Of a DNA stretch of 64,000 nt, positions 1-64,000 are shown piece by piece (within the stretch, counting starts at the first letter, position 1; each line of letters begins with the position of its first letter). Location of the stretch: NCBI RefSeq assembly GCF_007997135.1, contig NZ_VORU01000004.1, positions 124,001 to 188,000 of the forward strand, in the 5' to 3' direction. Made by a program: the position numbers and the translations under genes. Source of the DNA: Aequorivita lipolytica. GTDB lineage: Bacteria > Bacteroidota > Bacteroidia > Flavobacteriales > Flavobacteriaceae. The notes beneath the pieces were generated by a model. The model was not told the DNA's origin. It made no database searches and was given only the letters and a program-made list of their open reading frames with translations.

Positions 1-783
1 AGTTTGAATTATTTTCGGTGTAAATTCTGCAGAAGCTGAAATCCAGCTTATCGTTCCTTTGTAGTTTTTCATTTCTTCTCCGGAATCTATTTTTACGGTT
101 ACTTCCTGCCCGATTTTGATATTTGGAAGTTGTGTTTCGCTTACGTAAACGCGTAGTGTCATTTCTTCCAAATTGGCGATTTTGTATAATGGTTTTCCGA
201 AGGAAACAATTTCTCCGGGCTCGGCAAACTGCGTTAAAACGGTTCCTCTTAACGGGTTCGTTATTTTGCTTTTAGAAATCTGTTCCTCAATTTGCGCCGC
301 TTTGGCATCGATGGATTTTACTTCGTTTACGATGGGTGCATTTTGGGTTTCCACATTCTGAATTTGCTTTTTCAAAACGTCCACTTGGCTGTTGGCTTGA
401 TCTACTTGGCGCTGGGTAGCAGCGTTTTCTGAAAACATATTTTGCACGCGTTGTTGTTCCGTTTTTGCGGTTTGCAACTGTTGGTTTAAAACACTCACTT
501 GAGACCAAACCCCGCCCGATTTTGAAGCTACTGTTTCTTTTGAAGCAAGCAGTTGTAATTTACTCAGATGAAGCTGAAGCGTATCAACGAGTCCAACTAA
601 AGCTCCTTTTTCCAAAATTTGGCCTTCCTCTAAATTTAGAAATTCAAGCTTTCCGTTTGCTTCAGAAGAGATTGTGATTTCAGTTGCTTCAAAATTTCCG
701 TAGCCATCGGCTTTTTCATCGTTGGAGCAGGAGAGTAAGCTTCCTAAAAGGAAAGTGGCTATTATAATATGTGGTTTTTTCAT
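1..783 (-). CDS. HlyD-family efflux periplasmic adaptor, lipoprotein (3' end outside window)
   Basis: The frame is open from an ATG at 783 to the window edge, giving 261 codons without a stop, so the C-terminus is missing. The N-terminus is a lipoprotein signal (residues 1-20, ending LLSC). It is followed by a biotinyl-lipoyl half motif, a long coiled-coil region rich in Gln/Lys (about residues 70-160) and the second lipoyl half (NPLRGTVLTQFAEPGEIV). This is the usual order in membrane-fusion adaptors of tripartite pumps or of YbhG-type ABC exporters. It lies 67 bp downstream of a TolC-like gene and is third in a tetR-tolC-hlyD operon, so it probably bridges an inner-membrane transporter encoded further left to that channel. 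The substrate is unknown. Confidence 0.88.
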   Translation of the reverse strand, partial: MKKPHIIIATFLLGSLLSCSNDEKADGYGNFEATEITISSEANGKLEFLNLEEGQILEKGALVGLVDTLQLHLSKLQLLASKETVASKSGGVWSQVSVLNQQLQTAKTEQQRVQNMFSENAATQRQVDQANSQVDVLKKQIQNVETQNAPIVNEVKSIDAKAAQIEEQISKSKITNPLRGTVLTQFAEPGEIVSFGKPLYKIANLEEMTLRVYVSETQLPNIKIGQEVTVKIDSGEEMKNYKGTISWISASAEFTPKIIQT

Positions 784-800
784 CTGTATGTTTTATTACC

Positions 801-839
801 ACGAATACACGAATACTGTTTTTCTATTCGTGAATTCGT
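801..839. repeat. Intergenic inverted repeat (hairpin) between tolC and hlyD
   Basis: Positions 801-815 pair with 825-839 (15-nt arms, one A/A mismatch, 9-nt loop; inner arm CACGAATA/TATTCGTG). It sits in the gap between two operon genes. It may be an mRNA processing or stability element or a short interspersed repeat. There is no U-tract, so a terminator is unlikely. Confidence 0.6.
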
Positions 840-850
840 TGCTCTCTTTT

Positions 851-2107
851 TTAATTCCCTTTAATTATTTTAAAATTCGCCTTTGAAAGCGCCATTTGAA
901 TTTCGTGCAATTGATTGTCTATTTTAGCCTCATAAAGATTGTTCAGTTCTGTAATATATTCTGAAGAAGTAATAGCGCCATTCTGCAATTGGGAAGTTGT
1001 GGCTTGTAAAACTTTTTCGCGCAACATAATTATTTCAGTGTCTTTTTGAAGTATTTCTTCATATTTTTTAATGTCACTTTCGGCTTCTTTTTGTTGCATT
1101 TGGTTATTCAGCAAAAACGTTTCTTTTTCGGTTAAAACTATTTCTTTTGAAATATCTACGGTTTGTTTTTTCTCCTTAGTTTTTCCCCAGTCAAAAATGT
1201 TCCAATTCATTTTCAAGCCAACCATATAAAAATCCTGAAATGAATTGTCCAACATATTTAATCCTGGATTGCCATAGCCAGCCTGCGCAAAGCCCAATAA
1301 TTTGGGGTAATTGCTTTTAGAAATAACTTCTTTTGAAGTTTCCAGTTGATTTTCTTGCAGGTTGAAAAGTTCCAGTTCGGGACGTTCTGAAATGCTTTCT
1401 GGCGAAACCAAAATCTCTGGATTTTCTAAAATTATAGTACTATCTAAGCTTTTTGAAAGTAACAATGAAAGGTTGTTCAACGTTTTTTTTCTATCGAATT
1501 TGGTTTGCGTAAGCTGCTGCTCCAATTTCAGCATTTCGGCTTGCAGCATTTGTTGGGAAGCGGGGAGGACGGCTCCATATTTAACTCCAGCAATCATTTC
1601 TTTTAAACGAGCGTCAAGTTGTTCCATTTTTGAAGACAATAGTTTTTCCTGTTCCTGAAAAAGCAAAATACTGAAATAGCTTTGGTTTATTCGGCTTTTT
1701 AAAGCGTAGAGGTTTACTGCAACTTGCTGTTGTTGCGTTTGTAATTCAGCCTGTTTCAATTTGGTATTTGCCGCAATATTTCCACCATTATAAATTAATT
1801 GATTCGCATCTATCGTAGCGCGATATTGATCTTTATTGGACGGTTCAATAGTAGTATTTGGAATTTGAATAGGAAATTCAATAACGTCTGTTTGGTAAGT
1901 GGCTTGTGCATTTAAATCTAATTTTGGAAGCTTTTCTTTTTCCAAAATTTTAATTTCAGAATTGAGTTTTTCTTTCAGTAAAGCACTTTGCTTAGCTAAC
2001 GGATAATTTTTTTCAGCTAAAACGTAACATTCCTCCAAAGTTAAAACTTGTTGTGCCGAAAGGAGTAATGGAGCAATTACGAAAAATATTAATAGCAGCC
2101 TTTTCAT
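851..2107 (-). CDS. TolC-family outer membrane efflux protein
   Basis: A 418-residue protein with a Sec signal peptide (residues 1-18, ending LLSAQ) and the two-repeat, coiled-coil-rich organisation of the outer membrane efflux protein family. The length is normal. It would form the outer membrane and periplasmic channel of a tripartite efflux system with the HlyD-type adaptor downstream. Its ATG overlaps the end of the tetR gene by 4 bp, which indicates translational coupling and one transcript with the regulator. The substrate cannot be told from sequence. Confidence 0.9.
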   Translation of the reverse strand: MKRLLLIFFVIAPLLLSAQQVLTLEECYVLAEKNYPLAKQSALLKEKLNSEIKILEKEKLPKLDLNAQATYQTDVIEFPIQIPNTTIEPSNKDQYRATIDANQLIYNGGNIAANTKLKQAELQTQQQQVAVNLYALKSRINQSYFSILLFQEQEKLLSSKMEQLDARLKEMIAGVKYGAVLPASQQMLQAEMLKLEQQLTQTKFDRKKTLNNLSLLLSKSLDSTIILENPEILVSPESISERPELELFNLQENQLETSKEVISKSNYPKLLGFAQAGYGNPGLNMLDNSFQDFYMVGLKMNWNIFDWGKTKEKKQTVDISKEIVLTEKETFLLNNQMQQKEAESDIKKYEEILQKDTEIIMLREKVLQATTSQLQNGAITSSEYITELNNLYEAKIDNQLHEIQMALSKANFKIIKGN

Positions 2108-2724
2108 TTTTTTATGGAATTTATGATAAATTCTGAAACTGATTTTTTACGTTGTTCCATCAACCTTTTAAAACCTTTATCGTCAATTTTTAAAAATCCT
2201 TTTATTAGAGGTGTTGCCACAAAGGGAAAAATGTTCAACGAAATAATATTTATAAAAAGCTGCTCGCCGTCTATGGGATTTAAAATTCCTTTTTCTACTT
2301 CTGCGCTAACTTGATTCTTAAATTTTTCGAGCGTTGGAAATGCGGCATTTTGTTGAATTTTCTCGAAAAATTTTGGATTGCGGTTCAATTCCTGAATAAT
2401 GAAATTTGGGATATAGGGATGCTTAGATATAAAAGTGATGTAATTGTGTGTAAAGTTTTTCACCTTCTCTTCAATAGAAGAATCATCGTTCAGAATTTTG
2501 TTGAGTTGCGGTGCCAATAGCGAAAAAGCATTGCTAAAAACCGCTTCAAAAAGCAATTGTTTGCTCCGGTAATAATAGTGTAGCATTGCTTTGTTTATTC
2601 CTGCTTCGTCTGCAATTTCCTGCATGCGCGCGCCATCCATTCCTTTTTTTTGGAATACGTTTTCGGCTGCATTCAATATTTGCCCTTCAGTGTCTTTATT
2701 TTTATTCGTCTTTGCCATTTTCAA
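2104..2724 (-). CDS. TetR/AcrR-family transcriptional regulator
   Basis: A 206-residue protein with an N-terminal TetR helix-turn-helix (about residues 12-58; AENVFQKKGMDGARMQEIADEAG, then KAMLHYYYRSKQLLFEAV) and a variable ligand-binding C-terminal domain. It is first in the operon with tolC and hlyD and probably represses it. A palindrome 10 bp upstream (2734-2749) is a good operator candidate for autoregulation. ATG codons at 2724 and 2718 are equally possible starts. The effector is unknown. Confidence 0.9.
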   Translation of the reverse strand: MKMAKTNKNKDTEGQILNAAENVFQKKGMDGARMQEIADEAGINKAMLHYYYRSKQLLFEAVFSNAFSLLAPQLNKILNDDSSIEEKVKNFTHNYITFISKHPYIPNFIIQELNRNPKFFEKIQQNAAFPTLEKFKNQVSAEVEKGILNPIDGEQLFINIISLNIFPFVATPLIKGFLKIDDKGFKRLMEQRKKSVSEFIINSIKK

Positions 2725-2733
2725 CTTTATGGT

Positions 2734-2749
2734 TTAACCATTTGGTTAA
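2734..2749. promoter_or_regulatory. Candidate TetR operator
   Basis: A palindrome TTAACCA-TT-TGGTTAA lies immediately upstream of the tetR start. It has 7-bp arms and is the only strong dyad in this promoter region, in the place expected for an autoregulatory site of a TetR-type repressor. Confidence 0.65.
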
Positions 2750-2807
2750 CAAAGATAGATAATTTACTTTTACCGAAACATTTTCTTGTAAATTATTCAT
2801 AAGTAAT

Positions 2808-2850
2808 TGATGGATGTCATTTTTGAAAGTGCTGAAATACTGTAAGTTTA
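2808..2850 (+). promoter_or_regulatory. FNR-like box plus TTTA element upstream of the 2960 lipoprotein gene
   Basis: TGATGGATGTCA at 2808-2819, then 27 nt, then TTTA at 2847-2850. The geometry equals that of the other boxes in the window. It is the weakest member because the gene starts about 110 nt downstream, whereas most others have leaders of roughly 10-50 nt, and another TTTG occurs at 2859-2862. Confidence 0.45.
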
Positions 2851-2959
2851 TTCCATCCTTTGTATTTAATTAAGAATAAGGAAAAGAGAAATGTATATTT
2901 ACATAGCGATATAAAAGGTACGATATACTACAGATTAATTTTTTCAAAAAAGAAATAGT

Positions 2960-3592
2960 ATGCAGAAATTATTAACCATTTCGGTCTTTGTATTACTACT
3001 TAGCGGTTGTTCAAGCAGTCGTTTGGTGGATGAATACGTAAATTCAGAAAGCCCAAACTTTCGAGCTAATAAAATTTTAGTTGTGGGTTTAACACCGGAC
3101 GGAGGTTTGCAGCGCCAATTTGAATATAGCCTTGTGCAAGCTTTGGAAGAGGAAAGTGTGATTGCTATAAAAAGTGTAGACTATTTTGAGAGTACATTCA
3201 ATGAAAACAATCAATCGGAAGAAAACTTGGAAAATATTGAAAAAGAACTTTTAAAGGCCGGTTTTGATGCGGTTCTTTTTTCAAAAGTCACGGGGCAGGA
3301 AAGCAAGGTTACCATTGTACAGTCATATCGAAATATCACAAAATCCTTTGAGTCTTTCAGTGATTATTATAGTGAAAACAGAGCTGTTTATGACAACCAA
3401 CATAATGAAGATTATCCAGTTTACAACACAGAAACTTCACTTTATTGTCTTTGCCCAGGCAAGGAACGCGATTTAATATGGCGTGGAAAGATAGACATTC
3501 TGAACCCGCCGGAAGCAGCTTCTACTATTCGCGATTATGTTAAAACAATAGTGCTTACGCTCAAAAAGAATAAGCTTTTGATATTAAACTAG
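2960..3592 (+). CDS. Unknown lipoprotein
   Basis: A 210-residue protein with a lipoprotein signal (residues 1-17, LLSGC). The mature part begins SSSRLVDEYVNSESPNF, followed by a domain with KILVVGLTPDGGLQRQFEYSL and GFDAVLFSKVTG. This alternating fold resembles small Bacteroidetes lipoproteins of the DUF4136-like type, but I do not recognise a family securely. Two cysteines (CLC) lie near residue 160. It stands alone and is convergent with the universal stress protein gene. A box of the FNR-like type lies upstream. Function unknown; attachment to a membrane on the periplasmic side is inferred from the lipobox. Confidence 0.75.
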   Translation: MQKLLTISVFVLLLSGCSSSRLVDEYVNSESPNFRANKILVVGLTPDGGLQRQFEYSLVQALEEESVIAIKSVDYFESTFNENNQSEENLENIEKELLKAGFDAVLFSKVTGQESKVTIVQSYRNITKSFESFSDYYSENRAVYDNQHNEDYPVYNTETSLYCLCPGKERDLIWRGKIDILNPPEAASTIRDYVKTIVLTLKKNKLLILN

Positions 3593-3606
3593 GTTTTAAT
3601 AATTTA

Positions 3607-4431
3607 TTAATGAAGAACTAAAATGGGAATTTTGGAACCGTAACTTATTTTTGAGGTTTCTGACCCAAAAATAAAACGATCCAAAAAAGTTTTACGCTCC
3701 ACAATCATTGCGTGAAGTTGAACAGGGATTAACTGCTCAAAAGCATTAATTGCTATTGATGAGGGGATATTTTTTAGATAGAAACTCTCAAAACCAATTG
3801 CATTAAAAAATTCTTCAGCTTTATTTATTTGGGTGGCCAGTTGAATATTTTCCTCTTCTATTTCAAGAATTTTAAGGGATGCTTTATGTTTTTTCACTAT
3901 TTCTGAAACTACCTCAAAGGTTTTATTTGGTTTATCATTTTGATAATTGAGCGATAGTAAAACTGACTCAATTTTTTCAAAAATATATCCTTGTGGAACA
4001 GTGATAACGGGACAATCAACATTTCGAATAATCTTTAACGTATTGCTCCCAAAAATAGTTTCAGCCGCACCTGTTGCGCCATTTGTACCCATAATAATTA
4101 GTTCAATATTATTGAGTGTAACTGCTTGGTTTACGGCATCAACAATATTGTCAAAGTCAAGTTTTGGAACAAAAAGGAAATCTTCCTTTTCAGAAATTGA
4201 CTCACAAAATCCAATCATTTTCTCCAGTTCCTTTTTATTGTCGTTCAAAATACCATCATAAATTGTGGAGCCAGGAGCGCCATAAAGCACATCTGCAGTT
4301 ATATAACCCGAGGGTTTTTGGGAGTTGAGAATATGGAAGGTGCATGTTTCACCTTCAAAAAACTTCATAGCAAACCTAATTGCATTCTCCGAGTTTTCTG
4401 AAAAATCTGTTGGTAAAAGAATGTTTTTCAT
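3607..4431 (-). CDS. Universal stress protein, tandem UspA domains
   Basis: A 274-residue protein with two UspA-type domains: an N-terminal one starting MKNILLPTDFSENSENAI and containing the ATP-binding-like GTNGATG...GSNT (about residues 115-130), and a degenerate second copy from about residue 155 that ends SKISYGSKIPILVLH. It is cytoplasmic. An FNR-like box with perfect spacing lies upstream (4448-4490), leaving a leader of only about 10-15 nt, so it is probably induced under oxygen limitation together with the nos operon that diverges from it. Confidence 0.88.
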   Translation of the reverse strand: MKNILLPTDFSENSENAIRFAMKFFEGETCTFHILNSQKPSGYITADVLYGAPGSTIYDGILNDNKKELEKMIGFCESISEKEDFLFVPKLDFDNIVDAVNQAVTLNNIELIIMGTNGATGAAETIFGSNTLKIIRNVDCPVITVPQGYIFEKIESVLLSLNYQNDKPNKTFEVVSEIVKKHKASLKILEIEEENIQLATQINKAEEFFNAIGFESFYLKNIPSSIAINAFEQLIPVQLHAMIVERKTFLDRFIFGSETSKISYGSKIPILVLH

Positions 4432-4447
4432 AGTCTTTGTGTTTTCT

Positions 4448-4490
4448 CAAATGTACTTTTTAAGTATAGGTTTAAAAATGATTTCTATCA
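4448..4490 (-). promoter_or_regulatory. FNR-like box and -7 element of the universal stress protein gene
   Basis: On the minus strand TGATAGAAATCA (4490-4479) is followed by 27 nt and TTTG (4451-4448). The gene starts at 4431. It shares a 225-bp divergent intergenic region with the nos promoter but has its own box. Confidence 0.8.
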
Positions 4491-4588
4491 TAATTAAATA
4501 GTTAAAAATTTTCAAACTTTCTTTTTGAAGATCAAAGAAAAAGTGAAGCAAATAACCGAAATATTAAAAGATAAAAATATCCCATATA

Positions 4589-4631
4589 TGACAAAAATCA
4601 TATTCTATCTATCATTCTAGCGCTAATTTTG
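4589..4631 (+). promoter_or_regulatory. FNR-like box and -7 element of the nos operon
   Basis: TGACAAAAATCA (4589-4600), 27 nt, TTTG (4628-4631), preceded by TA in a TAnnTTTG arrangement. The first gene starts at 4657. Confidence 0.82.
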
Positions 4632-4656
4632 TCTTATAAATTAATTTGAGCAACTT

Positions 4657-5160
4657 ATGAAAAAAATAATGAAATCACTGGCCGCAATAGCAATCTTAAC
4701 TTTGATTAGCTGCGGTGGAAAAGAAGAAAAGAAAAGTAACGACATCCAGATTGGTCAAAAACCAGATGCTACTGAAGCTACTAAAGAAGAGCCAGTATCT
4801 ACAGTGAAGCCTTCAGAAACGGTAGATCTTACAAATAAAGGTGTAGGTCCAATAAAAAGTGTTGAGCTGGGAGCTACTGTAGATCAAGCAATGGCTGCAA
4901 AGGGTATGGAGGTTTACAAAACAAAATGTATGGCTTGCCACAAGGTTGACAAAAAATTTATTGGTCCACCGCCTACAGGAATTTTGGAAAGACGTACTCC
5001 AGAATGGATTATGAACATGATTCTAGATCCAGAAGGAATGACCAAAAATGATCCGCTTGCAAAAGCACTTTTAATGGAATTCAATGGCTCGCCAATGGCA
5101 AACCAGAACCTGACCGAAGAAGAGGCCAGACAAGTATTGGAATATTTTAGAACACTTTAA
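4657..5160 (+). CDS. Periplasmic c-type cytochrome lipoprotein of the nos cluster
   Basis: A 167-residue protein with a lipoprotein signal (C19 in LTLISC), an acidic linker and one class I cytochrome c domain. The heme motif is C91-M-A-C-H95, and a Met in GSPMANQ (near residue 147) is the likely distal ligand. It opens the nos operon, so it probably donates electrons to nitrous-oxide reductase. Small cytochromes next to nosZ are usual in clade II nos clusters. A hairpin with a short T-run follows the gene (5185-5214) and could reduce read-through. The ATG at 4669 is an alternative start. Confidence 0.88.
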   Translation: MKKIMKSLAAIAILTLISCGGKEEKKSNDIQIGQKPDATEATKEEPVSTVKPSETVDLTNKGVGPIKSVELGATVDQAMAAKGMEVYKTKCMACHKVDKKFIGPPPTGILERRTPEWIMNMILDPEGMTKNDPLAKALLMEFNGSPMANQNLTEEEARQVLEYFRTL

Positions 5161-5184
5161 TATAATTAATTAATCAACCAAACC

Positions 5185-5214
5185 CCTTGCAATGTGTAGG
5201 CCCTGCAAGGTTTT
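5185..5214 (+). terminator. Hairpin between cytochrome c and fasciclin genes (attenuator or weak terminator)
   Basis: CCTTGCA (5185-5191) pairs with TGCAAGG (5204-5210) across a 12-nt loop and is followed by TTTT. It could set the ratio of the first gene to the rest of the nos operon. Confidence 0.5.
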
Positions 5215-5227
5215 AAAACCAAAACCA

Positions 5228-5806
5228 ATGAAAACTATAACCAAACTGCTATTTGTTTCAGCTGTATTACTCGTGTTTTCAGCTTGTAAAAACGAAGCAA
5301 AATCCGACGGTGAAGAAACTGTTGTGGAAAGTTCTGCAGCAAGTGATGCCGATTCTGAAAGACAAGGCCAAGCCTTTATTGAAAATGACGGATCAACACC
5401 AAACATTCTTCAAATTGCAATCGGCTCACCAGACCATACCACGCTTGTAGCTGCAGTTCAAGCTGCGGGCTTAGAGAATGTATTGGTGAATGCAGGCCCA
5501 TTAATGGTTTTTGCACCAACAAACGCAGCTTTTGATGCGCTACCTCCGGGAACAGTTGAAGATTTATTAAAACCCGAAAACAAAGACAAACTTGCCACTA
5601 TCCTTAAACACCACGTTACTCCTGGAAATTATAATAAGGATTTCTTGAAGAAATTTAAAAAGTTAGGACAAGCTGGCGGACAAGATGTAACTGTTGAAGT
5701 AAAAGGAGATGATGTATTTGTGGGTGGTGCAAAAATTTTGGCAAGCATTCCTGCTGGTAACGGAATTATTCACGTAGTAGATAAAGTAATTCTTCCAGCA
5801 AATTAA
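5228..5806 (+). CDS. Fasciclin (FAS1) domain lipoprotein of the nos cluster
   Basis: The start at 5228 is chosen because it gives a clean lipoprotein signal (MKTITKLLFVSAVLLVFSAC). An ATG at 5192 would add 12 unlikely residues and lies inside a hairpin. The 192-residue product has one FAS1 domain: TLVAAVQAAGLENVL, the core GPLMVFAPTNAAF, and the H-box region KLATILKHHVTPG, ending with NGIIHVVDKVILP. FAS1 domains mediate adhesion or protein contacts. Its position between a cytochrome and nosZ suggests a periplasmic accessory role in N2O reduction, but no biochemical role is established to my knowledge. Confidence 0.88.
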   Translation: MKTITKLLFVSAVLLVFSACKNEAKSDGEETVVESSAASDADSERQGQAFIENDGSTPNILQIAIGSPDHTTLVAAVQAAGLENVLVNAGPLMVFAPTNAAFDALPPGTVEDLLKPENKDKLATILKHHVTPGNYNKDFLKKFKKLGQAGGQDVTVEVKGDDVFVGGAKILASIPAGNGIIHVVDKVILPAN

Positions 5807-5835
5807 AAATAGAATAACAACTAAAACAGATAACA

Positions 5836-7803
5836 ATGAAAAACACAATTAATATTTTAATTACCATTATTATGACTGCTGGATTGGTAGGCTGTAATAA
5901 TAGTGAAGACAAAAGAGGAAATGGCGGACAAGGTGGTCTTGCCACAAACGCTGCTGAAAAAGTTTACGTAGCTCCAGGCGACCATGATGAGTTTTATGCA
6001 TTCTTCTCGGGAGGTTACAGTGGTAACTTAACAGTTTATGGACTTCCTTCGGGACGTATGTTCAAGGAAATTCCTGTATTCTCTCAATTTGCAACTAGTG
6101 GTTATGGATATTCTGAGGAAACCAAACCTATGCTAAACACATCATTTGGTTTTGTGCCATGGGATGATTCTCACCACCCAGATATTTCACAAACAAATGG
6201 AAAACTAGATGGACGTTGGATTTTTATAAACGGAAACAACACGCCACGTATTGCAAGAATTGATTTGGAAACTTTTGAAACCGAAGAAATTATAGAGATA
6301 CCAAATAGTGCAGGTAACCACAGTTCTTCTTTCATTACTGAAAATACAGAATATGTAGTTGCAGGTACTCGATTCTCTGTGCCAGTACCACAACGTGATA
6401 TGTCTATAAAGGATTATAAGGGAAACTTTAAGGGAGCCATATCATTTTTAAGTGTAGATCAGGACACAGGACGTATGGATATTAAGTTCCAGTTAATGAT
6501 GCCAGGTTTTAATTACGATCTTTCGCACCCAGGTCGTGACAAATCTCACGGATGGTTCTTCTTTACGACTTACAATACGGAAGAGGCAAACACACTTTTA
6601 GAAGTAAACGCTTCACAAAATGATAAAGATTTTATTGCAGCGGTAAACTGGAAATTGATCGAGGAATATGTAAACAATGGTGGAGGAACTAAAATGCCAG
6701 CAGAATATGCGCATAATGTTTACGATCACGATACGCACGCTGCCACTAGCACAATGAAAAAAGAAGTATTGACGGTAGACCCTACTAAAGTTCCGGGAGC
6801 TGTATATTTTCTTCCAACACCAAAGTCTCCACACGGGGTTGATGTAGATCCAACTGGTGAATATATTATAGGTAACGGAAAACTTTCTGCAGATCTTACA
6901 GTACACTCTTTCACCAAAATGATTGATGCTATTGAAAAAAAGAACTTTGACGGTGAAGCTTATGGTATACCAATCCTTAAATTCGATGATGTACTTGCAG
7001 GAACTGTGAAGCAGGGAGGTTTAGGCCCATTACACACGGAGTTTGACGGTAAAGGAAACGCTTATACTACCTTCTTTATCTCTTCTGAAGTGGTAAAATG
7101 GAAGCTTGGAACTTGGGAAGTTTTAGACCGTCAGCCAGTATTCTATTCTGTAGGTCACGGTATGATTCCTGGAGGAAACTCACGTGAGCCATTCGGTAAG
7201 TATTTTGTTGCAATGAACAAAATTACTAAAGACCGTTACTTGCCTACAGGGCCTGAATTGGAACACTCTGCGCAGTTATTTGATATTACAGGAGATAAAA
7301 TGGAATTACTATTAGATTTCCCAACGCACGGTGAACCACACTATGCAGCTGGTATTCCTGCAGATATTATTAAAAATAACTCTAAGAAGTTTTACAAACT
7401 AGCAGAAAACAAACACGAGCATGCTACAATTACAGATGCAGATGCAAGAGTAGAACGTAAAGGAAACGAAGTACACGTTTATATGACAATGATACGTAGC
7501 CACTTTAATCCAGATAATATTGAAGGGATAAAAGTGGGCGATAAAGTTTACTTCCACGTAACAAACCACGAGCAGGATTTTGATGTACCGCACGGTTTTG
7601 CAATGATAGGAGCTAATAATTCTGAATTGCTTATTATGCCAGGACAGACCAAAACCTTGCTTTGGGAACCTAAAAAAGTAGGAGTTTGGCCGTTCTATTG
7701 TACAGATTTCTGTTCAGCTTTACACCAAGAGATGCAAGGTTACATTCGTGTAAGCCCAGCTAGCTCTAACATAGAGTTGTCTTGGGGCCTAGGCGAAGAC
7801 TAA
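5836..7803 (+). CDS. nosZ: Nitrous-oxide reductase, clade II type, lipoprotein signal
   Basis: A 655-residue protein catalysing N2O + 2 e- + 2 H+ to N2 + H2O in the periplasm. The signal is Sec/lipoprotein (lipobox LVGC, C20) and has no twin-arginine motif, the hallmark of clade II (atypical) NosZ. The beta-propeller carries the CuZ histidines: DDSHHPD (about 110-115), LSHPGRDKSHG (about 230), YDHDTHAA (about 300), SPHGVD, GPLHTEFDG, EHSAQLF and GEPHYAAG. The C-terminal cupredoxin domain has the CuA set DVPHGF and C-TDF-C-SAL-H-QEM. Nothing is missing. It lies 29 bp after the fasciclin gene, and two hairpins follow the stop. Confidence 0.98.
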   Translation: MKNTINILITIIMTAGLVGCNNSEDKRGNGGQGGLATNAAEKVYVAPGDHDEFYAFFSGGYSGNLTVYGLPSGRMFKEIPVFSQFATSGYGYSEETKPMLNTSFGFVPWDDSHHPDISQTNGKLDGRWIFINGNNTPRIARIDLETFETEEIIEIPNSAGNHSSSFITENTEYVVAGTRFSVPVPQRDMSIKDYKGNFKGAISFLSVDQDTGRMDIKFQLMMPGFNYDLSHPGRDKSHGWFFFTTYNTEEANTLLEVNASQNDKDFIAAVNWKLIEEYVNNGGGTKMPAEYAHNVYDHDTHAATSTMKKEVLTVDPTKVPGAVYFLPTPKSPHGVDVDPTGEYIIGNGKLSADLTVHSFTKMIDAIEKKNFDGEAYGIPILKFDDVLAGTVKQGGLGPLHTEFDGKGNAYTTFFISSEVVKWKLGTWEVLDRQPVFYSVGHGMIPGGNSREPFGKYFVAMNKITKDRYLPTGPELEHSAQLFDITGDKMELLLDFPTHGEPHYAAGIPADIIKNNSKKFYKLAENKHEHATITDADARVERKGNEVHVYMTMIRSHFNPDNIEGIKVGDKVYFHVTNHEQDFDVPHGFAMIGANNSELLIMPGQTKTLLWEPKKVGVWPFYCTDFCSALHQEMQGYIRVSPASSNIELSWGLGED

Positions 7804-7822
7804 TAAAGAAGTTTTTAGTTGT

Positions 7823-7855
7823 GAAAATACTCTATTAGTGATTAATAGTATTTTC
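7823..7855 (+). other. Stem-loop at the 3' end of the nosZ mRNA
   Basis: GAAAATAC (7823-7830) pairs with GTATTTTC (7848-7855), with a further inner TATTA/TAATA stem. It lies just before the GC-rich terminator hairpin and may protect the nosZ transcript from 3' exonucleases. Confidence 0.55.
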
Positions 7856-7862
7856 AAAAAAG

Positions 7863-7893
7863 AGACGGGGGTTGTTGATTTCCCCCGTCTTTT
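7863..7893 (+). terminator. Rho-independent terminator after nosZ
   Basis: AGACGGGGG (7863-7871) pairs perfectly with CCCCCGTCT (7882-7890), followed by a short T-run. It is placed between nosZ and the downstream accessory genes, so nosZ mRNA should greatly exceed nosL/D/F/Y mRNA unless a second promoter exists. Confidence 0.85.
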
Positions 7894-8006
7894 ATAAAAA
7901 TTTGGAAAGATTTTATTTCCATAAAAATCAACAACAATAATATCCGCACGATTTATAACACAATCCAACCGCACACTGACGTTTAAGATTTAAAAATTTA
8001 AACAAA

Positions 8007-8633
8007 ATGAAAAAAGCAGGAATAATAATGATAATTGGCTCCTTGCTGCTATTGGGTCTTTTTAAATTCCCGTTGTGGAATATTATGCTTGGGGCACCCC
8101 AATATCCAGATCCACTTGGGATGAATATTTATATTCAAGGAATACAAGGCGTACAGGAATTCGATATCCAAAATATCAATGGCTTAAACCACTACATTGG
8201 GATGAGAACTATTCCGAAAGCCGAAGATATGTGGGAGTTTGAAGTTTTCCCACTTGTTATAGGTATTATGGTTGGTCTTGGAGTAATCATAGGATTGCTT
8301 GGTTTCTTCGGAAAAGTAAGTTACAAATGGTTTCTAGGATGGTTCATACTTATGTCCGTCTTAGGAATTATGGGAATGTATGATTTTAACCAATGGCTAA
8401 TAGATTATGGAACTAATCTTGATCCCAGAGCAATTATGAAACTTGAAAATCTAGATGGCACACCAATGAGTTACAAACCACCACTTTTAGGGTATCAAAA
8501 AATGTTAAACTTTGATGTGGATTCTTGGCCAGCAACTGGAGCTTATATGATTTTTGTTGGAATGATGCTTACCGTTGTGGCTTTCTTCGTCGGAAAATAT
8601 GAACATAATAAAATTAAAAAAAGCAATATTTAA
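8007..8633 (+). CDS. Four-helix membrane protein of the nos cluster (NosB-like position)
   Basis: A 208-residue integral membrane protein with predicted helices at about residues 4-23, 78-100, 105-127 and 176-198, and a large segment between helix 1 and 2 containing GMNIYIQGIQG and HYIGMRTIPKAEDMWEFE. It lies between nosZ and nosL. A polytopic membrane protein (NosB) occupies this place in other clade II clusters such as that of Wolinella; homology is inferred from position and topology, not verified. No redox-ligand motifs are seen. A role in assembly of, or electron delivery to, NosZ is plausible. Confidence 0.7.
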   Translation: MKKAGIIMIIGSLLLLGLFKFPLWNIMLGAPQYPDPLGMNIYIQGIQGVQEFDIQNINGLNHYIGMRTIPKAEDMWEFEVFPLVIGIMVGLGVIIGLLGFFGKVSYKWFLGWFILMSVLGIMGMYDFNQWLIDYGTNLDPRAIMKLENLDGTPMSYKPPLLGYQKMLNFDVDSWPATGAYMIFVGMMLTVVAFFVGKYEHNKIKKSNI

Positions 8634-8645
8634 AAAAGTAACATT

Positions 8646-9080
8646 ATGAAACGTTTCCTAATTGTGGGTATAATCTCTGTATTACTAGTTTCTTGCAACA
8701 CAAAGCCAGAGCTTATAGAATATGGCACAGATGCTTGCCATTTTTGCAATATGACAATTGTAGACCGTCAGCATGCATCACAAATTGTAACTTCAAAAGG
8801 CAAAGCTTTTAAATATGATGCCATTGAATGTATGCTAAATTCCTTGAATGACGATATGAGTGATTCTGAAATTGCACATTATTTGGTTGCAGATTTTAAC
8901 CAACCAGGGCAATTGATGGATGCAACGCTATCTTCATACCTTATTAGCGATCAGATTTCAAGCCCCATGGGTGCCAATCTTTCCGCTTTCGAAAATGAAA
9001 AGGCTGCCCAAAAAGCAAAGGAAAAATTTACAGGAGAAATTTTTTCTTGGGAAGCAATTCAAAATCACTTAAAACCATAA
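8646..9080 (+). CDS. nosL: NosL copper chaperone lipoprotein
   Basis: A 144-residue protein with a lipoprotein signal (C17 in LLVSC) and the NosL signature C31-H-F-C34-N-M36 followed by VDRQHASQIVTSKGKAFKYDAIECM. NosL binds Cu(I) and supplies the CuZ site of NosZ in the periplasm. It lies 12 bp after the membrane protein gene, in the same operon. Two inverted repeats follow before nosD. Confidence 0.93.
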   Translation: MKRFLIVGIISVLLVSCNTKPELIEYGTDACHFCNMTIVDRQHASQIVTSKGKAFKYDAIECMLNSLNDDMSDSEIAHYLVADFNQPGQLMDATLSSYLISDQISSPMGANLSAFENEKAAQKAKEKFTGEIFSWEAIQNHLKP

Positions 9081-9093
9081 ATTTTATAATACT

Positions 9094-9128
9094 AGGGTTT
9101 CAACAAAATTTAAATATGCTGAAACCCT
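9094..9128 (+). terminator. Inverted repeat after nosL (first)
   Basis: AGGGTTTCA (9094-9102) pairs with TGAAACCCT (9120-9128), a 9-bp stem with a 17-nt loop. Only a weak T-rich tail follows. It is a possible partial terminator or RNA-processing site. Confidence 0.45.
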
Positions 9129-9141
9129 TATTACAAACACT

Positions 9142-9177
9142 AAGATTACAAATTCCAAACACTTCGTAATCTTTTAA
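9142..9177 (+). terminator. Inverted repeat after nosL (second)
   Basis: AAGATTAC (9142-9149) pairs with GTAATCTT (9166-9173) and is followed by T residues. With the preceding hairpin it forms a tandem structure between nosL and nosD. Confidence 0.45.
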
Positions 9178-9231
9178 ATTTAGTACCTTCCATCTTTTTT
9201 ATAAATTATCAAAATTATTGATGATTTAGTA

Positions 9232-10503
9232 TTGATTAATTTTATCTCAATCTTGAAAAAAAACCACTACATAATTGCTATAATATTGTTTTTAGGAACC
9301 TTCACGGGTTTTGCAAAAACAATAACCGTCTGTAACTCATGCCCAATAAAAACCATTCAGGGAGGAATAGCACAAGCCTCTGAAGGCGATACTGTTTTGG
9401 TTAAAAAAGGAATTTATAATGAAGTAAACATTATTATTGATAAAGCAATTACGTTGTTAGGCGAAGATATGCCAACGATTGATGGGGAGGATCGAGGCGA
9501 AATCATCAAAATTGTTTCAAACAATGTAACCGTTGATGGTTTCAAGATTATAAACGTGGGTACAAGCTACACTTCAGATTATGCCGCAGTTCGAGTAATA
9601 AAACAAGATGGATTTTTAATCCAAAATCTAGAACTTGAAAAACTTTTCTTCGGAATTTACCTTGAAAAATCAAACAACGGGAAAGTATTAAACAACAAAA
9701 TAAGAGGCGATGCCGTAAATGAATATAATTCTGGTAATGGCATCCAGCTTTGGTATTGTAAAGGTGTAGAAGTACGCGGAAATACTGTTGAAAATGTGCG
9801 CGATGGTATCTATCTTGAATTTTCAGATAATATAATAATTAGTCACAATTTAAGTAAAAACAACCTACGTTATGGGTTGCATTTTATGTTTAGTAATAAC
9901 GATGTTTACGAGTACAATATCTTTGAAAATAATGGGGCAGGAGTAGCTGTTATGTTTTCCAAATTTATAGAAATGCACTACAATATTTTTAAAGAAAATT
10001 GGGGAACGGCATCTTTCGGAATATTGCTTAAAGAAATTAACGATGCTAACATAACTAACAACGTTTTTAAGGAAAATACAATAGGGATAAACATAGAAGG
10101 TAGTAACCGGATTAACTATGAGAACAACGATTTTACAAGTAATGGTTACGCCATAAAAGTGAAAGGTGCTTGCTACAATAATCAATTTATTAATAATAAT
10201 TTTCGCTACAACTCATTCGATATTACCTATAACGGAAGGTTAAATAGCAATAAATTTGACAATAACTATTGGAGCAATTATACTGGCTACGACTTAGATA
10301 AAAACGGAATAGGCGATGTACCGTACCGACCCGTAAAACTTTTTACTTATATAGTGAACCGTACTCCAGAAACAATAATTTTATTGCGAAGTCTGTTTAT
10401 AGACATCATCGACTTTTCTGAAAAAGTTTCCCCAGTATTTACCCCAGACGATTTGATGGATATCAATCCAAGAATGAAACCTATAAACCATGATAGAAGT
10501 TAA
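9232..10503 (+). CDS. nosD: NosD, periplasmic beta-helix protein for NosZ maturation
   Basis: A 423-residue protein with a signal peptide (AIILFLGTFTGFAKT) and repeated CASH/beta-helix rungs (VTVDGFKI, NGKVLNNKIRG, GVEVRGNTVENV, GIYLEFSDNIIISHN, GLHFMFSNND) ending with NYWSNYTGYDLDKNGIGDVPY, all typical of NosD. With the NosFY ABC transporter it is needed for CuZ assembly. No ATG is available in frame before the signal peptide: an upstream stop lies at 9202 and the only plausible starts are TTG at 9232 or 9253. It overlaps nosF by 14 bp. Confidence 0.92.
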   Translation: MINFISILKKNHYIIAIILFLGTFTGFAKTITVCNSCPIKTIQGGIAQASEGDTVLVKKGIYNEVNIIIDKAITLLGEDMPTIDGEDRGEIIKIVSNNVTVDGFKIINVGTSYTSDYAAVRVIKQDGFLIQNLELEKLFFGIYLEKSNNGKVLNNKIRGDAVNEYNSGNGIQLWYCKGVEVRGNTVENVRDGIYLEFSDNIIISHNLSKNNLRYGLHFMFSNNDVYEYNIFENNGAGVAVMFSKFIEMHYNIFKENWGTASFGILLKEINDANITNNVFKENTIGINIEGSNRINYENNDFTSNGYAIKVKGACYNNQFINNNFRYNSFDITYNGRLNSNKFDNNYWSNYTGYDLDKNGIGDVPYRPVKLFTYIVNRTPETIILLRSLFIDIIDFSEKVSPVFTPDDLMDINPRMKPINHDRS

Positions 10504-11200
10504 AAATCTATATAAAAAATTCGGTAAGAATGAAGTGCTAAAAGGCATAGACCTTGCCATAGAACGTGGCGGAATATTCTCCGTACTGGGCCCAAATGGC
10601 TCAGGGAAAACAACGCTTATAAAATGTATTTTAGGAATGGTTTTGCCAGATTCTGGAGAAATATTCATTGATGAGAAACCGCTGAAAAACAATTTTAAAT
10701 ACCGTAACGAAATTGATTATTTGCCACAAATTGCCAATTTCCCCGGGAATTTAAAAGTTAGCGAGCTTATTGCAATGATTAAGGATTTGCGCGATGCAAA
10801 AGCTACAAAAGACGAAGAGCTAATCGAGCTTTTTAAACTGCAACCATTTCTAAATAAAAAGCTGGCAAACCTCTCTGGAGGGACAAAACAAAAAGTGAAT
10901 TTAGTGCTTGCGTTTATGTTTGACAGTCCGCTGATAATTCTCGATGAACCTACTAGTGGTCTAGATCCTATTTCGCACTTACGATTGAAAAATCTAATTT
11001 TTTCTGAAAAAGAAAAAGGAAAAACAATCTTGGTGACATCACATATTCTGAGTTTCGTTGAAGAAATTGCCGACGAAATTGTTTTTATTCTAGAAGGTAA
11101 AATTTATTTTAAAGGAACGATTCCTGAACTAAAATCCAAAACCGAACAACTCGATTTTGAACACGCAATAGCCTCCATTTTATCCGCAAGTTATGCTTAA
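10490..11200 (+). CDS. nosF: NosF, ABC transporter ATPase
   Basis: A 236-residue ATPase with Walker A GPNGSGKT (34-41), signature LSGGTKQK (about 130) and Walker B PLIILDEPTSGLD (about 150). It is the nucleotide-binding subunit of the NosDFY complex that powers delivery of a sulfur species or copper for CuZ assembly. The gene overlaps both nosD and nosY, so the three are translationally coupled. Confidence 0.94.
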   Translation: MIEVKNLYKKFGKNEVLKGIDLAIERGGIFSVLGPNGSGKTTLIKCILGMVLPDSGEIFIDEKPLKNNFKYRNEIDYLPQIANFPGNLKVSELIAMIKDLRDAKATKDEELIELFKLQPFLNKKLANLSGGTKQKVNLVLAFMFDSPLIILDEPTSGLDPISHLRLKNLIFSEKEKGKTILVTSHILSFVEEIADEIVFILEGKIYFKGTIPELKSKTEQLDFEHAIASILSASYA

Positions 11201-11975
11201 GATATTAAAATATAGTTTTTACGATTTAGTGCGCAGCCGTTGGAGTTACGTATATTTTCTATTCTATTTGCTGCTTGGCGTTGTACTTTTATTTTTGAAC
11301 AATGACCTTTCTAAAGCGGTAATCACGTTGATGAATGTAATTATAATATTAGTGCCGCTAATAGGTACCATTTTTGGCGTAATGTATTATTACGATTCAC
11401 GCGAGTTTACAGAACTTCTCTTAGCGCAACCCGTAAAACGTAGCTCCATTTTTTTAGGGCAGTATTTTGGAGTAGCAACATCACTTGCAATGAGTTTGGT
11501 AATTGGCCTCGGTTTACCTTTTGTTTTCTATGGAATTTTCAACAGCAGCGCCATTTGGGACTTTTCATTATTATTAGTAACTGGCGCATTTTTAACCTTC
11601 ATTTTTACAGCTTTGGCTTTTGTAATTGCGCTTTCAAACGAAAATAAAATCAAAGGTTTTGGTTATGCAATTCTGCTTTGGCTCTTTATGGCGGTAATTT
11701 ATGACGGAATCTTTTTAATGTCGCTTTTATATTTTGAGGACTATCCATTGGATAAATTTTCATTGGCAGCTACAATGCTCAATCCTGTAGATTTGTCGCG
11801 AGTTTTAATTCTTTTGAAACTTGATATTTCAGCACTTTTGGGTTATACAGGAGCTGTTTTTCAAAAATTCTTTGGAACTAATTTCGGCCTGATACTTTCG
11901 TCAGCGATGCTTGCCGTTTGGGTAATTGTACCAACTTTCTTTATTTGGAGAATTGCGAAGCGGAAAGATTTCTAG
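11193..11975 (+). CDS. nosY: NosY, ABC transporter permease
   Basis: A 260-residue ABC-2-type permease with six predicted helices and the elongated N-terminal start MLKILKYSFYDLVRSRWSYVYF seen in NosY proteins, including YYYDSREFTELLLAQPVKRS. It is the membrane partner of NosF and overlaps its end by 8 bp. It is the last gene of the nos cluster; 164 bp with a new promoter follow. Confidence 0.92.
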   Translation: MLKILKYSFYDLVRSRWSYVYFLFYLLLGVVLLFLNNDLSKAVITLMNVIIILVPLIGTIFGVMYYYDSREFTELLLAQPVKRSSIFLGQYFGVATSLAMSLVIGLGLPFVFYGIFNSSAIWDFSLLLVTGAFLTFIFTALAFVIALSNENKIKGFGYAILLWLFMAVIYDGIFLMSLLYFEDYPLDKFSLAATMLNPVDLSRVLILLKLDISALLGYTGAVFQKFFGTNFGLILSSAMLAVWVIVPTFFIWRIAKRKDF

Positions 11976-12067
11976 TCGTTTAAAGCAATAATATTTACAG
12001 GTTAATCGCATTATTATCAATAAAATATTAGGCATCTTCTTAAATAAAGAGTGATTTGTATTTTTTA

Positions 12068-12110
12068 TGATTTCGGTCATAATACAGTAATTTAGGATTT
12101 CTCAACTTTA
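12068..12110 (+). promoter_or_regulatory. FNR-like box and -7 element upstream of the 603-residue protein gene
   Basis: TGATTTCGGTCA (12068-12079), 27 nt, TTTA (12107-12110). The gene starts at 12140, leaving a leader of about 20-25 nt. Confidence 0.78.
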
Positions 12111-12139
12111 CCGTATTTTAATCCAAATTCTAATTTTAG

Positions 12140-13951
12140 ATGCAAACTACCAGTCCGCATACCTTTCATATTCCTGTGATGGGAATAGCTTACACTATTG
12201 ATACTCCCATAAAAGTTGCTTGTTTCGGCATCAATGCTGCAATTTCAGTTATTGAAGATAATATTTTGGAAGTAATGCGAAAGTATTACTATCAACAAAA
12301 TAACGAAACCTACGTTGCAATAACAGTAAAAGAGCTTGATTATAGAGCCCGCCGAATTACCGATTACCTGAACTTGATGCAGCGCATTGTTAATTCCAAA
12401 ATGGAAAAACTTAAAGCTTCAGCGTTTGAAACTGGATCTGACCTAATTAAGTATTTTGAAATGCTTCCAGACACAAGTGCGTTGAAGGAAAAATATCACG
12501 AATTGCTTTTTGCATCAAACCCTGAAAAAAAGACATTATTAGAAAATTTTCTACTCAAGCTCGTGGTACCGGGTGCTATTGAGGTAAATATAATGACCAA
12601 AGTAGATAAAGACAATCTGGACAAAAACAAGGATTTGATAGAGAATGGTTCTGATGCGTTGACGGCACTAAAAGGATATGCCAAGAGTGAACTAACCAAT
12701 TCTTCCCTCATTTTTTCTGCAGGTATGAATCCGCGTCTTTACAACTATATGGAAAACTTTTCAGCCTTTGATGCATATCAATGGGGTTGTTTTCAAAAAA
12801 AAGTGATTATTAAGGTAAGCGATTACCGTTCGGCATTAATACAAGGGAAATATTTAGCGAAAAAAGGAATTTGGGTAAGTGAGTTCCGTATAGAATCTGG
12901 ACTTAATTGTGGCGGGCATGTTTTTGCCACCCAAGGTTTGCTAATGGGGCCAATACTTCAAGAGTTTAAGGAGAAAAAGCAGGAACTTCAGGATAGTCTT
13001 TTTGAATTATACAATCCAGCAATTATAGCTAAAGGAAAGCCAAGTTTTTCCCAAGCCCACCCAATTAAAATTACATTTCAGGGCGGTATTGGAACTAGTG
13101 AGGAAGATAGCCTGTTGCGTGAATTTTATAAAGTGGATGGCACCGGTTGGGGTACGCCATTTTTACTGTGTCCAGAAGCTACAACTGTAGATGAAAACAC
13201 CCTTGAACTCCTTCGCCAATCTAAAGAAAATGATGTGGTTCGCAGCAAAGCATCGCCTTTGGGTGTTCAGTTTAACTATTTAAAAGGTACCACTGCAGAA
13301 AAAGAACGTCTTGACCGAATAGCCAAAGATAAACCCGGCAGCCCATGTACCGAAAAACTATTGGTCTCAAACACAGAGTTTACCAAAGAGCCAATTTGTA
13401 CAGCGTCAAGTAAATACCAAAAATTGAAACTGCAGCAACTGGACACTTTAAATCTTCCCATAAAAGAATTGGAACAGCAGCGCGAGGATGTCTTGAGCAA
13501 AGAGTGTCTCTGTATTGGTCTAAGCAATGCGGCGGCCATTAATTATGACGTTCCGTTTATTAAAAAACTACCCGCTGTTACTATTTGCCCTGGGCCAAAC
13601 ATTGTCAATTTTTCAAAAATTACCAGTTTGCGCGAAATGACAGACCATATTTACGGGAGGAAAAATGCTATGCTAGAAAATGATAGACCCGCAATGTTTG
13701 TTGCCGAACTGCGTCTTTATATTGATTTTCTGAAAAAAGAAATTGAACAGACTAACCAACCATCCCCTCGCGACATTAAAAATTGGGAGAATTTTTGTAA
13801 GAATCTGTTAGAGGGTATTGAGCATTATCGGCAGTCGTTACCAGCTTATCTTTTGTTGAACATAATTCAATTTAAAAAAGATTTATTACAGGCGGAGAGT
13901 GAAATCTTCAGTCTTCAGAAAACAAATTTTCCTTTGGAAATCTCTATTTAA
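12140..13951 (+). CDS. Unknown 603-residue protein, possible TIM-barrel flavoprotein with conserved-looking cysteines
   Basis: I do not recognise this protein with certainty. It has no signal peptide and no membrane helix, so it is probably cytoplasmic. Motifs: N-terminal VMGIAYTIDTPIKVACFGIN; a central glycine-rich stretch ITFQGGIGTSEED followed by VDGTGWGTPFLLCPEATTVD (about residues 313-355), which recalls FMN-binding TIM-barrel proteins of the nitronate monooxygenase type; then a cysteine-rich part with PGSPC (about 403), EPIC (about 421), KECLC (about 457-459) and TICPGP (about 484). These could bind an Fe-S cluster. The C-terminus is helical. It stands alone between nosY and norC with its own FNR-like box, which implies expression with the denitrification genes. 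Confidence 0.6.
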   Translation: MQTTSPHTFHIPVMGIAYTIDTPIKVACFGINAAISVIEDNILEVMRKYYYQQNNETYVAITVKELDYRARRITDYLNLMQRIVNSKMEKLKASAFETGSDLIKYFEMLPDTSALKEKYHELLFASNPEKKTLLENFLLKLVVPGAIEVNIMTKVDKDNLDKNKDLIENGSDALTALKGYAKSELTNSSLIFSAGMNPRLYNYMENFSAFDAYQWGCFQKKVIIKVSDYRSALIQGKYLAKKGIWVSEFRIESGLNCGGHVFATQGLLMGPILQEFKEKKQELQDSLFELYNPAIIAKGKPSFSQAHPIKITFQGGIGTSEEDSLLREFYKVDGTGWGTPFLLCPEATTVDENTLELLRQSKENDVVRSKASPLGVQFNYLKGTTAEKERLDRIAKDKPGSPCTEKLLVSNTEFTKEPICTASSKYQKLKLQQLDTLNLPIKELEQQREDVLSKECLCIGLSNAAAINYDVPFIKKLPAVTICPGPNIVNFSKITSLREMTDHIYGRKNAMLENDRPAMFVAELRLYIDFLKKEIEQTNQPSPRDIKNWENFCKNLLEGIEHYRQSLPAYLLLNIIQFKKDLLQAESEIFSLQKTNFPLEISI

Positions 13952-13991
13952 GAGGATTTAAACATAGTCTATTTCAACAATACTTCTTCTA

Positions 13992-14020
13992 TTGATAAGA
14001 ATTATAAAAATTCTTATCAA
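13992..14020. repeat. Perfect 12-bp inverted repeat between the 603-residue protein gene and norC
   Basis: Left arm 13992-14003 (TTGATAAGAATT) and right arm 14009-14020 are exact reverse complements around a 5-nt AT loop. It lies 40 bp after a stop codon and 72 bp before the norC FNR-like box. There is no T-run after it, so it is either an operator or an mRNA 3'-end structure. Confidence 0.6.
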
Positions 14021-14091
14021 CTATGTCTTCAATGTTGCAACTTGAAAAAGATAGAAATCGAATTTATTTTTTAACAAAAGTTTCTGAATTA

Positions 14092-14134
14092 TGATAATAA
14101 TCATATTTCATAAAACGCTCAAATACGTCCTTTG
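14092..14134 (+). promoter_or_regulatory. FNR-like box and -7 element of the nor operon
   Basis: TGATAATAATCA (14092-14103), 27 nt, TTTG (14131-14134). norC starts at 14183. Confidence 0.82.
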
Positions 14135-14182
14135 TATTAAGATTAAAAAGTCTTAATATCTTTTAACTTAACACTAACCAAT

Positions 14183-14626
14183 ATGCTATCCAAACAACAA
14201 GCTCGGGCTTTTTTCCTAGTTGGAACGCTCGTTACATTCCTTATTTTTATTGGTCTTACTATCTATTCTTTTAGTGATGACCAGGATCAAACTAACTATG
14301 AAAACATTACCGCCCAAGTGGTTCGTGGTAAAGTTATCTGGGAAGAAAACAACTGTATGGGTTGCCACACCATTTTAGGTGAAGGCGCTTATTACGCACC
14401 AGAACTTACAAAAGTAGTTGAACGCCGCGGTGAAGGCTACATAAAAGCGGTACTTATGACGCCCGTTCCTTGGGCACCAAACGACCGAAAAATGGTTGCC
14501 TACGGTTTTTCTGAAGAAGAAGCTCTTGACGTCATCGAATTCTTTAAATGGATAGGCGAGATAGATCTAAATGGCTTCGAACGTGTTGTTTCTCCATTGT
14601 CAAAAGGTGAAAAATCACTCAACTAA
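14183..14626 (+). CDS. norC: Nitric oxide reductase cytochrome c subunit
   Basis: A 147-residue membrane-anchored cytochrome c: an N-terminal transmembrane helix (residues 10-30) and a periplasmic domain with C58-M-G-C-H62 in the family pattern NNCMGCHTILGEGAYYAPEL. The distal Met is in RKMVAYGFSEEEA. It passes electrons to NorB, which reduces 2 NO to N2O. It is first in the nor operon. Confidence 0.96.
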   Translation: MLSKQQARAFFLVGTLVTFLIFIGLTIYSFSDDQDQTNYENITAQVVRGKVIWEENNCMGCHTILGEGAYYAPELTKVVERRGEGYIKAVLMTPVPWAPNDRKMVAYGFSEEEALDVIEFFKWIGEIDLNGFERVVSPLSKGEKSLN

Positions 14627-14650
14627 ACTAACCCAAAACCATATTTATGA

Positions 14651-14700
14651 AATGCCCTTTCCTAAGTTTCAACCAACCGAAGATGTTTAATTAGGGCATT
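14651..14700 (+). other. Inverted repeat in the norC-norB gap
   Basis: AATGCCCT (14651-14658) pairs with AGGGCATT (14693-14700) around a 34-nt loop. It could be a processing or stability element between the two subunit genes. No T-run follows. Confidence 0.4.
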
Positions 14701-14733
14701 CCATTTCCTTCAATAATCAAATATTTTATAAAC

Positions 14734-16083
14734 ATGAAATACAAATCTCAAAAAGTAGCCTATTGGTTTTTCGCTCTCTCAATGCTACTGCTAGTTTTAC
14801 AACTTACTTACGGATTTATTATGGGTTTCGCGCGCATCGGTATGGATGGACTGCACGAATTTATACCTTTTAACACAGCACGTGCTGTTCATACCAATCT
14901 ACTTGTGGTTTGGTTGCTCTCCGGTTTTATGGGCGCAGCTTACTACATTATTCCCGAAGAAGCCCAACGCGAACTTGTAAGCGTTAAGCTGGCGTATGTT
15001 CAGCTTATTTCCCTTGCATTGGTAGGCGTTCTCGCTGTTGTGGGTTTTCACTTTAACATTTGGGAAGGACGTAAATTTTTAGAAATACCTCGCCAACTTG
15101 ACTACTTGGTGGTTTTAAATGTTTTACTGTTTTTAGCGCTCATACTTATAACGCTTTTCAAAGGAAAACGAAAAACCACAACAGCATTAGTGCTTTCTAT
15201 GGGACTCTTGTTTGCGGCGCTTTTATACCTTCCAGGAATGTTACCTTTTGACAGCCAAGTAACGGACAGTTTTTTCCGTTGGTGGGTTGTTCACCTTTGG
15301 GTTGAAGGCGTTTGGGAACTTATTATGGGTGGTATCCTCTCTTTCTTACTTATAAAACTAACAGGTGTAGATCGTGAGGTTATTGAAAAATGGCTATATG
15401 TAATTGTTGGTCTTACCTTCCTTTCCGGAGTGCTTGGTACGGGTCACCATTACTATTATATTGGTGTTAATAAAATCTGGCTTATTGTAGGTGGAATTTT
15501 CTCCGCTTTGGAGCCTTTAGCGTTCCTTGCAATGGCGCTATTCGCAGTAAATATGTATCGCAAAGGCGAAAAGAAACACCCAAACAAAATTGCGCTGTTT
15601 TGGACGCTTGGCGCAGCTATTGTATCTTTCGTGGGCGCTGGTCTTTTAGGTTTTGCACACACACTGCCACAAACTAACCTTTACACGCACGGAACATTAG
15701 TTACTGCAATGCACGGTCACTTGGCTTTTTGGGGTGCTTATGCTATGATTGTTTTGGCAATTATAAGCTATAGTCTTCCAAATATGACGGGACGTAAATT
15801 TTACGACGGCGTACGCGGTCGACTGGCTTTTTGGACCGCAAATATCGGGATGATCGGGATGACTATTGCTTTTGGAGTGGCAGGCGTAGCTCAGGTTTAT
15901 TTGGAACGAAAGTTTAAAATGGATTTTATGGAGGTACAAAAAGAAATCAGCATACACTTTGTGGTGCTTATTCTTTGTGCCAGCCTTTTCGCCTTCGGAA
16001 TTTTAACCTATATATACGATTTTTACAAACACGGTCTCCCAACAGATGAAGCCTTGGAAACCAATGATAACGAATTTTTATAA
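14734..16083 (+). CDS. norB: Nitric oxide reductase catalytic subunit (cNor)
   Basis: A 449-residue, 12-helix heme-copper-oxidase relative. All active-site ligands are present: low-spin heme b His53 and His329, heme b3 His327, and FeB ligands His187, His238 and His239. The catalytic glutamates are Glu191 and Glu195 in HLWVEGVWE, and a third glutamate is in SALEPLAF. It reduces 2 NO + 2 e- + 2 H+ to N2O + H2O in the inner membrane with NorC. It is a good internal standard for the divergent paralogue at 22338. Confidence 0.97.
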   Translation: MKYKSQKVAYWFFALSMLLLVLQLTYGFIMGFARIGMDGLHEFIPFNTARAVHTNLLVVWLLSGFMGAAYYIIPEEAQRELVSVKLAYVQLISLALVGVLAVVGFHFNIWEGRKFLEIPRQLDYLVVLNVLLFLALILITLFKGKRKTTTALVLSMGLLFAALLYLPGMLPFDSQVTDSFFRWWVVHLWVEGVWELIMGGILSFLLIKLTGVDREVIEKWLYVIVGLTFLSGVLGTGHHYYYIGVNKIWLIVGGIFSALEPLAFLAMALFAVNMYRKGEKKHPNKIALFWTLGAAIVSFVGAGLLGFAHTLPQTNLYTHGTLVTAMHGHLAFWGAYAMIVLAIISYSLPNMTGRKFYDGVRGRLAFWTANIGMIGMTIAFGVAGVAQVYLERKFKMDFMEVQKEISIHFVVLILCASLFAFGILTYIYDFYKHGLPTDEALETNDNEFL

Positions 16084-16091
16084 ATAATTAA

Positions 16092-16214
16092 AAAAGGCCT
16101 GAATTCGGTTACGCTCTTATACCTGAAAACCCGGGAAGTTTAATCTTTTGTTTTGTCTTTTTTATGGGCAAAATTTAGACAGCTTCCCAACAAGAACCGC
16201 TTTTCGGGCCTTTT
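16092..16214 (+). ncRNA. Candidate structured RNA (leader or terminator) between norB and norQ
   Basis: A long-range stem joins 16092-16103 with 16203-16214 (12 consecutive pairs, one G-U). It continues after a small internal loop with CGGTT (16106-16110) pairing AACCG (16195-16199). Inside it GGGAAG (16133-16138) pairs CTTCCC (16183-16188). The 3' arm ends in a T-rich tract (TTTTATTTCTT). It fills most of the 166-bp gap and ends 36 nt before norQ. It does not match any riboswitch consensus I know. It may be a large intrinsic terminator or attenuator, or a small RNA. Confidence 0.5.
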
Positions 16215-16249
16215 ATTTCTTCCGTATTTGGAAATTAAATTGAATAATT

Positions 16250-17074
16250 ATGGAAACAACAGACACAATAAATATAAAACCAAAAACGAAGATTTCTTCC
16301 GAAGAAATACCTTTCTATAAACCAATAGATCGCGAGGTTGAAGTTTTTCAGCACGCCTTTAAAAACAGACTACCAATGTTGCTGAAAGGTCCCACAGGAA
16401 CTGGAAAGACAAGGTTTGTAGAATTTATGGCGCATCAGTTTGAGCAATCAATTATAACTGTTTCCTGCCACGAAGAAACCTCTTCCACAGACCTTATTGG
16501 TCGCTACATCATTAAAGGCGCAGAAACCATTTGGGTGGATGGCCCGTTGACCAATGCCGTGAAGGAAGGCGCAATTCTTTATTTAGACGAAATAGCCGAA
16601 GCCCGCCCAGATGTGGTAGTTGCAATACATTCACTTACAGATCATAGAAAGGAACTTTACATAGATAAACTTGGGATTACTGTAAAAGCACACCCAGATT
16701 TTATGCTAGTTGCATCCTTCAATCCTGGTTACCAAAAAGGTTTTAAAGAACTGAAACCTTCTACCCGCCAACGTTTTGTAGCACTTTCATTCAAATATCC
16801 AGAACCTAAAATTGAAACGGAAATTGTACAAACTGAAACAGGTTTGGACAAAGACACTTCAAAAAAATTGGTGAACATTGCCAACAAAATCAGGAATCTT
16901 ACTGAATTGGGACTTACCGAAACCGTTTCTACCCGTTTGCTGGTTGATGCAGCAATGCTCATAAATAGTGGTCTTCCGAAGCGTCTTTCCGTTAAAGTGG
17001 CGATAGTAGAACCTTTGACCGACGATCTTGAAATTACCCAAGCACTGACTGATTTGTGCGATTTGATGATTTAA
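16250..17074 (+). CDS. norQ: NorQ/CbbQ-type MoxR AAA+ ATPase
   Basis: A 274-residue AAA+ protein with Walker A GPTGTGKT (about 47-54), Walker B ILYLDEIAEA (about 107-116) and an arginine region STRQRFVALSF. With NorD it forms a MoxR/VWA pair that activates nitric oxide reductase, probably by inserting the non-heme iron FeB. It lies 10 bp before norD. Confidence 0.93.
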   Translation: METTDTINIKPKTKISSEEIPFYKPIDREVEVFQHAFKNRLPMLLKGPTGTGKTRFVEFMAHQFEQSIITVSCHEETSSTDLIGRYIIKGAETIWVDGPLTNAVKEGAILYLDEIAEARPDVVVAIHSLTDHRKELYIDKLGITVKAHPDFMLVASFNPGYQKGFKELKPSTRQRFVALSFKYPEPKIETEIVQTETGLDKDTSKKLVNIANKIRNLTELGLTETVSTRLLVDAAMLINSGLPKRLSVKVAIVEPLTDDLEITQALTDLCDLMI

Positions 17075-17083
17075 GCCAAAGCT

Positions 17084-18853
17084 ATGTTCGAACCCGATGA
17101 ATTTATCTTTGCCAAGGTTGCAAAATTCCTAAAACACCGAAAAAAAAGTGCGAAGGAAGCAATTGCGCACACTGTAAAATTGAGCGAAATAAAACCTCGA
17201 CTCACATTGGTGGCTCGTGCTGTTACAGGCCAACCCATCGAAATATTTGAGGCGGAGCAGGAGGGCGGTTACAAAAACAACGCTTTCTTTTTACCCGAGC
17301 GTTTCTCAGGCTTTGATACTTCAGAAAAAAATCTTGGATTCTTCATATTTAGAACACTTTACCTTTCAATCCAGAAAAGTTTTCAACTTAATTATGAATT
17401 GGGAGAGGAGCATACTTTGGAAGAAGCGCGACACATTTCCGAAGAAAATTCTGAAAAAATATTGAAGGAAATCTTTAGTCAATTCCCCGGAACTGAAGTA
17501 ATTTATACAGAACTACGACTTCTTTTTTCAGAAAAAGCTACTGAAAAAAAACCTGCGGATTATTCTTTTATTTATGGGAAATGGATGGAAAATTCGCCCG
17601 AAACGCCGAAGAAGAAAGTACTTCAAAATATTTCAGAAAAAGTGAAATCTGCCATTGAAGAAGAGATAAACACCATTTTGAAAGCCAATGCGGTGGAAGA
17701 AATAAAATCTATTGCAGTCGATAAAAAAGCGCAGGAAGATTATATGCTTACCCACAATTTTGAAAAAGCCGAAACCGCCGAAGAGTGGGAGGGCGGCTGG
17801 CGCGATTTTGATGGCGATGATGAACTGGACGACCACGCAAATGCGCTTGAAGATTTGAATATGAAACAGACCGTGCGGGTGGACGACCCCACACATTCCA
17901 TCTATCAAGCAGAATTTATTGAAAACACAACAATTTCAGAAAGTGCCGAAATTGCGATTACCGGCCACCATATTTTTTACGATGAATGGGATTATTCCAA
18001 ACGAGTTTACAAACCAGATTTCTGTAAAGTTTTTCCGCAAACACAGACCGAAACCGATTCTGATTATTATAAGAATACGTTACGTGAACACGCTTCCACT
18101 TTAATGGGATTGCGGAAAATGCTCACTTCTGTTAACAATAAATATCAGCAGCAACGCAGACAATTGCAAGGCGAAGAGTTTGATCTCGATGCACTGACGG
18201 ATTTATATGTGGACGTCCACTCGGGGCACACGCCTTCGGAAAATATCTATCTTTCAAAACGAAAAAAAGAAAAAGACCTTTCCATTTTGATGCTTTTAGA
18301 TAGCAGTCTTTCCAGTGATGGTTATGCGGCGGACAATCGGGTAATAGATGTTGAAAAACAGGTTTCCATCATTTTTGGGGAAATTTTGGATGAATTCAAT
18401 GTTGATTTTTCCATTGCCGGTTTCTATTCAAAAACCCGCAACCACAGCACTTATTTAACTTTAAAAGATTTTGATGAACCGTGGCAAAAGGCGAAACACA
18501 AAGTTGGCGCGTTGCAGCCCTGCGGTTATACGCGAATTGGTACTGCCTTAAGACATTCGGGAGCTTTGCTGGATAAACGCAATACCAAAAATAAATGGGT
18601 AATCCTTATTTCTGACGGGAAACCCAACGATTACGATAAATACGAAGGCAAATATGGCATCAACGATGTAAAACAAGCCCTTCGCGAATTGAACCAGCGG
18701 AACATAAATTCATATGCATTAGCAATAGAAGCGCAGGCAAAATATTACTTGCCGCAAATGTTTGGGCAGAACCATTTCCAGATTTTGACCACGCCTGTGG
18801 AATTGCTGCAATCACTGGTAAAACTGTACGATAAAATAAAACACCAAAGCTGA
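17084..18853 (+). CDS. norD: NorD, VWA-domain activator of nitric oxide reductase
   Basis: A 589-residue protein with a long N-terminal helical and acidic part and a C-terminal von Willebrand factor A domain. The MIDAS site is LLDSSLSS (about residues 405-412, D-x-S-x-S), followed by CGYTRIGTALRHS and ILISDGKPNDYDKYEGKYGI. It partners NorQ in maturation of the Nor active site. Its stop is separated from the NorE gene by 2 bp. Confidence 0.94.
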   Translation: MFEPDEFIFAKVAKFLKHRKKSAKEAIAHTVKLSEIKPRLTLVARAVTGQPIEIFEAEQEGGYKNNAFFLPERFSGFDTSEKNLGFFIFRTLYLSIQKSFQLNYELGEEHTLEEARHISEENSEKILKEIFSQFPGTEVIYTELRLLFSEKATEKKPADYSFIYGKWMENSPETPKKKVLQNISEKVKSAIEEEINTILKANAVEEIKSIAVDKKAQEDYMLTHNFEKAETAEEWEGGWRDFDGDDELDDHANALEDLNMKQTVRVDDPTHSIYQAEFIENTTISESAEIAITGHHIFYDEWDYSKRVYKPDFCKVFPQTQTETDSDYYKNTLREHASTLMGLRKMLTSVNNKYQQQRRQLQGEEFDLDALTDLYVDVHSGHTPSENIYLSKRKKEKDLSILMLLDSSLSSDGYAADNRVIDVEKQVSIIFGEILDEFNVDFSIAGFYSKTRNHSTYLTLKDFDEPWQKAKHKVGALQPCGYTRIGTALRHSGALLDKRNTKNKWVILISDGKPNDYDKYEGKYGINDVKQALRELNQRNINSYALAIEAQAKYYLPQMFGQNHFQILTTPVELLQSLVKLYDKIKHQS

Positions 18854-18855
18854 AA

Positions 18856-19440
18856 ATGGACAATACAGTAAAAATAGATTACAAAAATATTTTCTATCCG
18901 CCAGGCGGGATTTTAATGTGGATCATTATTTATTTAGAATTGGTAACCTTTGGCATCGCCTTGGTTTTTATGGCTTTGAACGCTAGAGCCGAACCTGAGG
19001 TTTTTCACGAATCGCGTTTACTTCTCAATACGGGGTTTGGGGCTATAAATACGGTTTTCCTACTTAGTAGCGGTTGGTGTATGGCGCAATCTGTACATTT
19101 TTTGAAAGCTGGAAATTTCAGTAAAAGCAAATTGTTTTTAATGTTTACTGTTTTTGGAGGCTTCCTCTTTCTAGCGCTCAAAAGTTTTGAATATTACGAA
19201 AAAGTAGAAGCAGGACTTACCGTGGGCTACAATTCATTTTTTGGTTATTACTGGATGCTCACACTTTTCCACGTGATTCACGTGATTGTTGGGATTGTAA
19301 TTTTAGCTGTTTTAGGAAGAACCCTCAGCAAAAAACCCGAAACCTTAAAGGTAGAAGATTACGAATCGGGTGCTGCTTTTTGGCATATGTGCGATTTAAT
19401 TTGGCTACTGCTCTTCCCTATAATTTATTTACTTTTTTAA
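18856..19440 (+). CDS. norE: NorE, cytochrome c oxidase subunit III-like protein
   Basis: A 194-residue, five-helix protein of the subunit III family (PGGILMWIIIYLELVTFG, HVIHVIVGIV, WHMCDLIWLLLFPIIYLLF). In nor operons this small COX3 relative is called NorE and supports Nor activity without carrying redox centres. It is tightly packed between norD and norF. Confidence 0.88.
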   Translation: MDNTVKIDYKNIFYPPGGILMWIIIYLELVTFGIALVFMALNARAEPEVFHESRLLLNTGFGAINTVFLLSSGWCMAQSVHFLKAGNFSKSKLFLMFTVFGGFLFLALKSFEYYEKVEAGLTVGYNSFFGYYWMLTLFHVIHVIVGIVILAVLGRTLSKKPETLKVEDYESGAAFWHMCDLIWLLLFPIIYLLF

Positions 19441-19443
19441 AAA

Positions 19444-19677
19444 ATGGAACGCACTTTCAACATCACTTGGCTCATTTTAATAGTACTCACAATCATTACC
19501 GCGGTTTTTGCGAATATTGGCAGCGCCTACGTTACAAGTATTATTTTGGGATTGTCTTTCTTGAAAATTATAGGCGTAGCTTTTTTCTTTATGGAACTTA
19601 AAAAAGCGAATGCTTTTTGGAAGGTGCTGCTAGTTGCTTTTGTGGCGTTGTTGCTTATTGTTGTTTGGGCGGTTTGA
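19444..19677 (+). CDS. norF: NorF-like small membrane protein (COX4_pro family)
   Basis: A 77-residue protein with three predicted helices, the pattern of prokaryotic cytochrome oxidase subunit IV/NorF (LKIIGVAFFFMELKKANAFWK is the family core). It is the last gene of the nor operon, 3 bp after norE, and converges with the acyl-CoA synthetase gene 33 bp further on. Confidence 0.82.
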   Translation: MERTFNITWLILIVLTIITAVFANIGSAYVTSIILGLSFLKIIGVAFFFMELKKANAFWKVLLVAFVALLLIVVWAV

Positions 19678-19710
19678 AGGGTTGTCGTCATTGATGTTCT
19701 CTCATTATTA

Positions 19711-21765
19711 TCACCCAATCCGCACCCGCGCATCCACCGCCGTAATTGCCCGTTGTGTGCCAATTAATGGATTGAGATCCATTTCGGTTATTTCTGGAGC
19801 AGCTTCCACCAAAGCAGAAAGTCGTTGGATAATTTCCACAAACTGGTTTTCGTCCACACCCTCTTGGCCTCTCGCGCCTTGAATGAGTTTGTAGCCGCGG
19901 AGCGATTGCACCATTTTCTGTGCTTCATCTTTTGAAATAGGGCTTAAACCAGCAGCAACATCATTCAGTACTTCAATAAAAATTCCGCCCAAACCACAAA
20001 GAATGGTATGGTTAAAACCGGGTTCTTTTGTTACGCCCACAAACAGTTCCAGCCCCGCCAATTGTGGTTGCACCATTACCGCCGTTGCGGAATCTATTTT
20101 CATCAGCAAATCGAAGGTTTCCGAAACTTCTTCTTTGGAAGTAATATTCAGCACCACACCTTTAGCATCGCTTTTGTGAAGCGGTCCCACAACTTTCATC
20201 ACCACGGGAAAATCCATAGAACCCATTTTGGAATGTATTGCTTCCTTCGAATTTTCCACTATTTCTATAACACGCGGAATTCCTGCAGCGTCCAGCAACT
20301 TTTCAGTTTGTGCAGCATTGAGATAGCCTTCGGAAGCATTTTCAATAATGGAACGTATTTTTTCAATGTCTATTTTCGGCAGTGAAATCTCTTCCGAAAT
20401 AGGTTCCGGAGTATTGAAAACTTGTGAAAGTGCTTTTCCCAAAACAACTTCATCGGGAAAATTGATATGTCCTTTTCTCAAAAAGGATTGGATCTCGCGT
20501 TGTGCGTTCACCACGGAAGGTAGCACTGGAAAAATTGGTTTTTTGCAAATTTCCAATTTCACGCTCAAAACGTTATAAACGTTTTCAACATCAAAAAGCC
20601 CGGGACTACCAAAAACTACGGCCATCGCATCAATATTTTCAAATTTATGTTCGCAGTAATCAATGATAATGCCCAATTGCTCTGCAGTTCCCGTTGCCAA
20701 AAAATCTATTGGATTGCTAACTGAAGACCCGGGATAGAGAAACGATTTCAGTTTTTCGGCATCGGGACCAGAGATTTCAGGAACCTTTAAGCCTCCTTTT
20801 GAAAGCTCATCCGCCAGCATCACCGCTGAACCTCCGGCGTGGGTAATGATTGCGATGTTTTTCCCCTCTAATTTTTTATAGTTAAAAATGGAAGCTACGC
20901 TCAACAGTTCCTCGCGGCTACTGCAATAAACTATTCCCGCTTTGTTGAAAAGCGCGCGCACCGTCATATCGCTACTCGCGATCGCACCAGTGTGCGAAGT
21001 TGCGGCACGGCTGCCTTCCGCAGTACTTCCAGCTTTGATGGCTGCGATTTTAGCCCCTTTTTTAATAAGAGACGAAGCGTGTTTTAAAAGTTTTTTGGGG
21101 TTGGAAATAGTTTCTAAATAAAGCAGTTTTATCAGCGGATCGGTTTCCAAATTGAAATGATTGTCCATATATTCCAAAATATCCTCAACACTTGTCTGCG
21201 CACCATTTCCGACAGAGAATACATTTGCAAAGGAAACTCCCAGCGCCATTCCCGCTTCCATAATAAAAACCGCCGTAGCGCCAGAACCCGAAATAAGATC
21301 GCAACCCTGCGGATTGAATTTTGGAACTGGAGCTGTAAAAACACCCTTATAGTTTTCGGTAATAACGCCAATGCAGTTTGGGCCAATCAAGCATCCGCCA
21401 ACGCCCTCAACTGTTTGTGCGATTTCCTGTTCCAATTGTTTCCCGGTTTCGCCCGCTTCACCAAAACCTGCCGAAATAATTATGAAAGCTTTAGTGTTTT
21501 TTTCTTCGGCTAAAATTTTTATGGTTCCAGCACAATATTTGGCGGGAATAGCGAGAATAGCCAGCTCTGTTTGAGAGATTTCTTTTACTTCAGAATAACT
21601 TTTAATACCCTGAACTTTTTCTTCTTTTGGATTTACAACGCTTAGCTCGCCTTTAAAACTGCCGGAAATAATATTTTTCAACATATTGCCTCCAGGTTTT
21701 TTGGTGTCGTTGGAGGCACCTATTATTACTATACTTTTTGGTTTTAGCAGTTGTTTGTTGATCAT
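19711..21765 (-). CDS. Acyl/acetyl-CoA synthetase (ADP-forming), fused alpha-beta
   Basis: A 684-residue protein: CoA-binding Rossmann domain (IVIIGASNDTKKPGGNMLKNI at 13-33), succinyl-CoA-ligase-like domain with the phospho-histidine segment SHTGAIASSD (about 255), and a C-terminal ATP-grasp domain (about 470-684; VVMKVVGPLHKSDAKGV, ending EMDLNPLIG). It interconverts acetyl-CoA + ADP + Pi and acetate + CoA + ATP, conserving energy from acyl-CoA. It lies between nor genes on the opposite strand. An FNR-like box at 21852 lies in the divergent gap, but its correct spacing points to the other gene. Confidence 0.9.
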   Translation of the reverse strand: MINKQLLKPKSIVIIGASNDTKKPGGNMLKNIISGSFKGELSVVNPKEEKVQGIKSYSEVKEISQTELAILAIPAKYCAGTIKILAEEKNTKAFIIISAGFGEAGETGKQLEQEIAQTVEGVGGCLIGPNCIGVITENYKGVFTAPVPKFNPQGCDLISGSGATAVFIMEAGMALGVSFANVFSVGNGAQTSVEDILEYMDNHFNLETDPLIKLLYLETISNPKKLLKHASSLIKKGAKIAAIKAGSTAEGSRAATSHTGAIASSDMTVRALFNKAGIVYCSSREELLSVASIFNYKKLEGKNIAIITHAGGSAVMLADELSKGGLKVPEISGPDAEKLKSFLYPGSSVSNPIDFLATGTAEQLGIIIDYCEHKFENIDAMAVVFGSPGLFDVENVYNVLSVKLEICKKPIFPVLPSVVNAQREIQSFLRKGHINFPDEVVLGKALSQVFNTPEPISEEISLPKIDIEKIRSIIENASEGYLNAAQTEKLLDAAGIPRVIEIVENSKEAIHSKMGSMDFPVVMKVVGPLHKSDAKGVVLNITSKEEVSETFDLLMKIDSATAVMVQPQLAGLELFVGVTKEPGFNHTILCGLGGIFIEVLNDVAAGLSPISKDEAQKMVQSLRGYKLIQGARGQEGVDENQFVEIIQRLSALVEAAPEITEMDLNPLIGTQRAITAVDARVRIG

Positions 21766-21777
21766 ATTTTTGAAAAT

Positions 21778-21801
21778 GAAATCGAAATCGAAATCGAAAC
21801 C
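21778..21801. repeat. Hexanucleotide tandem repeat (GAAATC)n
   Basis: Three exact GAAATC units and a fourth GAAACC unit lie directly upstream of the acyl-CoA synthetase start, within its probable 5' leader. Copy-number change could affect expression. Confidence 0.6.
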
Positions 21802-21851
21802 GAAAGGATTTTTAGAAGAACGAAAATAAAAGATACTTTTATCTTATAAAC

Positions 21852-21894
21852 TGATATAAGTCATATATTGAGCAATAGTGAAGCGGTATTTTTA
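21852..21894 (+). promoter_or_regulatory. FNR-like box and -7 element of the divergent norCB-like pair
   Basis: TGATATAAGTCA (21852-21863), 27 nt, TTTA (21891-21894). The predicted transcript would begin after about 21898, which excludes a translation start at 21878 and supports the ATG at 21917. Confidence 0.78.
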
Positions 21895-21916
21895 TCGGCA
21901 ATTATGGTATTTCGAA

Positions 21917-22348
21917 ATGTCCAATAATTCAAGACCTTACCTTTTTGTAATTGCAATTTTGCTTGCCCTTTTTGGCTTTTATAACTATGTAGTTTACAAT
22001 ACCGATGGCTATGTGGCCGTCGAAAAACTATCCCCTGCGGCAGTGAATGGTCAACAATTGTTTCAAAGCAATCGTTGTTGGTCCTGTCATCAATTGTATG
22101 GTTCGGGTGGTTATCTTGGCCCAGATTTAACCAACATTTATTCTGCAGAAGGCAAAGGTCCAAATTATATAAAAGCGTTTTTGAATAGCGGCGTAAAAAG
22201 TATGCCACAGTTTAATTTTTCAGAAGAGGAAAAAGATGCTTTGGTGGAATATCTTAAACGGGTTGATGAAACAGGAATCTATCCCAACTACGACGCCGAA
22301 ATTGAAGCCACTGGTTGGGTGAAAATAAAGTACAAGAATGAAAAGTAA
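21917..22348 (+). CDS. NorC-like membrane-anchored cytochrome c (partner of divergent NorB)
   Basis: A 143-residue protein from the ATG at 21917; the upstream ATG at 21878 lies before the predicted transcription start. It has one N-terminal helix (8-27) and one heme motif C54-W-S-C-H58 in a NorC-like context (RCWSCHQLYGSGGYLGPDLTNIYS). The Met in VKSMPQFNFSEEE is the likely axial ligand. The gene overlaps its partner by 11 bp, so the two proteins probably form one complex. It is distinct from the canonical NorC at 14183. Confidence 0.88.
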   Translation: MSNNSRPYLFVIAILLALFGFYNYVVYNTDGYVAVEKLSPAAVNGQQLFQSNRCWSCHQLYGSGGYLGPDLTNIYSAEGKGPNYIKAFLNSGVKSMPQFNFSEEEKDALVEYLKRVDETGIYPNYDAEIEATGWVKIKYKNEK

Positions 22349-23663
22349 AGCTCCAATTTATTTTCTTCTTTTTGCGATGACTGCATTGTTTCTAGGAATG
22401 TTCTTCGGGATGACGGCCTCGTTTCAATATTTAATGCCCGAATTTTTAAAAGAAAACATTCCGTTTTCAAAACTGCGTCCGTTTCACGTTACCTCGGTTA
22501 TTTCGTGGATTGTGCTCTGCGCAACAGGAAGCATCTATTTTTTCCTCACGTATGTTGAAAAATTCAAACTCTTTTCGCCTTTGTTGGTAAAAATTCATTT
22601 TATCATTTTCCTTTTAACGGGTGTTGCCATCTACTTTTCGTTTGCGTTCGATTATACTGAAGGAAGGGAATACTTCGCTTTTGCGCCAGTTTTGATGGTT
22701 CCTATTTTAATTGGTTGGGTTTTATTTGGAATAAATTATTTTAAAACAATTTATAAAAATGTAAAAGGCTGGCCTGTATATTACTGGATGTGGGGCACGG
22801 GAATCGTTTTTATGTGTTATCATTTAATGGAAGCACACTTCTGGCTGTTCGATTTTTTTAGGTTGAATTTCATCAAAGATTTTTCTGTGCAGTGGAAATC
22901 AACTGGCTCGTTTACAGGTTCGTGGAATATGCTAGTTTATGGAATTTCCATTTATTTGATGTCCAAAATAAAAAAGGACAGCAACGTTGCAACAAATAAA
23001 GTTGCGTTTTTCTTCTACTTTTTGGGACTTACAAATTTAATGTTCGGGTGGGCGCATCACACCTATTTGTTGCCCACACAACCTTGGATTCGTTATGTGG
23101 CTTACGGAATTAGTATGACGGAGTGGATAGTTTTGACTTCAATCATTTACAACTGGAAACGCTCCGTTTTAAAAGTTGAAAAAGAAAACCACCCAATGGC
23201 ATATCGGTTTTTGCTAGCCACGGATTTGTGGATTTTTATAAATATCATTCTTGCATTATTGTTTTCTATTCCCGCCATCAATTTCTTTACACACGGCACG
23301 CATATTACGGTGGCACATTCTATGGGAACTACCATTGGTATTAACACAACCATTTTATTTTCTGCCTTATTTTTTATTGTTCATCAGCTTTATCCGAACT
23401 TTGAAACAGATAGAAAATGGGTGAAAAGAGGCTTTGTTTCATTCACTATTTCACTGTTTATATTTTTTGTTTCCCTCATAATTGCGGGAGCTAAAAGAAG
23501 CTATTGGATGTACGTTTCAAAAGATGGATCGTTTTCTGAAATGCAGGATGCACTCATTCCGTATTACATTTCGTTTTTCATTTTTGGGATTGCAATTTTC
23601 GTTTCACTTTCTATTGTTGCATTTCCTTTATTCAAAGCATTTCTTCAAAAAATTAAACCATAA
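22338..23663 (+). CDS. Divergent NorB-like heme-copper oxidase with altered active site
   Basis: A 441-residue, 12-helix protein that aligns without gaps to the NorB at 14734 from the catalytic helix to the His-His pair (both 44 residues apart). Conserved: His50 (low-spin heme), His240-His241, His327 (high-spin heme). Changed: FeB ligand His187 becomes Thr189, catalytic Glu191 becomes Thr193, Glu195 becomes Asn197, and low-spin heme ligand His329 becomes Met329. It is therefore unlikely to be an ordinary NO reductase. It may handle another N-oxide, act as an NO dismutase-like enzyme or a sensor, or have lost catalysis. No frameshift or decay is seen. Confidence 0.85.
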   Translation: MKSKAPIYFLLFAMTALFLGMFFGMTASFQYLMPEFLKENIPFSKLRPFHVTSVISWIVLCATGSIYFFLTYVEKFKLFSPLLVKIHFIIFLLTGVAIYFSFAFDYTEGREYFAFAPVLMVPILIGWVLFGINYFKTIYKNVKGWPVYYWMWGTGIVFMCYHLMEAHFWLFDFFRLNFIKDFSVQWKSTGSFTGSWNMLVYGISIYLMSKIKKDSNVATNKVAFFFYFLGLTNLMFGWAHHTYLLPTQPWIRYVAYGISMTEWIVLTSIIYNWKRSVLKVEKENHPMAYRFLLATDLWIFINIILALLFSIPAINFFTHGTHITVAHSMGTTIGINTTILFSALFFIVHQLYPNFETDRKWVKRGFVSFTISLFIFFVSLIIAGAKRSYWMYVSKDGSFSEMQDALIPYYISFFIFGIAIFVSLSIVAFPLFKAFLQKIKP

Positions 23664-23666
23664 AAG

Positions 23667-24593
23667 ATGGATTTACATCAAAAAATAACTAAACTGAAAA
23701 AGCAAAAAAACGCCGTAATTCTCGCACATTATTATCAAGTGCCCGAAATTCAGGAAGTGGCAGATTATGTGGGCGACAGTTTGGGTCTTTCACAAAAAGC
23801 GGCCGAAACCGATGCAGAAATAATTGTATTTGCAGGCGTTCATTTTATGGCCGAAACCGCCAAAATATTGAACCCCAACAAAAAGGTTTTGCTGCCAGAT
23901 TTGATGGCGGGTTGTTCCTTGGCAGATTCCTGTCCGCCGGATGCTTTTAAAAAATTAGTTGACGCTCATCCGGATCATACGGTGATTACCTACGTTAATT
24001 GTTCTGCGGAAGTAAAAGCTTTAAGCGATATTATTTGTACTTCTTCCAACGCCGAAAAAATCGTGAATTCCGTTCCGAAAGACGTGCCGATTATTTTTGC
24101 ACCCGATAAAAACCTGGGAAAATATATTCAGAAAAAAACTGGAAGAGAAATGCTGCTTTGGGACGGTGCGTGCATCGTGCACGAAGCATTTTCAATAGAT
24201 AAACTTTTGAAATTGTACAAAGAGCATCCCGGTTCTAAAATAATTGCGCATCCCGAAAGTGAAAGCCATATTTTGGAAACTGCCACCTATGTTGGTTCAA
24301 CGGCGGGAATGATTGATTATGTGAAAAAACATCCTTCGGAAAAATTTATAGTTGCGACCGAAGCAGGAATTCTTCATAAAATGCAACAGGAAGTACCACA
24401 AGCCGTATTGATTCCTGCCCCCGCGGAAGAAGATAATACTTGTGCTTGCAGTGAATGTGCGTTTATGAAAATGAACACTTTGCAAAAACTTTATGATTGT
24501 TTGTTGAACGAAACCCCACAGATAGAGGTTTCTGAAGAAATACGAAAAAAAGCAATTCTGCCTATTCAACGAATGCTGGAATTATCAAAATAA
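23667..24593 (+). CDS. nadA: Quinolinate synthase
   Basis: A 308-residue protein condensing iminoaspartate and dihydroxyacetone phosphate to quinolinate for NAD synthesis. Family motifs are visible: [34 protein letters not shown], the cysteine of the 4Fe-4S cluster in [21 protein letters not shown], and the C-terminal [16 protein letters not shown]. The gene overlaps nadB by 1 bp and starts 3 bp after the divergent norB-like gene, so it may share that transcript. Confidence 0.96.
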
Positions 24594-26767
24594 TGATGGA
24601 AACCAATTTTTTAATTATCGGTTCTGGAGCTGCGGGTTTAACACTCGCTGTGAAACTTGCTGAGAAATTTCCAAAGAAAAAAATAACAGTTGTAACCAAA
24701 GCCCATCAGTCGGAATCGAACACCAAATACGCCCAAGGAGGCGTGGCGGCGGTTTTCGATCTAAAAGAAGATTCCTTTCAAAAACACATTGAAGATACCC
24801 TGCTTGCTGGCGACGGTCTTTGCGACAAAACCGTCGTGGAAATGGTAATAAAAGACGGCCCAAAAAGACTGAGAGAATTGATGGAATGGGGCGCTCACTT
24901 TGACACCGATGTTGATGGTGAACTCAATTTGGGCAGGGAAGGGGGCCATTCCGAATTTAGGGTAATCCATCATAAAGATACCACAGGCAACGAAATTGAG
25001 CGTGCTCTTTTGGCCCGTGTAAACCATTTAAAAAATATCACATTGCTCCCGCATCATTTTGCGATAGATTTAATTACCGAGCATCATTTGCCCACTAGCA
25101 AAAGTGAAGAAATCTCGTGTTACGGGGCGTATGTTTTGGACCAGATTTCGGGAAGTATTTTTACCATTAAAGCAGATTGCACCACGCTCGCTTCGGGCGG
25201 AATGGGGCAAGTTTACGGCCACACCACCAATCCCGCAGTTGCCACAGGCGACGGTATTGCAATGGCGTATCGTGCAAAAGCTCGAATTGAAAATATGGAG
25301 TTTATCCAGTTTCATCCCACGGCATTTTACGATGGAAACAATGGCGCTTCCTTTTTAATTTCTGAGGCTGTACGTGGGTTTGGGGCTTTTCTTCGGAACA
25401 AAAATGGCCAGCGATTTATGTTTCAATACGATGAGCGAGGTGAATTGGCTTCACGAGATATTGTTTCACGCGCCATAGATTCCGAAATGAAAAAATCTGG
25501 CGATGACTGCGTTTTTTTGGATTGCACACATTTAGATATTGATGAATTCAAACAACATTTTCCAAACATATATGAAACCTGTTTACAGAAAAATATTAAC
25601 GTTGCGAAAGATTGGATTCCAGTAGTTCCGGCAGCGCATTATTTGTGCGGTGGCGTGGTTGTAGATATTAATGGCAAAACTTCATTGAAAAATCTTTTTG
25701 CCTGCGGCGAATGTTCGCATACAGGTTTGCACGGCGCGAATCGCTTGGCTTCAAATTCATTGTTAGAGGCTTTAGTTTATGCAGATCGAATTTTTAAATA
25801 TATAAGTAAGAACCTACCTTTACGAACGACTACCACTATTCCCGAGTGGGATGACAACGGCACGGTTATGTTTCAGGGTTCGGAGATTCTTCAGCAGAAA
25901 ACAATGGAACTGCAGCATTTAATGCGAAGATTTGCAGGCGTTGTTCGCAATAATAATGATTTAAAGAAAGCTTCCCTTCAACTTGAAAAATTATATTTCG
26001 AAATGGAAGCATTATATCAAAAACATAAATTGAATACGGCGCTTTCCCAGCTTCGGAATATGGTAAATGTGGCGCATTTGATAATTCAACAATCCTTAAA
26101 ACGAAAAGAAAATCGTGGCGGATTTTATAACGAAGTTTACAATAAAGAAAATTTTAAAAAGAATAAAATGAAAAATTTAATAGAGAACTCGGTCAAAAAA
26201 GCAATGGACTATACCCAGTACAACTTGTTTTTCAAACAATTGGCGGAAGAGGGCAGAACCACCAGTGAGCAAACGCAAGAAAAGATTGATTATACAAAAT
26301 TGAACTTCAGCCGCACGAAACGATTGGACAAAACTGCTGAAATTTCAGAGGAAAGCATTGAAGTTTTTAAAAATATTTCTGAAAAACAAACGTGGCTTGT
26401 AATCAGCGAACCTTGGTGTGGCGATGCTGCACAAACACTTCCGTTTTTGAATAAGATTGCCCAGTTTTCAGAAAACATCGATTTAAAAATTGTTCTTCGC
26501 GATGACAACACTGAGTTGATGAATCAGTTTTTAACCAATGGTTCGCAATCCATTCCTGTAGTAATTATGCTTGATGAAAATTTAAATGTGCTTCAAACTT
26601 TCGGTCCGCGTTCCAAAGCTGCCACAAAGTTGGTGACGGATTACAAAACCCAACACGGAAAAATTAACGATGCCTTTAAAGAACTTTTGCAGGTTTGGTA
26701 TAATGAGGATAAAGGTGTTTCTATTGTGAATGATATATTGGAGACGGTAGAAATTACATTGAATTAA
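24593..26767 (+). CDS. nadB: L-aspartate oxidase fused in frame to a thioredoxin-like domain
   Basis: Residues 1 to about 520 are NadB: FAD motif IIGSGAAGLTLA (7-18), SNTKYAQGGVAAVF, EFRVIHHKDTTGNEI, FIQFHPTAFY and HGANRLASNSLLE. It oxidises aspartate to iminoaspartate for NadA. Normal NadB ends at about 520-540 residues. Here the frame runs on from ENRGGFYNEVYNKEN into MKNLIENSVKKAMDY (Met526), which looks like the start of a separate thioredoxin-family protein of about 200 residues with a single active-site Cys609 (EPWCGDAAQ). Either a true gene fusion or loss of the nadB stop codon. The nadB part carries no sign of decay. Confidence 0.88.
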   Translation: MMETNFLIIGSGAAGLTLAVKLAEKFPKKKITVVTKAHQSESNTKYAQGGVAAVFDLKEDSFQKHIEDTLLAGDGLCDKTVVEMVIKDGPKRLRELMEWGAHFDTDVDGELNLGREGGHSEFRVIHHKDTTGNEIERALLARVNHLKNITLLPHHFAIDLITEHHLPTSKSEEISCYGAYVLDQISGSIFTIKADCTTLASGGMGQVYGHTTNPAVATGDGIAMAYRAKARIENMEFIQFHPTAFYDGNNGASFLISEAVRGFGAFLRNKNGQRFMFQYDERGELASRDIVSRAIDSEMKKSGDDCVFLDCTHLDIDEFKQHFPNIYETCLQKNINVAKDWIPVVPAAHYLCGGVVVDINGKTSLKNLFACGECSHTGLHGANRLASNSLLEALVYADRIFKYISKNLPLRTTTTIPEWDDNGTVMFQGSEILQQKTMELQHLMRRFAGVVRNNNDLKKASLQLEKLYFEMEALYQKHKLNTALSQLRNMVNVAHLIIQQSLKRKENRGGFYNEVYNKENFKKNKMKNLIENSVKKAMDYTQYNLFFKQLAEEGRTTSEQTQEKIDYTKLNFSRTKRLDKTAEISEESIEVFKNISEKQTWLVISEPWCGDAAQTLPFLNKIAQFSENIDLKIVLRDDNTELMNQFLTNGSQSIPVVIMLDENLNVLQTFGPRSKAATKLVTDYKTQHGKINDAFKELLQVWYNEDKGVSIVNDILETVEITLN

Positions 26768-26790
26768 GCACAAAACAATTAATATCACGG

Positions 26791-26816
26791 TAGAGACGCG
26801 ATGCATCGCGTCTCTA
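26791..26816. repeat. REP-like perfect palindrome next to the RAYT gene
   Basis: A 26-bp exact palindrome with arms TAGAGACGCGATG. Similar GC-rich 'GAGACGCG' palindromes are dispersed in many Bacteroidetes and cyanobacterial genomes. It lies 50 bp upstream of the REP-associated transposase gene, the expected location for its cognate repeat. Only one copy is visible in this window. Confidence 0.8.
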
Positions 26817-26865
26817 TGACGAATTCAAATTTAATGCGTATTTTCCGTATTAATTTGACAATAAA

Positions 26866-27417
26866 ATGTCTGATAAATTCAGAAACAAATATCGCATTTC
26901 ATCCACCCGTTTACAGAATTGGGACTACGGATGGAATGCAACGTATTTTATAACAATTTGCACCAAAAATAGAATCTGTTTTTTCGGTAATGTGGATGCG
27001 TCATCCATTCCCAAAATGCAATTAAACGAAATCGGTATTATTGTAAAAATGGAATGGCAAAAAACATTTGAAATTCGGCCAGATATGAATTTGGAAATGG
27101 GCGAATTTGTTGTAATGCCAAATCATTTTCATGCAATTATCGGGATTGGACGTAACCAATATAATTCCGTTGATGGTATTGATATAAATAATACAACGGG
27201 AAACAAATTTGGGCCGCAATCGAAAAATTTGGCATCAATAATACGTGGTTTTAAATCGGCCGTAACAATTAATGCCCGAATAATCAATCCCGATTTTGGG
27301 TGGCAATCGCGATATCACGACCATATAATCCGCAATCAAAATTCTTTTCAGAGAATTCAATCATATATTATCAATAATCCAATAAAATGGAAAATTGATA
27401 CATTTTATAAAAAATGA
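26866..27417 (+). mobile_element. REP-associated tyrosine transposase (RAYT, IS200-like)
   Basis: A 183-residue Y1 transposase with the HUH motif in FVVMPNHFHAIIGI (about residues 82-95) and the catalytic region WQSRYHDHIIRNQ, where the tyrosine or a neighbouring residue would act, then the characteristic YIINNPIKW end. RAYTs are single-copy relatives of IS200 transposases that act on REP palindromes and are not surrounded by IS ends. The frame is intact. It sits between nadB and the CoA-transferase gene, upstream of an FNR-like box. Confidence 0.88.
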
Positions 27418-27445
27418 TTTTCCAATCGTCAAATTTTTTAAAATC

Positions 27446-27488
27446 TGACTAATATCATTTCAAATTCCAACACGATTTCCAACCTTTG
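27446..27488 (+). promoter_or_regulatory. FNR-like box and -7 element of the CoA-transferase gene
   Basis: TGACTAATATCA (27446-27457), 27 nt, TTTG (27485-27488). The gene starts at 27505, a leader of about 10-13 nt. Confidence 0.8.
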
Positions 27489-27504
27489 CACAAAAATTAA
27501 AATT

Positions 27505-28773
27505 ATGCAAATCGTTTCTGCCGAAGAGGCCGTATCTATAGTAAAATCAAATAACCGCGTATTTTTTCAAGGCGCTGCAATGACGCCCAATTTATTGATA
27601 GACACTTTGTGTGAAAGATATCGCGAACTGAAAAATGTTGAAATAATTCAAATCCACACCCACGGCGATGCCAAATATATTCAAGCTCCATACACTGATG
27701 CCTTTCATCTTGCAAGTTGTTTTGTGGGCGATAACGTTCGCAAAGGCGTAAATACAATCCACGGCGATTATATTCCAGTTTTTTTAAGCGAAATCCATTG
27801 GCTTTTTAGAAGAAATATTCTTCCGCTGGATGTTGCTTTTATTCAAGTTTCTACTCCAGACAAACACGGTTATTGCTCGTTGGGTGTTTCGGTTGATGTT
27901 ACTTTGCCTGCCATCCAAACTGCAAAACGTGTTGTTGCACTTATAAATCCAAATGTTCCTAGAACCCACGGTGATGGCATTATTCATATAAAAAATATAG
28001 ACTTTGGAGTAAATATAAACACGCCAATCTATGCCTCCGTAATTGGAGAGCCGTCTGAAGTTGAGGCTACCATAGGAAGAAATGTTGCTGAATTGGTAGA
28101 AGATGGCGCAACGTTGCAAATGGGCATTGGTAACATTCCAAATGCCGTGCTTCACAATTTGCATAACCATAAACGATTGGGAATCCACACAGAAATGTTC
28201 AGCGACGGGATACTTCCTTTAGTTGAAAAAGGAATTATTACCGGTGAGGATAAAGAAATAAAGACTGGCAAAATAGTTACTTGTTTCGCAATGGGAACTA
28301 AGAAGTTATATGATTTTATTGATGATAATCCTATAGTACATTTCAAGGAAGCCGCTTACACAAATGATACTGCCATTATTCGCCGCAATCCAAAAGTAAC
28401 TGCCATAAACAGTGCCATTGAGATAGATTTAACAGGCCAGGTTTGTGCTGATAGTATCGGGATGTACCAATATTCTGGCGTTGGAGGACAAATGGATTTT
28501 ATTCGCGGCGCTTCACTTTCAGAAGGAGGGAAACCCATTATTGCAATGCCATCTATTACGAATAAAGGCATTTCTAAAATCACGCCGTTTTTGAAAGAAG
28601 GAGCTAGTGTAACCACAACTAGAGCACACGTTCATTACGTTGCAACCGAATTTGGCGTTGTAAATCTCTTTGGGAAGGGTTTGGAACAACGTGCAAAAGC
28701 GCTTATATCCATCGCACATCCCGATCATCGTGAAGCGTTGGAACGGGAGGCGCATCGAAGATTTAATGGTTAG
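27505..28773 (+). CDS. Acetyl-CoA hydrolase/transferase family protein
   Basis: A 422-residue protein of the class I CoA-transferase group that includes acetyl-CoA hydrolase and 4-hydroxybutyrate CoA-transferase. Visible motifs: QGAAMTPNLLIDTL, the glycine loop GATLQMGIGNIPNAV (about 206-220), the catalytic glutamate in HTEMFSDGI (about 233) and VGGQMDFIRGA. It moves CoA between acetate and another acid, or hydrolyses acetyl-CoA. Its FNR-like box links it to oxygen-limited growth, where it could work with the ADP-forming synthetase at 19711 in acetate metabolism. The exact substrate is not determinable. Confidence 0.88.
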   Translation: MQIVSAEEAVSIVKSNNRVFFQGAAMTPNLLIDTLCERYRELKNVEIIQIHTHGDAKYIQAPYTDAFHLASCFVGDNVRKGVNTIHGDYIPVFLSEIHWLFRRNILPLDVAFIQVSTPDKHGYCSLGVSVDVTLPAIQTAKRVVALINPNVPRTHGDGIIHIKNIDFGVNINTPIYASVIGEPSEVEATIGRNVAELVEDGATLQMGIGNIPNAVLHNLHNHKRLGIHTEMFSDGILPLVEKGIITGEDKEIKTGKIVTCFAMGTKKLYDFIDDNPIVHFKEAAYTNDTAIIRRNPKVTAINSAIEIDLTGQVCADSIGMYQYSGVGGQMDFIRGASLSEGGKPIIAMPSITNKGISKITPFLKEGASVTTTRAHVHYVATEFGVVNLFGKGLEQRAKALISIAHPDHREALEREAHRRFNG

Positions 28774-28884
28774 ACTTATCAATTAGTTAAGGTTCTATTT
28801 ATTGTTGAGGTTGCAGGATATTTTTAGGATGGATTTATCCTTGAATAAAATTGCATTACTTACTTTTGAAAAAAATAATAGTTT

Positions 28885-29313
28885 ATGTTTTCAAAAGCCT
28901 GTGAATATGGTATTAGGGCAGTTCTGTTTATTGCGAAGCAATCTCAAAAAGATCTGCGCCCCAATATTACAGAAATAGCCAAAGCAGTAGACTCTCCCGA
29001 ACCATTTACGGCAAAAGTTTGTCAACAACTTGCACGGGCGGGAATAATTCTATCCAGAAAGGGCCCCCGTGGCGGGTTTTACTTAGAAAAGAATTCAACC
29101 TTAAAACTTGCCGATATTGTTGCCACTATTGATGGAGACCAAATTTTTACGGGTTGCGGTCTTGGGCTGCGCAAGTGTTCGTCAGCACATCCTTGCCCGG
29201 TTCACGATCAGTTTATGGTTGTAAGAAATGGATTGAAAGATATGTGCGAAAACACACTCGTGATGGATCTAGCCAATAACTTAGAAGAAGGCGAAACATT
29301 TTTGAAACTGTAA
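28885..29313 (+). CDS. Rrf2-family Fe-S regulator (NsrR/IscR type)
   Basis: A 142-residue winged-helix protein (MFSKACEYGIRAVLFIAKQS start) with the recognition segment KGPRGGFYLEKN and three cluster cysteines C91-X6-C98-X5-C104, close to the positions in IscR and NsrR. Surrounded by hemerythrin-like and ric genes it is most likely an NO-responsive NsrR-type repressor. Two inverted repeats upstream of the next gene (29377-29394 and 29396-29420) are candidate targets. No FNR-like box is visible upstream. It might alternatively sense Fe-S status. Confidence 0.85.
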   Translation: MFSKACEYGIRAVLFIAKQSQKDLRPNITEIAKAVDSPEPFTAKVCQQLARAGIILSRKGPRGGFYLEKNSTLKLADIVATIDGDQIFTGCGLGLRKCSSAHPCPVHDQFMVVRNGLKDMCENTLVMDLANNLEEGETFLKL

Positions 29314-29376
29314 TCCTAAACATTACGTGAAAAATGGCGGATGAGGCAAAATGGCATGCTTCAAAAAATAGCCGAG

Positions 29377-29394
29377 ATTTCTTAATTAAGAAAT
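29377..29394. promoter_or_regulatory. 18-bp perfect palindrome, candidate Rrf2/NsrR operator
   Basis: ATTTCTTAA-TTAAGAAAT is an exact dyad 43 bp before the hemerythrin-like gene and 63 bp after the Rrf2 gene. AT-rich dyads of this size are typical targets of Rrf2 regulators. Confidence 0.55.
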
Positions 29395-29395
29395 T

Positions 29396-29420
29396 AACTG
29401 AAAATGCGTTAATTTCAGTT
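29396..29420. promoter_or_regulatory. Second inverted repeat upstream of the hemerythrin-like gene
   Basis: AACTGAAA (29396-29403) and TTTCAGTT (29413-29420) are separated by 9 nt and follow the 18-bp palindrome by 1 nt. Together they occupy the whole promoter region of the next gene. Confidence 0.5.
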
Positions 29421-29436
29421 TAAAATACAATTAACA

Positions 29437-29904
29437 ATGGAAAAGAAAAAACCTATAAAACGCCATCTAGCATTGCAGCCATTAAGCAGACAACATCATT
29501 TTGGACTGCTATTTAGTTGGAAACTGCGCAAGGGTTTTAGTAAAAATATTGCTACGGATAGACTTCAAAAGTATGCAGCTTGGTTTTTTGAAGAAGAAAT
29601 AAAACCGCACTTCGAAGCCGAAGAAAAATATGTTTTCCCTATTTTAGATAAAGAAAATGAATTGGTTATTCGTGTCTTAAAAGAGCATAGACGTTTAGAG
29701 CGCCTTTTTAAAGATACTGAAAATCCAGAGAAATCGTTGAGCCATTTAGAGGAAGAGCTCGATGCCCACATACGTTTTGAGGAACGTATTCTTTTTAATG
29801 AAATCCAAAAGGTGGCAACCGCCGAGCAGCTTGAAAAAATTACTGAAATCCACATAGAAAAAGAAGCTCAGGCCGTATATCACGATCCATTCTGGGAGAA
29901 TTGA
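29437..29904 (+). CDS. Hemerythrin-like (HHE) domain protein
   Basis: A 155-residue four-helix protein with spaced His/Glu ligands: RQHHFGLL (about 19-22), HFEAEEKYVFP (about 59-69), KEHRRLERL (about 89) and HIRFEERILF (about 112-121). These fit a di-iron hemerythrin-like centre. Such proteins bind O2 or NO or store iron. Its place between an Rrf2 regulator and ric suggests a role in NO protection. It is cytoplasmic. Confidence 0.85.
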   Translation: MEKKKPIKRHLALQPLSRQHHFGLLFSWKLRKGFSKNIATDRLQKYAAWFFEEEIKPHFEAEEKYVFPILDKENELVIRVLKEHRRLERLFKDTENPEKSLSHLEEELDAHIRFEERILFNEIQKVATAEQLEKITEIHIEKEAQAVYHDPFWEN

Positions 29905-30000
29905 TTATTTCTATTTTTTAACACACACATTGCCGTTTTACAATTTATTTTTCTATAAAACCTTTCATCAATAATTATTTCAGATAAAATTATCTTTTTA

Positions 30001-30043
30001 TGATTTGAGTCATATTTCGTCTCTCTATTTCTGCTGATATTTG
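30001..30043 (+). promoter_or_regulatory. FNR-like box and -7 element of ric
   Basis: TGATTTGAGTCA (30001-30012), 27 nt, TTTG (30040-30043). ric starts at 30077. Confidence 0.82.
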
Positions 30044-30076
30044 CATTATTAAATTTTCATTAAAACCTTAAAAATC

Positions 30077-30799
30077 ATGACAACACTTCAAGAACGCACC
30101 GTAGCCGATGTAGTTACAGAAAACATAAAAGCCGCCCACATTTTCAAAAAGCACGGAATAGACTTTTGCTGCGGCGGTGGAATAAGTATTAAAAAAGCTT
30201 GCGAAAAAGCAAAGATAGATCCATCAATTTTAGAGGCAGAACTTTTAAGTCTTGATGTTATACAAGATCGCGCCTATAATTTCAATAGTTGGAAGCTAGA
30301 TTTTTTAACAGACCATATCATAAACGTGCATCATACTTACGTGGAAGAAAGCAGCCCATTGCTTTTGCAATATTCTAAACGTGTCAATCACGTTCACGGG
30401 CACCACTATACTGAACTTGCAGAAATAGAGACTTTGGTAACCAAGGTTGTTCAAGAGCTGGCTTCACATATGAAGAAGGAAGAACTGATACTTTTCCCTT
30501 TTATCAAAAAATTAGTAAAAGCGGAACGTGAAGGAGAAGAAGTTCCTGCAATCCATTTTGGAACTGTTGAAAACCCTATAAAAATGATGGAAGCCGAACA
30601 CGAAGAAGCTGGCGAACTATTACGTAGAATTTCAGAACTGAGTAGCAATTACACGCCCCCACAAGGAGCTTGCAATACCTATCGTGCATTTTATGCTAAG
30701 CTTGACGAATTTGAGCAGGATTTACATCAACACGTGCATTTGGAAAATAATATCCTCTTCCCCAAAGCATTGGCTTTAGAGAAGAAATTGAAAAATTAG
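30077..30799 (+). CDS. ric: Iron-sulfur cluster repair di-iron protein Ric (ScdA/YtfE/DnrN)
   Basis: A 240-residue protein with the N-terminal ScdA domain (TVADVVTENIKAAHIFKKHGIDFCCGGG, C31-C32) and a hemerythrin-like domain with iron ligands in HIINVHHTYVEES, HVHGHHYTEL, HMKKEELILFPF, EAEHEEAGELL and LHQHVHLENNILFP. It repairs Fe-S clusters damaged by NO or oxidants. It has its own FNR-like box and ends in a strong terminator. Confidence 0.95.
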   Translation: MTTLQERTVADVVTENIKAAHIFKKHGIDFCCGGGISIKKACEKAKIDPSILEAELLSLDVIQDRAYNFNSWKLDFLTDHIINVHHTYVEESSPLLLQYSKRVNHVHGHHYTELAEIETLVTKVVQELASHMKKEELILFPFIKKLVKAEREGEEVPAIHFGTVENPIKMMEAEHEEAGELLRRISELSSNYTPPQGACNTYRAFYAKLDEFEQDLHQHVHLENNILFPKALALEKKLKN

Positions 30800-30861
30800 T
30801 TAAACTGAATCAAATTTATCCCCGGCCCCAAATCGAAGATTTTATTTGATTGGTTTTTATG

Positions 30862-30920
30862 ACAGTTCGGAAGAATGGCAATATATGAATGTTTATAGCC
30901 AAATTCCGGACTGTTTTTTT
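30862..30920 (+). terminator. Rho-independent terminator after ric
   Basis: ACAGTTCGGAA (30862-30872) pairs with TTCCGGACTGT (30904-30914) with one G-U, followed by seven T (30914-30920). It ends 11 bp before the next gene's start codon, so it may also act as an attenuator for that gene. Confidence 0.85.
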
Positions 30921-30931
30921 AATTTTGAAGC

Positions 30932-32146
30932 TTGATAAATTTAAGAAAACATATAGCCGTTGCACTTTTATATTTCCTATTGGTTGCGCTTATGGGTTTG
31001 CTGCTGCGTTTTTTCTTCGTTACCCCAATTCCGCTGAATTATAAATTTATCCTTCACGCACATTCGCATACTGCGCTGCTGGGTTGGATTTACTTGGGAT
31101 TAACTACTTTAATTTACAAGATATTCCTTTCCGAAGCACAAAAACCGAAACTGTACAAACACATATTTGTATTTACCAATATTTGTATTTTAGGAATGCT
31201 GGTAACCTTTCCCATTCAAGGATACGCATTATATTCCATCATATTTTCAACGCTCTTTTTGTTTGCTTCCTATTGGTTTATGTGGTTTGCGGTGAAGTAT
31301 GCGCCCGAACATTTTAAAAATAGATTTTCTTGGAAATTGATAAAAGCCGCACTTTGGTATTTAGTTATTTCCAGCATAGGTCCGTGGGCTATTGGCGGAG
31401 TGATGGCAACCTTGGGTCCGGAGTCTATTTGGTACAAATCCTCCATTTATTTCTACCTCCATTTTCAGTATAACGGATGGTTTATAATGGCACTTTTGGG
31501 GATTTTATTTTACGTTTTAGAAGAAAAGGGAATTCACTTCAAGCCCGAAAAACTAAAGTCTTTTTTCCTGCTTTTAAATTTCGGAGTGCTGTTTACGGTC
31601 TTTCTTTCATTCCTTTGGTTTGTGCCTCCCATTGCAATTTATATTCTCGGATTAATTGGAGCAGTAGCGCAGCTTTTAGCTTTTTATGAATTTTATTTGT
31701 TGCTAAAAAATCATTTTTCAGCTATAAAAAAATCATTTAGCCCCAACTCTTTTTTACTTCTGAAAATAGCCGGAAGTCTGTTGGCAGTCAAACTTTCAAT
31801 GCAGCTTTTTTCTGCCTTTCCATATTTTGCTAATTTGACTTTTCAACTGAAAGATTTTGTAATTGGTTACCTACATTTGGTTTTCTTGGGAATTGTAATA
31901 ACAGCAATGCTGGCATTTTTGGAATATTTCAAATTAATAAAGCTTCAAAAAAGCTTTATATGGATTTTCATTTTCGCTTTTATAAGTACAGAATTGCTCA
32001 TTTTTTATAAAGCTACAGCACTTTGGCTAGGTTTCCCATTTTTTCAGGATTACTATATTTTACTAACTATTTTAAGTTGCTTCTTTCCAATAGCTGTGGG
32101 TATTTTATTTTTCAAAAACTTGAAAAATTTATATCTTTCTGCTTAA
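30932..32146 (+). CDS. Polytopic membrane protein with heme-copper-oxidase-like His motifs, function unknown
   Basis: A 404-residue protein with about 12 predicted helices. Histidines sit in helix-like positions: FILHAHSHTALLGWIYLGL (about 38-56), YFYLHFQYNGWF (about 173-184) and GYLHLVFLGIV (about 310). The first recalls the low-spin heme helix of CcoN (RPLHTNAVIF) or the HAH motif of NnrS, but I cannot assign a family. No ATG occurs before the first helix; TTG at 30932 gives a sensible start. It lies directly behind the ric terminator and before the cbb3 genes. A heme-binding role in NO or O2 metabolism is inference. Confidence 0.65.
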   Translation: MINLRKHIAVALLYFLLVALMGLLLRFFFVTPIPLNYKFILHAHSHTALLGWIYLGLTTLIYKIFLSEAQKPKLYKHIFVFTNICILGMLVTFPIQGYALYSIIFSTLFLFASYWFMWFAVKYAPEHFKNRFSWKLIKAALWYLVISSIGPWAIGGVMATLGPESIWYKSSIYFYLHFQYNGWFIMALLGILFYVLEEKGIHFKPEKLKSFFLLLNFGVLFTVFLSFLWFVPPIAIYILGLIGAVAQLLAFYEFYLLLKNHFSAIKKSFSPNSFLLLKIAGSLLAVKLSMQLFSAFPYFANLTFQLKDFVIGYLHLVFLGIVITAMLAFLEYFKLIKLQKSFIWIFIFAFISTELLIFYKATALWLGFPFFQDYYILLTILSCFFPIAVGILFFKNLKNLYLSA

Positions 32147-32192
32147 AGTTAGAATCTGAAAAGAAAACTATTTCAGTTTGGTTATAAAAAAC

Positions 32193-32235
32193 TGATAATA
32201 ATCATTTCATAAAACCAAATACGTTGCAACCTTTG
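32193..32235 (+). promoter_or_regulatory. FNR-like box and -7 element of ccoI
   Basis: TGATAATAATCA (32193-32204), 27 nt, TTTG (32232-32235). ccoI starts at 32266. The core 12 bp are identical to the norC box. Confidence 0.82.
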
Positions 32236-32265
32236 CAGCAGGTATAACGAGCAATTTTTTTAGTA

Positions 32266-34677
32266 ATGGTAAACTGTTTCCATTGTGGCGACCCGTGTTT
32301 TGATGTTGAAATTAAGCACGAGGAAAAATCCTTTTGTTGCCACGGCTGCAAGACTGTTTTTGAAATTCTGAACGACAACGATTTAAGTTACTATTACGAT
32401 CTTGAAAAAACACCAGGAATTTCTCCCAAAGAAATTGCCGGTAAATATGATTTTCTAGACAACGAAGTTATAGTTGAAAAACTGTTGGAATTTAATGATG
32501 GAACTACACAAATTGTTTCGTTTTTAATTCCCTCAATCCATTGCAGCAGTTGTATTTGGATTCTTGAAAATCTTAACAAACTTAATCCCGCTGTAAAATC
32601 TTCACAAGTAAATTTTCCTGAAAAAACGGTACGAATAACTTTTAACGCTGAAGAAAATTCACTTAAAAATCTAGTTATTCTTTTAAGCCGAATAGGCTAC
32701 GATCCCTACATTTCACTGGACGACTCCGAAAGAAAGGAAAAATATATAAACCGAAGTCTCACTTATAAATTAGGTATTGCGGGCTTTGCTTTCGGAAATG
32801 TAATGTTTCTTTCTTTCCCTGAATATTTTGAACATTCTGAATTTTGGTTGGATCAATTCAAACCGTTTTTTCGTTGGTTGATGTTTGCGTTTTCACTTCC
32901 TGTTGTTTTTTATTCGGGAAGCGGATATTTCACTTCGGCATACAAAGGACTTCGTTCCAAAATTTTAAATATTGATGTTCCCATCGCTTTGGGAATTGCT
33001 GTGCTTTTCATTCGAAGTACTATGGATATTGTGATGGATTGGGGCACGGGTTTTTTTGACAGTCTTACTGGTCTGGTTTTCTTTCTGCTTTTGGGCAAGT
33101 TTTTTCAACAGAAAACATACAGCTATTTATCTTTTGAACGCGATTACAAATCTTACTTTCCTATTGCCGTTACAAGACTTTTCAAAAATGAAGAAGGCAA
33201 AACGGTGGAGGAGCAAGCTGAAGTTTACACCGTAAAAAAGGGTGACAGATTGCTTATTCGTAACAACGAAATTATTCCGGTAGATGCTATTTTAATTAAA
33301 GGCAATGCGCTGATAGATTACAGTTTTGTTACTGGCGAGGCAGAACCCATCACCAAGCAAAGTGGCGATAAACTCTTCGCGGGCGGCAAACAACAAGCCG
33401 GAATTTTAGAAGTTGAAGTACTAAAACCAGTAGCGCAAAGCTACTTAACGCAGCTTTGGAGCAACGACGTTTTCAGCAAAGACAAAACAGGAATTTTTGA
33501 ATCTATTACAGATAGCATCAGTAAACGCTTTACTGTAGTTCTTCTTTCAATCGCTTTTATTTCTACCATTTTTTGGTTGGTGGTTGATCCTTCAAAAGCG
33601 TTTAATGTGTTCACTTCGGTTTTAATTGTAGCCTGTCCTTGCGCTATTGCTTTGGCTGCGCCGTTTACTTTGGGCAACGTGCTGCGAATCTTCGGAAGGG
33701 AGAAATTGTATTTGAAGGAAGCCTCAGTAATTGAACAAATGGCGAAGCTGGACACTGTAGTTTTTGACAAAACAGGAACGCTAACAACCAATCAAAAAAA
33801 CTTAATTACGTATGAAGGTTTGGCGCTTTCTGTAGAAGAGAAGCAATTGCTCACCAGCACGCTGCGCGCGTCTAGTCATCCTTTGAGCCGTTCACTTTAT
33901 AATATACTGGACAAAAATAACATTCAAACCTTGGATGAATTTGAAGAAGAAGTTGGGAAGGGGATTTCTGCAACATCAAATAATAATTCCATAAAAGTAG
34001 GATCGTACGAGTTTGTTGGGTTTTACGATGAAGATACTTCCGAACTAAAAAATAGAACCACAGTACACATTAGTGCGAACCAGGGTTACAAAGGTTGTTA
34101 TGTTTTCAACAGCGAATACAGAAAAAGTATTGCTGAACTTTTTGAACAATTAAGAAATGATAAAGAAGTAATAGTACTTTCGGGCGATAACGAAGGCGAA
34201 CGCGAACGGTTGGAAATGATGCTTCCCAAAGGCACCAAGCTTTATTTTAATCAGAAACCGGACGATAAACTCAACTTTATAAAAACACTTCAGCAAAGCG
34301 GAAAGCAGGTATTGATGATAGGTGATGGACTTAACGATGCCGGAGCTTTGAAACAAAGCAACGTTGGTTTTGTAATTTCAGAAAATACAAACGTTTTTTC
34401 ACCCGCTTGCGATGGTATTTTGGATGCTTCGCAATTCAACAAAATTGGAGATTATTTAAATCTTTCCAAAAGTGGAGTGCAGATTATTAAATGGGCGTTT
34501 TTATTCTCTCTTTTCTATAATTTAATTGGATTATCATTTGCGATTACTGGGCATTTACGCCCCGTGGTTGCAGCTATTTTAATGCCTTTAAGCTCTATAA
34601 GCATTGTGGTTTTTACAACCATCGCCACGCAATATATTGGCAAGAAATTAAGAATGAATATAAATAAGCGAACTTGA
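32266..34677 (+). CDS. ccoI: Copper-exporting P-type ATPase of cbb3 assembly (CcoI/FixI)
   Basis: An 803-residue P1B ATPase. The N-terminal cysteine-rich domain (CFHCGDPC, CCHGC) and HMA domain (IHCSSCIW, about 89-96) bind copper. The membrane part has the CPC motif (IVACPCAIALAAP), then phosphorylation loop DKTGTLT (about 502) and GDGLNDAGAL (about 685). It exports Cu(I) to the periplasm for the CuB site of cbb3 oxidase. Its TGA stop codon is also the first half-site of the FNR-like box for ccoS. Confidence 0.94.
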   Translation: MVNCFHCGDPCFDVEIKHEEKSFCCHGCKTVFEILNDNDLSYYYDLEKTPGISPKEIAGKYDFLDNEVIVEKLLEFNDGTTQIVSFLIPSIHCSSCIWILENLNKLNPAVKSSQVNFPEKTVRITFNAEENSLKNLVILLSRIGYDPYISLDDSERKEKYINRSLTYKLGIAGFAFGNVMFLSFPEYFEHSEFWLDQFKPFFRWLMFAFSLPVVFYSGSGYFTSAYKGLRSKILNIDVPIALGIAVLFIRSTMDIVMDWGTGFFDSLTGLVFFLLLGKFFQQKTYSYLSFERDYKSYFPIAVTRLFKNEEGKTVEEQAEVYTVKKGDRLLIRNNEIIPVDAILIKGNALIDYSFVTGEAEPITKQSGDKLFAGGKQQAGILEVEVLKPVAQSYLTQLWSNDVFSKDKTGIFESITDSISKRFTVVLLSIAFISTIFWLVVDPSKAFNVFTSVLIVACPCAIALAAPFTLGNVLRIFGREKLYLKEASVIEQMAKLDTVVFDKTGTLTTNQKNLITYEGLALSVEEKQLLTSTLRASSHPLSRSLYNILDKNNIQTLDEFEEEVGKGISATSNNNSIKVGSYEFVGFYDEDTSELKNRTTVHISANQGYKGCYVFNSEYRKSIAELFEQLRNDKEVIVLSGDNEGERERLEMMLPKGTKLYFNQKPDDKLNFIKTLQQSGKQVLMIGDGLNDAGALKQSNVGFVISENTNVFSPACDGILDASQFNKIGDYLNLSKSGVQIIKWAFLFSLFYNLIGLSFAITGHLRPVVAAILMPLSSISIVVFTTIATQYIGKKLRMNINKRT

Positions 34678-34717
34678 CGAATGTCATATTTTAAAGACGT
34701 TTGCAACGATATTTTTG
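34675..34717 (+). promoter_or_regulatory. FNR-like box and -7 element of ccoS-ccoNOQP, overlapping the ccoI stop codon
   Basis: TGACGAATGTCA (34675-34686), 27 nt, TTTG (34714-34717) in a TAnnTTTG arrangement. ccoS starts at 34735. The TGA at 34675-34677 is the ccoI stop. Confidence 0.8.
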
Positions 34718-34734
34718 AATAATAATTTTCAGGT

Positions 34735-34941
34735 ATGAACATAATTTATATGCTATTGGCAATCAGCGTTTTTGTAGCGCTAATCTTTTTTGTGCTGTTT
34801 ATCTTTTCAGTTAAAAAAGGTCAGTACGATGATACTTATACTCCTTCCGTACGTATGCTTTTTGAGGATGAGCTGGTAAAGGAAGACACTTCCAGTAAGG
34901 CTAAAACTTCAAAAGAAACTATAACCAATCCAGAAAAATAA
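34735..34941 (+). CDS. ccoS: cbb3-type oxidase assembly protein CcoS
   Basis: A 68-residue protein with one N-terminal helix followed by FSVKKGQYDDTYTPSVRMLFEDE, the CcoS signature (small tail after the KKGQYDD motif). It is needed for cofactor insertion into CcoN. It precedes ccoNO by 13 bp. Confidence 0.9.
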   Translation: MNIIYMLLAISVFVALIFFVLFIFSVKKGQYDDTYTPSVRMLFEDELVKEDTSSKAKTSKETITNPEK

Positions 34942-34954
34942 TTTTTTTAACACT

Positions 34955-37156
34955 ATGCAAACAGAACAGTTTTACTACGACAACCAAGTTGTCAAAAAAT
35001 TCATCAATGCGACCATTTTTTGGGGACTCATTGGTATGAGTGTCGGCTTATTGCTGGCCTTTATGTTTTTGTTCCCAAATATGACTGATGGCATTTCTTG
35101 GCTCAGTTTTGGGCGTTTGAGGCCATTGCACACCAATGCAGTTATTTTTGCTTTCGTGGGTAACGCCATTTTCGCTGGGGTTTATTATTCCACCCAACGT
35201 TTGCTGAAAGCACGTATGTGGAGCGATTTTTTGAGCAATTTAAATTTTTGGGGCTGGCAAGCCATTATTGTTGGCGCAGCAATTACGCTTCCTTTGGGTT
35301 ATTCAACTTCAAAAGAATATGCCGAGCTGGAATGGCCTTTTGATATTGCCATTGCAATAATCTGGGTAGCCTTTGGCCTAAACTTGATTATGACAATGGT
35401 TAAAAGACGCCAACGTCACTTATATGTTGCAATTTGGTTCTATTTGGCAACCTTTGTTACCGTTGCCGTGTTGCATATTGTAAACAGTATGGCAATTCCC
35501 GTAACTGCTCTTAAAAGTTACTCAATGTACGCCGGTGTTCAGGATGCTCTTGTGCAGTGGTGGTATGGGCATAATGCGGTTGCATTTTTCTTGACCACAC
35601 CTTTCTTGGGATTGATGTATTATTTTGTACCGAAAGCGGCGAATAGACCGGTATATTCATACCGACTTTCTATAGTTCACTTTTGGTCTTTAATCTTTAT
35701 ATATATTTGGGCAGGACCGCACCACTTATTGTACACAGCATTGCCAGAATGGGCACAGAACTTGGGAGTTGCATTTTCGGTGATGCTTTTGGCTCCGTCT
35801 TGGGGTGGTATGATAAACGGTCTGTTGACACTTCGTGGCGCTTGGGACAAAGTACGTGTTGACCCAGTTTTAAAATTTATGGTGGTGGCCATTACCGGTT
35901 ATGGTATGGCAACCTTTGAAGGCCCTATGCTTTCACTTAAAAACGTAAACGCCATTGCCCACTTTAGCGACTGGATTATTGCACACGTGCACGTTGGCGC
36001 ACTTGCCTGGAATGGTTTCTTGACCTTTGGTATGATCTATTGGATGGTGCCGCGTCTTTTCAAAACAAAATTGTATTCCATTAAATTGGCGAATGCGCAT
36101 TTCTGGATTGGAACCTTGGGTATCATAATGTATGCGCTCCCAATGTATGTTGCAGGATTTATGCAAGCTTCTATGTGGAACCAGTTTAACCCAGATGGAA
36201 CGCTTACTTATGGTAACTTCCTAGAGACGGTTACGCAAATTATGCCAATGTACTGGATGCGCGCCATTGGCGGAACCCTATTTATTACAGGAGCGTTCAT
36301 TATGCTTTACAACGTAGTAATGACGGCAAGAAGAGGTAGCAAGGTTACTGATGAACTAGCAGAGGCAGCACCACTTTCTCCAGTAACAAAAAGACAGACT
36401 TCAGGCGAAGGCTACCACACTTGGCTTGAGCGCCGTCCAATTAAATTAACCATTTACGCAACCATCGCCATATTAATTGGTGGTGCCGTACAGATTATAC
36501 CTTCCTTGATGGTTGATGATTATGTACCTGTAATCTCGAGTGTAAAACCATATACTCCACTAGAACTGGAAGGACGAGACATTTACATACGAGAAGGCTG
36601 CGTTGGCTGCCACTCGCAAATGGTAAGACCTTTTAGAAGTGAAGTGGAACGTTATGGCGAATATTCTAAATCGGGAGAATTTGTTTACGATCACCCCTTC
36701 CTTTGGGGAAGTAAACGTACTGGGCCAGACTTGCACCGTGTAGGTGGAAAGTATTCTGATAACTGGCACTTAAACCATATGTATGATCCGCAGAGTACTT
36801 CTTCGGGTTCTATTATGCCTTCCTATAAATGGTTAATAAATTCTGAATTGGACAAATCTGATACTGAGGCTAAAATGAAGGCAATGGTTACGCTTGGGGT
36901 TCCTTATACCGAAGAAGAAATAGCCAATGCACAAAAATGGATGGACGAGCAAGGAACCAAGATTGAGGAAAACCTTTACAGCGATCCAGATTTTGTAGCC
37001 ACTTACGAAGCAAGCAAGAAATATGCTGCGGAAAACGGGGAAGAATTCGTCGAAATGAAGAATCGTGAAATCGTGGCTGTAATTGCGTACTTGCAGCGAT
37101 TGGGAACTGATATTAAAGTAGATAACGCTGAAAACGCTTCAGCTAAAAACCAATAG
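34955..37156 (+). CDS. ccoNO: cbb3-type cytochrome c oxidase, fused subunits I and II
   Basis: A 733-residue fusion. Residues 1 to about 480 are CcoN: RLRPLHTNAVIFAF (low-spin heme His), QWWYGHNAVAFFLT (CuB His), GPHHLLYTALPEW (His-His) and DWIIAHVHVGALAWNG (heme ligands). Residues about 500-733 are CcoO, with a heme motif EGCVGCHSQMVRPF (about 549) and distal Met in SGSIMPSYKWL. It reduces O2 to water with high affinity and pumps protons. N-O fusion is normal in Bacteroidetes. Confidence 0.96.
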   Translation: MQTEQFYYDNQVVKKFINATIFWGLIGMSVGLLLAFMFLFPNMTDGISWLSFGRLRPLHTNAVIFAFVGNAIFAGVYYSTQRLLKARMWSDFLSNLNFWGWQAIIVGAAITLPLGYSTSKEYAELEWPFDIAIAIIWVAFGLNLIMTMVKRRQRHLYVAIWFYLATFVTVAVLHIVNSMAIPVTALKSYSMYAGVQDALVQWWYGHNAVAFFLTTPFLGLMYYFVPKAANRPVYSYRLSIVHFWSLIFIYIWAGPHHLLYTALPEWAQNLGVAFSVMLLAPSWGGMINGLLTLRGAWDKVRVDPVLKFMVVAITGYGMATFEGPMLSLKNVNAIAHFSDWIIAHVHVGALAWNGFLTFGMIYWMVPRLFKTKLYSIKLANAHFWIGTLGIIMYALPMYVAGFMQASMWNQFNPDGTLTYGNFLETVTQIMPMYWMRAIGGTLFITGAFIMLYNVVMTARRGSKVTDELAEAAPLSPVTKRQTSGEGYHTWLERRPIKLTIYATIAILIGGAVQIIPSLMVDDYVPVISSVKPYTPLELEGRDIYIREGCVGCHSQMVRPFRSEVERYGEYSKSGEFVYDHPFLWGSKRTGPDLHRVGGKYSDNWHLNHMYDPQSTSSGSIMPSYKWLINSELDKSDTEAKMKAMVTLGVPYTEEEIANAQKWMDEQGTKIEENLYSDPDFVATYEASKKYAAENGEEFVEMKNREIVAVIAYLQRLGTDIKVDNAENASAKNQ

Positions 37157-37158
37157 TT

Positions 37159-37356
37159 ATGTTGAAATTTGTAAAAGGAAACCTCGAGAACATAGATAAT
37201 GTTCAAATATATCCAATGATTTCACTGTTGATATTCTTCTTCTTTTTTGTTGCACTTTTTTATTGGGTGATCACGGCAAAAAAGGAACACATTGAAGAAG
37301 TGAGCAATATTCCATTGGAGTCTGATACTAACAACCAAAACGAAGAAGTACTATGA
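37159..37356 (+). CDS. ccoQ: CcoQ-like small subunit
   Basis: A 65-residue protein with one helix (about 18-40) and a hydrophilic acidic tail, placed between ccoNO and ccoP like CcoQ/FixQ. It overlaps ccoP by 4 bp. Sequence conservation in this family is low, so the call relies on position and topology. Confidence 0.8.
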   Translation: MLKFVKGNLENIDNVQIYPMISLLIFFFFFVALFYWVITAKKEHIEEVSNIPLESDTNNQNEEVL

Positions 37357-38333
37357 AAACAGCATCATATTTAAGAGTTATTGGCTTTGCCATACTTGCA
37401 TTTTTTCTGCTGGAATTTACCATTGATTCTGGCGATCAGTGGGCTATTGTGAAACATCCAATTATATGGGCCGTTTTGGGAATGTTAGTCCTTTTCGCCC
37501 TAGCATTGGAGATTGTTGCTTCAGCGCTGCAGCGTATCCTTTTTGGAGGTTTAAATCCTGAAGCAAAAGAGCGCTATTTAACTGCTGAACAGATTCGAGA
37601 AGACAATCGTTTTGGATGGTTTAAAAGAAAATATGAAGATATGCTCGGAGCCAAACCTATGGCAAAAGAGCAGGAAATTGTTTTGGATCACAATTACGAC
37701 GGTATCCGTGAGCTGGACAATACCTTGCCGCCGTGGTGGGTTTATATGTTTTATGCAACTATCATCTTTGCGGTGGTCTATTTGGTACGTTATGAAATTT
37801 TTGACGGTACAAACCAAACAGAAGAATTTGAAATAGAAGTTGCTCAAGCAAAAATAGAAGTGGAAGAATTCAAAAAAAATAACAAAGATCTTATAGATTT
37901 TAATACCGTTGAGATGCTTGCCGATGCCAGCGATATTAATGCAGGGAAAGGTATTTTTGTAGCCAATTGCGTTGCCTGCCATAAAGATAGTGGTGGAGGA
38001 GGTATTGGTCCAAACCTAACAGATGATCATTGGATTTTAGGTGGTGGAATTAAGAACATTTTCAATACTATAAGTGAAGGTGGTCGTGCAGGTAAAGGTA
38101 TGATTGCTTGGAAAACAGATCTTAAGCCTAGCGAAATGGCACAAGTATCCAGTTACGTAATGACACTTCACGGAACTAACCCAGTTGATGCAAAGGAACC
38201 TGAAGGCGATGTTTGGGTAGATGAAAATGCACCTGTTGATAATGTGGAGGTGAAGGTAATTGACTCAACCAAAATTGAATTAAAAATAACCGATGATCCG
38301 GTTATTGATGACTTGCAAGCAGGAGGAAAATAA
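37353..38333 (+). CDS. ccoP: cbb3 oxidase subunit III, CcoP, with a single heme-c domain
   Basis: A 326-residue protein with two N-terminal helices (about 5-22, 32-52), the CcoP segment ELDNTLPPWWVYMFYATIIFAVVYLV (about 118-145) and one cytochrome c domain (NCVACHKDSGGGGIGPNL, about 207-224; Met in GKGMIAWK). Proteobacterial CcoP has two heme motifs; only one is present here, as is common in Bacteroidetes. The acidic C-terminal tail has no motif. It delivers electrons to the oxidase. Confidence 0.93.
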   Translation: MKTASYLRVIGFAILAFFLLEFTIDSGDQWAIVKHPIIWAVLGMLVLFALALEIVASALQRILFGGLNPEAKERYLTAEQIREDNRFGWFKRKYEDMLGAKPMAKEQEIVLDHNYDGIRELDNTLPPWWVYMFYATIIFAVVYLVRYEIFDGTNQTEEFEIEVAQAKIEVEEFKKNNKDLIDFNTVEMLADASDINAGKGIFVANCVACHKDSGGGGIGPNLTDDHWILGGGIKNIFNTISEGGRAGKGMIAWKTDLKPSEMAQVSSYVMTLHGTNPVDAKEPEGDVWVDENAPVDNVEVKVIDSTKIELKITDDPVIDDLQAGGK

Positions 38334-38354
38334 TAAAAATTAAATTTCTAAAAA

Positions 38355-39785
38355 TTGGATACCCCAGAAAACGAACGTTTCAGAGATACTATTGGAACCA
38401 TAAACGAAGAAGGCAAAAGAGCTTGGGTTTACCCTAAGAAACCTTCAGGGAAATTGTACCAATACAGAAAATACGTAAGCTATTTTTTACTTGCGTGCTT
38501 GTTTGCTGCTCCGTTTATAAAAATTAATGGCAATCAATTTTTGCTCTTTAATGTTTTGGAGCGCCGTTTCAATATTTTTGGATTTCCCTTTTGGCCACAG
38601 GATTTTTATTTGTTCGTGATTATGATGATTATTGGTGTGGTATTTATCCTTTTATTTACCGCCGCCTTTGGAAGAATTTTTTGTGGATGGATTTGCCCTC
38701 AGACCATTTTTATGGAAATGGTTTTCAGAAGAATTGAATACTGGATTGATGGCGACAGAGGTGCGCAAATACGTTTAGCCAAACAAGCTTGGAATGCCGA
38801 AAAGGTTAAAAAACGTGCTCTCAAATGGATCATTTTCTTTATTATTTCATTTTTGATTGCCAATGTGTTTTTAGCCTATTTTATAGGGAGCGACCGTTTA
38901 ATACAATACGTTTTTGAAGGTCCACTCGATCATATAAGCACTTTGATTTCCTTATTGATTTTTACGAGTGTTTTCTATTTTGTCTTTGCTTGGTTTAGAG
39001 AGCAGGTTTGTATTATTGCTTGCCCATACGGCAGGTTACAAGGGGTTTTGCTTGACAATAAATCTATCGTTGTGGCTTACGACCATAAGCGCGGTGAAAA
39101 AGAAGTTGGCAGAGCAAAATTCAGGAAAAACGAAGATCGCGAAGCTTCTGGAAAAGGGGACTGTATTGACTGTTTTCAATGTGTGCATGTTTGCCCAACA
39201 GGTATTGATATCCGTAATGGAACCCAGTTGGAATGCGTAAATTGTACAGCTTGTATTGACGAATGCGATACCATTATGGAAGCGGTGAACCTACCGAAAG
39301 GATTGATTCGCTATGCAAGTGAGGAAAATATTGAGAAGAAGGCGCCATTCAAGTTTACGCCACGCCTGAAAGGATATACAGCCGTTTTAGTAATTTTAAT
39401 CGGCGTACTTTCAGGTTTATTGTTTTTGAGAAGTGACGTGGAAGCAAACATACTTAGACTACCAGGCCAACTTTATGAGCATAAAGCTGACAATATAATA
39501 AGCAATGTTTTCACGTATAAATTGCTAAATAAAACCACGAAAGAAATTAAGGATATTCACTTTAAGTTGAAATCTCCAAAAGGGATAATACGCACCGTGA
39601 AACAAGGAGAAATTTTGGTTCCTGCACAAGATTTGGCAGAAGGGACCCTCTTTATTGAAATAAACAACGCTGCCCTAAGTGGAGATAAAAACCGCGCGGT
39701 AATTGAAGTTTACAGTGGGGAGGATTTAATTGAAACTACAAGCGTTACATTTTTGGGGCCGCGAAATTATAATCAAGGCGGGTGA
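38355..39785 (+). CDS. ccoG: CcoG, polyferredoxin for cbb3 assembly
   Basis: A 476-residue membrane ferredoxin: helices near residues 36-55, 82-105, 155-175 and 195-212; a cysteine motif CGWICPQTIFMEMVFRRIEYW, another in CIIACPYGRLQG, and two 4Fe-4S motifs CIDCFQCVHVCPTG and CVNCTACIDECD. A periplasmic Ig-like domain (from about 360) closes the protein. CcoG reduces Cu(II) for cbb3 assembly. The start is TTG at 38355; no ATG is available before the conserved N-terminus. Confidence 0.94.
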   Translation: MDTPENERFRDTIGTINEEGKRAWVYPKKPSGKLYQYRKYVSYFLLACLFAAPFIKINGNQFLLFNVLERRFNIFGFPFWPQDFYLFVIMMIIGVVFILLFTAAFGRIFCGWICPQTIFMEMVFRRIEYWIDGDRGAQIRLAKQAWNAEKVKKRALKWIIFFIISFLIANVFLAYFIGSDRLIQYVFEGPLDHISTLISLLIFTSVFYFVFAWFREQVCIIACPYGRLQGVLLDNKSIVVAYDHKRGEKEVGRAKFRKNEDREASGKGDCIDCFQCVHVCPTGIDIRNGTQLECVNCTACIDECDTIMEAVNLPKGLIRYASEENIEKKAPFKFTPRLKGYTAVLVILIGVLSGLLFLRSDVEANILRLPGQLYEHKADNIISNVFTYKLLNKTTKEIKDIHFKLKSPKGIIRTVKQGEILVPAQDLAEGTLFIEINNAALSGDKNRAVIEVYSGEDLIETTSVTFLGPRNYNQGG

Positions 39786-39857
39786 TGGGTGCTAGATGAC
39801 CGAAATCTACACTTGTGAAAAAGTAGTAAAAAATAGAAATGATTAATAAATAATATT

Positions 39858-40304
39858 ATGAAAATGAATTGGGGAACAGGATTGGCGATTGTATTGATAC
39901 TTTTTATTGGGTTTATTATGTTTTTCGTTATAAAAATAAGTACCGATAAAAAATACGATTACGATCTGGTTACCGAAGAATACTACAAAAAAGAATTGGT
40001 CTTCCAAAAAGCGATGGATGACGAGGAGAATTCGAATACCTTAAGTGGAAGTATTTTAGGTGAAAAAACCGAAGCCGGCTGGATGCTAACGTTTCCGGAA
40101 AATCTGGATTATTCCAAAATCACGGGTACGGTTCTTCTTTATAGACCTTCTAACAAAAAGCTTGATTTTCAAATTCCTTTGCAATTATCCGCCAAAAATT
40201 TGCTAATACCAGACGACCGCTTAGTAGCGGGACGATGGAACACTATTATTCAGTGGAACTATGAAGGAGAAGATTATTTGTATAAAAACGAAATAGTTTA
40301 TTAG
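39858..40304 (+). CDS. ccoH: FixH/CcoH family protein
   Basis: A 148-residue protein with one N-terminal helix (7-28) and the FixH motif KKYDYDLVTEEYYKKELVFQKAMD, then a small beta domain ending YKNEIVY. It is an assembly or stability factor of cbb3 oxidase. It follows ccoG by 72 bp. Confidence 0.9.
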   Translation: MKMNWGTGLAIVLILFIGFIMFFVIKISTDKKYDYDLVTEEYYKKELVFQKAMDDEENSNTLSGSILGEKTEAGWMLTFPENLDYSKITGTVLLYRPSNKKLDFQIPLQLSAKNLLIPDDRLVAGRWNTIIQWNYEGEDYLYKNEIVY

Positions 40305-40314
40305 CAGAAATCTA

Positions 40315-40332
40315 TCCCGATAGCTAGCGGGA
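40315..40332. repeat. Short imperfect palindrome of the CCCGATAGC type
   Basis: TCCCGATAGCTAGCGGGA, a dyad with one mismatched pair, between ccoH and the next gene. Very similar short palindromes are common in intergenic DNA of Flavobacteriia. It may be an mRNA structure or a dispersed repeat. Confidence 0.55.
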
Positions 40333-40357
40333 GAAATCGAAATTGAACATTCAATAA

Positions 40358-41107
40358 ATGTTATACACAGCACTCATATTCGGATTATTGGGAAGTTTCC
40401 ACTGCGTGGGGATGTGCGGGCCTATTGCATTTTTATTACCGGTAGATCGAAATAATAATGTAAAGAAAATAGGACAGATTTTTCTGTATCATTTCGGAAG
40501 AATTTTGGCTTACAGCATTCTAGGTCTCGTTTTCGGTTTGGTGGGAAAAAGTTTAAATTTATTCGGGTTTCAGCAACAACTCTCTATTTTAATTGGTGTT
40601 TTGATGCTTGTCGTTATATTTATTCCACAAAAAACCTTCAACAATTATAATTTTTCAAAACCTGTTTATAGATTAATTTCCAAAGTAAAGTCTGCTTTGG
40701 GGAAGGAACTTAAAAAGAGAACCCCAGATACTTTTTTGACCATTGGTTTTTTAAATGGCTTTCTTCCATGTGGGCTGGTATATATGGCTGTTTTTGGAGC
40801 GATAGCTTCGGGAAATGCTTTGCAGGGAAGCTTATATATGGCCGTATTCGGGCTGGGAACCATCCCGTTGATGACTTCGGCAATATATCTTGGCAACTTT
40901 TTAAATGGACAGGTGCGTCAACGTATTCGCCGTGCAATTCCGGTGCTTGTAGTAATTATAGGCTGTCTTTTTATTGTTCGCGGTTTGGGATTGGGGATTC
41001 CCTATGTTTCGCCCAAACCAATTACCGAAACCGTTGATGCCAATTATAATTGCCAACCAATGGCATTAGAAAATGAATCAATCAATCAATCAATCAATAA
41101 CCATTAA
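40358..41107 (+). CDS. Sulfite exporter TauE/SafE-like membrane protein of the cbb3 cluster
   Basis: A 249-residue protein with six predicted helices. The motif GLLGSFHCVGMCGPIAFLLP (about 7-26), with a metal-binding His-Cys-x2-Met-Cys set, and FLNGFLPCGLVYMAVFGA (about 130-147) identify the UreH/SafE-like branch found in cbb3 operons, thought to aid copper handling. The C-terminal tail is encoded partly by a tetranucleotide repeat (41076-41095). Confidence 0.87.
   Translation: MLYTALIFGLLGSFHCVGMCGPIAFLLPVDRNNNVKKIGQIFLYHFGRILAYSILGLVFGLVGKSLNLFGFQQQLSILIGVLMLVVIFIPQKTFNNYNFSKPVYRLISKVKSALGKELKKRTPDTFLTIGFLNGFLPCGLVYMAVFGAIASGNALQGSLYMAVFGLGTIPLMTSAIYLGNFLNGQVRQRIRRAIPVLVVIIGCLFIVRGLGLGIPYVSPKPITETVDANYNCQPMALENESINQSINNH
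41076..41095. repeat. Tetranucleotide tandem repeat (AATC)5 inside a coding region
   Basis: Five AATC units encode part of the C-terminal tail (ESINQSINNH) of the SafE-like protein. Unit loss or gain would shift the frame of the last residues only. Confidence 0.7.
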
Positions 41108-41109
41108 AT

Positions 41110-41286
41110 ATGATGACAATGACAAATACAATCTTACCACTAGCCAATTGGGGTATGGGTACCGCAATTATTATTTTTTTCGCAGTATTATGTGTTGCGC
41201 TTACCGCTATAGTAGTTAGCTTTGTTTTAGGCGGCAAGAAGAAGAGTGATGATGAAGTTAACTCTTCTGAAAATGAAAATCTTTAA
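41110..41286 (+). CDS. Tiny single-helix membrane protein
   Basis: A 58-residue reading frame beginning MMTMTNTILPLANWGMG, one hydrophobic helix (about 18-40) and a charged tail GGKKKSDDEVNSSENENL. It starts 2 bp after the preceding stop, which supports translation as the next gene of the cbb3 operon. It resembles no family I can name. It could be a small oxidase-associated subunit. Confidence 0.6.
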   Translation: MMTMTNTILPLANWGMGTAIIIFFAVLCVALTAIVVSFVLGGKKKSDDEVNSSENENL

Positions 41287-41321
41287 AAGCGTATTGCCAT
41301 TAAATGAATTATAGCAATTAT

Positions 41322-41353
41322 GAAATCATTTTCAATTGTTTGATAATGATTTC
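41322..41353. repeat. 9-bp inverted repeat between the two tiny membrane protein genes
   Basis: GAAATCATT (41322-41330) and AATGATTTC (41345-41353) with a 14-nt spacer. It contains TGA and TCA half-sites but not with the 6-nt spacing of the FNR-like boxes. Operator or RNA hairpin. Confidence 0.5.
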
Positions 41354-41386
41354 CATTAAACCTATTAAAACATTAAATCTAAACAG

Positions 41387-41572
41387 ATGAAAGTGATAAA
41401 CACAATTCCGTTGGTTGATTTTTCAGGTGGCGTAGTAGTAACCGTAATTTCAGTCGTTGTATGTTTCGCCATTATCGGCGGACTATTTTTTTTTGTGAAG
41501 CGAAGCAAAAAACGAAAAAACATGGTTCACAATAAGAAAAAGAAAAACGACGAACCAGAAAATAGAAGTTAG
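41387..41572 (+). CDS. Tiny single-helix membrane protein, basic tail
   Basis: A 61-residue protein with a helix (about 13-38) and a very basic tail (KRSKKRKNMVHNKKKKN). Together with the 58-residue gene before it, it ends the cbb3 region. Its ATG is 100 bp downstream of the previous gene. No family recognised. Confidence 0.55.
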   Translation: MKVINTIPLVDFSGGVVVTVISVVVCFAIIGGLFFFVKRSKKRKNMVHNKKKKNDEPENRS

Positions 41573-41654
41573 CCGTTAGCTTTGAGTCGAGATATTTAAG
41601 AGATGAGGTTTTAGAAATTTTCTCATCACTGTTTCCTGTTTTTTTTGAAATAGA

Positions 41655-42275
41655 TTATTCCGCTAAGTCAATAATTGCTTGTACGGTTTCTTTGTTGTCC
41701 ACGCCTAAACCTTCTTGCTGATGCGCCATTTCGCCGTTTTGGTCAAAAACACTAATAATGTTTGAATGTGAGAAATCCATTGGTGAAATTTGTTTGTAGT
41801 TCACTGCCAGCACGGCGGCAAACTCACGTGTATCTCCTAAGGTACCGCGCAAAAAGAGCCATTTATCATCTTCCATTTCGTTTTCTTTGGCAAATGCTTT
41901 TAGTTTCTCTGGAGTATCCGTTTCTGGATCAATGCTCACAAAAACATACTGAACATCATCCTTCTTTTCATCAGGTATTTGTTTTTCAATATTGCGCATA
42001 TCTGCAACTAAGCGGGGACAGGCAGCTTTGCAGGTTGTGTATATCATAACCATTACAACCACCTTTCCTTGTAAGCTTTTTAGTTCAATCTCTTCACCGT
42101 TTTGGGTGGTCCAGTTTGAGGGAAGATTGTAGATGGACATTTCGGGAATGGCTTCACCTTCGCCTTTTTTTACCTTTGCAGTTTCAGTGGTATCGGTATT
42201 TTTTTCTGAAGAATTATTACAGGAAAACAATGTTGCTAAAGCAAACATTATTATTACATATCTAAAATTTTTCAT
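41655..42275 (-). CDS. SCO1/SenC-family copper chaperone lipoprotein
   Basis: The start at 42275 gives a lipoprotein signal MKNFRYVIIMFALATLFSC; a longer frame from 42311 would overlap the upstream gene. The 206-residue product has a thioredoxin fold with the Cu-binding Cys pair TTCKAACP and the distant His in MDFSHSNII. It delivers copper, here probably to NirK because it is last in the nirK operon, or to cbb3 oxidase. Confidence 0.92.
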   Translation of the reverse strand: MKNFRYVIIMFALATLFSCNNSSEKNTDTTETAKVKKGEGEAIPEMSIYNLPSNWTTQNGEEIELKSLQGKVVVMVMIYTTCKAACPRLVADMRNIEKQIPDEKKDDVQYVFVSIDPETDTPEKLKAFAKENEMEDDKWLFLRGTLGDTREFAAVLAVNYKQISPMDFSHSNIISVFDQNGEMAHQQEGLGVDNKETVQAIIDLAE

Positions 42276-42288
42276 CTTTTGTGAGTTT

Positions 42289-43062
42289 TTAGTTTTCAAC
42301 ATCTTTAGCACAGCGAAACCCTAAATTTTGGGAAGAATAGCGAGCTTTCATACTTCCGCGGAAAGCATAGCGCATAAAAGCGGCATAGTTCATTAAATCT
42401 GAAGCGCCAATTGCCGCGCTTCCGCAGAATAGGTTTGAATCTTTATCAACGTCTTTTCGAGATTCTCCCGAAATTAAGACGGAATTGAAATCTAAAGTCC
42501 ATTCCCAAACCAAACCGTGAAGATCATAAATTCCCCAATAATTTTTGAAAGTTTCGCCAATAGGGTTATTGTAAGTTTTGGGAGTTTCATACCAACCTAA
42601 AATATACTGATTGTATGTTTCTATTTCTCTTGCGTCAGGTACGTCTTCATTTGCCATAGCTGCAAATTCCCACTCATCCATGGTTGGGAGCCGCTTGCCT
42701 TGGCACTCGCAGTATTTTTTGGCAGCAAACCAAGAAACAGTGGTTACTGGTGCGTTTGGCAGGCCTATAAAAGTTTCATCATTCTTCCATTTGGTTAAAT
42801 AACTTTCATCGGCAAATAAGCGTTTTATATTGCTTTTTTTCCATTGAGGGTTTTCCTGTACAAATTTCAAATAATCTGAATTTGAAACTGGAAGAACATC
42901 CATTTTAAAAGGCTCAATTTTTACCACTTTATCTTCAGCGCCATATAGCGGTAAATAAACACCGCCTTTTACTAGAACCATTTTATCATTTTGGGCTGTA
43001 ACCTCACAAAATAATGAAAGGAGCAAGAAAAGGGCGGTGCTGTAAATTTTCAAGTTGAACAA
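42289..43062 (-). CDS. SUMF1/FGE-sulfatase-domain protein of the nirK operon
   Basis: A 257-residue secreted protein (signal residues 1-23) with the SUMF1 fold: VKGGVYLPLYG, PVTTVSWFAAKKYCECQGKRLPTMDEWEFAA, YDLHGLVWEWT and a final SSQNLGFRCA. The formylglycine-generating active-site cysteine pair is not evident, so another activity is likely. It lies 3 bp after nirK; SUMF1-like genes occur beside nirK in several Bacteroidetes, suggesting a role in nitrite reductase maturation. Confidence 0.88.
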   Translation of the reverse strand: MFNLKIYSTALFLLLSLFCEVTAQNDKMVLVKGGVYLPLYGAEDKVVKIEPFKMDVLPVSNSDYLKFVQENPQWKKSNIKRLFADESYLTKWKNDETFIGLPNAPVTTVSWFAAKKYCECQGKRLPTMDEWEFAAMANEDVPDAREIETYNQYILGWYETPKTYNNPIGETFKNYWGIYDLHGLVWEWTLDFNSVLISGESRKDVDKDSNLFCGSAAIGASDLMNYAAFMRYAFRGSMKARYSSQNLGFRCAKDVEN

Positions 43063-43065
43063 TTT

Positions 43066-44532
43066 TTATTGGTTTCTAACGGCTTTCACCATTTCGGGAG
43101 TAACTTCTTTTTTAGAATTGCCCCAACTGTTATAAACGTAAGTAAGTACGTTTGAAACTTCCTCATCACTAAGTGCCTGTGCGGTCATAACACTGTTGTA
43201 ATTTTTACCGTTTACGGTTATTTCGCCTGTTTTTCCGTGCAACACTATGTCTATGGCTCGGTTAACGTCAGCATTTAAGTAGTCTGCTTTTGCTAGTGGG
43301 GGAAAAGCTCCTTCAATACCCTGCCCATTTGCTTGGTGACAGGCCAAACAAGTAGCCATATATTTGTCTTTTCCGAATTGCATTTTTTCTTCAAAACTTA
43401 AGGCTTTTATCTCTTCTTTTACCGTTTTATTTCCCGCGGTAGGCATTGACTGTATTACTCCTCCTTCTGGAAGATAAATACCATCACGAATTTCTCCAGA
43501 ATAGATTGTTTTATTTTCTTCACCTTCAACTTTTAACATAGCGAGAGCCCCTTTATTAAATGCTCTAAATATGGAGTGATCTACTAAGATAAAAGTTCCC
43601 GGAACATCCACACGGAATTCAACGATAGCTGCACCTCCAGCAGGAATTAGTGTAGTCTGTACGTTATCGTTTATTAGACTTCCACCTTCAACATGAACTT
43701 TGTCAAAGATTTCGCCAATTACGTGAAAGGAGGAAACTAAATTAGGTCCGCCATTTCCGACAAAAAGACGTACTGTTTCGCCCACTTTTGCTGTAAGTGC
43801 ATTGTCTCCTGTCATGGCACCTACGTGTCCATTAAAAACTACATAGTCTGCTTTTTCATCAATCGCTTTCTGCATATCAAATGCCTGAAGGCCTCGGTCT
43901 CCGTAGGATCCTTCAGTATAAAAATCACCTTGCATAATGTAGTATTCTTTGTCAACCGGTGCTAAACCACCTTCCGGTTCAACTAAAATTAGACCGTACA
44001 TTCCGTTGGCAATGTGCATTCCTACTGGCGCGGTCGCACAATGGTAAACATACAATCCAGGGTTAAGCACTTTAAAAGAAAAAACTTTTTCGTGACCAGG
44101 TGCAACAAAGGAAGATTCTGCTCCACCACCTGGGCCATTCACGGCGTGAAGGTCAATGTTGTGAGGTAATTTATTATCTGGGTGGTTTTTTAGGTGAAAT
44201 TCAACCTCATCGCCCACGCGTGTTCTTATAAAACTTCCGGGAACTGTTCCGCCGAAGGTCCAGTAAACGTACTTTACGCCGCTGGTCATTTCGCCTTCGC
44301 GTTCTTGAATTTCAAGATCTACGATTAGTTTTTTTGCCATACGTTTACCAATAGGAGTTGGCACGAATGGCGGGGAAGTAAGCTCCGCAGTCATCTCTTG
44401 ATTTACGGGAATATCCACAGTGTCATTATATTTTTTATCAGACTGATCATTTACACAACTTGAAAGAAATGCAATGGTGCAAAGACCGACTAGCATTTTT
44501 GTAACGAAGATTTTTTTAAGATTTAGTTTCAT
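43066..44532 (-). CDS. nirK: Copper nitrite reductase with C-terminal cytochrome c domain
   Basis: A 488-residue lipoprotein (C26 in AFLSSC). Two cupredoxin domains carry type 1 and type 2 copper ligands: [37 protein letters not shown] and [15 protein letters not shown] class I cytochrome c domain is fused at the end (C395-LA-C-H399, [14 protein letters not shown], ending [13 protein letters not shown]). It reduces nitrite to NO in the periplasm; the heme domain can receive electrons directly. It is second in the operon. Confidence 0.97.
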
Positions 44533-44557
44533 GGGTTATATTTTAAAAGTGGTTGTT

Positions 44558-45841
44558 TTATTGATTGGTTATTTCTGTGTTTTGTTTTTGCCAAGTAAAA
44601 AGAACGGGGTCTATGGTCACCATTATCCATGCCCAGTTATTTGTGTTGCCGTCAAAATTATTTTTTATGGTTTCAATTCCGTTTGATGCAAAAAAATGTG
44701 AGTATCCTGCTTGAATACCTATAAAATCGCTTGTTTTAAGCGAAGTTACTAAATCCATTTCGATACCCAAGTCTTTTGAAGTTTCATCCACAATTTCTGC
44801 AGCCGCGAAAAATTGATGAAATGTAGCTTGAAGATCCGCTTTTTTGCTGAATGAATATTTAATATTTGCATACGCATCAATCAGCCCAACATTATTTAAG
44901 TGGTTGCCAACGTAGAAATAATCCATAAAACCATTGAACTTGTGGTTGGTTCCATAAAGCGGGTTAAAAGCTTCATTTTTGCCATTTGCGGGAGCGCCGT
45001 AATCATTTCCACTTTGCAGTTCGCCTCCTAAGCCTATGTTTAACTTCCCTGTTGCAGCGTATTTAGCTTCTAGGGAAAGTAGATACGCGCTTAGCTCATT
45101 ATCTGCAACATCTTTTCCAAATTGATAATACACATTTGAAACAAAATTGAACTTAGGTACATTTGCTTTTATGTGGATTCCTGCGGTTTGGCTATATCTT
45201 GTTTCATTTTTAGATTCGTCAACATCATCAATATATTGTAGTCCATTATTCAAAAATAGAAAGCTTGCATTCAGTTTTTCCCAATCTTTGTGAAGCCACA
45301 AATACTGTAGGCTCTTATAGGTATTAGTTGTAAGTACATTTCCGGTTAATGCTTCTTTGTCTTGATTGTAGGCAGCGCCAAAATGTAGTTTCATAAAGCT
45401 AGGTTCATATTTTAGAACTGCAGCATCATGACTTCTTCCCTGCTGTGCCCAATCTACATTTCCGAGGAAACGCTGATCGTCATATACTATTTCTTGACGT
45501 CCAATTTTCAGAAATAATTCTGAATTAAAAAGCATCTCACCCCAAGCTTGATGCAATGAAAATCCATTTTCATCAGCAAGGTTTAATTGTGGTACATCAC
45601 CCCAAACCCGTATGTCTTGAGCGCTAAGATAAAAGTTGAGCTTTTCGGTTTTGTAGCCGAAGTTGAGACGGGTTCGCTGTGATACAAAAGCTGCAGGATC
45701 TACATTATCAGGGAAAAGTGTTTTGTACCCATGTCTGTATTCAAACCTTGGCCTAAGTTGCGCATCTACGCTAAACTGCGCGTAGCTGCTGGTTAAGCTG
45801 AAAAACAGAATTAATGGGAGAGCGGTTTTTAGGAAGTTCAT
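44558..45841 (-). CDS. Alginate-export-type outer membrane porin of the nirK operon
   Basis: A 427-residue beta-barrel protein with signal peptide (ending SSYAQ) and the alginate_exp-like pattern AQLRPRFEYRHGY, VSQRTRLNFGYKTEKL, LKIGRQEIVYDDQRFLGNVDWAQQGRSHDAAVL. It is first in the porin-nirK-SUMF1-SCO operon behind an FNR-like box, 25 bp before nirK. It probably admits nitrite or another small solute. The substrate is not proven. Confidence 0.85.
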   Translation of the reverse strand: MNFLKTALPLILFFSLTSSYAQFSVDAQLRPRFEYRHGYKTLFPDNVDPAAFVSQRTRLNFGYKTEKLNFYLSAQDIRVWGDVPQLNLADENGFSLHQAWGEMLFNSELFLKIGRQEIVYDDQRFLGNVDWAQQGRSHDAAVLKYEPSFMKLHFGAAYNQDKEALTGNVLTTNTYKSLQYLWLHKDWEKLNASFLFLNNGLQYIDDVDESKNETRYSQTAGIHIKANVPKFNFVSNVYYQFGKDVADNELSAYLLSLEAKYAATGKLNIGLGGELQSGNDYGAPANGKNEAFNPLYGTNHKFNGFMDYFYVGNHLNNVGLIDAYANIKYSFSKKADLQATFHQFFAAAEIVDETSKDLGIEMDLVTSLKTSDFIGIQAGYSHFFASNGIETIKNNFDGNTNNWAWIMVTIDPVLFTWQKQNTEITNQ

Positions 45842-45861
45842 TTTAGATTAAATTTCTGACA

Positions 45862-45904
45862 CAAAAGTCCTATTTTTGATTGTTTATAAATATGACTTTT
45901 GTCA
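45862..45904 (-). promoter_or_regulatory. FNR-like box and -7 element of the porin-nirK operon
   Basis: On the minus strand TGACAAAAGTCA (45904-45893), 27 nt, TTTG (45865-45862). The porin starts at 45841. Confidence 0.82.
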
Positions 45905-45950
45905 ACTTTGAGTGGTATTTTTGAAAAAATATTTCTTTAAAAGCAAGAAT

Positions 45951-47315
45951 TTAAACCGTCATAGAGAATAGTTGTGTTTCTGGCTTGTTGCGTTGTAGTA
46001 GCAAATCAAAAGCCATGCAGACATTGCGAACATAAGGGCGGCCCTTTTCTGTAATTTGAAGTTTTTGAGAATCAATATTTATTAATCCATCCTCTTCCAT
46101 TTCTTTTAGTTTTTCTAAAACTTCGGGCAATTCCTTAAATTGAAGCGATTTTTCTTCCCAAGAAGTCTCAAGCTTGCACATCATATTTAAGATGTGCCTA
46201 CGGATTAATAGATCTTCCGAATTCAAAATATGGCCGCGATACACGGGAATGATATTTTGAGTTACCAATTCTTGATATTCCTCTACATTTTTTACATTTT
46301 GCCCGAAACTGTACCAGCTATCACCTATTGCCGAAACTCCCAGCCCGAGCATTAATTGTGTTTTACTATCGGTGTAGCCCATAAAATTGCGGTGCAGATT
46401 TTTATCTTCCATTGCGCTATATAGACTATCTGTTTTTAGGGCGAAGTGATCCATGCCAATTTCAAGGTATCCAGCTTCTTCTAGCATTTTCTTTCCCGTT
46501 TCGTACATTTCGCGTTTTTCGGCTGCGCTGGGTAAATCCTCTTCCTTAAAGCCACGTTGGCCGTTGCCTTTTATCCAAGGCACGTGGGCGTAGCTGTAGA
46601 ATGCAATGCGGTCTGGCATTAATTCTTTGGTTTTTTCAATAGTATAGATAATATGTTCTTTTTTCTGAAATGGAAGTCCAAATATTATGTCGTGCCCTAC
46701 CGAAGTGTAACCAATTTCACGAGCTTTTTCAGTCACACGTTTTACATTTACAAAAGGTTGAAGTCTATGGATTGCAACCTGCACTGTTGGGTTATAATCT
46801 TGAACGCCATAGCTTACCCTTGTAAAACCGCAATCAAAAAGTGTTTGTAAATGCGCTTCGGAAGTATTGTTGGGATGCCCTTCAAAACTGAAGGATGGAT
46901 TTTCAGCAACGGTCGCATCGCGGAAAATACCTTTAAGAAGTAGTTTTAAGTTTTCGGCAGAAAAAAAAGTGGGCGTCCCACCTCCAAGATGCAGTTCCTT
47001 TATAATTGGCCTTTCTGAAAATAATTCTAAATAAAGTCGCCATTCATTTAAAACAGATTCCAAATACGGGGTTTCCACATTGTGATTTTTAGTGATGCGT
47101 TTGTTGCAACCACAAAATGTGCAAAGACTTTCGCAAAAAGGAAGGTGAATATAGAGGCTAATTCCCTCTTCCGAATTGCTTTCAGAAAAACTTTTGATTA
47201 CTCCTTTTTTCCACTCCCTCAATGAGAAATCGTCATTTTTCCAATAGGGAACGGTAGGATAACTTGTATATCGTGGTCCCGCAACGTTGTATTTTGAAAC
47301 TAAAGTGCTTTGCAT
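45951..47315 (-). CDS. hemN: Oxygen-independent coproporphyrinogen III dehydrogenase
   Basis: A 454-residue radical SAM enzyme with the cluster motif C61-ESL-C65-TF-C68-G-C70 in HLPFCESLCTFCGCNKRI, ELHLGGGTPTFFS and the HemN C-terminal domain. It makes protoporphyrinogen IX precursors without O2, supplying heme for the cytochromes of denitrification and cbb3. It has its own FNR-like box with a short leader. Confidence 0.96.
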   Translation of the reverse strand: MQSTLVSKYNVAGPRYTSYPTVPYWKNDDFSLREWKKGVIKSFSESNSEEGISLYIHLPFCESLCTFCGCNKRITKNHNVETPYLESVLNEWRLYLELFSERPIIKELHLGGGTPTFFSAENLKLLLKGIFRDATVAENPSFSFEGHPNNTSEAHLQTLFDCGFTRVSYGVQDYNPTVQVAIHRLQPFVNVKRVTEKAREIGYTSVGHDIIFGLPFQKKEHIIYTIEKTKELMPDRIAFYSYAHVPWIKGNGQRGFKEEDLPSAAEKREMYETGKKMLEEAGYLEIGMDHFALKTDSLYSAMEDKNLHRNFMGYTDSKTQLMLGLGVSAIGDSWYSFGQNVKNVEEYQELVTQNIIPVYRGHILNSEDLLIRRHILNMMCKLETSWEEKSLQFKELPEVLEKLKEMEEDGLINIDSQKLQITEKGRPYVRNVCMAFDLLLQRNKPETQLFSMTV

Positions 47316-47334
47316 AGCTTTTAAATTGTGGGGT

Positions 47335-47377
47335 CAAAAATACTTTCAATGTGTTTCTTGTGAAATGATAAATGTCA
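47335..47377 (-). promoter_or_regulatory. FNR-like box and -7 element of hemN
   Basis: On the minus strand TGACATTTATCA (47377-47366), 27 nt, TTTG (47338-47335) in a TAnnTTTG arrangement. hemN starts at 47315. Confidence 0.82.
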
Positions 47378-47490
47378 GCTGGTTGTTTTATTTATTTTTT
47401 ACACTTGTCAAATTTTATATTTTAAGTATTTTTGCCATTCATTTTTTCAGAATATTGCCATAAACAGGTCAAGTGTTAGCTGGAGCATTC

Positions 47491-47564
47491 GAAGATTCCG
47501 AGAAAAAATTACCAGCCGTGCTAAATTTATAAGCACGTGTTTAAAACATCATTCGGGATGTAGC
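47491..47564. repeat. Direct repeat copy 1 (tRNA-Pro leader duplication)
   Basis: A 74-bp segment identical to 47598-47671. It contains a hairpin (CGTGCT/AGCACG) and ends with the first 11 nt of the tRNA-Pro gene (CGGGATGTAGC). It is a partial copy of the tRNA 5' end and its leader. Confidence 0.85.
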
Positions 47565-47597
47565 ACTTCGACAGGCTCAGTGTAAACTGCACTACTT
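47565..47597. repeat. Short interspersed repeat between the two leader copies
   Basis: A 33-bp spacer with CTTCGACAGGCTCAGTG, related to the element at 56482-56508 in the opposite orientation. This family (CTTCGAC...CTCAG) is scattered between genes of many Flavobacteriia. Confidence 0.6.
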
Positions 47598-47671
47598 GAA
47601 GATTCCGAGAAAAAATTACCAGCCGTGCTAAATTTATAAGCACGTGTTTAAAACATCATTCGGGATGTAGC
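47598..47671. repeat. Direct repeat copy 2 (leader of intact tRNA-Pro)
   Basis: Identical to 47491-47564 over 74 bp, 107 bp apart. Its last 11 nt are the start of the complete tRNA gene. Confidence 0.85.
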
Positions 47672-47734
47672 GCAGCCTGGTAGCGTACACGTCTGGGGGG
47701 CGTGGGGTCGCAAGTTCAAATCTTGTCATCCCGA
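47661..47734 (+). tRNA. tRNA-Pro (anticodon GGG)
   Basis: A 74-nt cloverleaf: acceptor CGGGATG/CATCCCG with discriminator A, D-arm AGCGCAGCCTGGTAGC, anticodon stem CACGT/GCGTG with loop CTGGGGG (anticodon GGG), and T-arm with GTTCAAATC. A terminator follows at 47739. CCA is not encoded. Confidence 0.92.
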
Positions 47735-47738
47735 CTTT

Positions 47739-47770
47739 AAAAAAGACATCAAATTTTGGTGTCTTTTTTT
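47739..47770 (+). terminator. Rho-independent terminator after tRNA-Pro
   Basis: GACATC (47745-47750) pairs GGTGTC (47758-47763, one G-U), flanked by A- and T-runs, with T7 at 47764-47770. Confidence 0.85.
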
Positions 47771-47896
47771 ATTTAATCTTTTGTTGAAATAGAAGTAAGC
47801 AATTCAATAATAATAATTCTTCATAACTTTTAGAATGGCATTCCTTTGAAAGTTACTATTTTTACATTTCGAAAAAAATATTGAAGAAATACGATC

Positions 47897-48859
47897 ATGA
47901 GCGAAACTATTGAAAGAATAAAATGCCTTATCATTGGCTCAGGCCCCGCAGGATACACCGCAGCAATTTATGCCGCACGTGCCGACCTTAAACCTGTTAT
48001 GTACACTGGAATGGAACCGGGCGGACAGCTAACTACAACTACTGAAGTGGACAATTTTCCCGGGTACCCAGACGGAATTGACGGCCCAACAATGATGGTG
48101 CAATTGCAAAAACAAGCCGAACGCTTTGGAACCCAAGTGCGATTAGGAATGGTTACAAATGTGGAATTCAGCAGTGAAGTAGGAGGAATTCATAAAGTGA
48201 CGGTTGACAATACTACAAAAATTGAGGCCGAAACAGTTATTATATCAACTGGGGCCACTGCAAAATATTTAGGATTGCCCAGTGAGCAAAAACTACGTGG
48301 TGGTGGAGTTTCTGCCTGTGCTGTTTGCGATGGTTTTTTCTACAAAAATCAAGATGTTGCTATAGTTGGAGCAGGAGATACTGCTGCTGAAGAAGCTACA
48401 TACCTTTCAAATATTTGTAATAAGGTAACAATGCTGGTTCGTAAGGATTATATGAAAGCATCAAAGGCAATGCAGCACCGTGTAAATAATACCAAGAATT
48501 TAGAAGTACTTTATAATACTGAAGTTGATGAAGTTTTGGGTGAGCAAGTTGTGGAAGGTCTTAGAATGGTGAATAATGAAACTGGCGAAAAGAAAGAAAT
48601 TGAAATTACAGGTCTATTTATAGCAATTGGTCATAAACCGAATACAGATATCTTTAAAGGTCAATTGGATATGGACGAAACCGGTTATTTGATAACAAAA
48701 GGCAAAAGCACCAAAACCAATAAGCCAGGCGTTTTTGCAAGCGGAGATGTTCAAGACAAAGAATACCGCCAAGCGGTTACCGCTGCGGGAACAGGCTGTA
48801 TGGCAGCTTTAGATGCAGAACGTTATATTGCTACGATTGAAACAGAAGTTACTGCGTAA
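47897..48859 (+). CDS. trxB: Thioredoxin-disulfide reductase
   Basis: A 320-residue flavoprotein: FAD motif IIGSGPAGYTAAIYAARA (12-29), redox pair C141-AV-C144 in GVSACAVCDGFF, NADPH motif VGAGDTAAEEATYLS and C-terminal FASGDVQDKEYRQAVTAAGTGCMAA. It reduces thioredoxin with NADPH. It is monocistronic and ends in a strong terminator. Confidence 0.97.
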   Translation: MSETIERIKCLIIGSGPAGYTAAIYAARADLKPVMYTGMEPGGQLTTTTEVDNFPGYPDGIDGPTMMVQLQKQAERFGTQVRLGMVTNVEFSSEVGGIHKVTVDNTTKIEAETVIISTGATAKYLGLPSEQKLRGGGVSACAVCDGFFYKNQDVAIVGAGDTAAEEATYLSNICNKVTMLVRKDYMKASKAMQHRVNNTKNLEVLYNTEVDEVLGEQVVEGLRMVNNETGEKKEIEITGLFIAIGHKPNTDIFKGQLDMDETGYLITKGKSTKTNKPGVFASGDVQDKEYRQAVTAAGTGCMAALDAERYIATIETEVTA

Positions 48860-48880
48860 CAAACTTTTAATTGTAATAAT

Positions 48881-48909
48881 AAAAAGGCCGCTATTGAAGC
48901 GGCTTTTTT
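48881..48909 (+). terminator. Rho-independent terminator after trxB
   Basis: GCCGCT (48887-48892) pairs AGCGGC (48898-48903) with a 5-nt loop, preceded by five A and followed by T6. Confidence 0.92.
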
Positions 48910-48928
48910 GTTTTACTAGAATTTCAAT

Positions 48929-49369
48929 TTATAATTTTACAAATGTTAGTAGCTCAACATCACCATTGCCGCCACTTACATCTGAAAGTTCAATTTTTGA
49001 GTTGCTTACGGAGACAATGTCCCAGTCGTCATTAATTTCATCAAAAGGAGTCATCTCACTAAACTGCAGAATTAACTCTTCACTACTATCACTGCTACTT
49101 GAAGAATTATCATAAGCCCAAGTTCCATTTTCAGTGAAAAGATCATTTTGTGCCCTTACTGTTCCATCTTCTTTGAAGGTGAAAACAAAACTTTCAAAAC
49201 TTGCAGTATGGTCAGTTTGTCCGTCAATTAGTTTGCTCACTTCCCATTCGCCTTGTGGCAAGGTGGTTTTAATGTTTTCAAACTCGTTCGTATTTACATC
49301 GCCCGAATCATCATCAGAACTGCAAGATGCAAAAATGACTATTGCTAATACTATTAGTACTCTTTTCAT
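48929..49369 (-). CDS. Lipocalin-like lipoprotein
   Basis: A 146-residue lipoprotein (C16 in VIFASC, then SSDDDSGD). The mature region has the lipocalin-like pattern GEWEVSKLIDG...FVFTFKEDGTVRAQND...NGTWAYDN typical of Bacteroidetes lipocalin-family lipoproteins. An acidic, Ser-rich loop (SSSSSDSSEE) interrupts it. Function unknown; outer-membrane attachment is likely because of the charged SDDDS after the lipidated Cys. Confidence 0.8.
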   Translation of the reverse strand: MKRVLIVLAIVIFASCSSDDDSGDVNTNEFENIKTTLPQGEWEVSKLIDGQTDHTASFESFVFTFKEDGTVRAQNDLFTENGTWAYDNSSSSSDSSEELILQFSEMTPFDEINDDWDIVSVSNSKIELSDVSGGNGDVELLTFVKL

Positions 49370-49521
49370 AATTTTTTATTTTTTATAAAGATGTAATAAT
49401 AATGAAGAAAACCTCTTAAAATTTTTATAAATGGCAAAAGACCTAACAGTTTTTGGGAAACTGTTAAGCCTTTTTTAGCAATTCGGATCAAATATATTAA
49501 AATGACGGAATGTCGATAGCG

Positions 49522-50241
49522 CTACATTTTATCTACACTGCCCGAATGACTTTTATTTGAATTTACTGAAACAGGATTGCCATAATAATTTATATCGCCG
49601 CCACTGCTAACGTTCGTTTCTAATTTTTCCTTTACGTTTACAGTTACTTCTGCACCGCTTGAAGCTTCAGCATTACAGTTTATTACCAAAAGTTCTTTTG
49701 CATCGAGTTCGCTTCCACTAGAAGCATCTGCATTCAGGGAAGAAGCTTTTCCAGAAACTTCTAAATCTGCACCGCTGCTGGTTTTAGCAATTAGTTCTTG
49801 CGTAAATACTTCTACTTTTAAATTTGCTCCACTACTACTTTTAAGAGAAATATTTTGACTTTTTAGAACGGAATTCACCACGACATCGGCACCGCTGCTG
49901 GCTTCAACACTATTAATTGCTTTAAAAGTTACATATACTTTCTTTGCTTTGGAACGCCCAATATTTTCTGAAGTGGTTACGTGAAGCTTACCTTCTTCAA
50001 TATTTGTTTCTATGTATTCAAGGAGGTTTTCATCAGCTTCCACAACTATTTTATTTTCTGCTCCTTGGGTAAGATAAACGTCCAGTCCCGCGCTACCACG
50101 AACTTCGTTAAAATCTTCTGTTACGGTTCGTTCTTCGGTCACTACTTTTCCGTTACCGTTCTCTCCCATGTTAATGTTGAGATTACAAGCGCTCACAACA
50201 AGCAAAGCGCCAATAGCAATAATAAAGTTAACTAATTTCAT
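49522..50241 (-). CDS. Head-GIN (DUF2807) domain lipoprotein
   Basis: A 239-residue lipoprotein (C19) with the DUF2807 beta-helix built from repeated SSGA turns (VEASSGADVVVNS, SSSGANLKVE, TSSGADLEVSG, ASSGSELDA, ASSGAEVTVN). It begins after EDFNEVRGSAGLDVYLTQG. It lies downstream of the PspC-domain gene, a usual neighbour in Flavobacteriia, and may belong to an envelope-stress module. Molecular function unknown. Confidence 0.88.
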   Translation of the reverse strand: MKLVNFIIAIGALLVVSACNLNINMGENGNGKVVTEERTVTEDFNEVRGSAGLDVYLTQGAENKIVVEADENLLEYIETNIEEGKLHVTTSENIGRSKAKKVYVTFKAINSVEASSGADVVVNSVLKSQNISLKSSSGANLKVEVFTQELIAKTSSGADLEVSGKASSLNADASSGSELDAKELLVINCNAEASSGAEVTVNVKEKLETNVSSGGDINYYGNPVSVNSNKSHSGSVDKM

Positions 50242-50311
50242 ATCTTTTGGTTTTGGTTATTAATCTATTGTAATTGTTATTGTTTCACAGTTGTTTTCTG
50301 AAACGGTCTTA

Positions 50312-52024
50312 TTAATTTTGAAAATCATCTTTTACTGATTCTTCCCAATCTTTTCTTTCTATAGTTTTCACACTATCTAAGATTTCTTCAGAATTAATCA
50401 TTTCAATACTATCAACTTTCTCCACATTCTTTTCATTGTCTATACAATCAAGACATTGGGTTTTCTCTTTTAAAATTCTGAAATAATGTGCTTTGTAGTC
50501 CCGATCGGTTAATTCAGCAAAATCTGAATTATAGCTGTAGTAAGAAGTTGCACTTTCGTCAGAATAAACCACAGTTCCCTCTGGCACATAAATGGTTATT
50601 TCAACTCGCTGGTCACGATATTTATTTGAAGTATCTGTGATGAAAAACCCATCGAGCATTAAACTATTGTTTTCAAAGGAATACTTATATTCAATAGCTT
50701 CAGCGCGTTTTTTTGCATCCATATGATTGTTGCCTTCGGCAGACTTTTCAATTATTATTTTACCGATTGAATCTTTTGAAGGTTTAACGTTTACAGAAAT
50801 ATCACTTGAATAGATCACTCTTTTGTCATCATCAGTATATTTTAGTTCTAGACCACTCTCACGAACCACTTGATAACTGAATTGTTTATCGGCCCGCATG
50901 GCTATTCGTAAGGTATCTCCGGTACTTACTGCCATAGTTTGCTCCTCAATATAATTGCCATCGTAGGCTTGTTCGGTAGCTTGCTTTATTCCTAAAACTG
51001 CCAAACCAATAACAGAGAGCGCCCAGACTACAATAAGCAATATTTTTACTGTGGAGCTCATCGATTTCAGGTTGCTGATTAAAAGTTTCAATCCTAAAAC
51101 GAACAACACAAAAAATGGAATTCCTATTGCAAATAAAGATAGCAGCGCCAAGAGCCATATCGGGACGTTGGTTGTATCAACTAAGGCTATGTATTCAGTT
51201 ATTTCAGAATTACCCCAAAAATCCATAGAACCAAAGGTGAAAAAACCTACTACTAGCCCTATAATCGTGGAAAGTGAAACGATAATTATTAGTACACCAA
51301 TAAATTTCACAAAGACTTTAAAGAGGGTGAGTATTACGTTTCCCAAGCCATCAAAAAAACTGGAAGCTCCGGTTTTTACTTTATTGCCATATTTATCGTA
51401 ATCTACATTTTTTACGCGGTCAGCAACATTATCAAATCCCTCTTTAAATTTTCGCTCAATGTTGGAAATATTTACGGGTTCGCCAGTCATTTTTAACTTG
51501 TCAGAAGTTGTTAATGCTGGTGGAACCAAAATCCACAATAATATATAAACAACTATTGGAGAGCCAAAACCTGCAACAATCAATAATATCCACAATAGAC
51601 GAATCCAGATGGCGTCAACACCTATATAGTGCCCAATCCCGGAGGAAACTCCGGAAACATATTTGTTGTCCACATCACGAAAAAGCTGTTTGTGGGAAGC
51701 ATTTCCATGCGATTTTGTGTAGGATTTGGATGAAGGAGGAACATCCTCAAAAATTTCATCGTCAACTTCGTAATCTTCGGGCTGTCCCATAACTGCAATT
51801 ACCTCGTCGAGAATTTTCAGCGTAACAACTTGCGTTGGGCTTTCAATTTTTTCAGAAAAAAGTTCGCCAATGCGGGCTTCAATATCCTGCATTATTTCTT
51901 CACTTCCGTCAGCACCTTTCAGCGATTTACGGATGGCGTCCAGATAGCGCGAAAGTTTCCCAAAGGCATCTTCGTCTATATGAAAGGAAGTGCCTGCCAA
52001 ATTTATGTTTACTGTCTTGTTCAT
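50312..52024 (-). CDS. PspC-domain membrane protein
   Basis: A 570-residue protein: an N-terminal region with NINLAGTSFHIDEDAF and a predicted DUF1707-like part, a PspC domain (KQLFRDVDNKYVSGVSSGIGHYIGVDAIWIRLLWI, about 110-145), several helices up to about residue 350, and a C-terminal soluble domain. It is probably an inner-membrane sensor of envelope stress. Its start overlaps the PadR gene stop by 4 bp, so PadR probably regulates it. Confidence 0.88.
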   Translation of the reverse strand: MNKTVNINLAGTSFHIDEDAFGKLSRYLDAIRKSLKGADGSEEIMQDIEARIGELFSEKIESPTQVVTLKILDEVIAVMGQPEDYEVDDEIFEDVPPSSKSYTKSHGNASHKQLFRDVDNKYVSGVSSGIGHYIGVDAIWIRLLWILLIVAGFGSPIVVYILLWILVPPALTTSDKLKMTGEPVNISNIERKFKEGFDNVADRVKNVDYDKYGNKVKTGASSFFDGLGNVILTLFKVFVKFIGVLIIIVSLSTIIGLVVGFFTFGSMDFWGNSEITEYIALVDTTNVPIWLLALLSLFAIGIPFFVLFVLGLKLLISNLKSMSSTVKILLIVVWALSVIGLAVLGIKQATEQAYDGNYIEEQTMAVSTGDTLRIAMRADKQFSYQVVRESGLELKYTDDDKRVIYSSDISVNVKPSKDSIGKIIIEKSAEGNNHMDAKKRAEAIEYKYSFENNSLMLDGFFITDTSNKYRDQRVEITIYVPEGTVVYSDESATSYYSYNSDFAELTDRDYKAHYFRILKEKTQCLDCIDNEKNVEKVDSIEMINSEEILDSVKTIERKDWEESVKDDFQN

Positions 52025-52359
52025 TGTGTGTTTTTTTCGCTGGTTACTTTGTTTACGGCCTGCTGCAGTTCGCTCCAGGTATCGTTCAATTCTGTTAAAA
52101 ATAGCTTACCGGTTTCGGTAAGATCATAATACTTTCGTGGCGGTCCGCCGGTAGATTCTTCCCAACGGTAGGAAAGCAATCCCGCATTTTTCAGCCTAGT
52201 AAGCAGCGGATAAATTGTGCCTTCCACGACAAGCATCTTTGCGTCCTTAAGGGTTTCAAGAATGTCTGAAGTGTATGCTTCGCCGTCTTTTAAAACGGAA
52301 AGAATGCAGAACTCCAAAACCCCTTTTCGCATCTGCGCTTTTGTGTTTTCGATTTTCAT
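52021..52359 (-). CDS. PadR-family transcriptional regulator
   Basis: A 112-residue winged-helix regulator: RKGVLEFCILSVLKDGEAYTSDILETLKDAKMLVVEGTIYPLLTRLKNAGLLSYRWEESTGGPPRKYYDLTETGK covers the PadR domain. The overlaps on both sides (4 bp each) place it in one operon with the DUF4870 gene, the small gene at 52356 and the PspC protein. Confidence 0.93.
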   Translation of the reverse strand: MKIENTKAQMRKGVLEFCILSVLKDGEAYTSDILETLKDAKMLVVEGTIYPLLTRLKNAGLLSYRWEESTGGPPRKYYDLTETGKLFLTELNDTWSELQQAVNKVTSEKNTQ

Positions 52360-52541
52360 AATTCGTTTTTACTTGTTTTTAATTCCTGTTCGTTATTGAT
52401 GATGAATGAATAAGGAAGCACGCTTGTGGTTTCTTCGCATTGGTGATGAGTCAATACGCTAACAGTTTCCTGTTCCGTGGGCATGCTTACGCCTATAAAT
52501 TGTAAAACGGCAGCCAATAGATAACTAACTAATGTGCTCAT
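52356..52541 (-). CDS. Small hypothetical protein
   Basis: A 61-residue frame with one N-terminal helix (LVSYLLAAVLQFIGVSM) and a polar C-terminus. It overlaps padR by 4 bp and the DUF4870 gene by 17 bp, which fits coupled translation in a compact operon. I cannot name a family; the second overlap leaves some doubt. Confidence 0.5.
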   Translation of the reverse strand: MSTLVSYLLAAVLQFIGVSMPTEQETVSVLTHHQCEETTSVLPYSFIINNEQELKTSKNEL

Positions 52542-53025
52542 TTTGAATAGGGTTTTTAAGGTTGGTTTTTATAAAAGGAATGCTTAGTGGATATTGATAT
52601 AATAGCCCTCTTGAAGCATGAATAGAAGCGTTTATCACGGCGTAAAGCTCGAAAATAAATAGTCCCAAGAATAATAAAATAGCCAATCCAAAAAGCAAAA
52701 TATATCCTGAGAGATTTTGGATATTATTCACTGAAAACGCTCCTGCATTGTGATCAATTGTTTCTAATAGTGAAATAAAATCTGTTGCAAAAATGATAAA
52801 GAAGGGGAGGCAGATTAAACCTATTAATAAGGTATAGATTAGAACGCTCAATTGAAAATTGATTGCCTGTTTTCCGTGCTCATCTACAAATGCTTTCTCT
52901 CTATTAAATGTCCAGATTAAAAGTGGAGCGATAAAATTCGCAAAAGGGAAAAAGTATTTTAAAAAGGTTGACAAGTGAATAAAAGTACTTGTGTTTTTTT
53001 GGTTTTCTGTTAGTGTAGTTTCCAT
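52525..53025 (-). CDS. DUF4870 membrane protein
   Basis: A 166-residue protein with the DUF4870 signature (FIHLSTFLKYFFPFANFIAPLLIWTFNREKAFVDEHGKQAINFQLSVLIY) and four predicted helices. It heads the operon with padR and pspC. Function unknown. Confidence 0.88.
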   Translation of the reverse strand: METTLTENQKNTSTFIHLSTFLKYFFPFANFIAPLLIWTFNREKAFVDEHGKQAINFQLSVLIYTLLIGLICLPFFIIFATDFISLLETIDHNAGAFSVNNIQNLSGYILLFGLAILLFLGLFIFELYAVINASIHASRGLLYQYPLSIPFIKTNLKNPIQNEHIS

Positions 53026-53158
53026 TGCTTGTTATTTTCTTATGCAAATATATATCTAAAAGACAGTAGTGTGTTACGCATAGTACTATAATTAACATAA
53101 ATTTAACAACTAGGAAGTCATCGATTTATTGAATATCTTCGTAAAATAATCTTATGAA

Positions 53159-53611
53159 ATGAAACTCAGCCCAAGTAAAATCAACACTTTTTTATTATTC
53201 AAATTGCCTTCAGCTTACTTTACGGGCGTACGCGTTAAATCCATTTCAGAAAGTACTTGTATAACTACAGTAAAACATAAATGGATAAATCAAAATCCAT
53301 TTAAATCTATGTTTTGGGCGGTGCAGGGAATGGCCGCTGAGCTTAGCACTGGAGCAATGGTAATGACCGTAATTAGGGAGAGTAACAAAAATATTTCAAT
53401 GCTTGTTGCAAATAACAAAGCCAATTTCACCAAAAAAGCTCGGGGCAGAATAACCTTTACTTGTAATGATGGACACTTAATAAAAACCGCTATGGACAAT
53501 GCCATAAGTACTGGTGAAGGACAAACGTGCTGGATGAAATCTGAAGGAAGAGATGCCGTTGGTGATCTAGTTTCTACTTTTGAATTTGAATGGACGGTGA
53601 GGGTTAGATAA
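53159..53611 (+). CDS. DUF4442 hotdog-fold protein (thioesterase-like)
   Basis: A 150-residue protein of the DUF4442/PaaI-like hotdog group (PFKSMFWAVQGMAAELSTGAMVM is the core helix). It may act on acyl-CoA or acyl-carrier substrates; no catalytic assignment is possible from sequence alone. Confidence 0.8.
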   Translation: MKLSPSKINTFLLFKLPSAYFTGVRVKSISESTCITTVKHKWINQNPFKSMFWAVQGMAAELSTGAMVMTVIRESNKNISMLVANNKANFTKKARGRITFTCNDGHLIKTAMDNAISTGEGQTCWMKSEGRDAVGDLVSTFEFEWTVRVR

Positions 53612-53799
53612 TTAAAGAGCGATCTGTTAAGGGCCTAGCAGCACATTTAAGTAATTAACAATTCTTTAATAAAGTTAATACAGCACCAAACAGGATTTAA
53701 TTGAAATATATTTGTTATATTTAAATCAAATATTAAACAAAAATCACTTCTGCCTATAGATAAAAAGCTACTTATTTTAATTTAAAACCTCAATTAGCT

Positions 53800-53997
53800 A
53801 TGGCAAGAGCAATGTTTGATTACACCAAGGCTGTGCTTTCAAAAGTAAGTTTTGACGTCAATTTGTTTTGCAAGGAATTGAAAAAAGCGTTAACCAGATT
53901 ACTTCCCTACGAAGTAGAGGAACTTAAACTCTGGATTGACTCACTTATCAAGCAGAACCCCCAATTAAATCAATGTCTAATCTATCTAAACCCATAA
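53800..53997 (+). CDS. Conserved small flavobacterial protein
   Basis: A 65-residue protein (MARAMFDYTKAVLSKVSFDVNLFCKELKKAL...) of a small conserved family that I recall from many Flavobacteriia, with an invariant-looking FCKEL segment. A TATATTTG -7-like element lies about 90 bp upstream and a strong terminator follows, so it is an independent, probably well-expressed unit. Function unknown. Confidence 0.78.
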   Translation: MARAMFDYTKAVLSKVSFDVNLFCKELKKALTRLLPYEVEELKLWIDSLIKQNPQLNQCLIYLNP

Positions 53998-54030
53998 AAA
54001 AATCCCTCTGAGAAAACAGAGGGATTTTTT
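53996..54030 (+). terminator. Rho-independent terminator
   Basis: ATCCCTCT (54002-54009) pairs AGAGGGAT (54018-54025) with flanking A- and T-runs. It can serve the small gene on the plus strand and possibly oxyR on the minus strand. Confidence 0.88.
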
Positions 54031-54053
54031 ATTGTTCAGGTTTAAACGAATGA

Positions 54054-54992
54054 TTATTTTTTGGTAGGGCTGATTATTTTCACATCCTGAAAAGCAATCG
54101 CGCCGCGTACTACACCAGAAATAATATCGTACAAGGCATTTATAATTTGTAATTTCAGTTCGCTTTTACTATAAATTAGACTCACTTCGCGCGCAGGCGA
54201 AGGTTCCTTAAAATACTTCAGATTTTTAGTCTGATTAGGTAAAATATCTAAAGTGTGTAAATAAGGTAGTAGCGTCATTCCCAAGCCTTCATTTGAAAGT
54301 TTGATGAGTGTTTCAAAACTCCCACTTTCCAATTGAAACTTTTCAATGCTAGCATTTTTTGAAGCTTTGCAGAGATTTATAATACCATCCCGGAAACAAT
54401 GACCGTCTTCCAATAAGAGAATATCTTCAATATCCAAATCTCCAACTTCAAGTTTTTCTTTTGAAGCCAAACGGTGACTTTCGGGAATATAACCTACAAA
54501 CGGTTCATAATATAAAACACGTTCTTTTATTTTTTCCTGACCAAGGGGAGTGGCGGCTATGGCTGCATCTAAATAACCATCGTTTATTTTGGTAATAATT
54601 TCATCAGTATTCAACTCTTCAATCTTCAACTGAACTTTCGGATAACGTTTCGCGAAATTCTTCAAAAACATTGGCAACAGCGTTGGCATTACGGTAGGGA
54701 TTATACCAAGCTTAAAAGTTCCACCGATAAATCCTTTTTCTTGATCTACAACGTCCTGCATACGTTCAGACTCATTCACAATATTTCTTGCCTGTTCTAC
54801 AATTTTTTTTCCAACGCCAGTAAGTTCAATTGGTTTTTTACTTCTATCAAAAATCTTAATTTCTAGTTCATCTTCCAGTTTTTGTATCTGCATACTGAGC
54901 GTAGGTTGCGTAACGAAAGTCTTTTCAGCAGCTTTTGTGAAGTTTTGATGTTCGGCTACGGCCAAAACATATTTTAATTGGGTGATAGTCAT
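54054..54992 (-). CDS. oxyR: OxyR, LysR-type peroxide sensor
   Basis: A 312-residue LysR protein: HTH in MTITQLKYVLAVAEHQNFTKAAEKTFVTQPTLSMQIQKLE and a redox pair C199-C208 within GHCFRDGIINLC, at the same positions as in Escherichia coli OxyR. It activates antioxidant genes upon H2O2-dependent disulfide formation. Confidence 0.93.
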   Translation of the reverse strand: MTITQLKYVLAVAEHQNFTKAAEKTFVTQPTLSMQIQKLEDELEIKIFDRSKKPIELTGVGKKIVEQARNIVNESERMQDVVDQEKGFIGGTFKLGIIPTVMPTLLPMFLKNFAKRYPKVQLKIEELNTDEIITKINDGYLDAAIAATPLGQEKIKERVLYYEPFVGYIPESHRLASKEKLEVGDLDIEDILLLEDGHCFRDGIINLCKASKNASIEKFQLESGSFETLIKLSNEGLGMTLLPYLHTLDILPNQTKNLKYFKEPSPAREVSLIYSKSELKLQIINALYDIISGVVRGAIAFQDVKIISPTKK

Positions 54993-55069
54993 GGTAAATT
55001 AAATTTATACAAATTTACACATTTAATCAATATAATCTATAGGGAAATTTGGGTCAGTATTAAAGGGAA

Positions 55070-56401
55070 TCATAAAAGTCCCCGCGCCTTTATTTCAAGA
55101 TATTTGTTGATTGTGTTAACGGTTAGATCTTCGGGTGCTGTTAAAATGGTTTGTATGCCGCGCTGCTGAAGTTCGCGAACCATTAATTTTTTGTCTAGTT
55201 CAAATTGTTGGGCAATAGTTTGGTCTACAATTTCAGAAAGGCTTTTCGCTTCGGAATTGGTTAAGGTTTTCAGCTCTGTATTTTCAAAGAAGATAACTAC
55301 TAAAACGTGTTTCTTCGCAATAGCCTGCAAATAAGGCAACTGCCGATGAAGCGCTGAAATATGTTCAAAATTTGTATAAAGCATCAAAAGGCTTCGATGC
55401 GTTATTTTCCGTTTTACCAAAGCTTGCAACACGCCGTAATCTGCATCCAAAAACTTAGTGTCAATATTATAGAGCGCTTCTAAAATATTGTTCAAATACG
55501 TTTTCTTGGCTTGTGCAGTAAGAAAATTCCCGGGTTTGTTAGAAAAATCTACCAAGCCCACTTTGTCGTTTTTCTTCAATGCAATGTTTGAAAATGCCAA
55601 AGTGCTATTTAAAGCGTAATCCAGCAATTTCAATCCGTTGAACGGCATTTTCATCACGCGGCTCGTGTCAATAATGGAATAGACCGGCTGCATTTTTTCA
55701 TCTTGGTATTGATTTACCATCAGCCGCGCGTGCTTTCCGGTGGCTTTCCAGTTTACCGTACGCACATCGTCACCGGCAACGTATTCTTTTATTTGTTCAA
55801 ATTCCATCGTGTGGCCGATGCGTCTTATTTTTTTCAAACCGATATGCGATAGCCTGTTGTCGATCGCTAAAAAATCGTATTTTTTCATTTGAATAAAAGA
55901 CGGATAAACCTTTACTAGCTGCTCTTTGTTGAAAGTATACCTTCTTCTCACGAGGCCAATTGCAGCCGAAACGTAACAATTTAAATTTCCAAAAATATAC
56001 TCGCCGCGTTCCACAGGCCTTACTTCGTATTGGAAAGTATTTTTGTTTTTTCCTGCAATTGAAATACTTCTGAAAAAATCCCTTTTCTGAAATTGTACAG
56101 GCAGTTCATCAATAATTCCGACATCAACTTTGAATGGATAGTTGTTTATAAGAAGAATAGAAACGGGATTGTTGTCGCTGTTTGAAAGCTTTTCTGGTAA
56201 AACACGCTCGCCGTCCAAACCATTTTTACTAAAAACCATTGTGATTTCCAACAAAATGAAAACCGCAAAAACTAAAACCAAAACCCAAACAATTCCAAAA
56301 AGCCATTCCCACCAATACGAAAAAAGAAATAATACGGACAGCCCAGCCATCACGTAAAAAAATCGCGGTGTTAAATAAAAGGATTTTAGAAATTTGATCA
56401 T
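55070..56401 (-). CDS. DUF58 domain protein (MoxR-associated)
   Basis: The start at 56401 (MIKFLKSFYLTPRFFYVM) matches family N-termini; a frame from 56455 would add 18 unlikely residues. The 443-residue protein has two N-terminal helices, the DUF58 core (EFEQIKEYVAGDDVRTVNWKATGKHARLMVNQYQDEKMQPVYSIIDTSRVM) and a VWA-like C-terminus. It partners the MoxR ATPase 114 bp upstream, probably in an envelope or surface-protein maturation complex. Confidence 0.9.
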   Translation of the reverse strand: MIKFLKSFYLTPRFFYVMAGLSVLFLFSYWWEWLFGIVWVLVLVFAVFILLEITMVFSKNGLDGERVLPEKLSNSDNNPVSILLINNYPFKVDVGIIDELPVQFQKRDFFRSISIAGKNKNTFQYEVRPVERGEYIFGNLNCYVSAAIGLVRRRYTFNKEQLVKVYPSFIQMKKYDFLAIDNRLSHIGLKKIRRIGHTMEFEQIKEYVAGDDVRTVNWKATGKHARLMVNQYQDEKMQPVYSIIDTSRVMKMPFNGLKLLDYALNSTLAFSNIALKKNDKVGLVDFSNKPGNFLTAQAKKTYLNNILEALYNIDTKFLDADYGVLQALVKRKITHRSLLMLYTNFEHISALHRQLPYLQAIAKKHVLVVIFFENTELKTLTNSEAKSLSEIVDQTIAQQFELDKKLMVRELQQRGIQTILTAPEDLTVNTINKYLEIKARGLL

Positions 56402-56481
56402 TTTTTCAATAAAGTATATAGAGAAAAGAGAAAGGACAAGAGAGCCAAGATCCAAGAATCAAGAAACTTTTAACCTGCAAC

Positions 56482-56508
56482 TGTCACCCTGAGCGCAGTC
56501 GAAGGGCT
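56482..56508. repeat. Short interspersed repeat (CCCTGAGCGCAGTCGAAGGG type)
   Basis: A dyad-like element between the moxR and DUF58 genes, related in sequence to 47565-47597. This repeat is widespread in Flavobacteriia intergenic regions. Confidence 0.65.
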
Positions 56509-56515
56509 GCAACTT

Positions 56516-57514
56516 TTATCTCGGTATTTCTATTGATTGGCTAATTAGGTCAATAACTGTTTCGGGCGTCATTCCTTCCATTTCGCGTTCTGGTGAAAGA
56601 ATTATTCTGTGTCTTAAAACGGGAGCTAGTGTTTTTTTCACATCGTCTGGCGTTACAAAATCACGTCCGTTAATTGCTGCGTATGCTTTTGAAGCATTCA
56701 TAATTGCAAGCGAAGCCCGTGGCGAACCACCTAAAAACAAATGCGGATGGTTTCGGGTTTTATCTACTAACTGCGCTATGTATGTGAAAATTTTATCTTC
56801 AATTAAAACTTCCTGCACCTGCGCGCGGAACGTTTTTAAGGCTTCGGGAGTTAATACGCCTTCAATTGCGTTTTCTGGAATTGCCTGTTTGCGATCGTGA
56901 TGGGTTTTTAGAATGGTTATTTCATCTTCCAAACTAGGATAACCCACTTTTATTTTGAAAAGAAAACGGTCCAATTGCGCTTCCGGTAGTGCGTAAGTTC
57001 CTTCCTGTTCTATTGGGTTTTGGGTGGCGAGCACGATGAAAGGATATTCCATTATATGGCGTGTTCCGTCCATTGTTATTTGGCGTTCTTCCATCACCTC
57101 AAACAACGCAGATTGGGTTTTTGCGGGCGCTCGGTTTATTTCGTCAATCAATATTACGTTTGAAAAAATGGGTCCTTTTTTGAATTCAAATTCTGAAGTT
57201 TTCATATTCAATATCGAAGTTCCTAAAACATCGCTCGGCATCAAATCTGGCGTAAACTGAATACGGCTAAAATCTGTTTTCAAAGTTTTGGCGAAAAGCT
57301 TTGCGGTAATTGTTTTAGCAATTCCCGGAACACCCTCAATTAGCACGTGGCCGTTTGCCAAAAGGCTTACTATTAGCAATTCAATAAAATCTTCCTGTCC
57401 AATTATTATTTTGGAAAGTTGTTTTTTGATGCTGTCCACCGCAGTTTTAAGCTCATCCAGCGGAATGCGATTGTTGAAATGTAAGTCGTCATTGTATTCT
57501 TCAGGATTTTCCAT
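56516..57514 (-). CDS. MoxR-family AAA+ ATPase
   Basis: A 332-residue AAA+ protein with Walker A EGVPGIAKT (about 60), Walker B VILIDEINRAPAKTQSALFEVMEERQ (about 122) and sensor segment VLATQNPIEQEGTYALPEAQLDRF. It works as a chaperone-like ATPase with the DUF58 and VWA-type proteins encoded next to it. Its start overlaps the preceding gene by 14 bp. Confidence 0.94.
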   Translation of the reverse strand: MENPEEYNDDLHFNNRIPLDELKTAVDSIKKQLSKIIIGQEDFIELLIVSLLANGHVLIEGVPGIAKTITAKLFAKTLKTDFSRIQFTPDLMPSDVLGTSILNMKTSEFEFKKGPIFSNVILIDEINRAPAKTQSALFEVMEERQITMDGTRHIMEYPFIVLATQNPIEQEGTYALPEAQLDRFLFKIKVGYPSLEDEITILKTHHDRKQAIPENAIEGVLTPEALKTFRAQVQEVLIEDKIFTYIAQLVDKTRNHPHLFLGGSPRASLAIMNASKAYAAINGRDFVTPDDVKKTLAPVLRHRIILSPEREMEGMTPETVIDLISQSIEIPR

Positions 57515-58748
57515 CGGTCTTATTTTTAAATTCTTTAATTTCTTGATATAATTTCAGCAATTCCTCTTGGGTGGTATTGCTTTGGTTGTTTACTTTTTCA
57601 ATAAATGTAAACAGTTTTAAAGTGTCTTCTTGAGTATTTCCGCTGCGTTCTGCAACGGCTTTGTAAAAACGTTCGTTAATTTTTTCCGTGGGAACCCTTA
57701 GACGAGTACGGACAAATTCCATAAAAAGCGCAATCTGTTTTTGGGCAATTAAATGGTTTTCTTTTTTATCAAGGTACATTCCCGCAATTGTCCGTGTGTA
57801 CTCGTAGGTTTTGTTTGTAAGCGGCTGCACTATTGGAATGCTTCGTTGCTTTCTCCGCCCTTCAAAAATGATGAAAAGCAAGACGCCAATAAGCACAAAA
57901 TAATACGCCCACTTAAAATACTTGTTGTTCAGCAGTACGCGCAAAGGCGAAATATCTAATCGCTTTCCAGATTTGTAATAATTGTCCCAATACAAAGTTT
58001 TTCCATCATTAATGTACGCTAAAACTTGCGAGGTATGCTGGGCGTTTTCTTCGGAAAGAAGAAAGTAATTTGAAAAAATCTCAGGTTGTAAATGCAGTAA
58101 AAACTGCCCTTCGCCCATAGGGATTTTTATAAAGTTTACGCGGGGTTCTTTTATTTCCAAAGCATCAATATAAGCTCCTGAAACACCTAAGACGGTTTGG
58201 GAAACAGTATCTATTTCTGAAAAATAACGAACTGCTAAATCCTTTTTTATATGAAAAGGTTTTTGTGAATCAAACTTTTTGTTTACCAGTTTCAATAAAG
58301 GTTCAGTACCTATTTTTTCAACATTTACTTCGGTGCTTGTTTCCAGATTTAAAGTATCCAGCAGTTTATCGCTAAAATAATTTGCAGAAACGAAAACCGT
58401 GTTTCCTTTTTCGGCCCAATTTAAAAGGGAATCGAGTTCTGTTTTGTCAAAATCCAATGAATTGTTCACAAAAAAGTAGGTCCCTTTTAGAGTGCTGTTC
58501 TGCAAAACTTCAAAAGGAGGTATGTCTTTTTCAACAAGTTTTTCGTTAAACGAATTTTTTAGCAAATCAAATAACACATAAGTTCCCAACGGAATTTTAT
58601 CTTTTTTGCTATAACTGGGAAACCAATTTACGGGCTGTGGTTTGGTGGCTTCCATATACACCAATCCCGCCAGCACAAGCAGGAAACAGAAGAGAAATAT
58701 TTTTTGGAGCTTAGTCAACGGTTTTCGGTATTTGGTTTTCCAAAGCAT
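57501..58748 (-). CDS. DUF4350 domain membrane protein
   Basis: A protein of about 415 residues from the ATG at 58748; a TTG at 58718 would reduce overlap with the preceding gene to 8 bp and is equally likely. It has a helix at the N-terminus, a DUF4350-type soluble domain (KDKIPLGTYVLFDLLKNSF, TVFVSANYFSDKLLDTL) and a second helix (YYFVLIGVLLFIIFEGRRKQ). It belongs to the MoxR operon and is of unknown function. Confidence 0.82.
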   Translation of the reverse strand: MLWKTKYRKPLTKLQKIFLFCFLLVLAGLVYMEATKPQPVNWFPSYSKKDKIPLGTYVLFDLLKNSFNEKLVEKDIPPFEVLQNSTLKGTYFFVNNSLDFDKTELDSLLNWAEKGNTVFVSANYFSDKLLDTLNLETSTEVNVEKIGTEPLLKLVNKKFDSQKPFHIKKDLAVRYFSEIDTVSQTVLGVSGAYIDALEIKEPRVNFIKIPMGEGQFLLHLQPEIFSNYFLLSEENAQHTSQVLAYINDGKTLYWDNYYKSGKRLDISPLRVLLNNKYFKWAYYFVLIGVLLFIIFEGRRKQRSIPIVQPLTNKTYEYTRTIAGMYLDKKENHLIAQKQIALFMEFVRTRLRVPTEKINERFYKAVAERSGNTQEDTLKLFTFIEKVNNQSNTTQEELLKLYQEIKEFKNKTDGKS

Positions 58749-59481
58749 TGAAAGTATGCTCGGCTTTTTTGAAATCGGTTTCGGTAACGGCAAAACTTCC
58801 GTACCAAATATAATCGTACAGCGTAGTTACTTTTCGGAAGCCGGAATTTATTTTTTCCGAAGTTATTTCGGCAAAATACTCGCTGTTGGTTTTGTCAAAT
58901 TCGTAGTTGATGAGTTCAGCATCCGTGAGTTTTTTCAGAATCAACAAATAGTAATAACGCACAGCGAGCCTATATTCTTTGCTTGCTAAAGCTTTTTCAA
59001 TCAGTTTTTTGATGTTTTTACTTTTGATAATTTCTTCTTCTTCGGAAAAAAATACACCAGGTTTTTCTTTCGATTTAAAAAATGTAGCACCCGGATTTAA
59101 CTTATAAAATAGCCAAACAACAAATACAATAATTCCCAAAACAAACACATATGGCAGCACGTGCACTAAAAATGATATAAAGCCGCCTGCTTCAAAATCG
59201 CCCAAAAGCCAGTGCCAAAATTTCAGCCAGAGTTCCCAAACCCAGTTTGTAAATTGTGACCACCAATTTTCTTCAACGGGCTTTTCGGTATAATCAAAAG
59301 CGCTGTCTTTTTTATATTCAGCAATGGTTTCTTTGCTGAAAACCGGTGGATTTAAGTTTTCAGATTGGTCATATTTAATTTCTTTTTTCGGCTGTTCGGC
59401 AATGGTATCCTGCGCCAAAACTTTGAATTGCCCAAAGCCAGCCAGAAACAAAAAGCAAAAAAGAAAACTCCATTTCCGCAT
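58711..59481 (-). CDS. DUF4129 domain protein with signal peptide
   Basis: A 256-residue protein: signal peptide (1-23, ending KVLAQ), one central helix (VLPYVFVLGIIVFVVWLFYKL) and a C-terminal DUF4129 domain (ALASKEYRLAVRYYYLLILKKL, YEFDKTNSEYFAEI, ...YIWYGSFAVTE). In the MoxR operon; such proteins resemble a transglutaminase-associated tail domain. Confidence 0.85.
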   Translation of the reverse strand: MRKWSFLFCFLFLAGFGQFKVLAQDTIAEQPKKEIKYDQSENLNPPVFSKETIAEYKKDSAFDYTEKPVEENWWSQFTNWVWELWLKFWHWLLGDFEAGGFISFLVHVLPYVFVLGIIVFVVWLFYKLNPGATFFKSKEKPGVFFSEEEEIIKSKNIKKLIEKALASKEYRLAVRYYYLLILKKLTDAELINYEFDKTNSEYFAEITSEKINSGFRKVTTLYDYIWYGSFAVTETDFKKAEHTFNALENQIPKTVD

Positions 59482-59491
59482 ATTATTCTTC

Positions 59492-60352
59492 CTATTTTCC
59501 GATAGATTCTATGGTTTCCATAGTTCCGGTAAAGTGTTTCTTTTCATTTAGATTAAAGTATACAAAAGCAGTACAAATAACGATAATTGAATAAAGTAGG
59601 TATTGAAAAACCATTCCAATTGTAGTAAGCGTTATGTAAACCCAATCAAACATAGAAGACGGATCTGCTGAAACTTCCTGGCTCATTGTAAGTGCATTGA
59701 TGAAGAAGTAAATGTATTGCGGCACCTGAAAAATGATCATTATAAAGTAGTATAAAAGAAAAACCACTAAAAAAGTAGCGAAAGTAATCCACCATTCATC
59801 TTTAACGAGATTAAAGCAATGGCTTATTGTATCTGAAACTTCTTTGCCTTCAAAAACCACCACTGCGTAAGCCACAGAGAGAACTACACCAAGATAAATC
59901 CCGGGAATAACACAGAACATGCTTCCAACAGCAACGATTAAACCTACTAAAAAACTTGTGCCTATTAGTTTCCAAAAATCGTTTTTCACCCCAGCAAACA
60001 CTTCTTCTTTTACAACCGTGCCGTTATTATTAATGTGAGATTTTATATAATGAAGCACAACTCCGTTTAGCAAAGCATAATAAACAACTCCTGCAAGCAG
60101 TAAAACAATAAATGCCAAAACCATATTTGTTGAAAAGTTGGAAAATGAACCGACACTATCTAACATTCCTAAACCACCCACAATGGATTGCATATAGAAA
60201 ACATAAGCGCCAAGCATAATCAAGAGTGCGGGGCCGGCAATTTTGAATATCATTCCAAAAAGTGGTTTCCAGTTCAACCGGATGAATTTGAAAATATCTG
60301 TCAAAATAGTTCCAAGCTCGCGCTGTTTTTTAAAATTTACTGATTCGTTCAT
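59492..60352 (-). CDS. Polytopic membrane protein of the MoxR operon
   Basis: A 286-residue protein with about six helices (LLIMLGAYVFYMQSI, MVLAFIVLLLAGVVYYALL, LIGTSFLVGLIVAVGSMFCVIPGIYLGVVLSVAYAVVVFEG, and others). The central part with PGIYLGV...EGK resembles the glycerophosphodiesterase membrane-domain/YciC-like group. No catalytic residues. It is 10 bp upstream of the DUF4129 gene, in the same operon. Confidence 0.75.
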   Translation of the reverse strand: MNESVNFKKQRELGTILTDIFKFIRLNWKPLFGMIFKIAGPALLIMLGAYVFYMQSIVGGLGMLDSVGSFSNFSTNMVLAFIVLLLAGVVYYALLNGVVLHYIKSHINNNGTVVKEEVFAGVKNDFWKLIGTSFLVGLIVAVGSMFCVIPGIYLGVVLSVAYAVVVFEGKEVSDTISHCFNLVKDEWWITFATFLVVFLLYYFIMIIFQVPQYIYFFINALTMSQEVSADPSSMFDWVYITLTTIGMVFQYLLYSIIVICTAFVYFNLNEKKHFTGTMETIESIGK

Positions 60353-60386
60353 TCTTGATTGATTCTGTTATTATTTTTTTATTTTA

Positions 60387-60458
60387 CACTTAAACACTTA
60401 AACACTTAAACACTTAAACACTTAAACACTTAAACACTTAAACACTTAAACACTTAAA
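60387..60458. repeat. Tandem repeat of nine CACTTAAA units
   Basis: Nine exact 8-bp units, 72 bp, followed by one degenerate unit. The array fills the gap between two minus-strand genes; the last units encode the C-terminal codons and the stop of the SpoIIM-like gene. Because every unit contains TTAA, stops appear in all frames and array length does not change the protein. Confidence 0.95.
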
Positions 60459-61414
60459 CTTTTAAACTTCTTCTTCAATTTCAAAGGATATAAAACGTAA
60501 TAATATAAAATTAGTAGGAGCGAACTTCCTATTATGAGTATAGCGAGCCAATCTGGCATTTCAGTGTGGCGAGTTACGAAACCCTCAAGGAAACCAGCGA
60601 TTATAAAAAATGGGACAGTGCTTAGCATAATTTTTAATCCATCTTTTGCGCCGCGCACAAAAGATTGCAATCTTGTATAAGTTCCTGGGAATAAGATGCT
60701 GTTTCCTAAAACCAAGCCAGCGCAAGCCGCTATTATAATTACTGAAATTTCAATGGTTCCGTGAATCCAAATAGTGCGGACAGATTCCCAAAGCAATCCT
60801 TTTTCATAAAAGAAATATTGAAAAGAACCAAGCATTATAGCGTTGCGCATAATGATAAAAATTGTTCCGAGGCTCAAAAACAAACCAAAAACAAAGGCGT
60901 AAAGCGCAACTCTTATATTGTTTATAGTTATTCCCAAAAACATATTTAGCTCGCCCATTTTTTTATAAACTGCCATTGGGTCGCCTTTTTCAATGTTTGC
61001 CAAGGTCATATTTACATAACCATCTCCCAAAATGAGCCGAACAAAATTGCCATCCGTAGCAGCGGAATACGCTCCAACTATTGAAAAAAGGAGAAATACA
61101 ACGAACGCAATTAGCAATTGTTTATGGTATTGCGAGAAAAACAACGGAAATTCTTTAGTATAAAATGTAATAAACCTATTGCGCGACTCGCGTTTGGTTT
61201 TATAAATTTTTTGATGCGCCAAAACGGAAATTCCGTTTAAGTACTTAAGCGTATTGCTTTTGGGATAAAAAGTGCGGGCGTAGCTTAAATGATCCGTAAC
61301 TTCAATATAGAGTGCGCTCAGTTCATCGGGATTCATTTGAATATTATTCCTAAGAACATTTTCAAATTTTAACCATTTATCTTTATTTTGCTTCGCAAAA
61401 GCGGCTTCGCGCAT
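60446..61414 (-). CDS. SpoIIM-family (stage II sporulation protein M-like) membrane protein
   Basis: 322 residues from the ATG at 61414 (MREAAFAKQNKDKWLKFE); a longer frame to 61444 would run into the divergent gene's upstream region. It has an N-terminal helical domain and about five helices (FNNI..ALYAFVFGLFLSLGTIFIIM, IHGTIEISVIIIAACAGLVLG) of the SpoIIM/DUF95 family. It pairs with the RDD gene diverging from it, a common association. Its C-terminus is encoded by the repeat array. Confidence 0.88.
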   Translation of the reverse strand: MREAAFAKQNKDKWLKFENVLRNNIQMNPDELSALYIEVTDHLSYARTFYPKSNTLKYLNGISVLAHQKIYKTKRESRNRFITFYTKEFPLFFSQYHKQLLIAFVVFLLFSIVGAYSAATDGNFVRLILGDGYVNMTLANIEKGDPMAVYKKMGELNMFLGITINNIRVALYAFVFGLFLSLGTIFIIMRNAIMLGSFQYFFYEKGLLWESVRTIWIHGTIEISVIIIAACAGLVLGNSILFPGTYTRLQSFVRGAKDGLKIMLSTVPFFIIAGFLEGFVTRHTEMPDWLAILIIGSSLLLILYYYVLYPLKLKKKFKSLSV

Positions 61415-61449
61415 ATTGTGCAGTACTTTTGCCCAAAGAAACATATTTA

Positions 61450-62166
61450 ATGGAGAATTTTCAAATAGAAACCGCCCAAAATGTAAACATTCTTCAAAAT
61501 ATTGCAGGTGTTGGAGAGCGCATTGTTGCTTATCTGCTTGACGGTCTTATTATGGGTTTTTACGTTTTTATAGTTATTATGCTTTTTTCAAACGTGAATT
61601 TATCTGATGATTATTATATGATTGTCGGGATGACTATTGGTCTGCCGCTTTTTCTGTACCATCTTTTGTGGGAAACCCTTTGGAACGGAAGAAGCCCAGG
61701 CAAAGCTTTAATGAAGTTGCGCGTTGTGAAAACCGACGGTTCTAAACCGGCCTTTTCAAACTATATGTTGCGGTGGCTTCTACGACTGATAGATATTACC
61801 GCAACCAGCGGTGGTTTGGCGCTCGTTACAATTTTATTTAATGGAAAAGGACAACGCGTTGGCGATATTGCAGCATCTACGACTGTTATTACAGAAAAGC
61901 AGACCGTTAATTTTGCGCAGACTATTTTGATGGATATTCCCGAAAATTACGAACCCAGTTACCCGCAGGTCACAGTTTTTAGCGATTCCGAAATACAGAC
62001 CATTAAAAATCTTTTTATGGAAGCGCGCCATAATGGAAACCATAACGTAATTTTAAAACTTGCAAATCGTGTTTCTTCAGTTATGGAAGTGAAATTGGAA
62101 GAAACGCCTATAAAATTTATTGACAAAGTGATAAAAGATTATAACTATTATACCCAGAACATGTGA
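61450..62166 (+). CDS. RDD-family membrane protein
   Basis: The start at 61450 (MENFQIETAQNV) is chosen over 61429, which overlaps the divergent promoter. The 238-residue protein has the RDD fold: helices around RIVAYLLDGLIMGFYVFI, the motif LWNGRSPGKALMKLRVVKTDG and LRWLLRLIDI. The C-terminal cytoplasmic tail has no motif. Function unknown; may transport ions. Confidence 0.88.
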   Translation: MENFQIETAQNVNILQNIAGVGERIVAYLLDGLIMGFYVFIVIMLFSNVNLSDDYYMIVGMTIGLPLFLYHLLWETLWNGRSPGKALMKLRVVKTDGSKPAFSNYMLRWLLRLIDITATSGGLALVTILFNGKGQRVGDIAASTTVITEKQTVNFAQTILMDIPENYEPSYPQVTVFSDSEIQTIKNLFMEARHNGNHNVILKLANRVSSVMEVKLEETPIKFIDKVIKDYNYYTQNM

Positions 62167-62780
62167 AGCTAATACTCTTAATAGACATACTTGGAACGGT
62201 TGCATTCGCAATTTCAGGAGTTCTTACGGCGCTTAATAAACGATTGGACCCGTTCGGGATTTTAATAATTGCATTTGTTACTGCAGTTGGCGGAGGAACT
62301 TTACGAGATATTCTTATTGATGCCAATGTGGCGTGGATGCGCAACTTGACCTATGTATACGTAATTTTAGGGTCCACGATATTTGCTGTTACTTTTAGAA
62401 AACGGCTTGGCTATATCCGGCGGTCGCTGTTTTTGTTCGATACTATTGGAATTGCGCTCTATACTATTGTTGGTGTTGAGAAAGGGATTGCAGCAGGTTT
62501 TCACCCAATTATTTGTGTGGCTTTAGGAACTATGACGGCTTGTTTTGGCGGTGTACTCCGCGATATTCTTTGTAATGAGATCCCGATTATTTTCAGAAAG
62601 GAAATTTATGCAACGGCTTGTATTTTGGGAGCGTTGGCATATTTCTTACTACAGTATTCTCCAATTTCTGAAAATTTTATAGTTATTATTTCCGGTTCAA
62701 TTGTAATTATTGTTCGGTTGCTCGCTGTTTATTTTAAGCTTTCGTTGCCGACTATTTATACTAAGGAGGAGATGGAGTAG
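62163..62780 (+). CDS. TRIC/UPF0126 (YadS-like) membrane channel protein
   Basis: A 205-residue protein with two repeats of three helices each. Family motifs DILGTVAFAISGVLTAL, GGGTLRDILI and the second-repeat GTMTACFGGVLRDILCNEIP. It starts at GTG 62163, overlapping the RDD gene by 4 bp. Homologous to trimeric intracellular cation channels. Confidence 0.9.
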   Translation: MKLILLIDILGTVAFAISGVLTALNKRLDPFGILIIAFVTAVGGGTLRDILIDANVAWMRNLTYVYVILGSTIFAVTFRKRLGYIRRSLFLFDTIGIALYTIVGVEKGIAAGFHPIICVALGTMTACFGGVLRDILCNEIPIIFRKEIYATACILGALAYFLLQYSPISENFIVIISGSIVIIVRLLAVYFKLSLPTIYTKEEME

Positions 62781-62860
62781 AGTTGATGAGTTTAGATATA
62801 ATTTTTTTAAGCCGCTTATTTAAGATCAAAAATTTCAATTAGTTTTTCATCAATTTCCTT

Positions 62861-63136
62861 TTAAATACCAATGTCAACATTCCCAAGCAATCCAAGGGCT
62901 AGGGTTTTATCCAAAGTAACTAATTTTGATAATCGAATAAGTGAATTTTTCTTTAACCCATTATTTTGATTTGGTTGAATTTCCACATCTGTTTGTTCTT
63001 TCCATTTTAATTGGGTTGAAATAAAGGCAATTGTTATATCTAAATCTGAAGAAGCTAGAATTAATGCAGGACGGTTTTTGCTACCGGAAAGGTCTGTAAA
63101 AGGAAAAGAAATAAGAACAATATCGCCCTTCTTCAT
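62861..63136 (-). CDS. MazF/PemK-type toxin, C-terminally truncated by an in-frame stop
   Basis: A 91-residue protein with the PemK core (KKGDIVLISFPFTDLSGSKNRPALIL, AFISTQ). The frame ends at TAA 62863-62861; directly beyond it the same frame continues KEIDEKLIEIFDLK before a second stop at 62818-62816, which looks like the normal C-terminal helix of this family. A single substitution therefore probably removed the last 14 residues. It may be an inactive or weakened mRNA interferase. It overlaps the antitoxin gene by 4 bp. Confidence 0.82.
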   Translation of the reverse strand: MKKGDIVLISFPFTDLSGSKNRPALILASSDLDITIAFISTQLKWKEQTDVEIQPNQNNGLKKNSLIRLSKLVTLDKTLALGLLGNVDIGI

Positions 63137-63363
63137 TTGTAAACGGCTTTCAGATCATTCAAAGTATATAAATCTTCTTCATCATCTAAAAATCCGTAAG
63201 TTTTTGAATTGGCTGTTAATGTTGCGATTCCTTTTTGCAAAATATCATCCTCATACTTTTTGGCAATACAATCTGCAAAGTCAAGCACTTCAGTTATTTT
63301 TTCGGTAGGCAAATGAGAAAGTCGTTTTATTGTTTTTTGAATTAAGGCTTCTTTAGTCATCAT
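63133..63363 (-). CDS. Antitoxin partner of the MazF/PemK-type toxin
   Basis: A 76-residue helical protein (MTKEALIQKTIKRLSHLPTEKITEVLDFADCIAKKYEDD, then a C-terminal segment KTYGFLDDEEDLYTLNDLKAVYK that could wrap the toxin). It precedes and overlaps the toxin gene, the standard antitoxin-first order. No family named with confidence. Confidence 0.75.
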   Translation of the reverse strand: MMTKEALIQKTIKRLSHLPTEKITEVLDFADCIAKKYEDDILQKGIATLTANSKTYGFLDDEEDLYTLNDLKAVYK

Positions 63364-63465
63364 AAATTATTTTATAACAAATATAGGCAATTGTCTCAGC
63401 CTTTGTAATTTGGATTTTATTTTTTGAAATTTATTTGTTATTTAAAGCTTGTTATTTGAAATTTC

Positions 63466-64000
63466 CTATTCAATCACCTTTGCCGTAATATAAATATTGT
63501 TCAAAGGCCAATCGCCATCATCTGCTTTCACTTTTGAAATTTCCTCCACTATGTCCATTCCTTTAGTCACTTTTCCAAATATGGTGTATTTTCCATTTAA
63601 ATGTGTTGTTGAAGATTTTGGGCCGAGGAAGATAAAAAATTCATATGGAGCCGTTCTATTATCTGGGTTTTCTCGGTATTCCTTTGCACCAGAAACGGTT
63701 CCATATTCGTGAACTCTGCCTTGAATGATTTCCGCGGGAAGCAAATAGTCATTTCCTAAAGCAGCACGTTTCCGAGGCGTTGAAACAATATCGCTATTGC
63801 CAGCTTGTATAATAAAATTAGGAACTACACGATGGAAAAAAGTTTCATCAAAATAATGCTGTTTTACTAAATAGATAAAATTTGCGCGGTGTAGCGGCGT
63901 ATCTTTATAAAGTTCCATTTCAATATCCCCAAAGCGAGAAGTTATTAAAACTTTGGTTTCAGGATTATTTTTTCCGTATTCAGTTAAAAATGAAACTACA
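63466..64000 (-). CDS. Cyclophilin-type peptidyl-prolyl isomerase (5' end outside window)
   Basis: The frame is open to the window edge; residues TSRFGDIEMELYKDTPLHRANFIYLVKQHYFDETFFHRVVPNFIIQAGN, GTVSGAKEYRENPDNRTAPYEFFIFLG and GKYTIFGKVTKGMDIVEEISK mark a cyclophilin domain. An internal ATG at 63918 lies inside the conserved first strand, so the true start is upstream of position 64000, probably with a signal peptide. Typical Bacteroidetes periplasmic or lipoprotein PPIase. Confidence 0.9.
   Translation of the reverse strand, partial: VVSFLTEYGKNNPETKVLITSRFGDIEMELYKDTPLHRANFIYLVKQHYFDETFFHRVVPNFIIQAGNSDIVSTPRKRAALGNDYLLPAEIIQGRVHEYGTVSGAKEYRENPDNRTAPYEFFIFLGPKSSTTHLNGKYTIFGKVTKGMDIVEEISKVKADDGDWPLNNIYITAKVIE

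Follow-up and report, generated by a model that had tools for sequence, protein, structure and literature searches.

What marks out respiratory oxidases and NO reductases is their binuclear heme/metal site. Extracts of one report state that cNOR needs NorQD for FeB insertion, whereas qNOR takes up FeB without NorQD (PMC9976466). According to passages of another, bNOR, eNOR, sNOR, gNOR and nNOR are tied to the B-family oxidases, while cNOR and qNOR lie on that side of the superfamily where the genes described here also belong (PMC11388526), and the B-family-related enzymes are characterized, in part of a further account, by a helix-VI metal His together with a class-specific residue, Q, N or D (PMC8756737). 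Published NO dismutases (NODs), as outlined in excerpts of one source, have one His changed to Asn and a nearby Glu changed to Gln in a qNOR-type chain, and are apparently unable to take external electrons (PMC3413370). A portion of one survey indicates that chains without the conserved ligand residues are excluded (PMC12569097), and such exclusion could drop the family described below from surveys.

In the window, by which the whole 64-kb stretch of analysed DNA is meant, NorC/NorB-type genes occur twice, as a canonical pair at 14183-16083 and as a variant pair at 21917-23663. The former opens the comparison cluster (14183-19440, forward strand), in which norC and norB precede genes that we take to be norQ, norD and norE, and its NorB has the canonical ligand set. 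A plasmid locus resembling this cluster carries the annotations cytochrome c, cbb3-type subunit I, NorQ family and VWA protein, and the window also encodes, at 43066-44532, a NirK-like protein carrying a cytochrome c domain at its C terminus. The variant pair, which the first-pass annotation had described as a second NorC/NorB-like pair with a clean frame and an intact cytochrome partner, is indeed intact. It consists of a NorC-like subunit of 143 aa (ATG at 21917, stop at 22348, forward strand; PF13442, PF00034) and, overlapping it by 11 nt, an uninterrupted ORF for a NorB-like subunit of 441 aa with a variant active site (22338-23663, forward strand; PF00115). The latter scores 107.9 bits against PF00115, above the curated cut-off of 34.8, which together with a fold match at TM 0.89 places it in the heme-copper superfamily.

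A peptide-pattern scan of genome contigs revealed at least 79 distinct loci of the variant, belonging by title to Bacteroidota, Pseudomonadota and, in one case, Chlorobiota (L030), which rules out a strain-specific oddity. These loci derive from 122 stretches, 88 of which were confirmed and the best 80 of the 88 taken. In addition, 8 of 395 Bacteroidota genomes, the window's own included, match the variant profile at E 1e-40 or better, and this search contributed 7 further loci. No relative appeared in viral contigs scanned with two peptide patterns, and tblastn against plasmids gave weak matches only (227 records, all below 60% identity, with the 40 matches listed at about 25% or less). An alignment of 81 rows was built from the window, the 79 loci and L099, leaving out L001, which repeats the window, and 17 loci of the same genus that are near-duplicates; one row, L022 from an Aequorivita genome (G010), is a frameshifted copy. 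Since six peptides of the window protein served as scan patterns, His240-His241 (MFGWAHHT) and Glu165 (FMCYHLME) were partly selected for, while His50, Asn197, Glu262, His327 and Met329 lie in none of the six. The altered state is fixed across the 81 rows, in a large clade spanning two phyla, and the existence of a conserved variant family is near certain.

Pairwise MAFFT alignment of the two NorB-type chains of the window, which share 23% identity (BLASTP, E 2e-13), bears out the four proposed substitutions, namely His187 to Thr189, Glu191 to Thr193, Glu195 to Asn197 and His329 to Met329, as well as the equal spacing of the catalytic helix, with 44 residues both from Trp194 to His238 and from Trp196 to His240. 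The other heme and metal histidines (His50, His240/241 and His327) are kept, also as proposed. The low-spin heme ligand His50 (22485-22487; this and all codons below on the forward strand), the two FeB ligands His240-His241 (23055-23060) and Asn197 at the second-Glu position (22926-22928) are found in 81 of 81 rows, and His327, the proximal ligand of the high-spin heme (23316-23318), and Met329, in place of the second low-spin heme His (23322-23324), in 80, the exception being the frameshifted L022. The bis-His low-spin heme b of cNOR is thus absent by sequence, and Met329 would ligate this heme instead. The three-His FeB and Glu set of cNOR is absent too: position 189, that of the FeB His (22902-22904), is never His in the 81 rows (Y64, T15, V2), and position 193, that of the FeB Glu (22914-22916), is never Glu (V41, T37, F2, I1). 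The seven profile-found loci keep Asn197, His-His, Glu262, His327 and Met329 wherever these can be read, and the six of the seven that cover the region all have Asn197 and His240-His241 and show Y, N, N, Y, Y and A at position 189. This helix-VI ligand position is therefore not conserved in the variant family, unlike Met329 and Asn197, and Thr189/Thr193, as seen in the window, is a local version within the family; the substitution at 189 holds as the loss of a His, but Thr is a minority state where most members (64/81) have Tyr. The idea that Tyr189 replaces the FeB His was dropped on account of the Asn and Ala found in the profile-found loci.

The claim that the catalytic glutamates are lost needs a similar qualification, since it is correct for Glu191 and Glu195 but not for the third Glu, which is kept as Glu262 (23121-23123) in all 81 rows. 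It lies 21 residues past the His-His pair, as does Glu260 in the cNOR of the window, and both correspond to Glu280 of P. aeruginosa NorB. A conserved loss of the periplasmic proton-entry Glu was also considered and is unsupported, as position 114 is A in 39 rows and E in 27.

The NorC-like gene lies directly 5' of the NorB-like gene in 78 of the 79 loci, so that nearly all have a heme c partner of the NorC type as cNOR does; the exception (L076) starts at a contig edge. The NorC-like protein has an N-terminal hydrophobic stretch and a heme c motif, CWSCH (C54, C57, H58), and these three residues and M96 are present in 79 of 79 rows. Met96 is probably the axial ligand of this heme, and the invariance of CxxCH and Met96 implies that electrons can enter via cytochrome c. 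We regard it as only slightly short of an even bet that the pair is a membrane-bound cytochrome complex whose family, as yet unclassified, lies within the cNOR/qNOR/cbb3 branch, and that it converts NO without a standard FeB. Electrons would pass from a periplasmic cytochrome c to heme c, then to a high-potential His/Met heme b and on to the high-spin heme, which would bind NO and convert it, most likely reductively, by scavenging or by reduction of NO to N2O. A second metal would be missing or would be held differently, by His240/241 with Glu262, Asn197 or the helix-V Glu165. The more specific proposal of a third lineage beside cNOR and qNOR, in which NO reacts at a site that has heme alone or is unusually ligated and that receives its electrons from a His/Met low-spin heme, is put forward tentatively, its probability being clearly below even.

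The same partner gene bears on NO dismutation (2 NO to N2 + O2), to which the first-pass annotation alluded as an example of another NO-converting reaction. This would account for an altered site in the same branch and in a nitrogen-oxide context, yet the variant keeps both the His-His pair and Glu262, has a heme c partner in 78/79 loci, and is not a single chain of qNOR type in which His has become Asn and Glu has become Gln. A NOD-like qNOR, L113, was found in a genome (G068) that also holds the variant locus L030; it has His-Asn for His-His and Gln at the Glu280 position, that is, changes at both places that the variant keeps. Dismutation is accordingly disfavoured and appears highly improbable.

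The NorB-like subunit has, by sequence, 12 long helices, with Glu165 at the end of helix V. Its AlphaFold2 model (pLDDT 86.7, pTM 0.90) was built without hemes and compared at the level of the fold rather than of residue-level ligand geometry. The closest PDB folds are cNOR (4xyd_A, TM 0.89; 3o0r_B, 0.86), cbb3 oxidase (3mk7_A, 0.86) and qNOR (3ayf, 0.78), and the family profile ranks cNOR, cbb3 and qNOR in the same order. The second place of cbb3 oxidases, behind cNOR, among the PDB relatives, along with the FNR-like box described below and the invariant Tyr201 and Tyr243 as possible redox residues in the aligned variant rows, could suggest a low-oxygen O2 reductase or an enzyme that reduces something else, for instance nitrite or hydroxylamine. 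The variant, however, has no three-His CuB site of the C-type (cbb3) oxygen reductases, Tyr occupies position 189 in only 64/81 rows, and a NOR-type Glu262 is present that is absent from the four CcoN chains compared, which makes such an activity very unlikely.

A further explanation is that the protein is an essentially cNOR-like, FeB-type NO reductase that takes its metal ligands from elsewhere, for example from the helix-V Glu165 or Asn197. Both residues are invariant in 81/81 rows and in those six of the seven profile-found loci where they are covered, NorQD is dispensable in the case of qNOR, and the variant is the only NOR-like chain in two genomes (G091, G093). Nevertheless, the helix-VI stretch offers no His near position 189, which itself varies among Y, T, V, N and A, and the constancy of Glu165 was partly favoured by the search pattern FMCYHLME; on balance we consider this explanation unlikely.

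Phylogenetic analysis of the heme-copper chains, the check proposed at the outset, separates the variant from the known NO reductases. In a tree of 57 rows the variant forms one clade (SH-aLRT 96) and cNOR joins qNOR (99), and in a tree of 36 rows the variant clade and the cNOR+qNOR branch, which is set against variant and cbb3, each receive 100/99; in both, long branches call for caution and the root among variant, cbb3 and NORs is not placed. The smaller tree omits five rows (three eNOR-like, the NOD-like and the Thermus cNOR) and thins the variants from 31 to 15, and on it the AU test rejects grouping of the variant with cNOR or with qNOR (p 0.0025 each), which leaves the variant outside the cNOR clade. 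The wording that the catalytic subunit has lost its residues, which implies a derived NorB copy, is thereby contradicted. The NorB-like gene gives dN/dS of 0.037-0.055 against seven Aequorivita copies (rough values, as several dS exceed 1), the NorC-like gene 0.022-0.094 in the four comparisons, out of five, that yield a value, and the canonical norB 0.026-0.042 against three copies (both likewise rough, with many dS above 1). Substitutions fixed in a large clade, combined with purifying selection, support the earlier proposal of selection for a different function.

Separation in the tree and rejection by the AU test also mean that the variant is no decayed copy of the local norB. Decay of a duplicate could be argued from the one frameshifted copy (L022/G010); against it stand a clade of two phyla apart from cNOR+qNOR, dN/dS of about 0.04 and the occurrence of the variant without canonical norB in half of its carriers within the genus. 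Among 28 genomes of that genus, 18 carry the variant (one frameshifted), 10 carry canonical norB and 9 carry both, so that 9 of the 18 carriers, including the frameshifted one, are without canonical norB. The tree and selection results refute a decaying duplicate, to which practically no probability remains attached.

An FNR-like box was reported ahead of the pair, and it is found as CTGATATAAGTCAT at 21851-21864 on the forward strand, upstream of the NorC-like gene. Its position, at -64/-65, is kept in the 15 nearest loci, 14 of which are titled Aequorivita. An upstream box occurs in 33 of the 76 loci examined, so that many relatives either are without a box or are transcribed from a gene further upstream. 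Searched with two mismatches allowed, the E. coli-like pattern TTGAYNNNNRTCAA shows no enrichment in the window, with 153 sites against 153.7 expected; the core pattern HTGAYNNNNRTCAD, framed after inspection of the loose-pattern list, is enriched (16 versus 2.3 expected). The 16 window sites of the TGAYNNNNRTCA box, for example at 14091, 21851, 30000 and 32192, amount to a roughly sevenfold enrichment over the 2.3 expected, and about ten of them, read by eye, lie 50-92 nt ahead of an ORF start. These boxes may outline an anaerobic/NO regulon.

In seven loci (L019, L020, L021, L025, L027, L029, L037) the pair follows a COX4-like gene, a putative norF, at 0-3 nt, and in three (L023, L026, L032) it follows a putative norD; L026 also has a canonical-type NorB with Leu at the second helix-VI Glu (E195 in the window). 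The other neighbours, every one of them from a Bacteroidota locus, comprise narGHJ, nosDFY, moaA, anaerobic ribonucleotide reductase, Crp/FNR, Rrf2, hemerythrin and ScdA-type genes. The names norQ, norD, norE, norF, narGHJ, nosDFY and moaA are our presumed assignments, made from sequence, size or position and not from database matches. No denitrification gene was recognised beside the pair in the Pseudomonadota loci, where a divergent Lrp/AsnC-type gene occurs in nine and a DUF5062 gene in four; ORF calls in GC-rich neighbourhoods are wrong in places (antisense ORFs). NadA- and NadB-like genes are present in 38 of 80 loci, the window included. The window's NadB-like ORF (24593-26767, 724 aa) is a fusion with a C-terminal thioredoxin domain (PF14595), and many relatives have two genes in its place, a NadB-like one of about 525 aa and, behind it, one of about 200 aa. 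The FNR-like box and the neighbours suggest that the pair and the nor/nos genes are expressed jointly when oxygen is low, at any rate in some of the Bacteroidota.

The gene content of 50 carrier genomes, 49 from the loci and the window's own, with MAGs included and completeness mostly not established, was also compared. NosZ is present in 27, NirK over cut-off in 11 and NirS at E <1e-100 in 14 (21 over the Pfam cut-off), and for 25 there is no NirK over cut-off and no strong NirS match. The 13 Pseudomonadota carriers, assigned by locus title, have no NosZ and 11 have nir (NirK or strong NirS), and among the other 37 there are 27 with NosZ and 14 with nir. Within the genus, NosZ accompanies 18/18 carriers versus 7/10 non-carriers (Fisher p 0.037, with kinship ignored). 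Canonical norB occurs in 18 of the 50 carriers and is absent from 32. NorD is found in the same 18 and as one partial match of 25% identity, and is absent from 31 of the 32 norB-less carriers; this would agree with a variant without standard FeB but is suggestive only, since qNOR acquires FeB without NorQD. In G091 (NirK, NosZ) and G093 (NirK), both MAGs whose completeness is not established, the variant is the sole NOR-like chain among three and two COX1-family matches, the others being ordinary oxidases. Chains that are eNOR-like, with Gln four residues past the helix-VI His, occur in four gammaproteobacterial carriers (G094, G096, G099, G101), which weakens the idea that the variant fills the place of a missing NO reductase in gammaproteobacteria, and five other carriers (G067, G068, G071, G073, G077) have a qNOR-length or NOD-like chain. 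Three further COX1-family chains (L146, L147, L153) have no His-His pair; two of them, L146 and L147, come from NirS-bearing Rhodospirillales MAGs (G104, G105), in which an A-type oxidase subunit I is found within about 2 kb.

Neighbours and co-occurring genes point to nitrogen-oxide metabolism, but several observations count against NO conversion: half of the carriers are without NirK over cut-off or a strong NirS match, no denitrification neighbour was recognised in the Pseudomonadota loci, and carriers that also have canonical norB, a qNOR or an eNOR-like chain do not need the variant in order to reduce NO. The pair could instead be a non-catalytic sensor of NO or O2, or an electron-transfer module for NosZ or another reductase, in which the high-spin heme only binds a ligand or passes electrons on. 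Loss of the FeB triad, the FNR-like box and the company of NosZ in carriers without nir or canonical norB would suit such a role, to which we give a minor though appreciable share of probability; invariant Glu262, His240/241 and heme c entry are seemingly more than a sensor needs, and no regulator or signalling gene recurs beside the pair in both phyla among the ORF clusters around the loci. Catalytic NO handling by the variant is rated at about even probability.

The family is old and apparently undescribed and is conserved across two phyla, and keyword searches of the open-licence PMC literature gave no description of it among the matches listed. It may represent a step of NO handling that has been overlooked in denitrifying and N2O-reducing bacteria, with a different chemistry for nitrogen oxides, and N2O potential could be misstated where its members are annotated as plain norB or cbb3 oxidase. 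If the proposal of a third lineage is right, an enzyme of the heme-copper fold does its work with no binuclear centre, the feature by which the superfamily is defined, and a family that keeps the heme machinery and the cytochrome partner, and not the FeB ligands, would test the purpose of the second metal.

To conclude with the known systems, eNOR, sNOR, gNOR, nNOR and bNOR, compared here via published descriptions, are like the variant non-canonical NO reductases of the superfamily, but their helix-VI metal His is absent from the 81 variant rows; the eNOR-like chains L114-L116 and L144 do have it, with Gln four residues on, a spacing that is our own reading of these chains. The qNORs and NO dismutases share the superfamily branch, whereas the variant has 441 aa without a fused N-terminal domain, has a separate heme c subunit and is without the NOD changes seen in L113 (His-His to His-Asn, Glu280 to Gln). 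CcoN of cbb3 oxidases shares the fold (TM 0.86) and the VQW sequence that starts helix VI, whereas the variant is without the CuB His and has the NOR-type Glu262 and THGT motif and a single-heme NorC-like partner. From cNOR (NorCB) the variant differs in being without the FeB His and FeB Glu, in having Asn for the second Glu and Met for the low-spin His, in its place outside the cNOR group in the tree and in its occurrence without NorD; common to both are the two-subunit plan, the NorC-type heme c partner, the size, the fold (TM 0.89), the THGT motif and, among the ligands, His50, His240, His241, His327 and the Glu280 equivalent.
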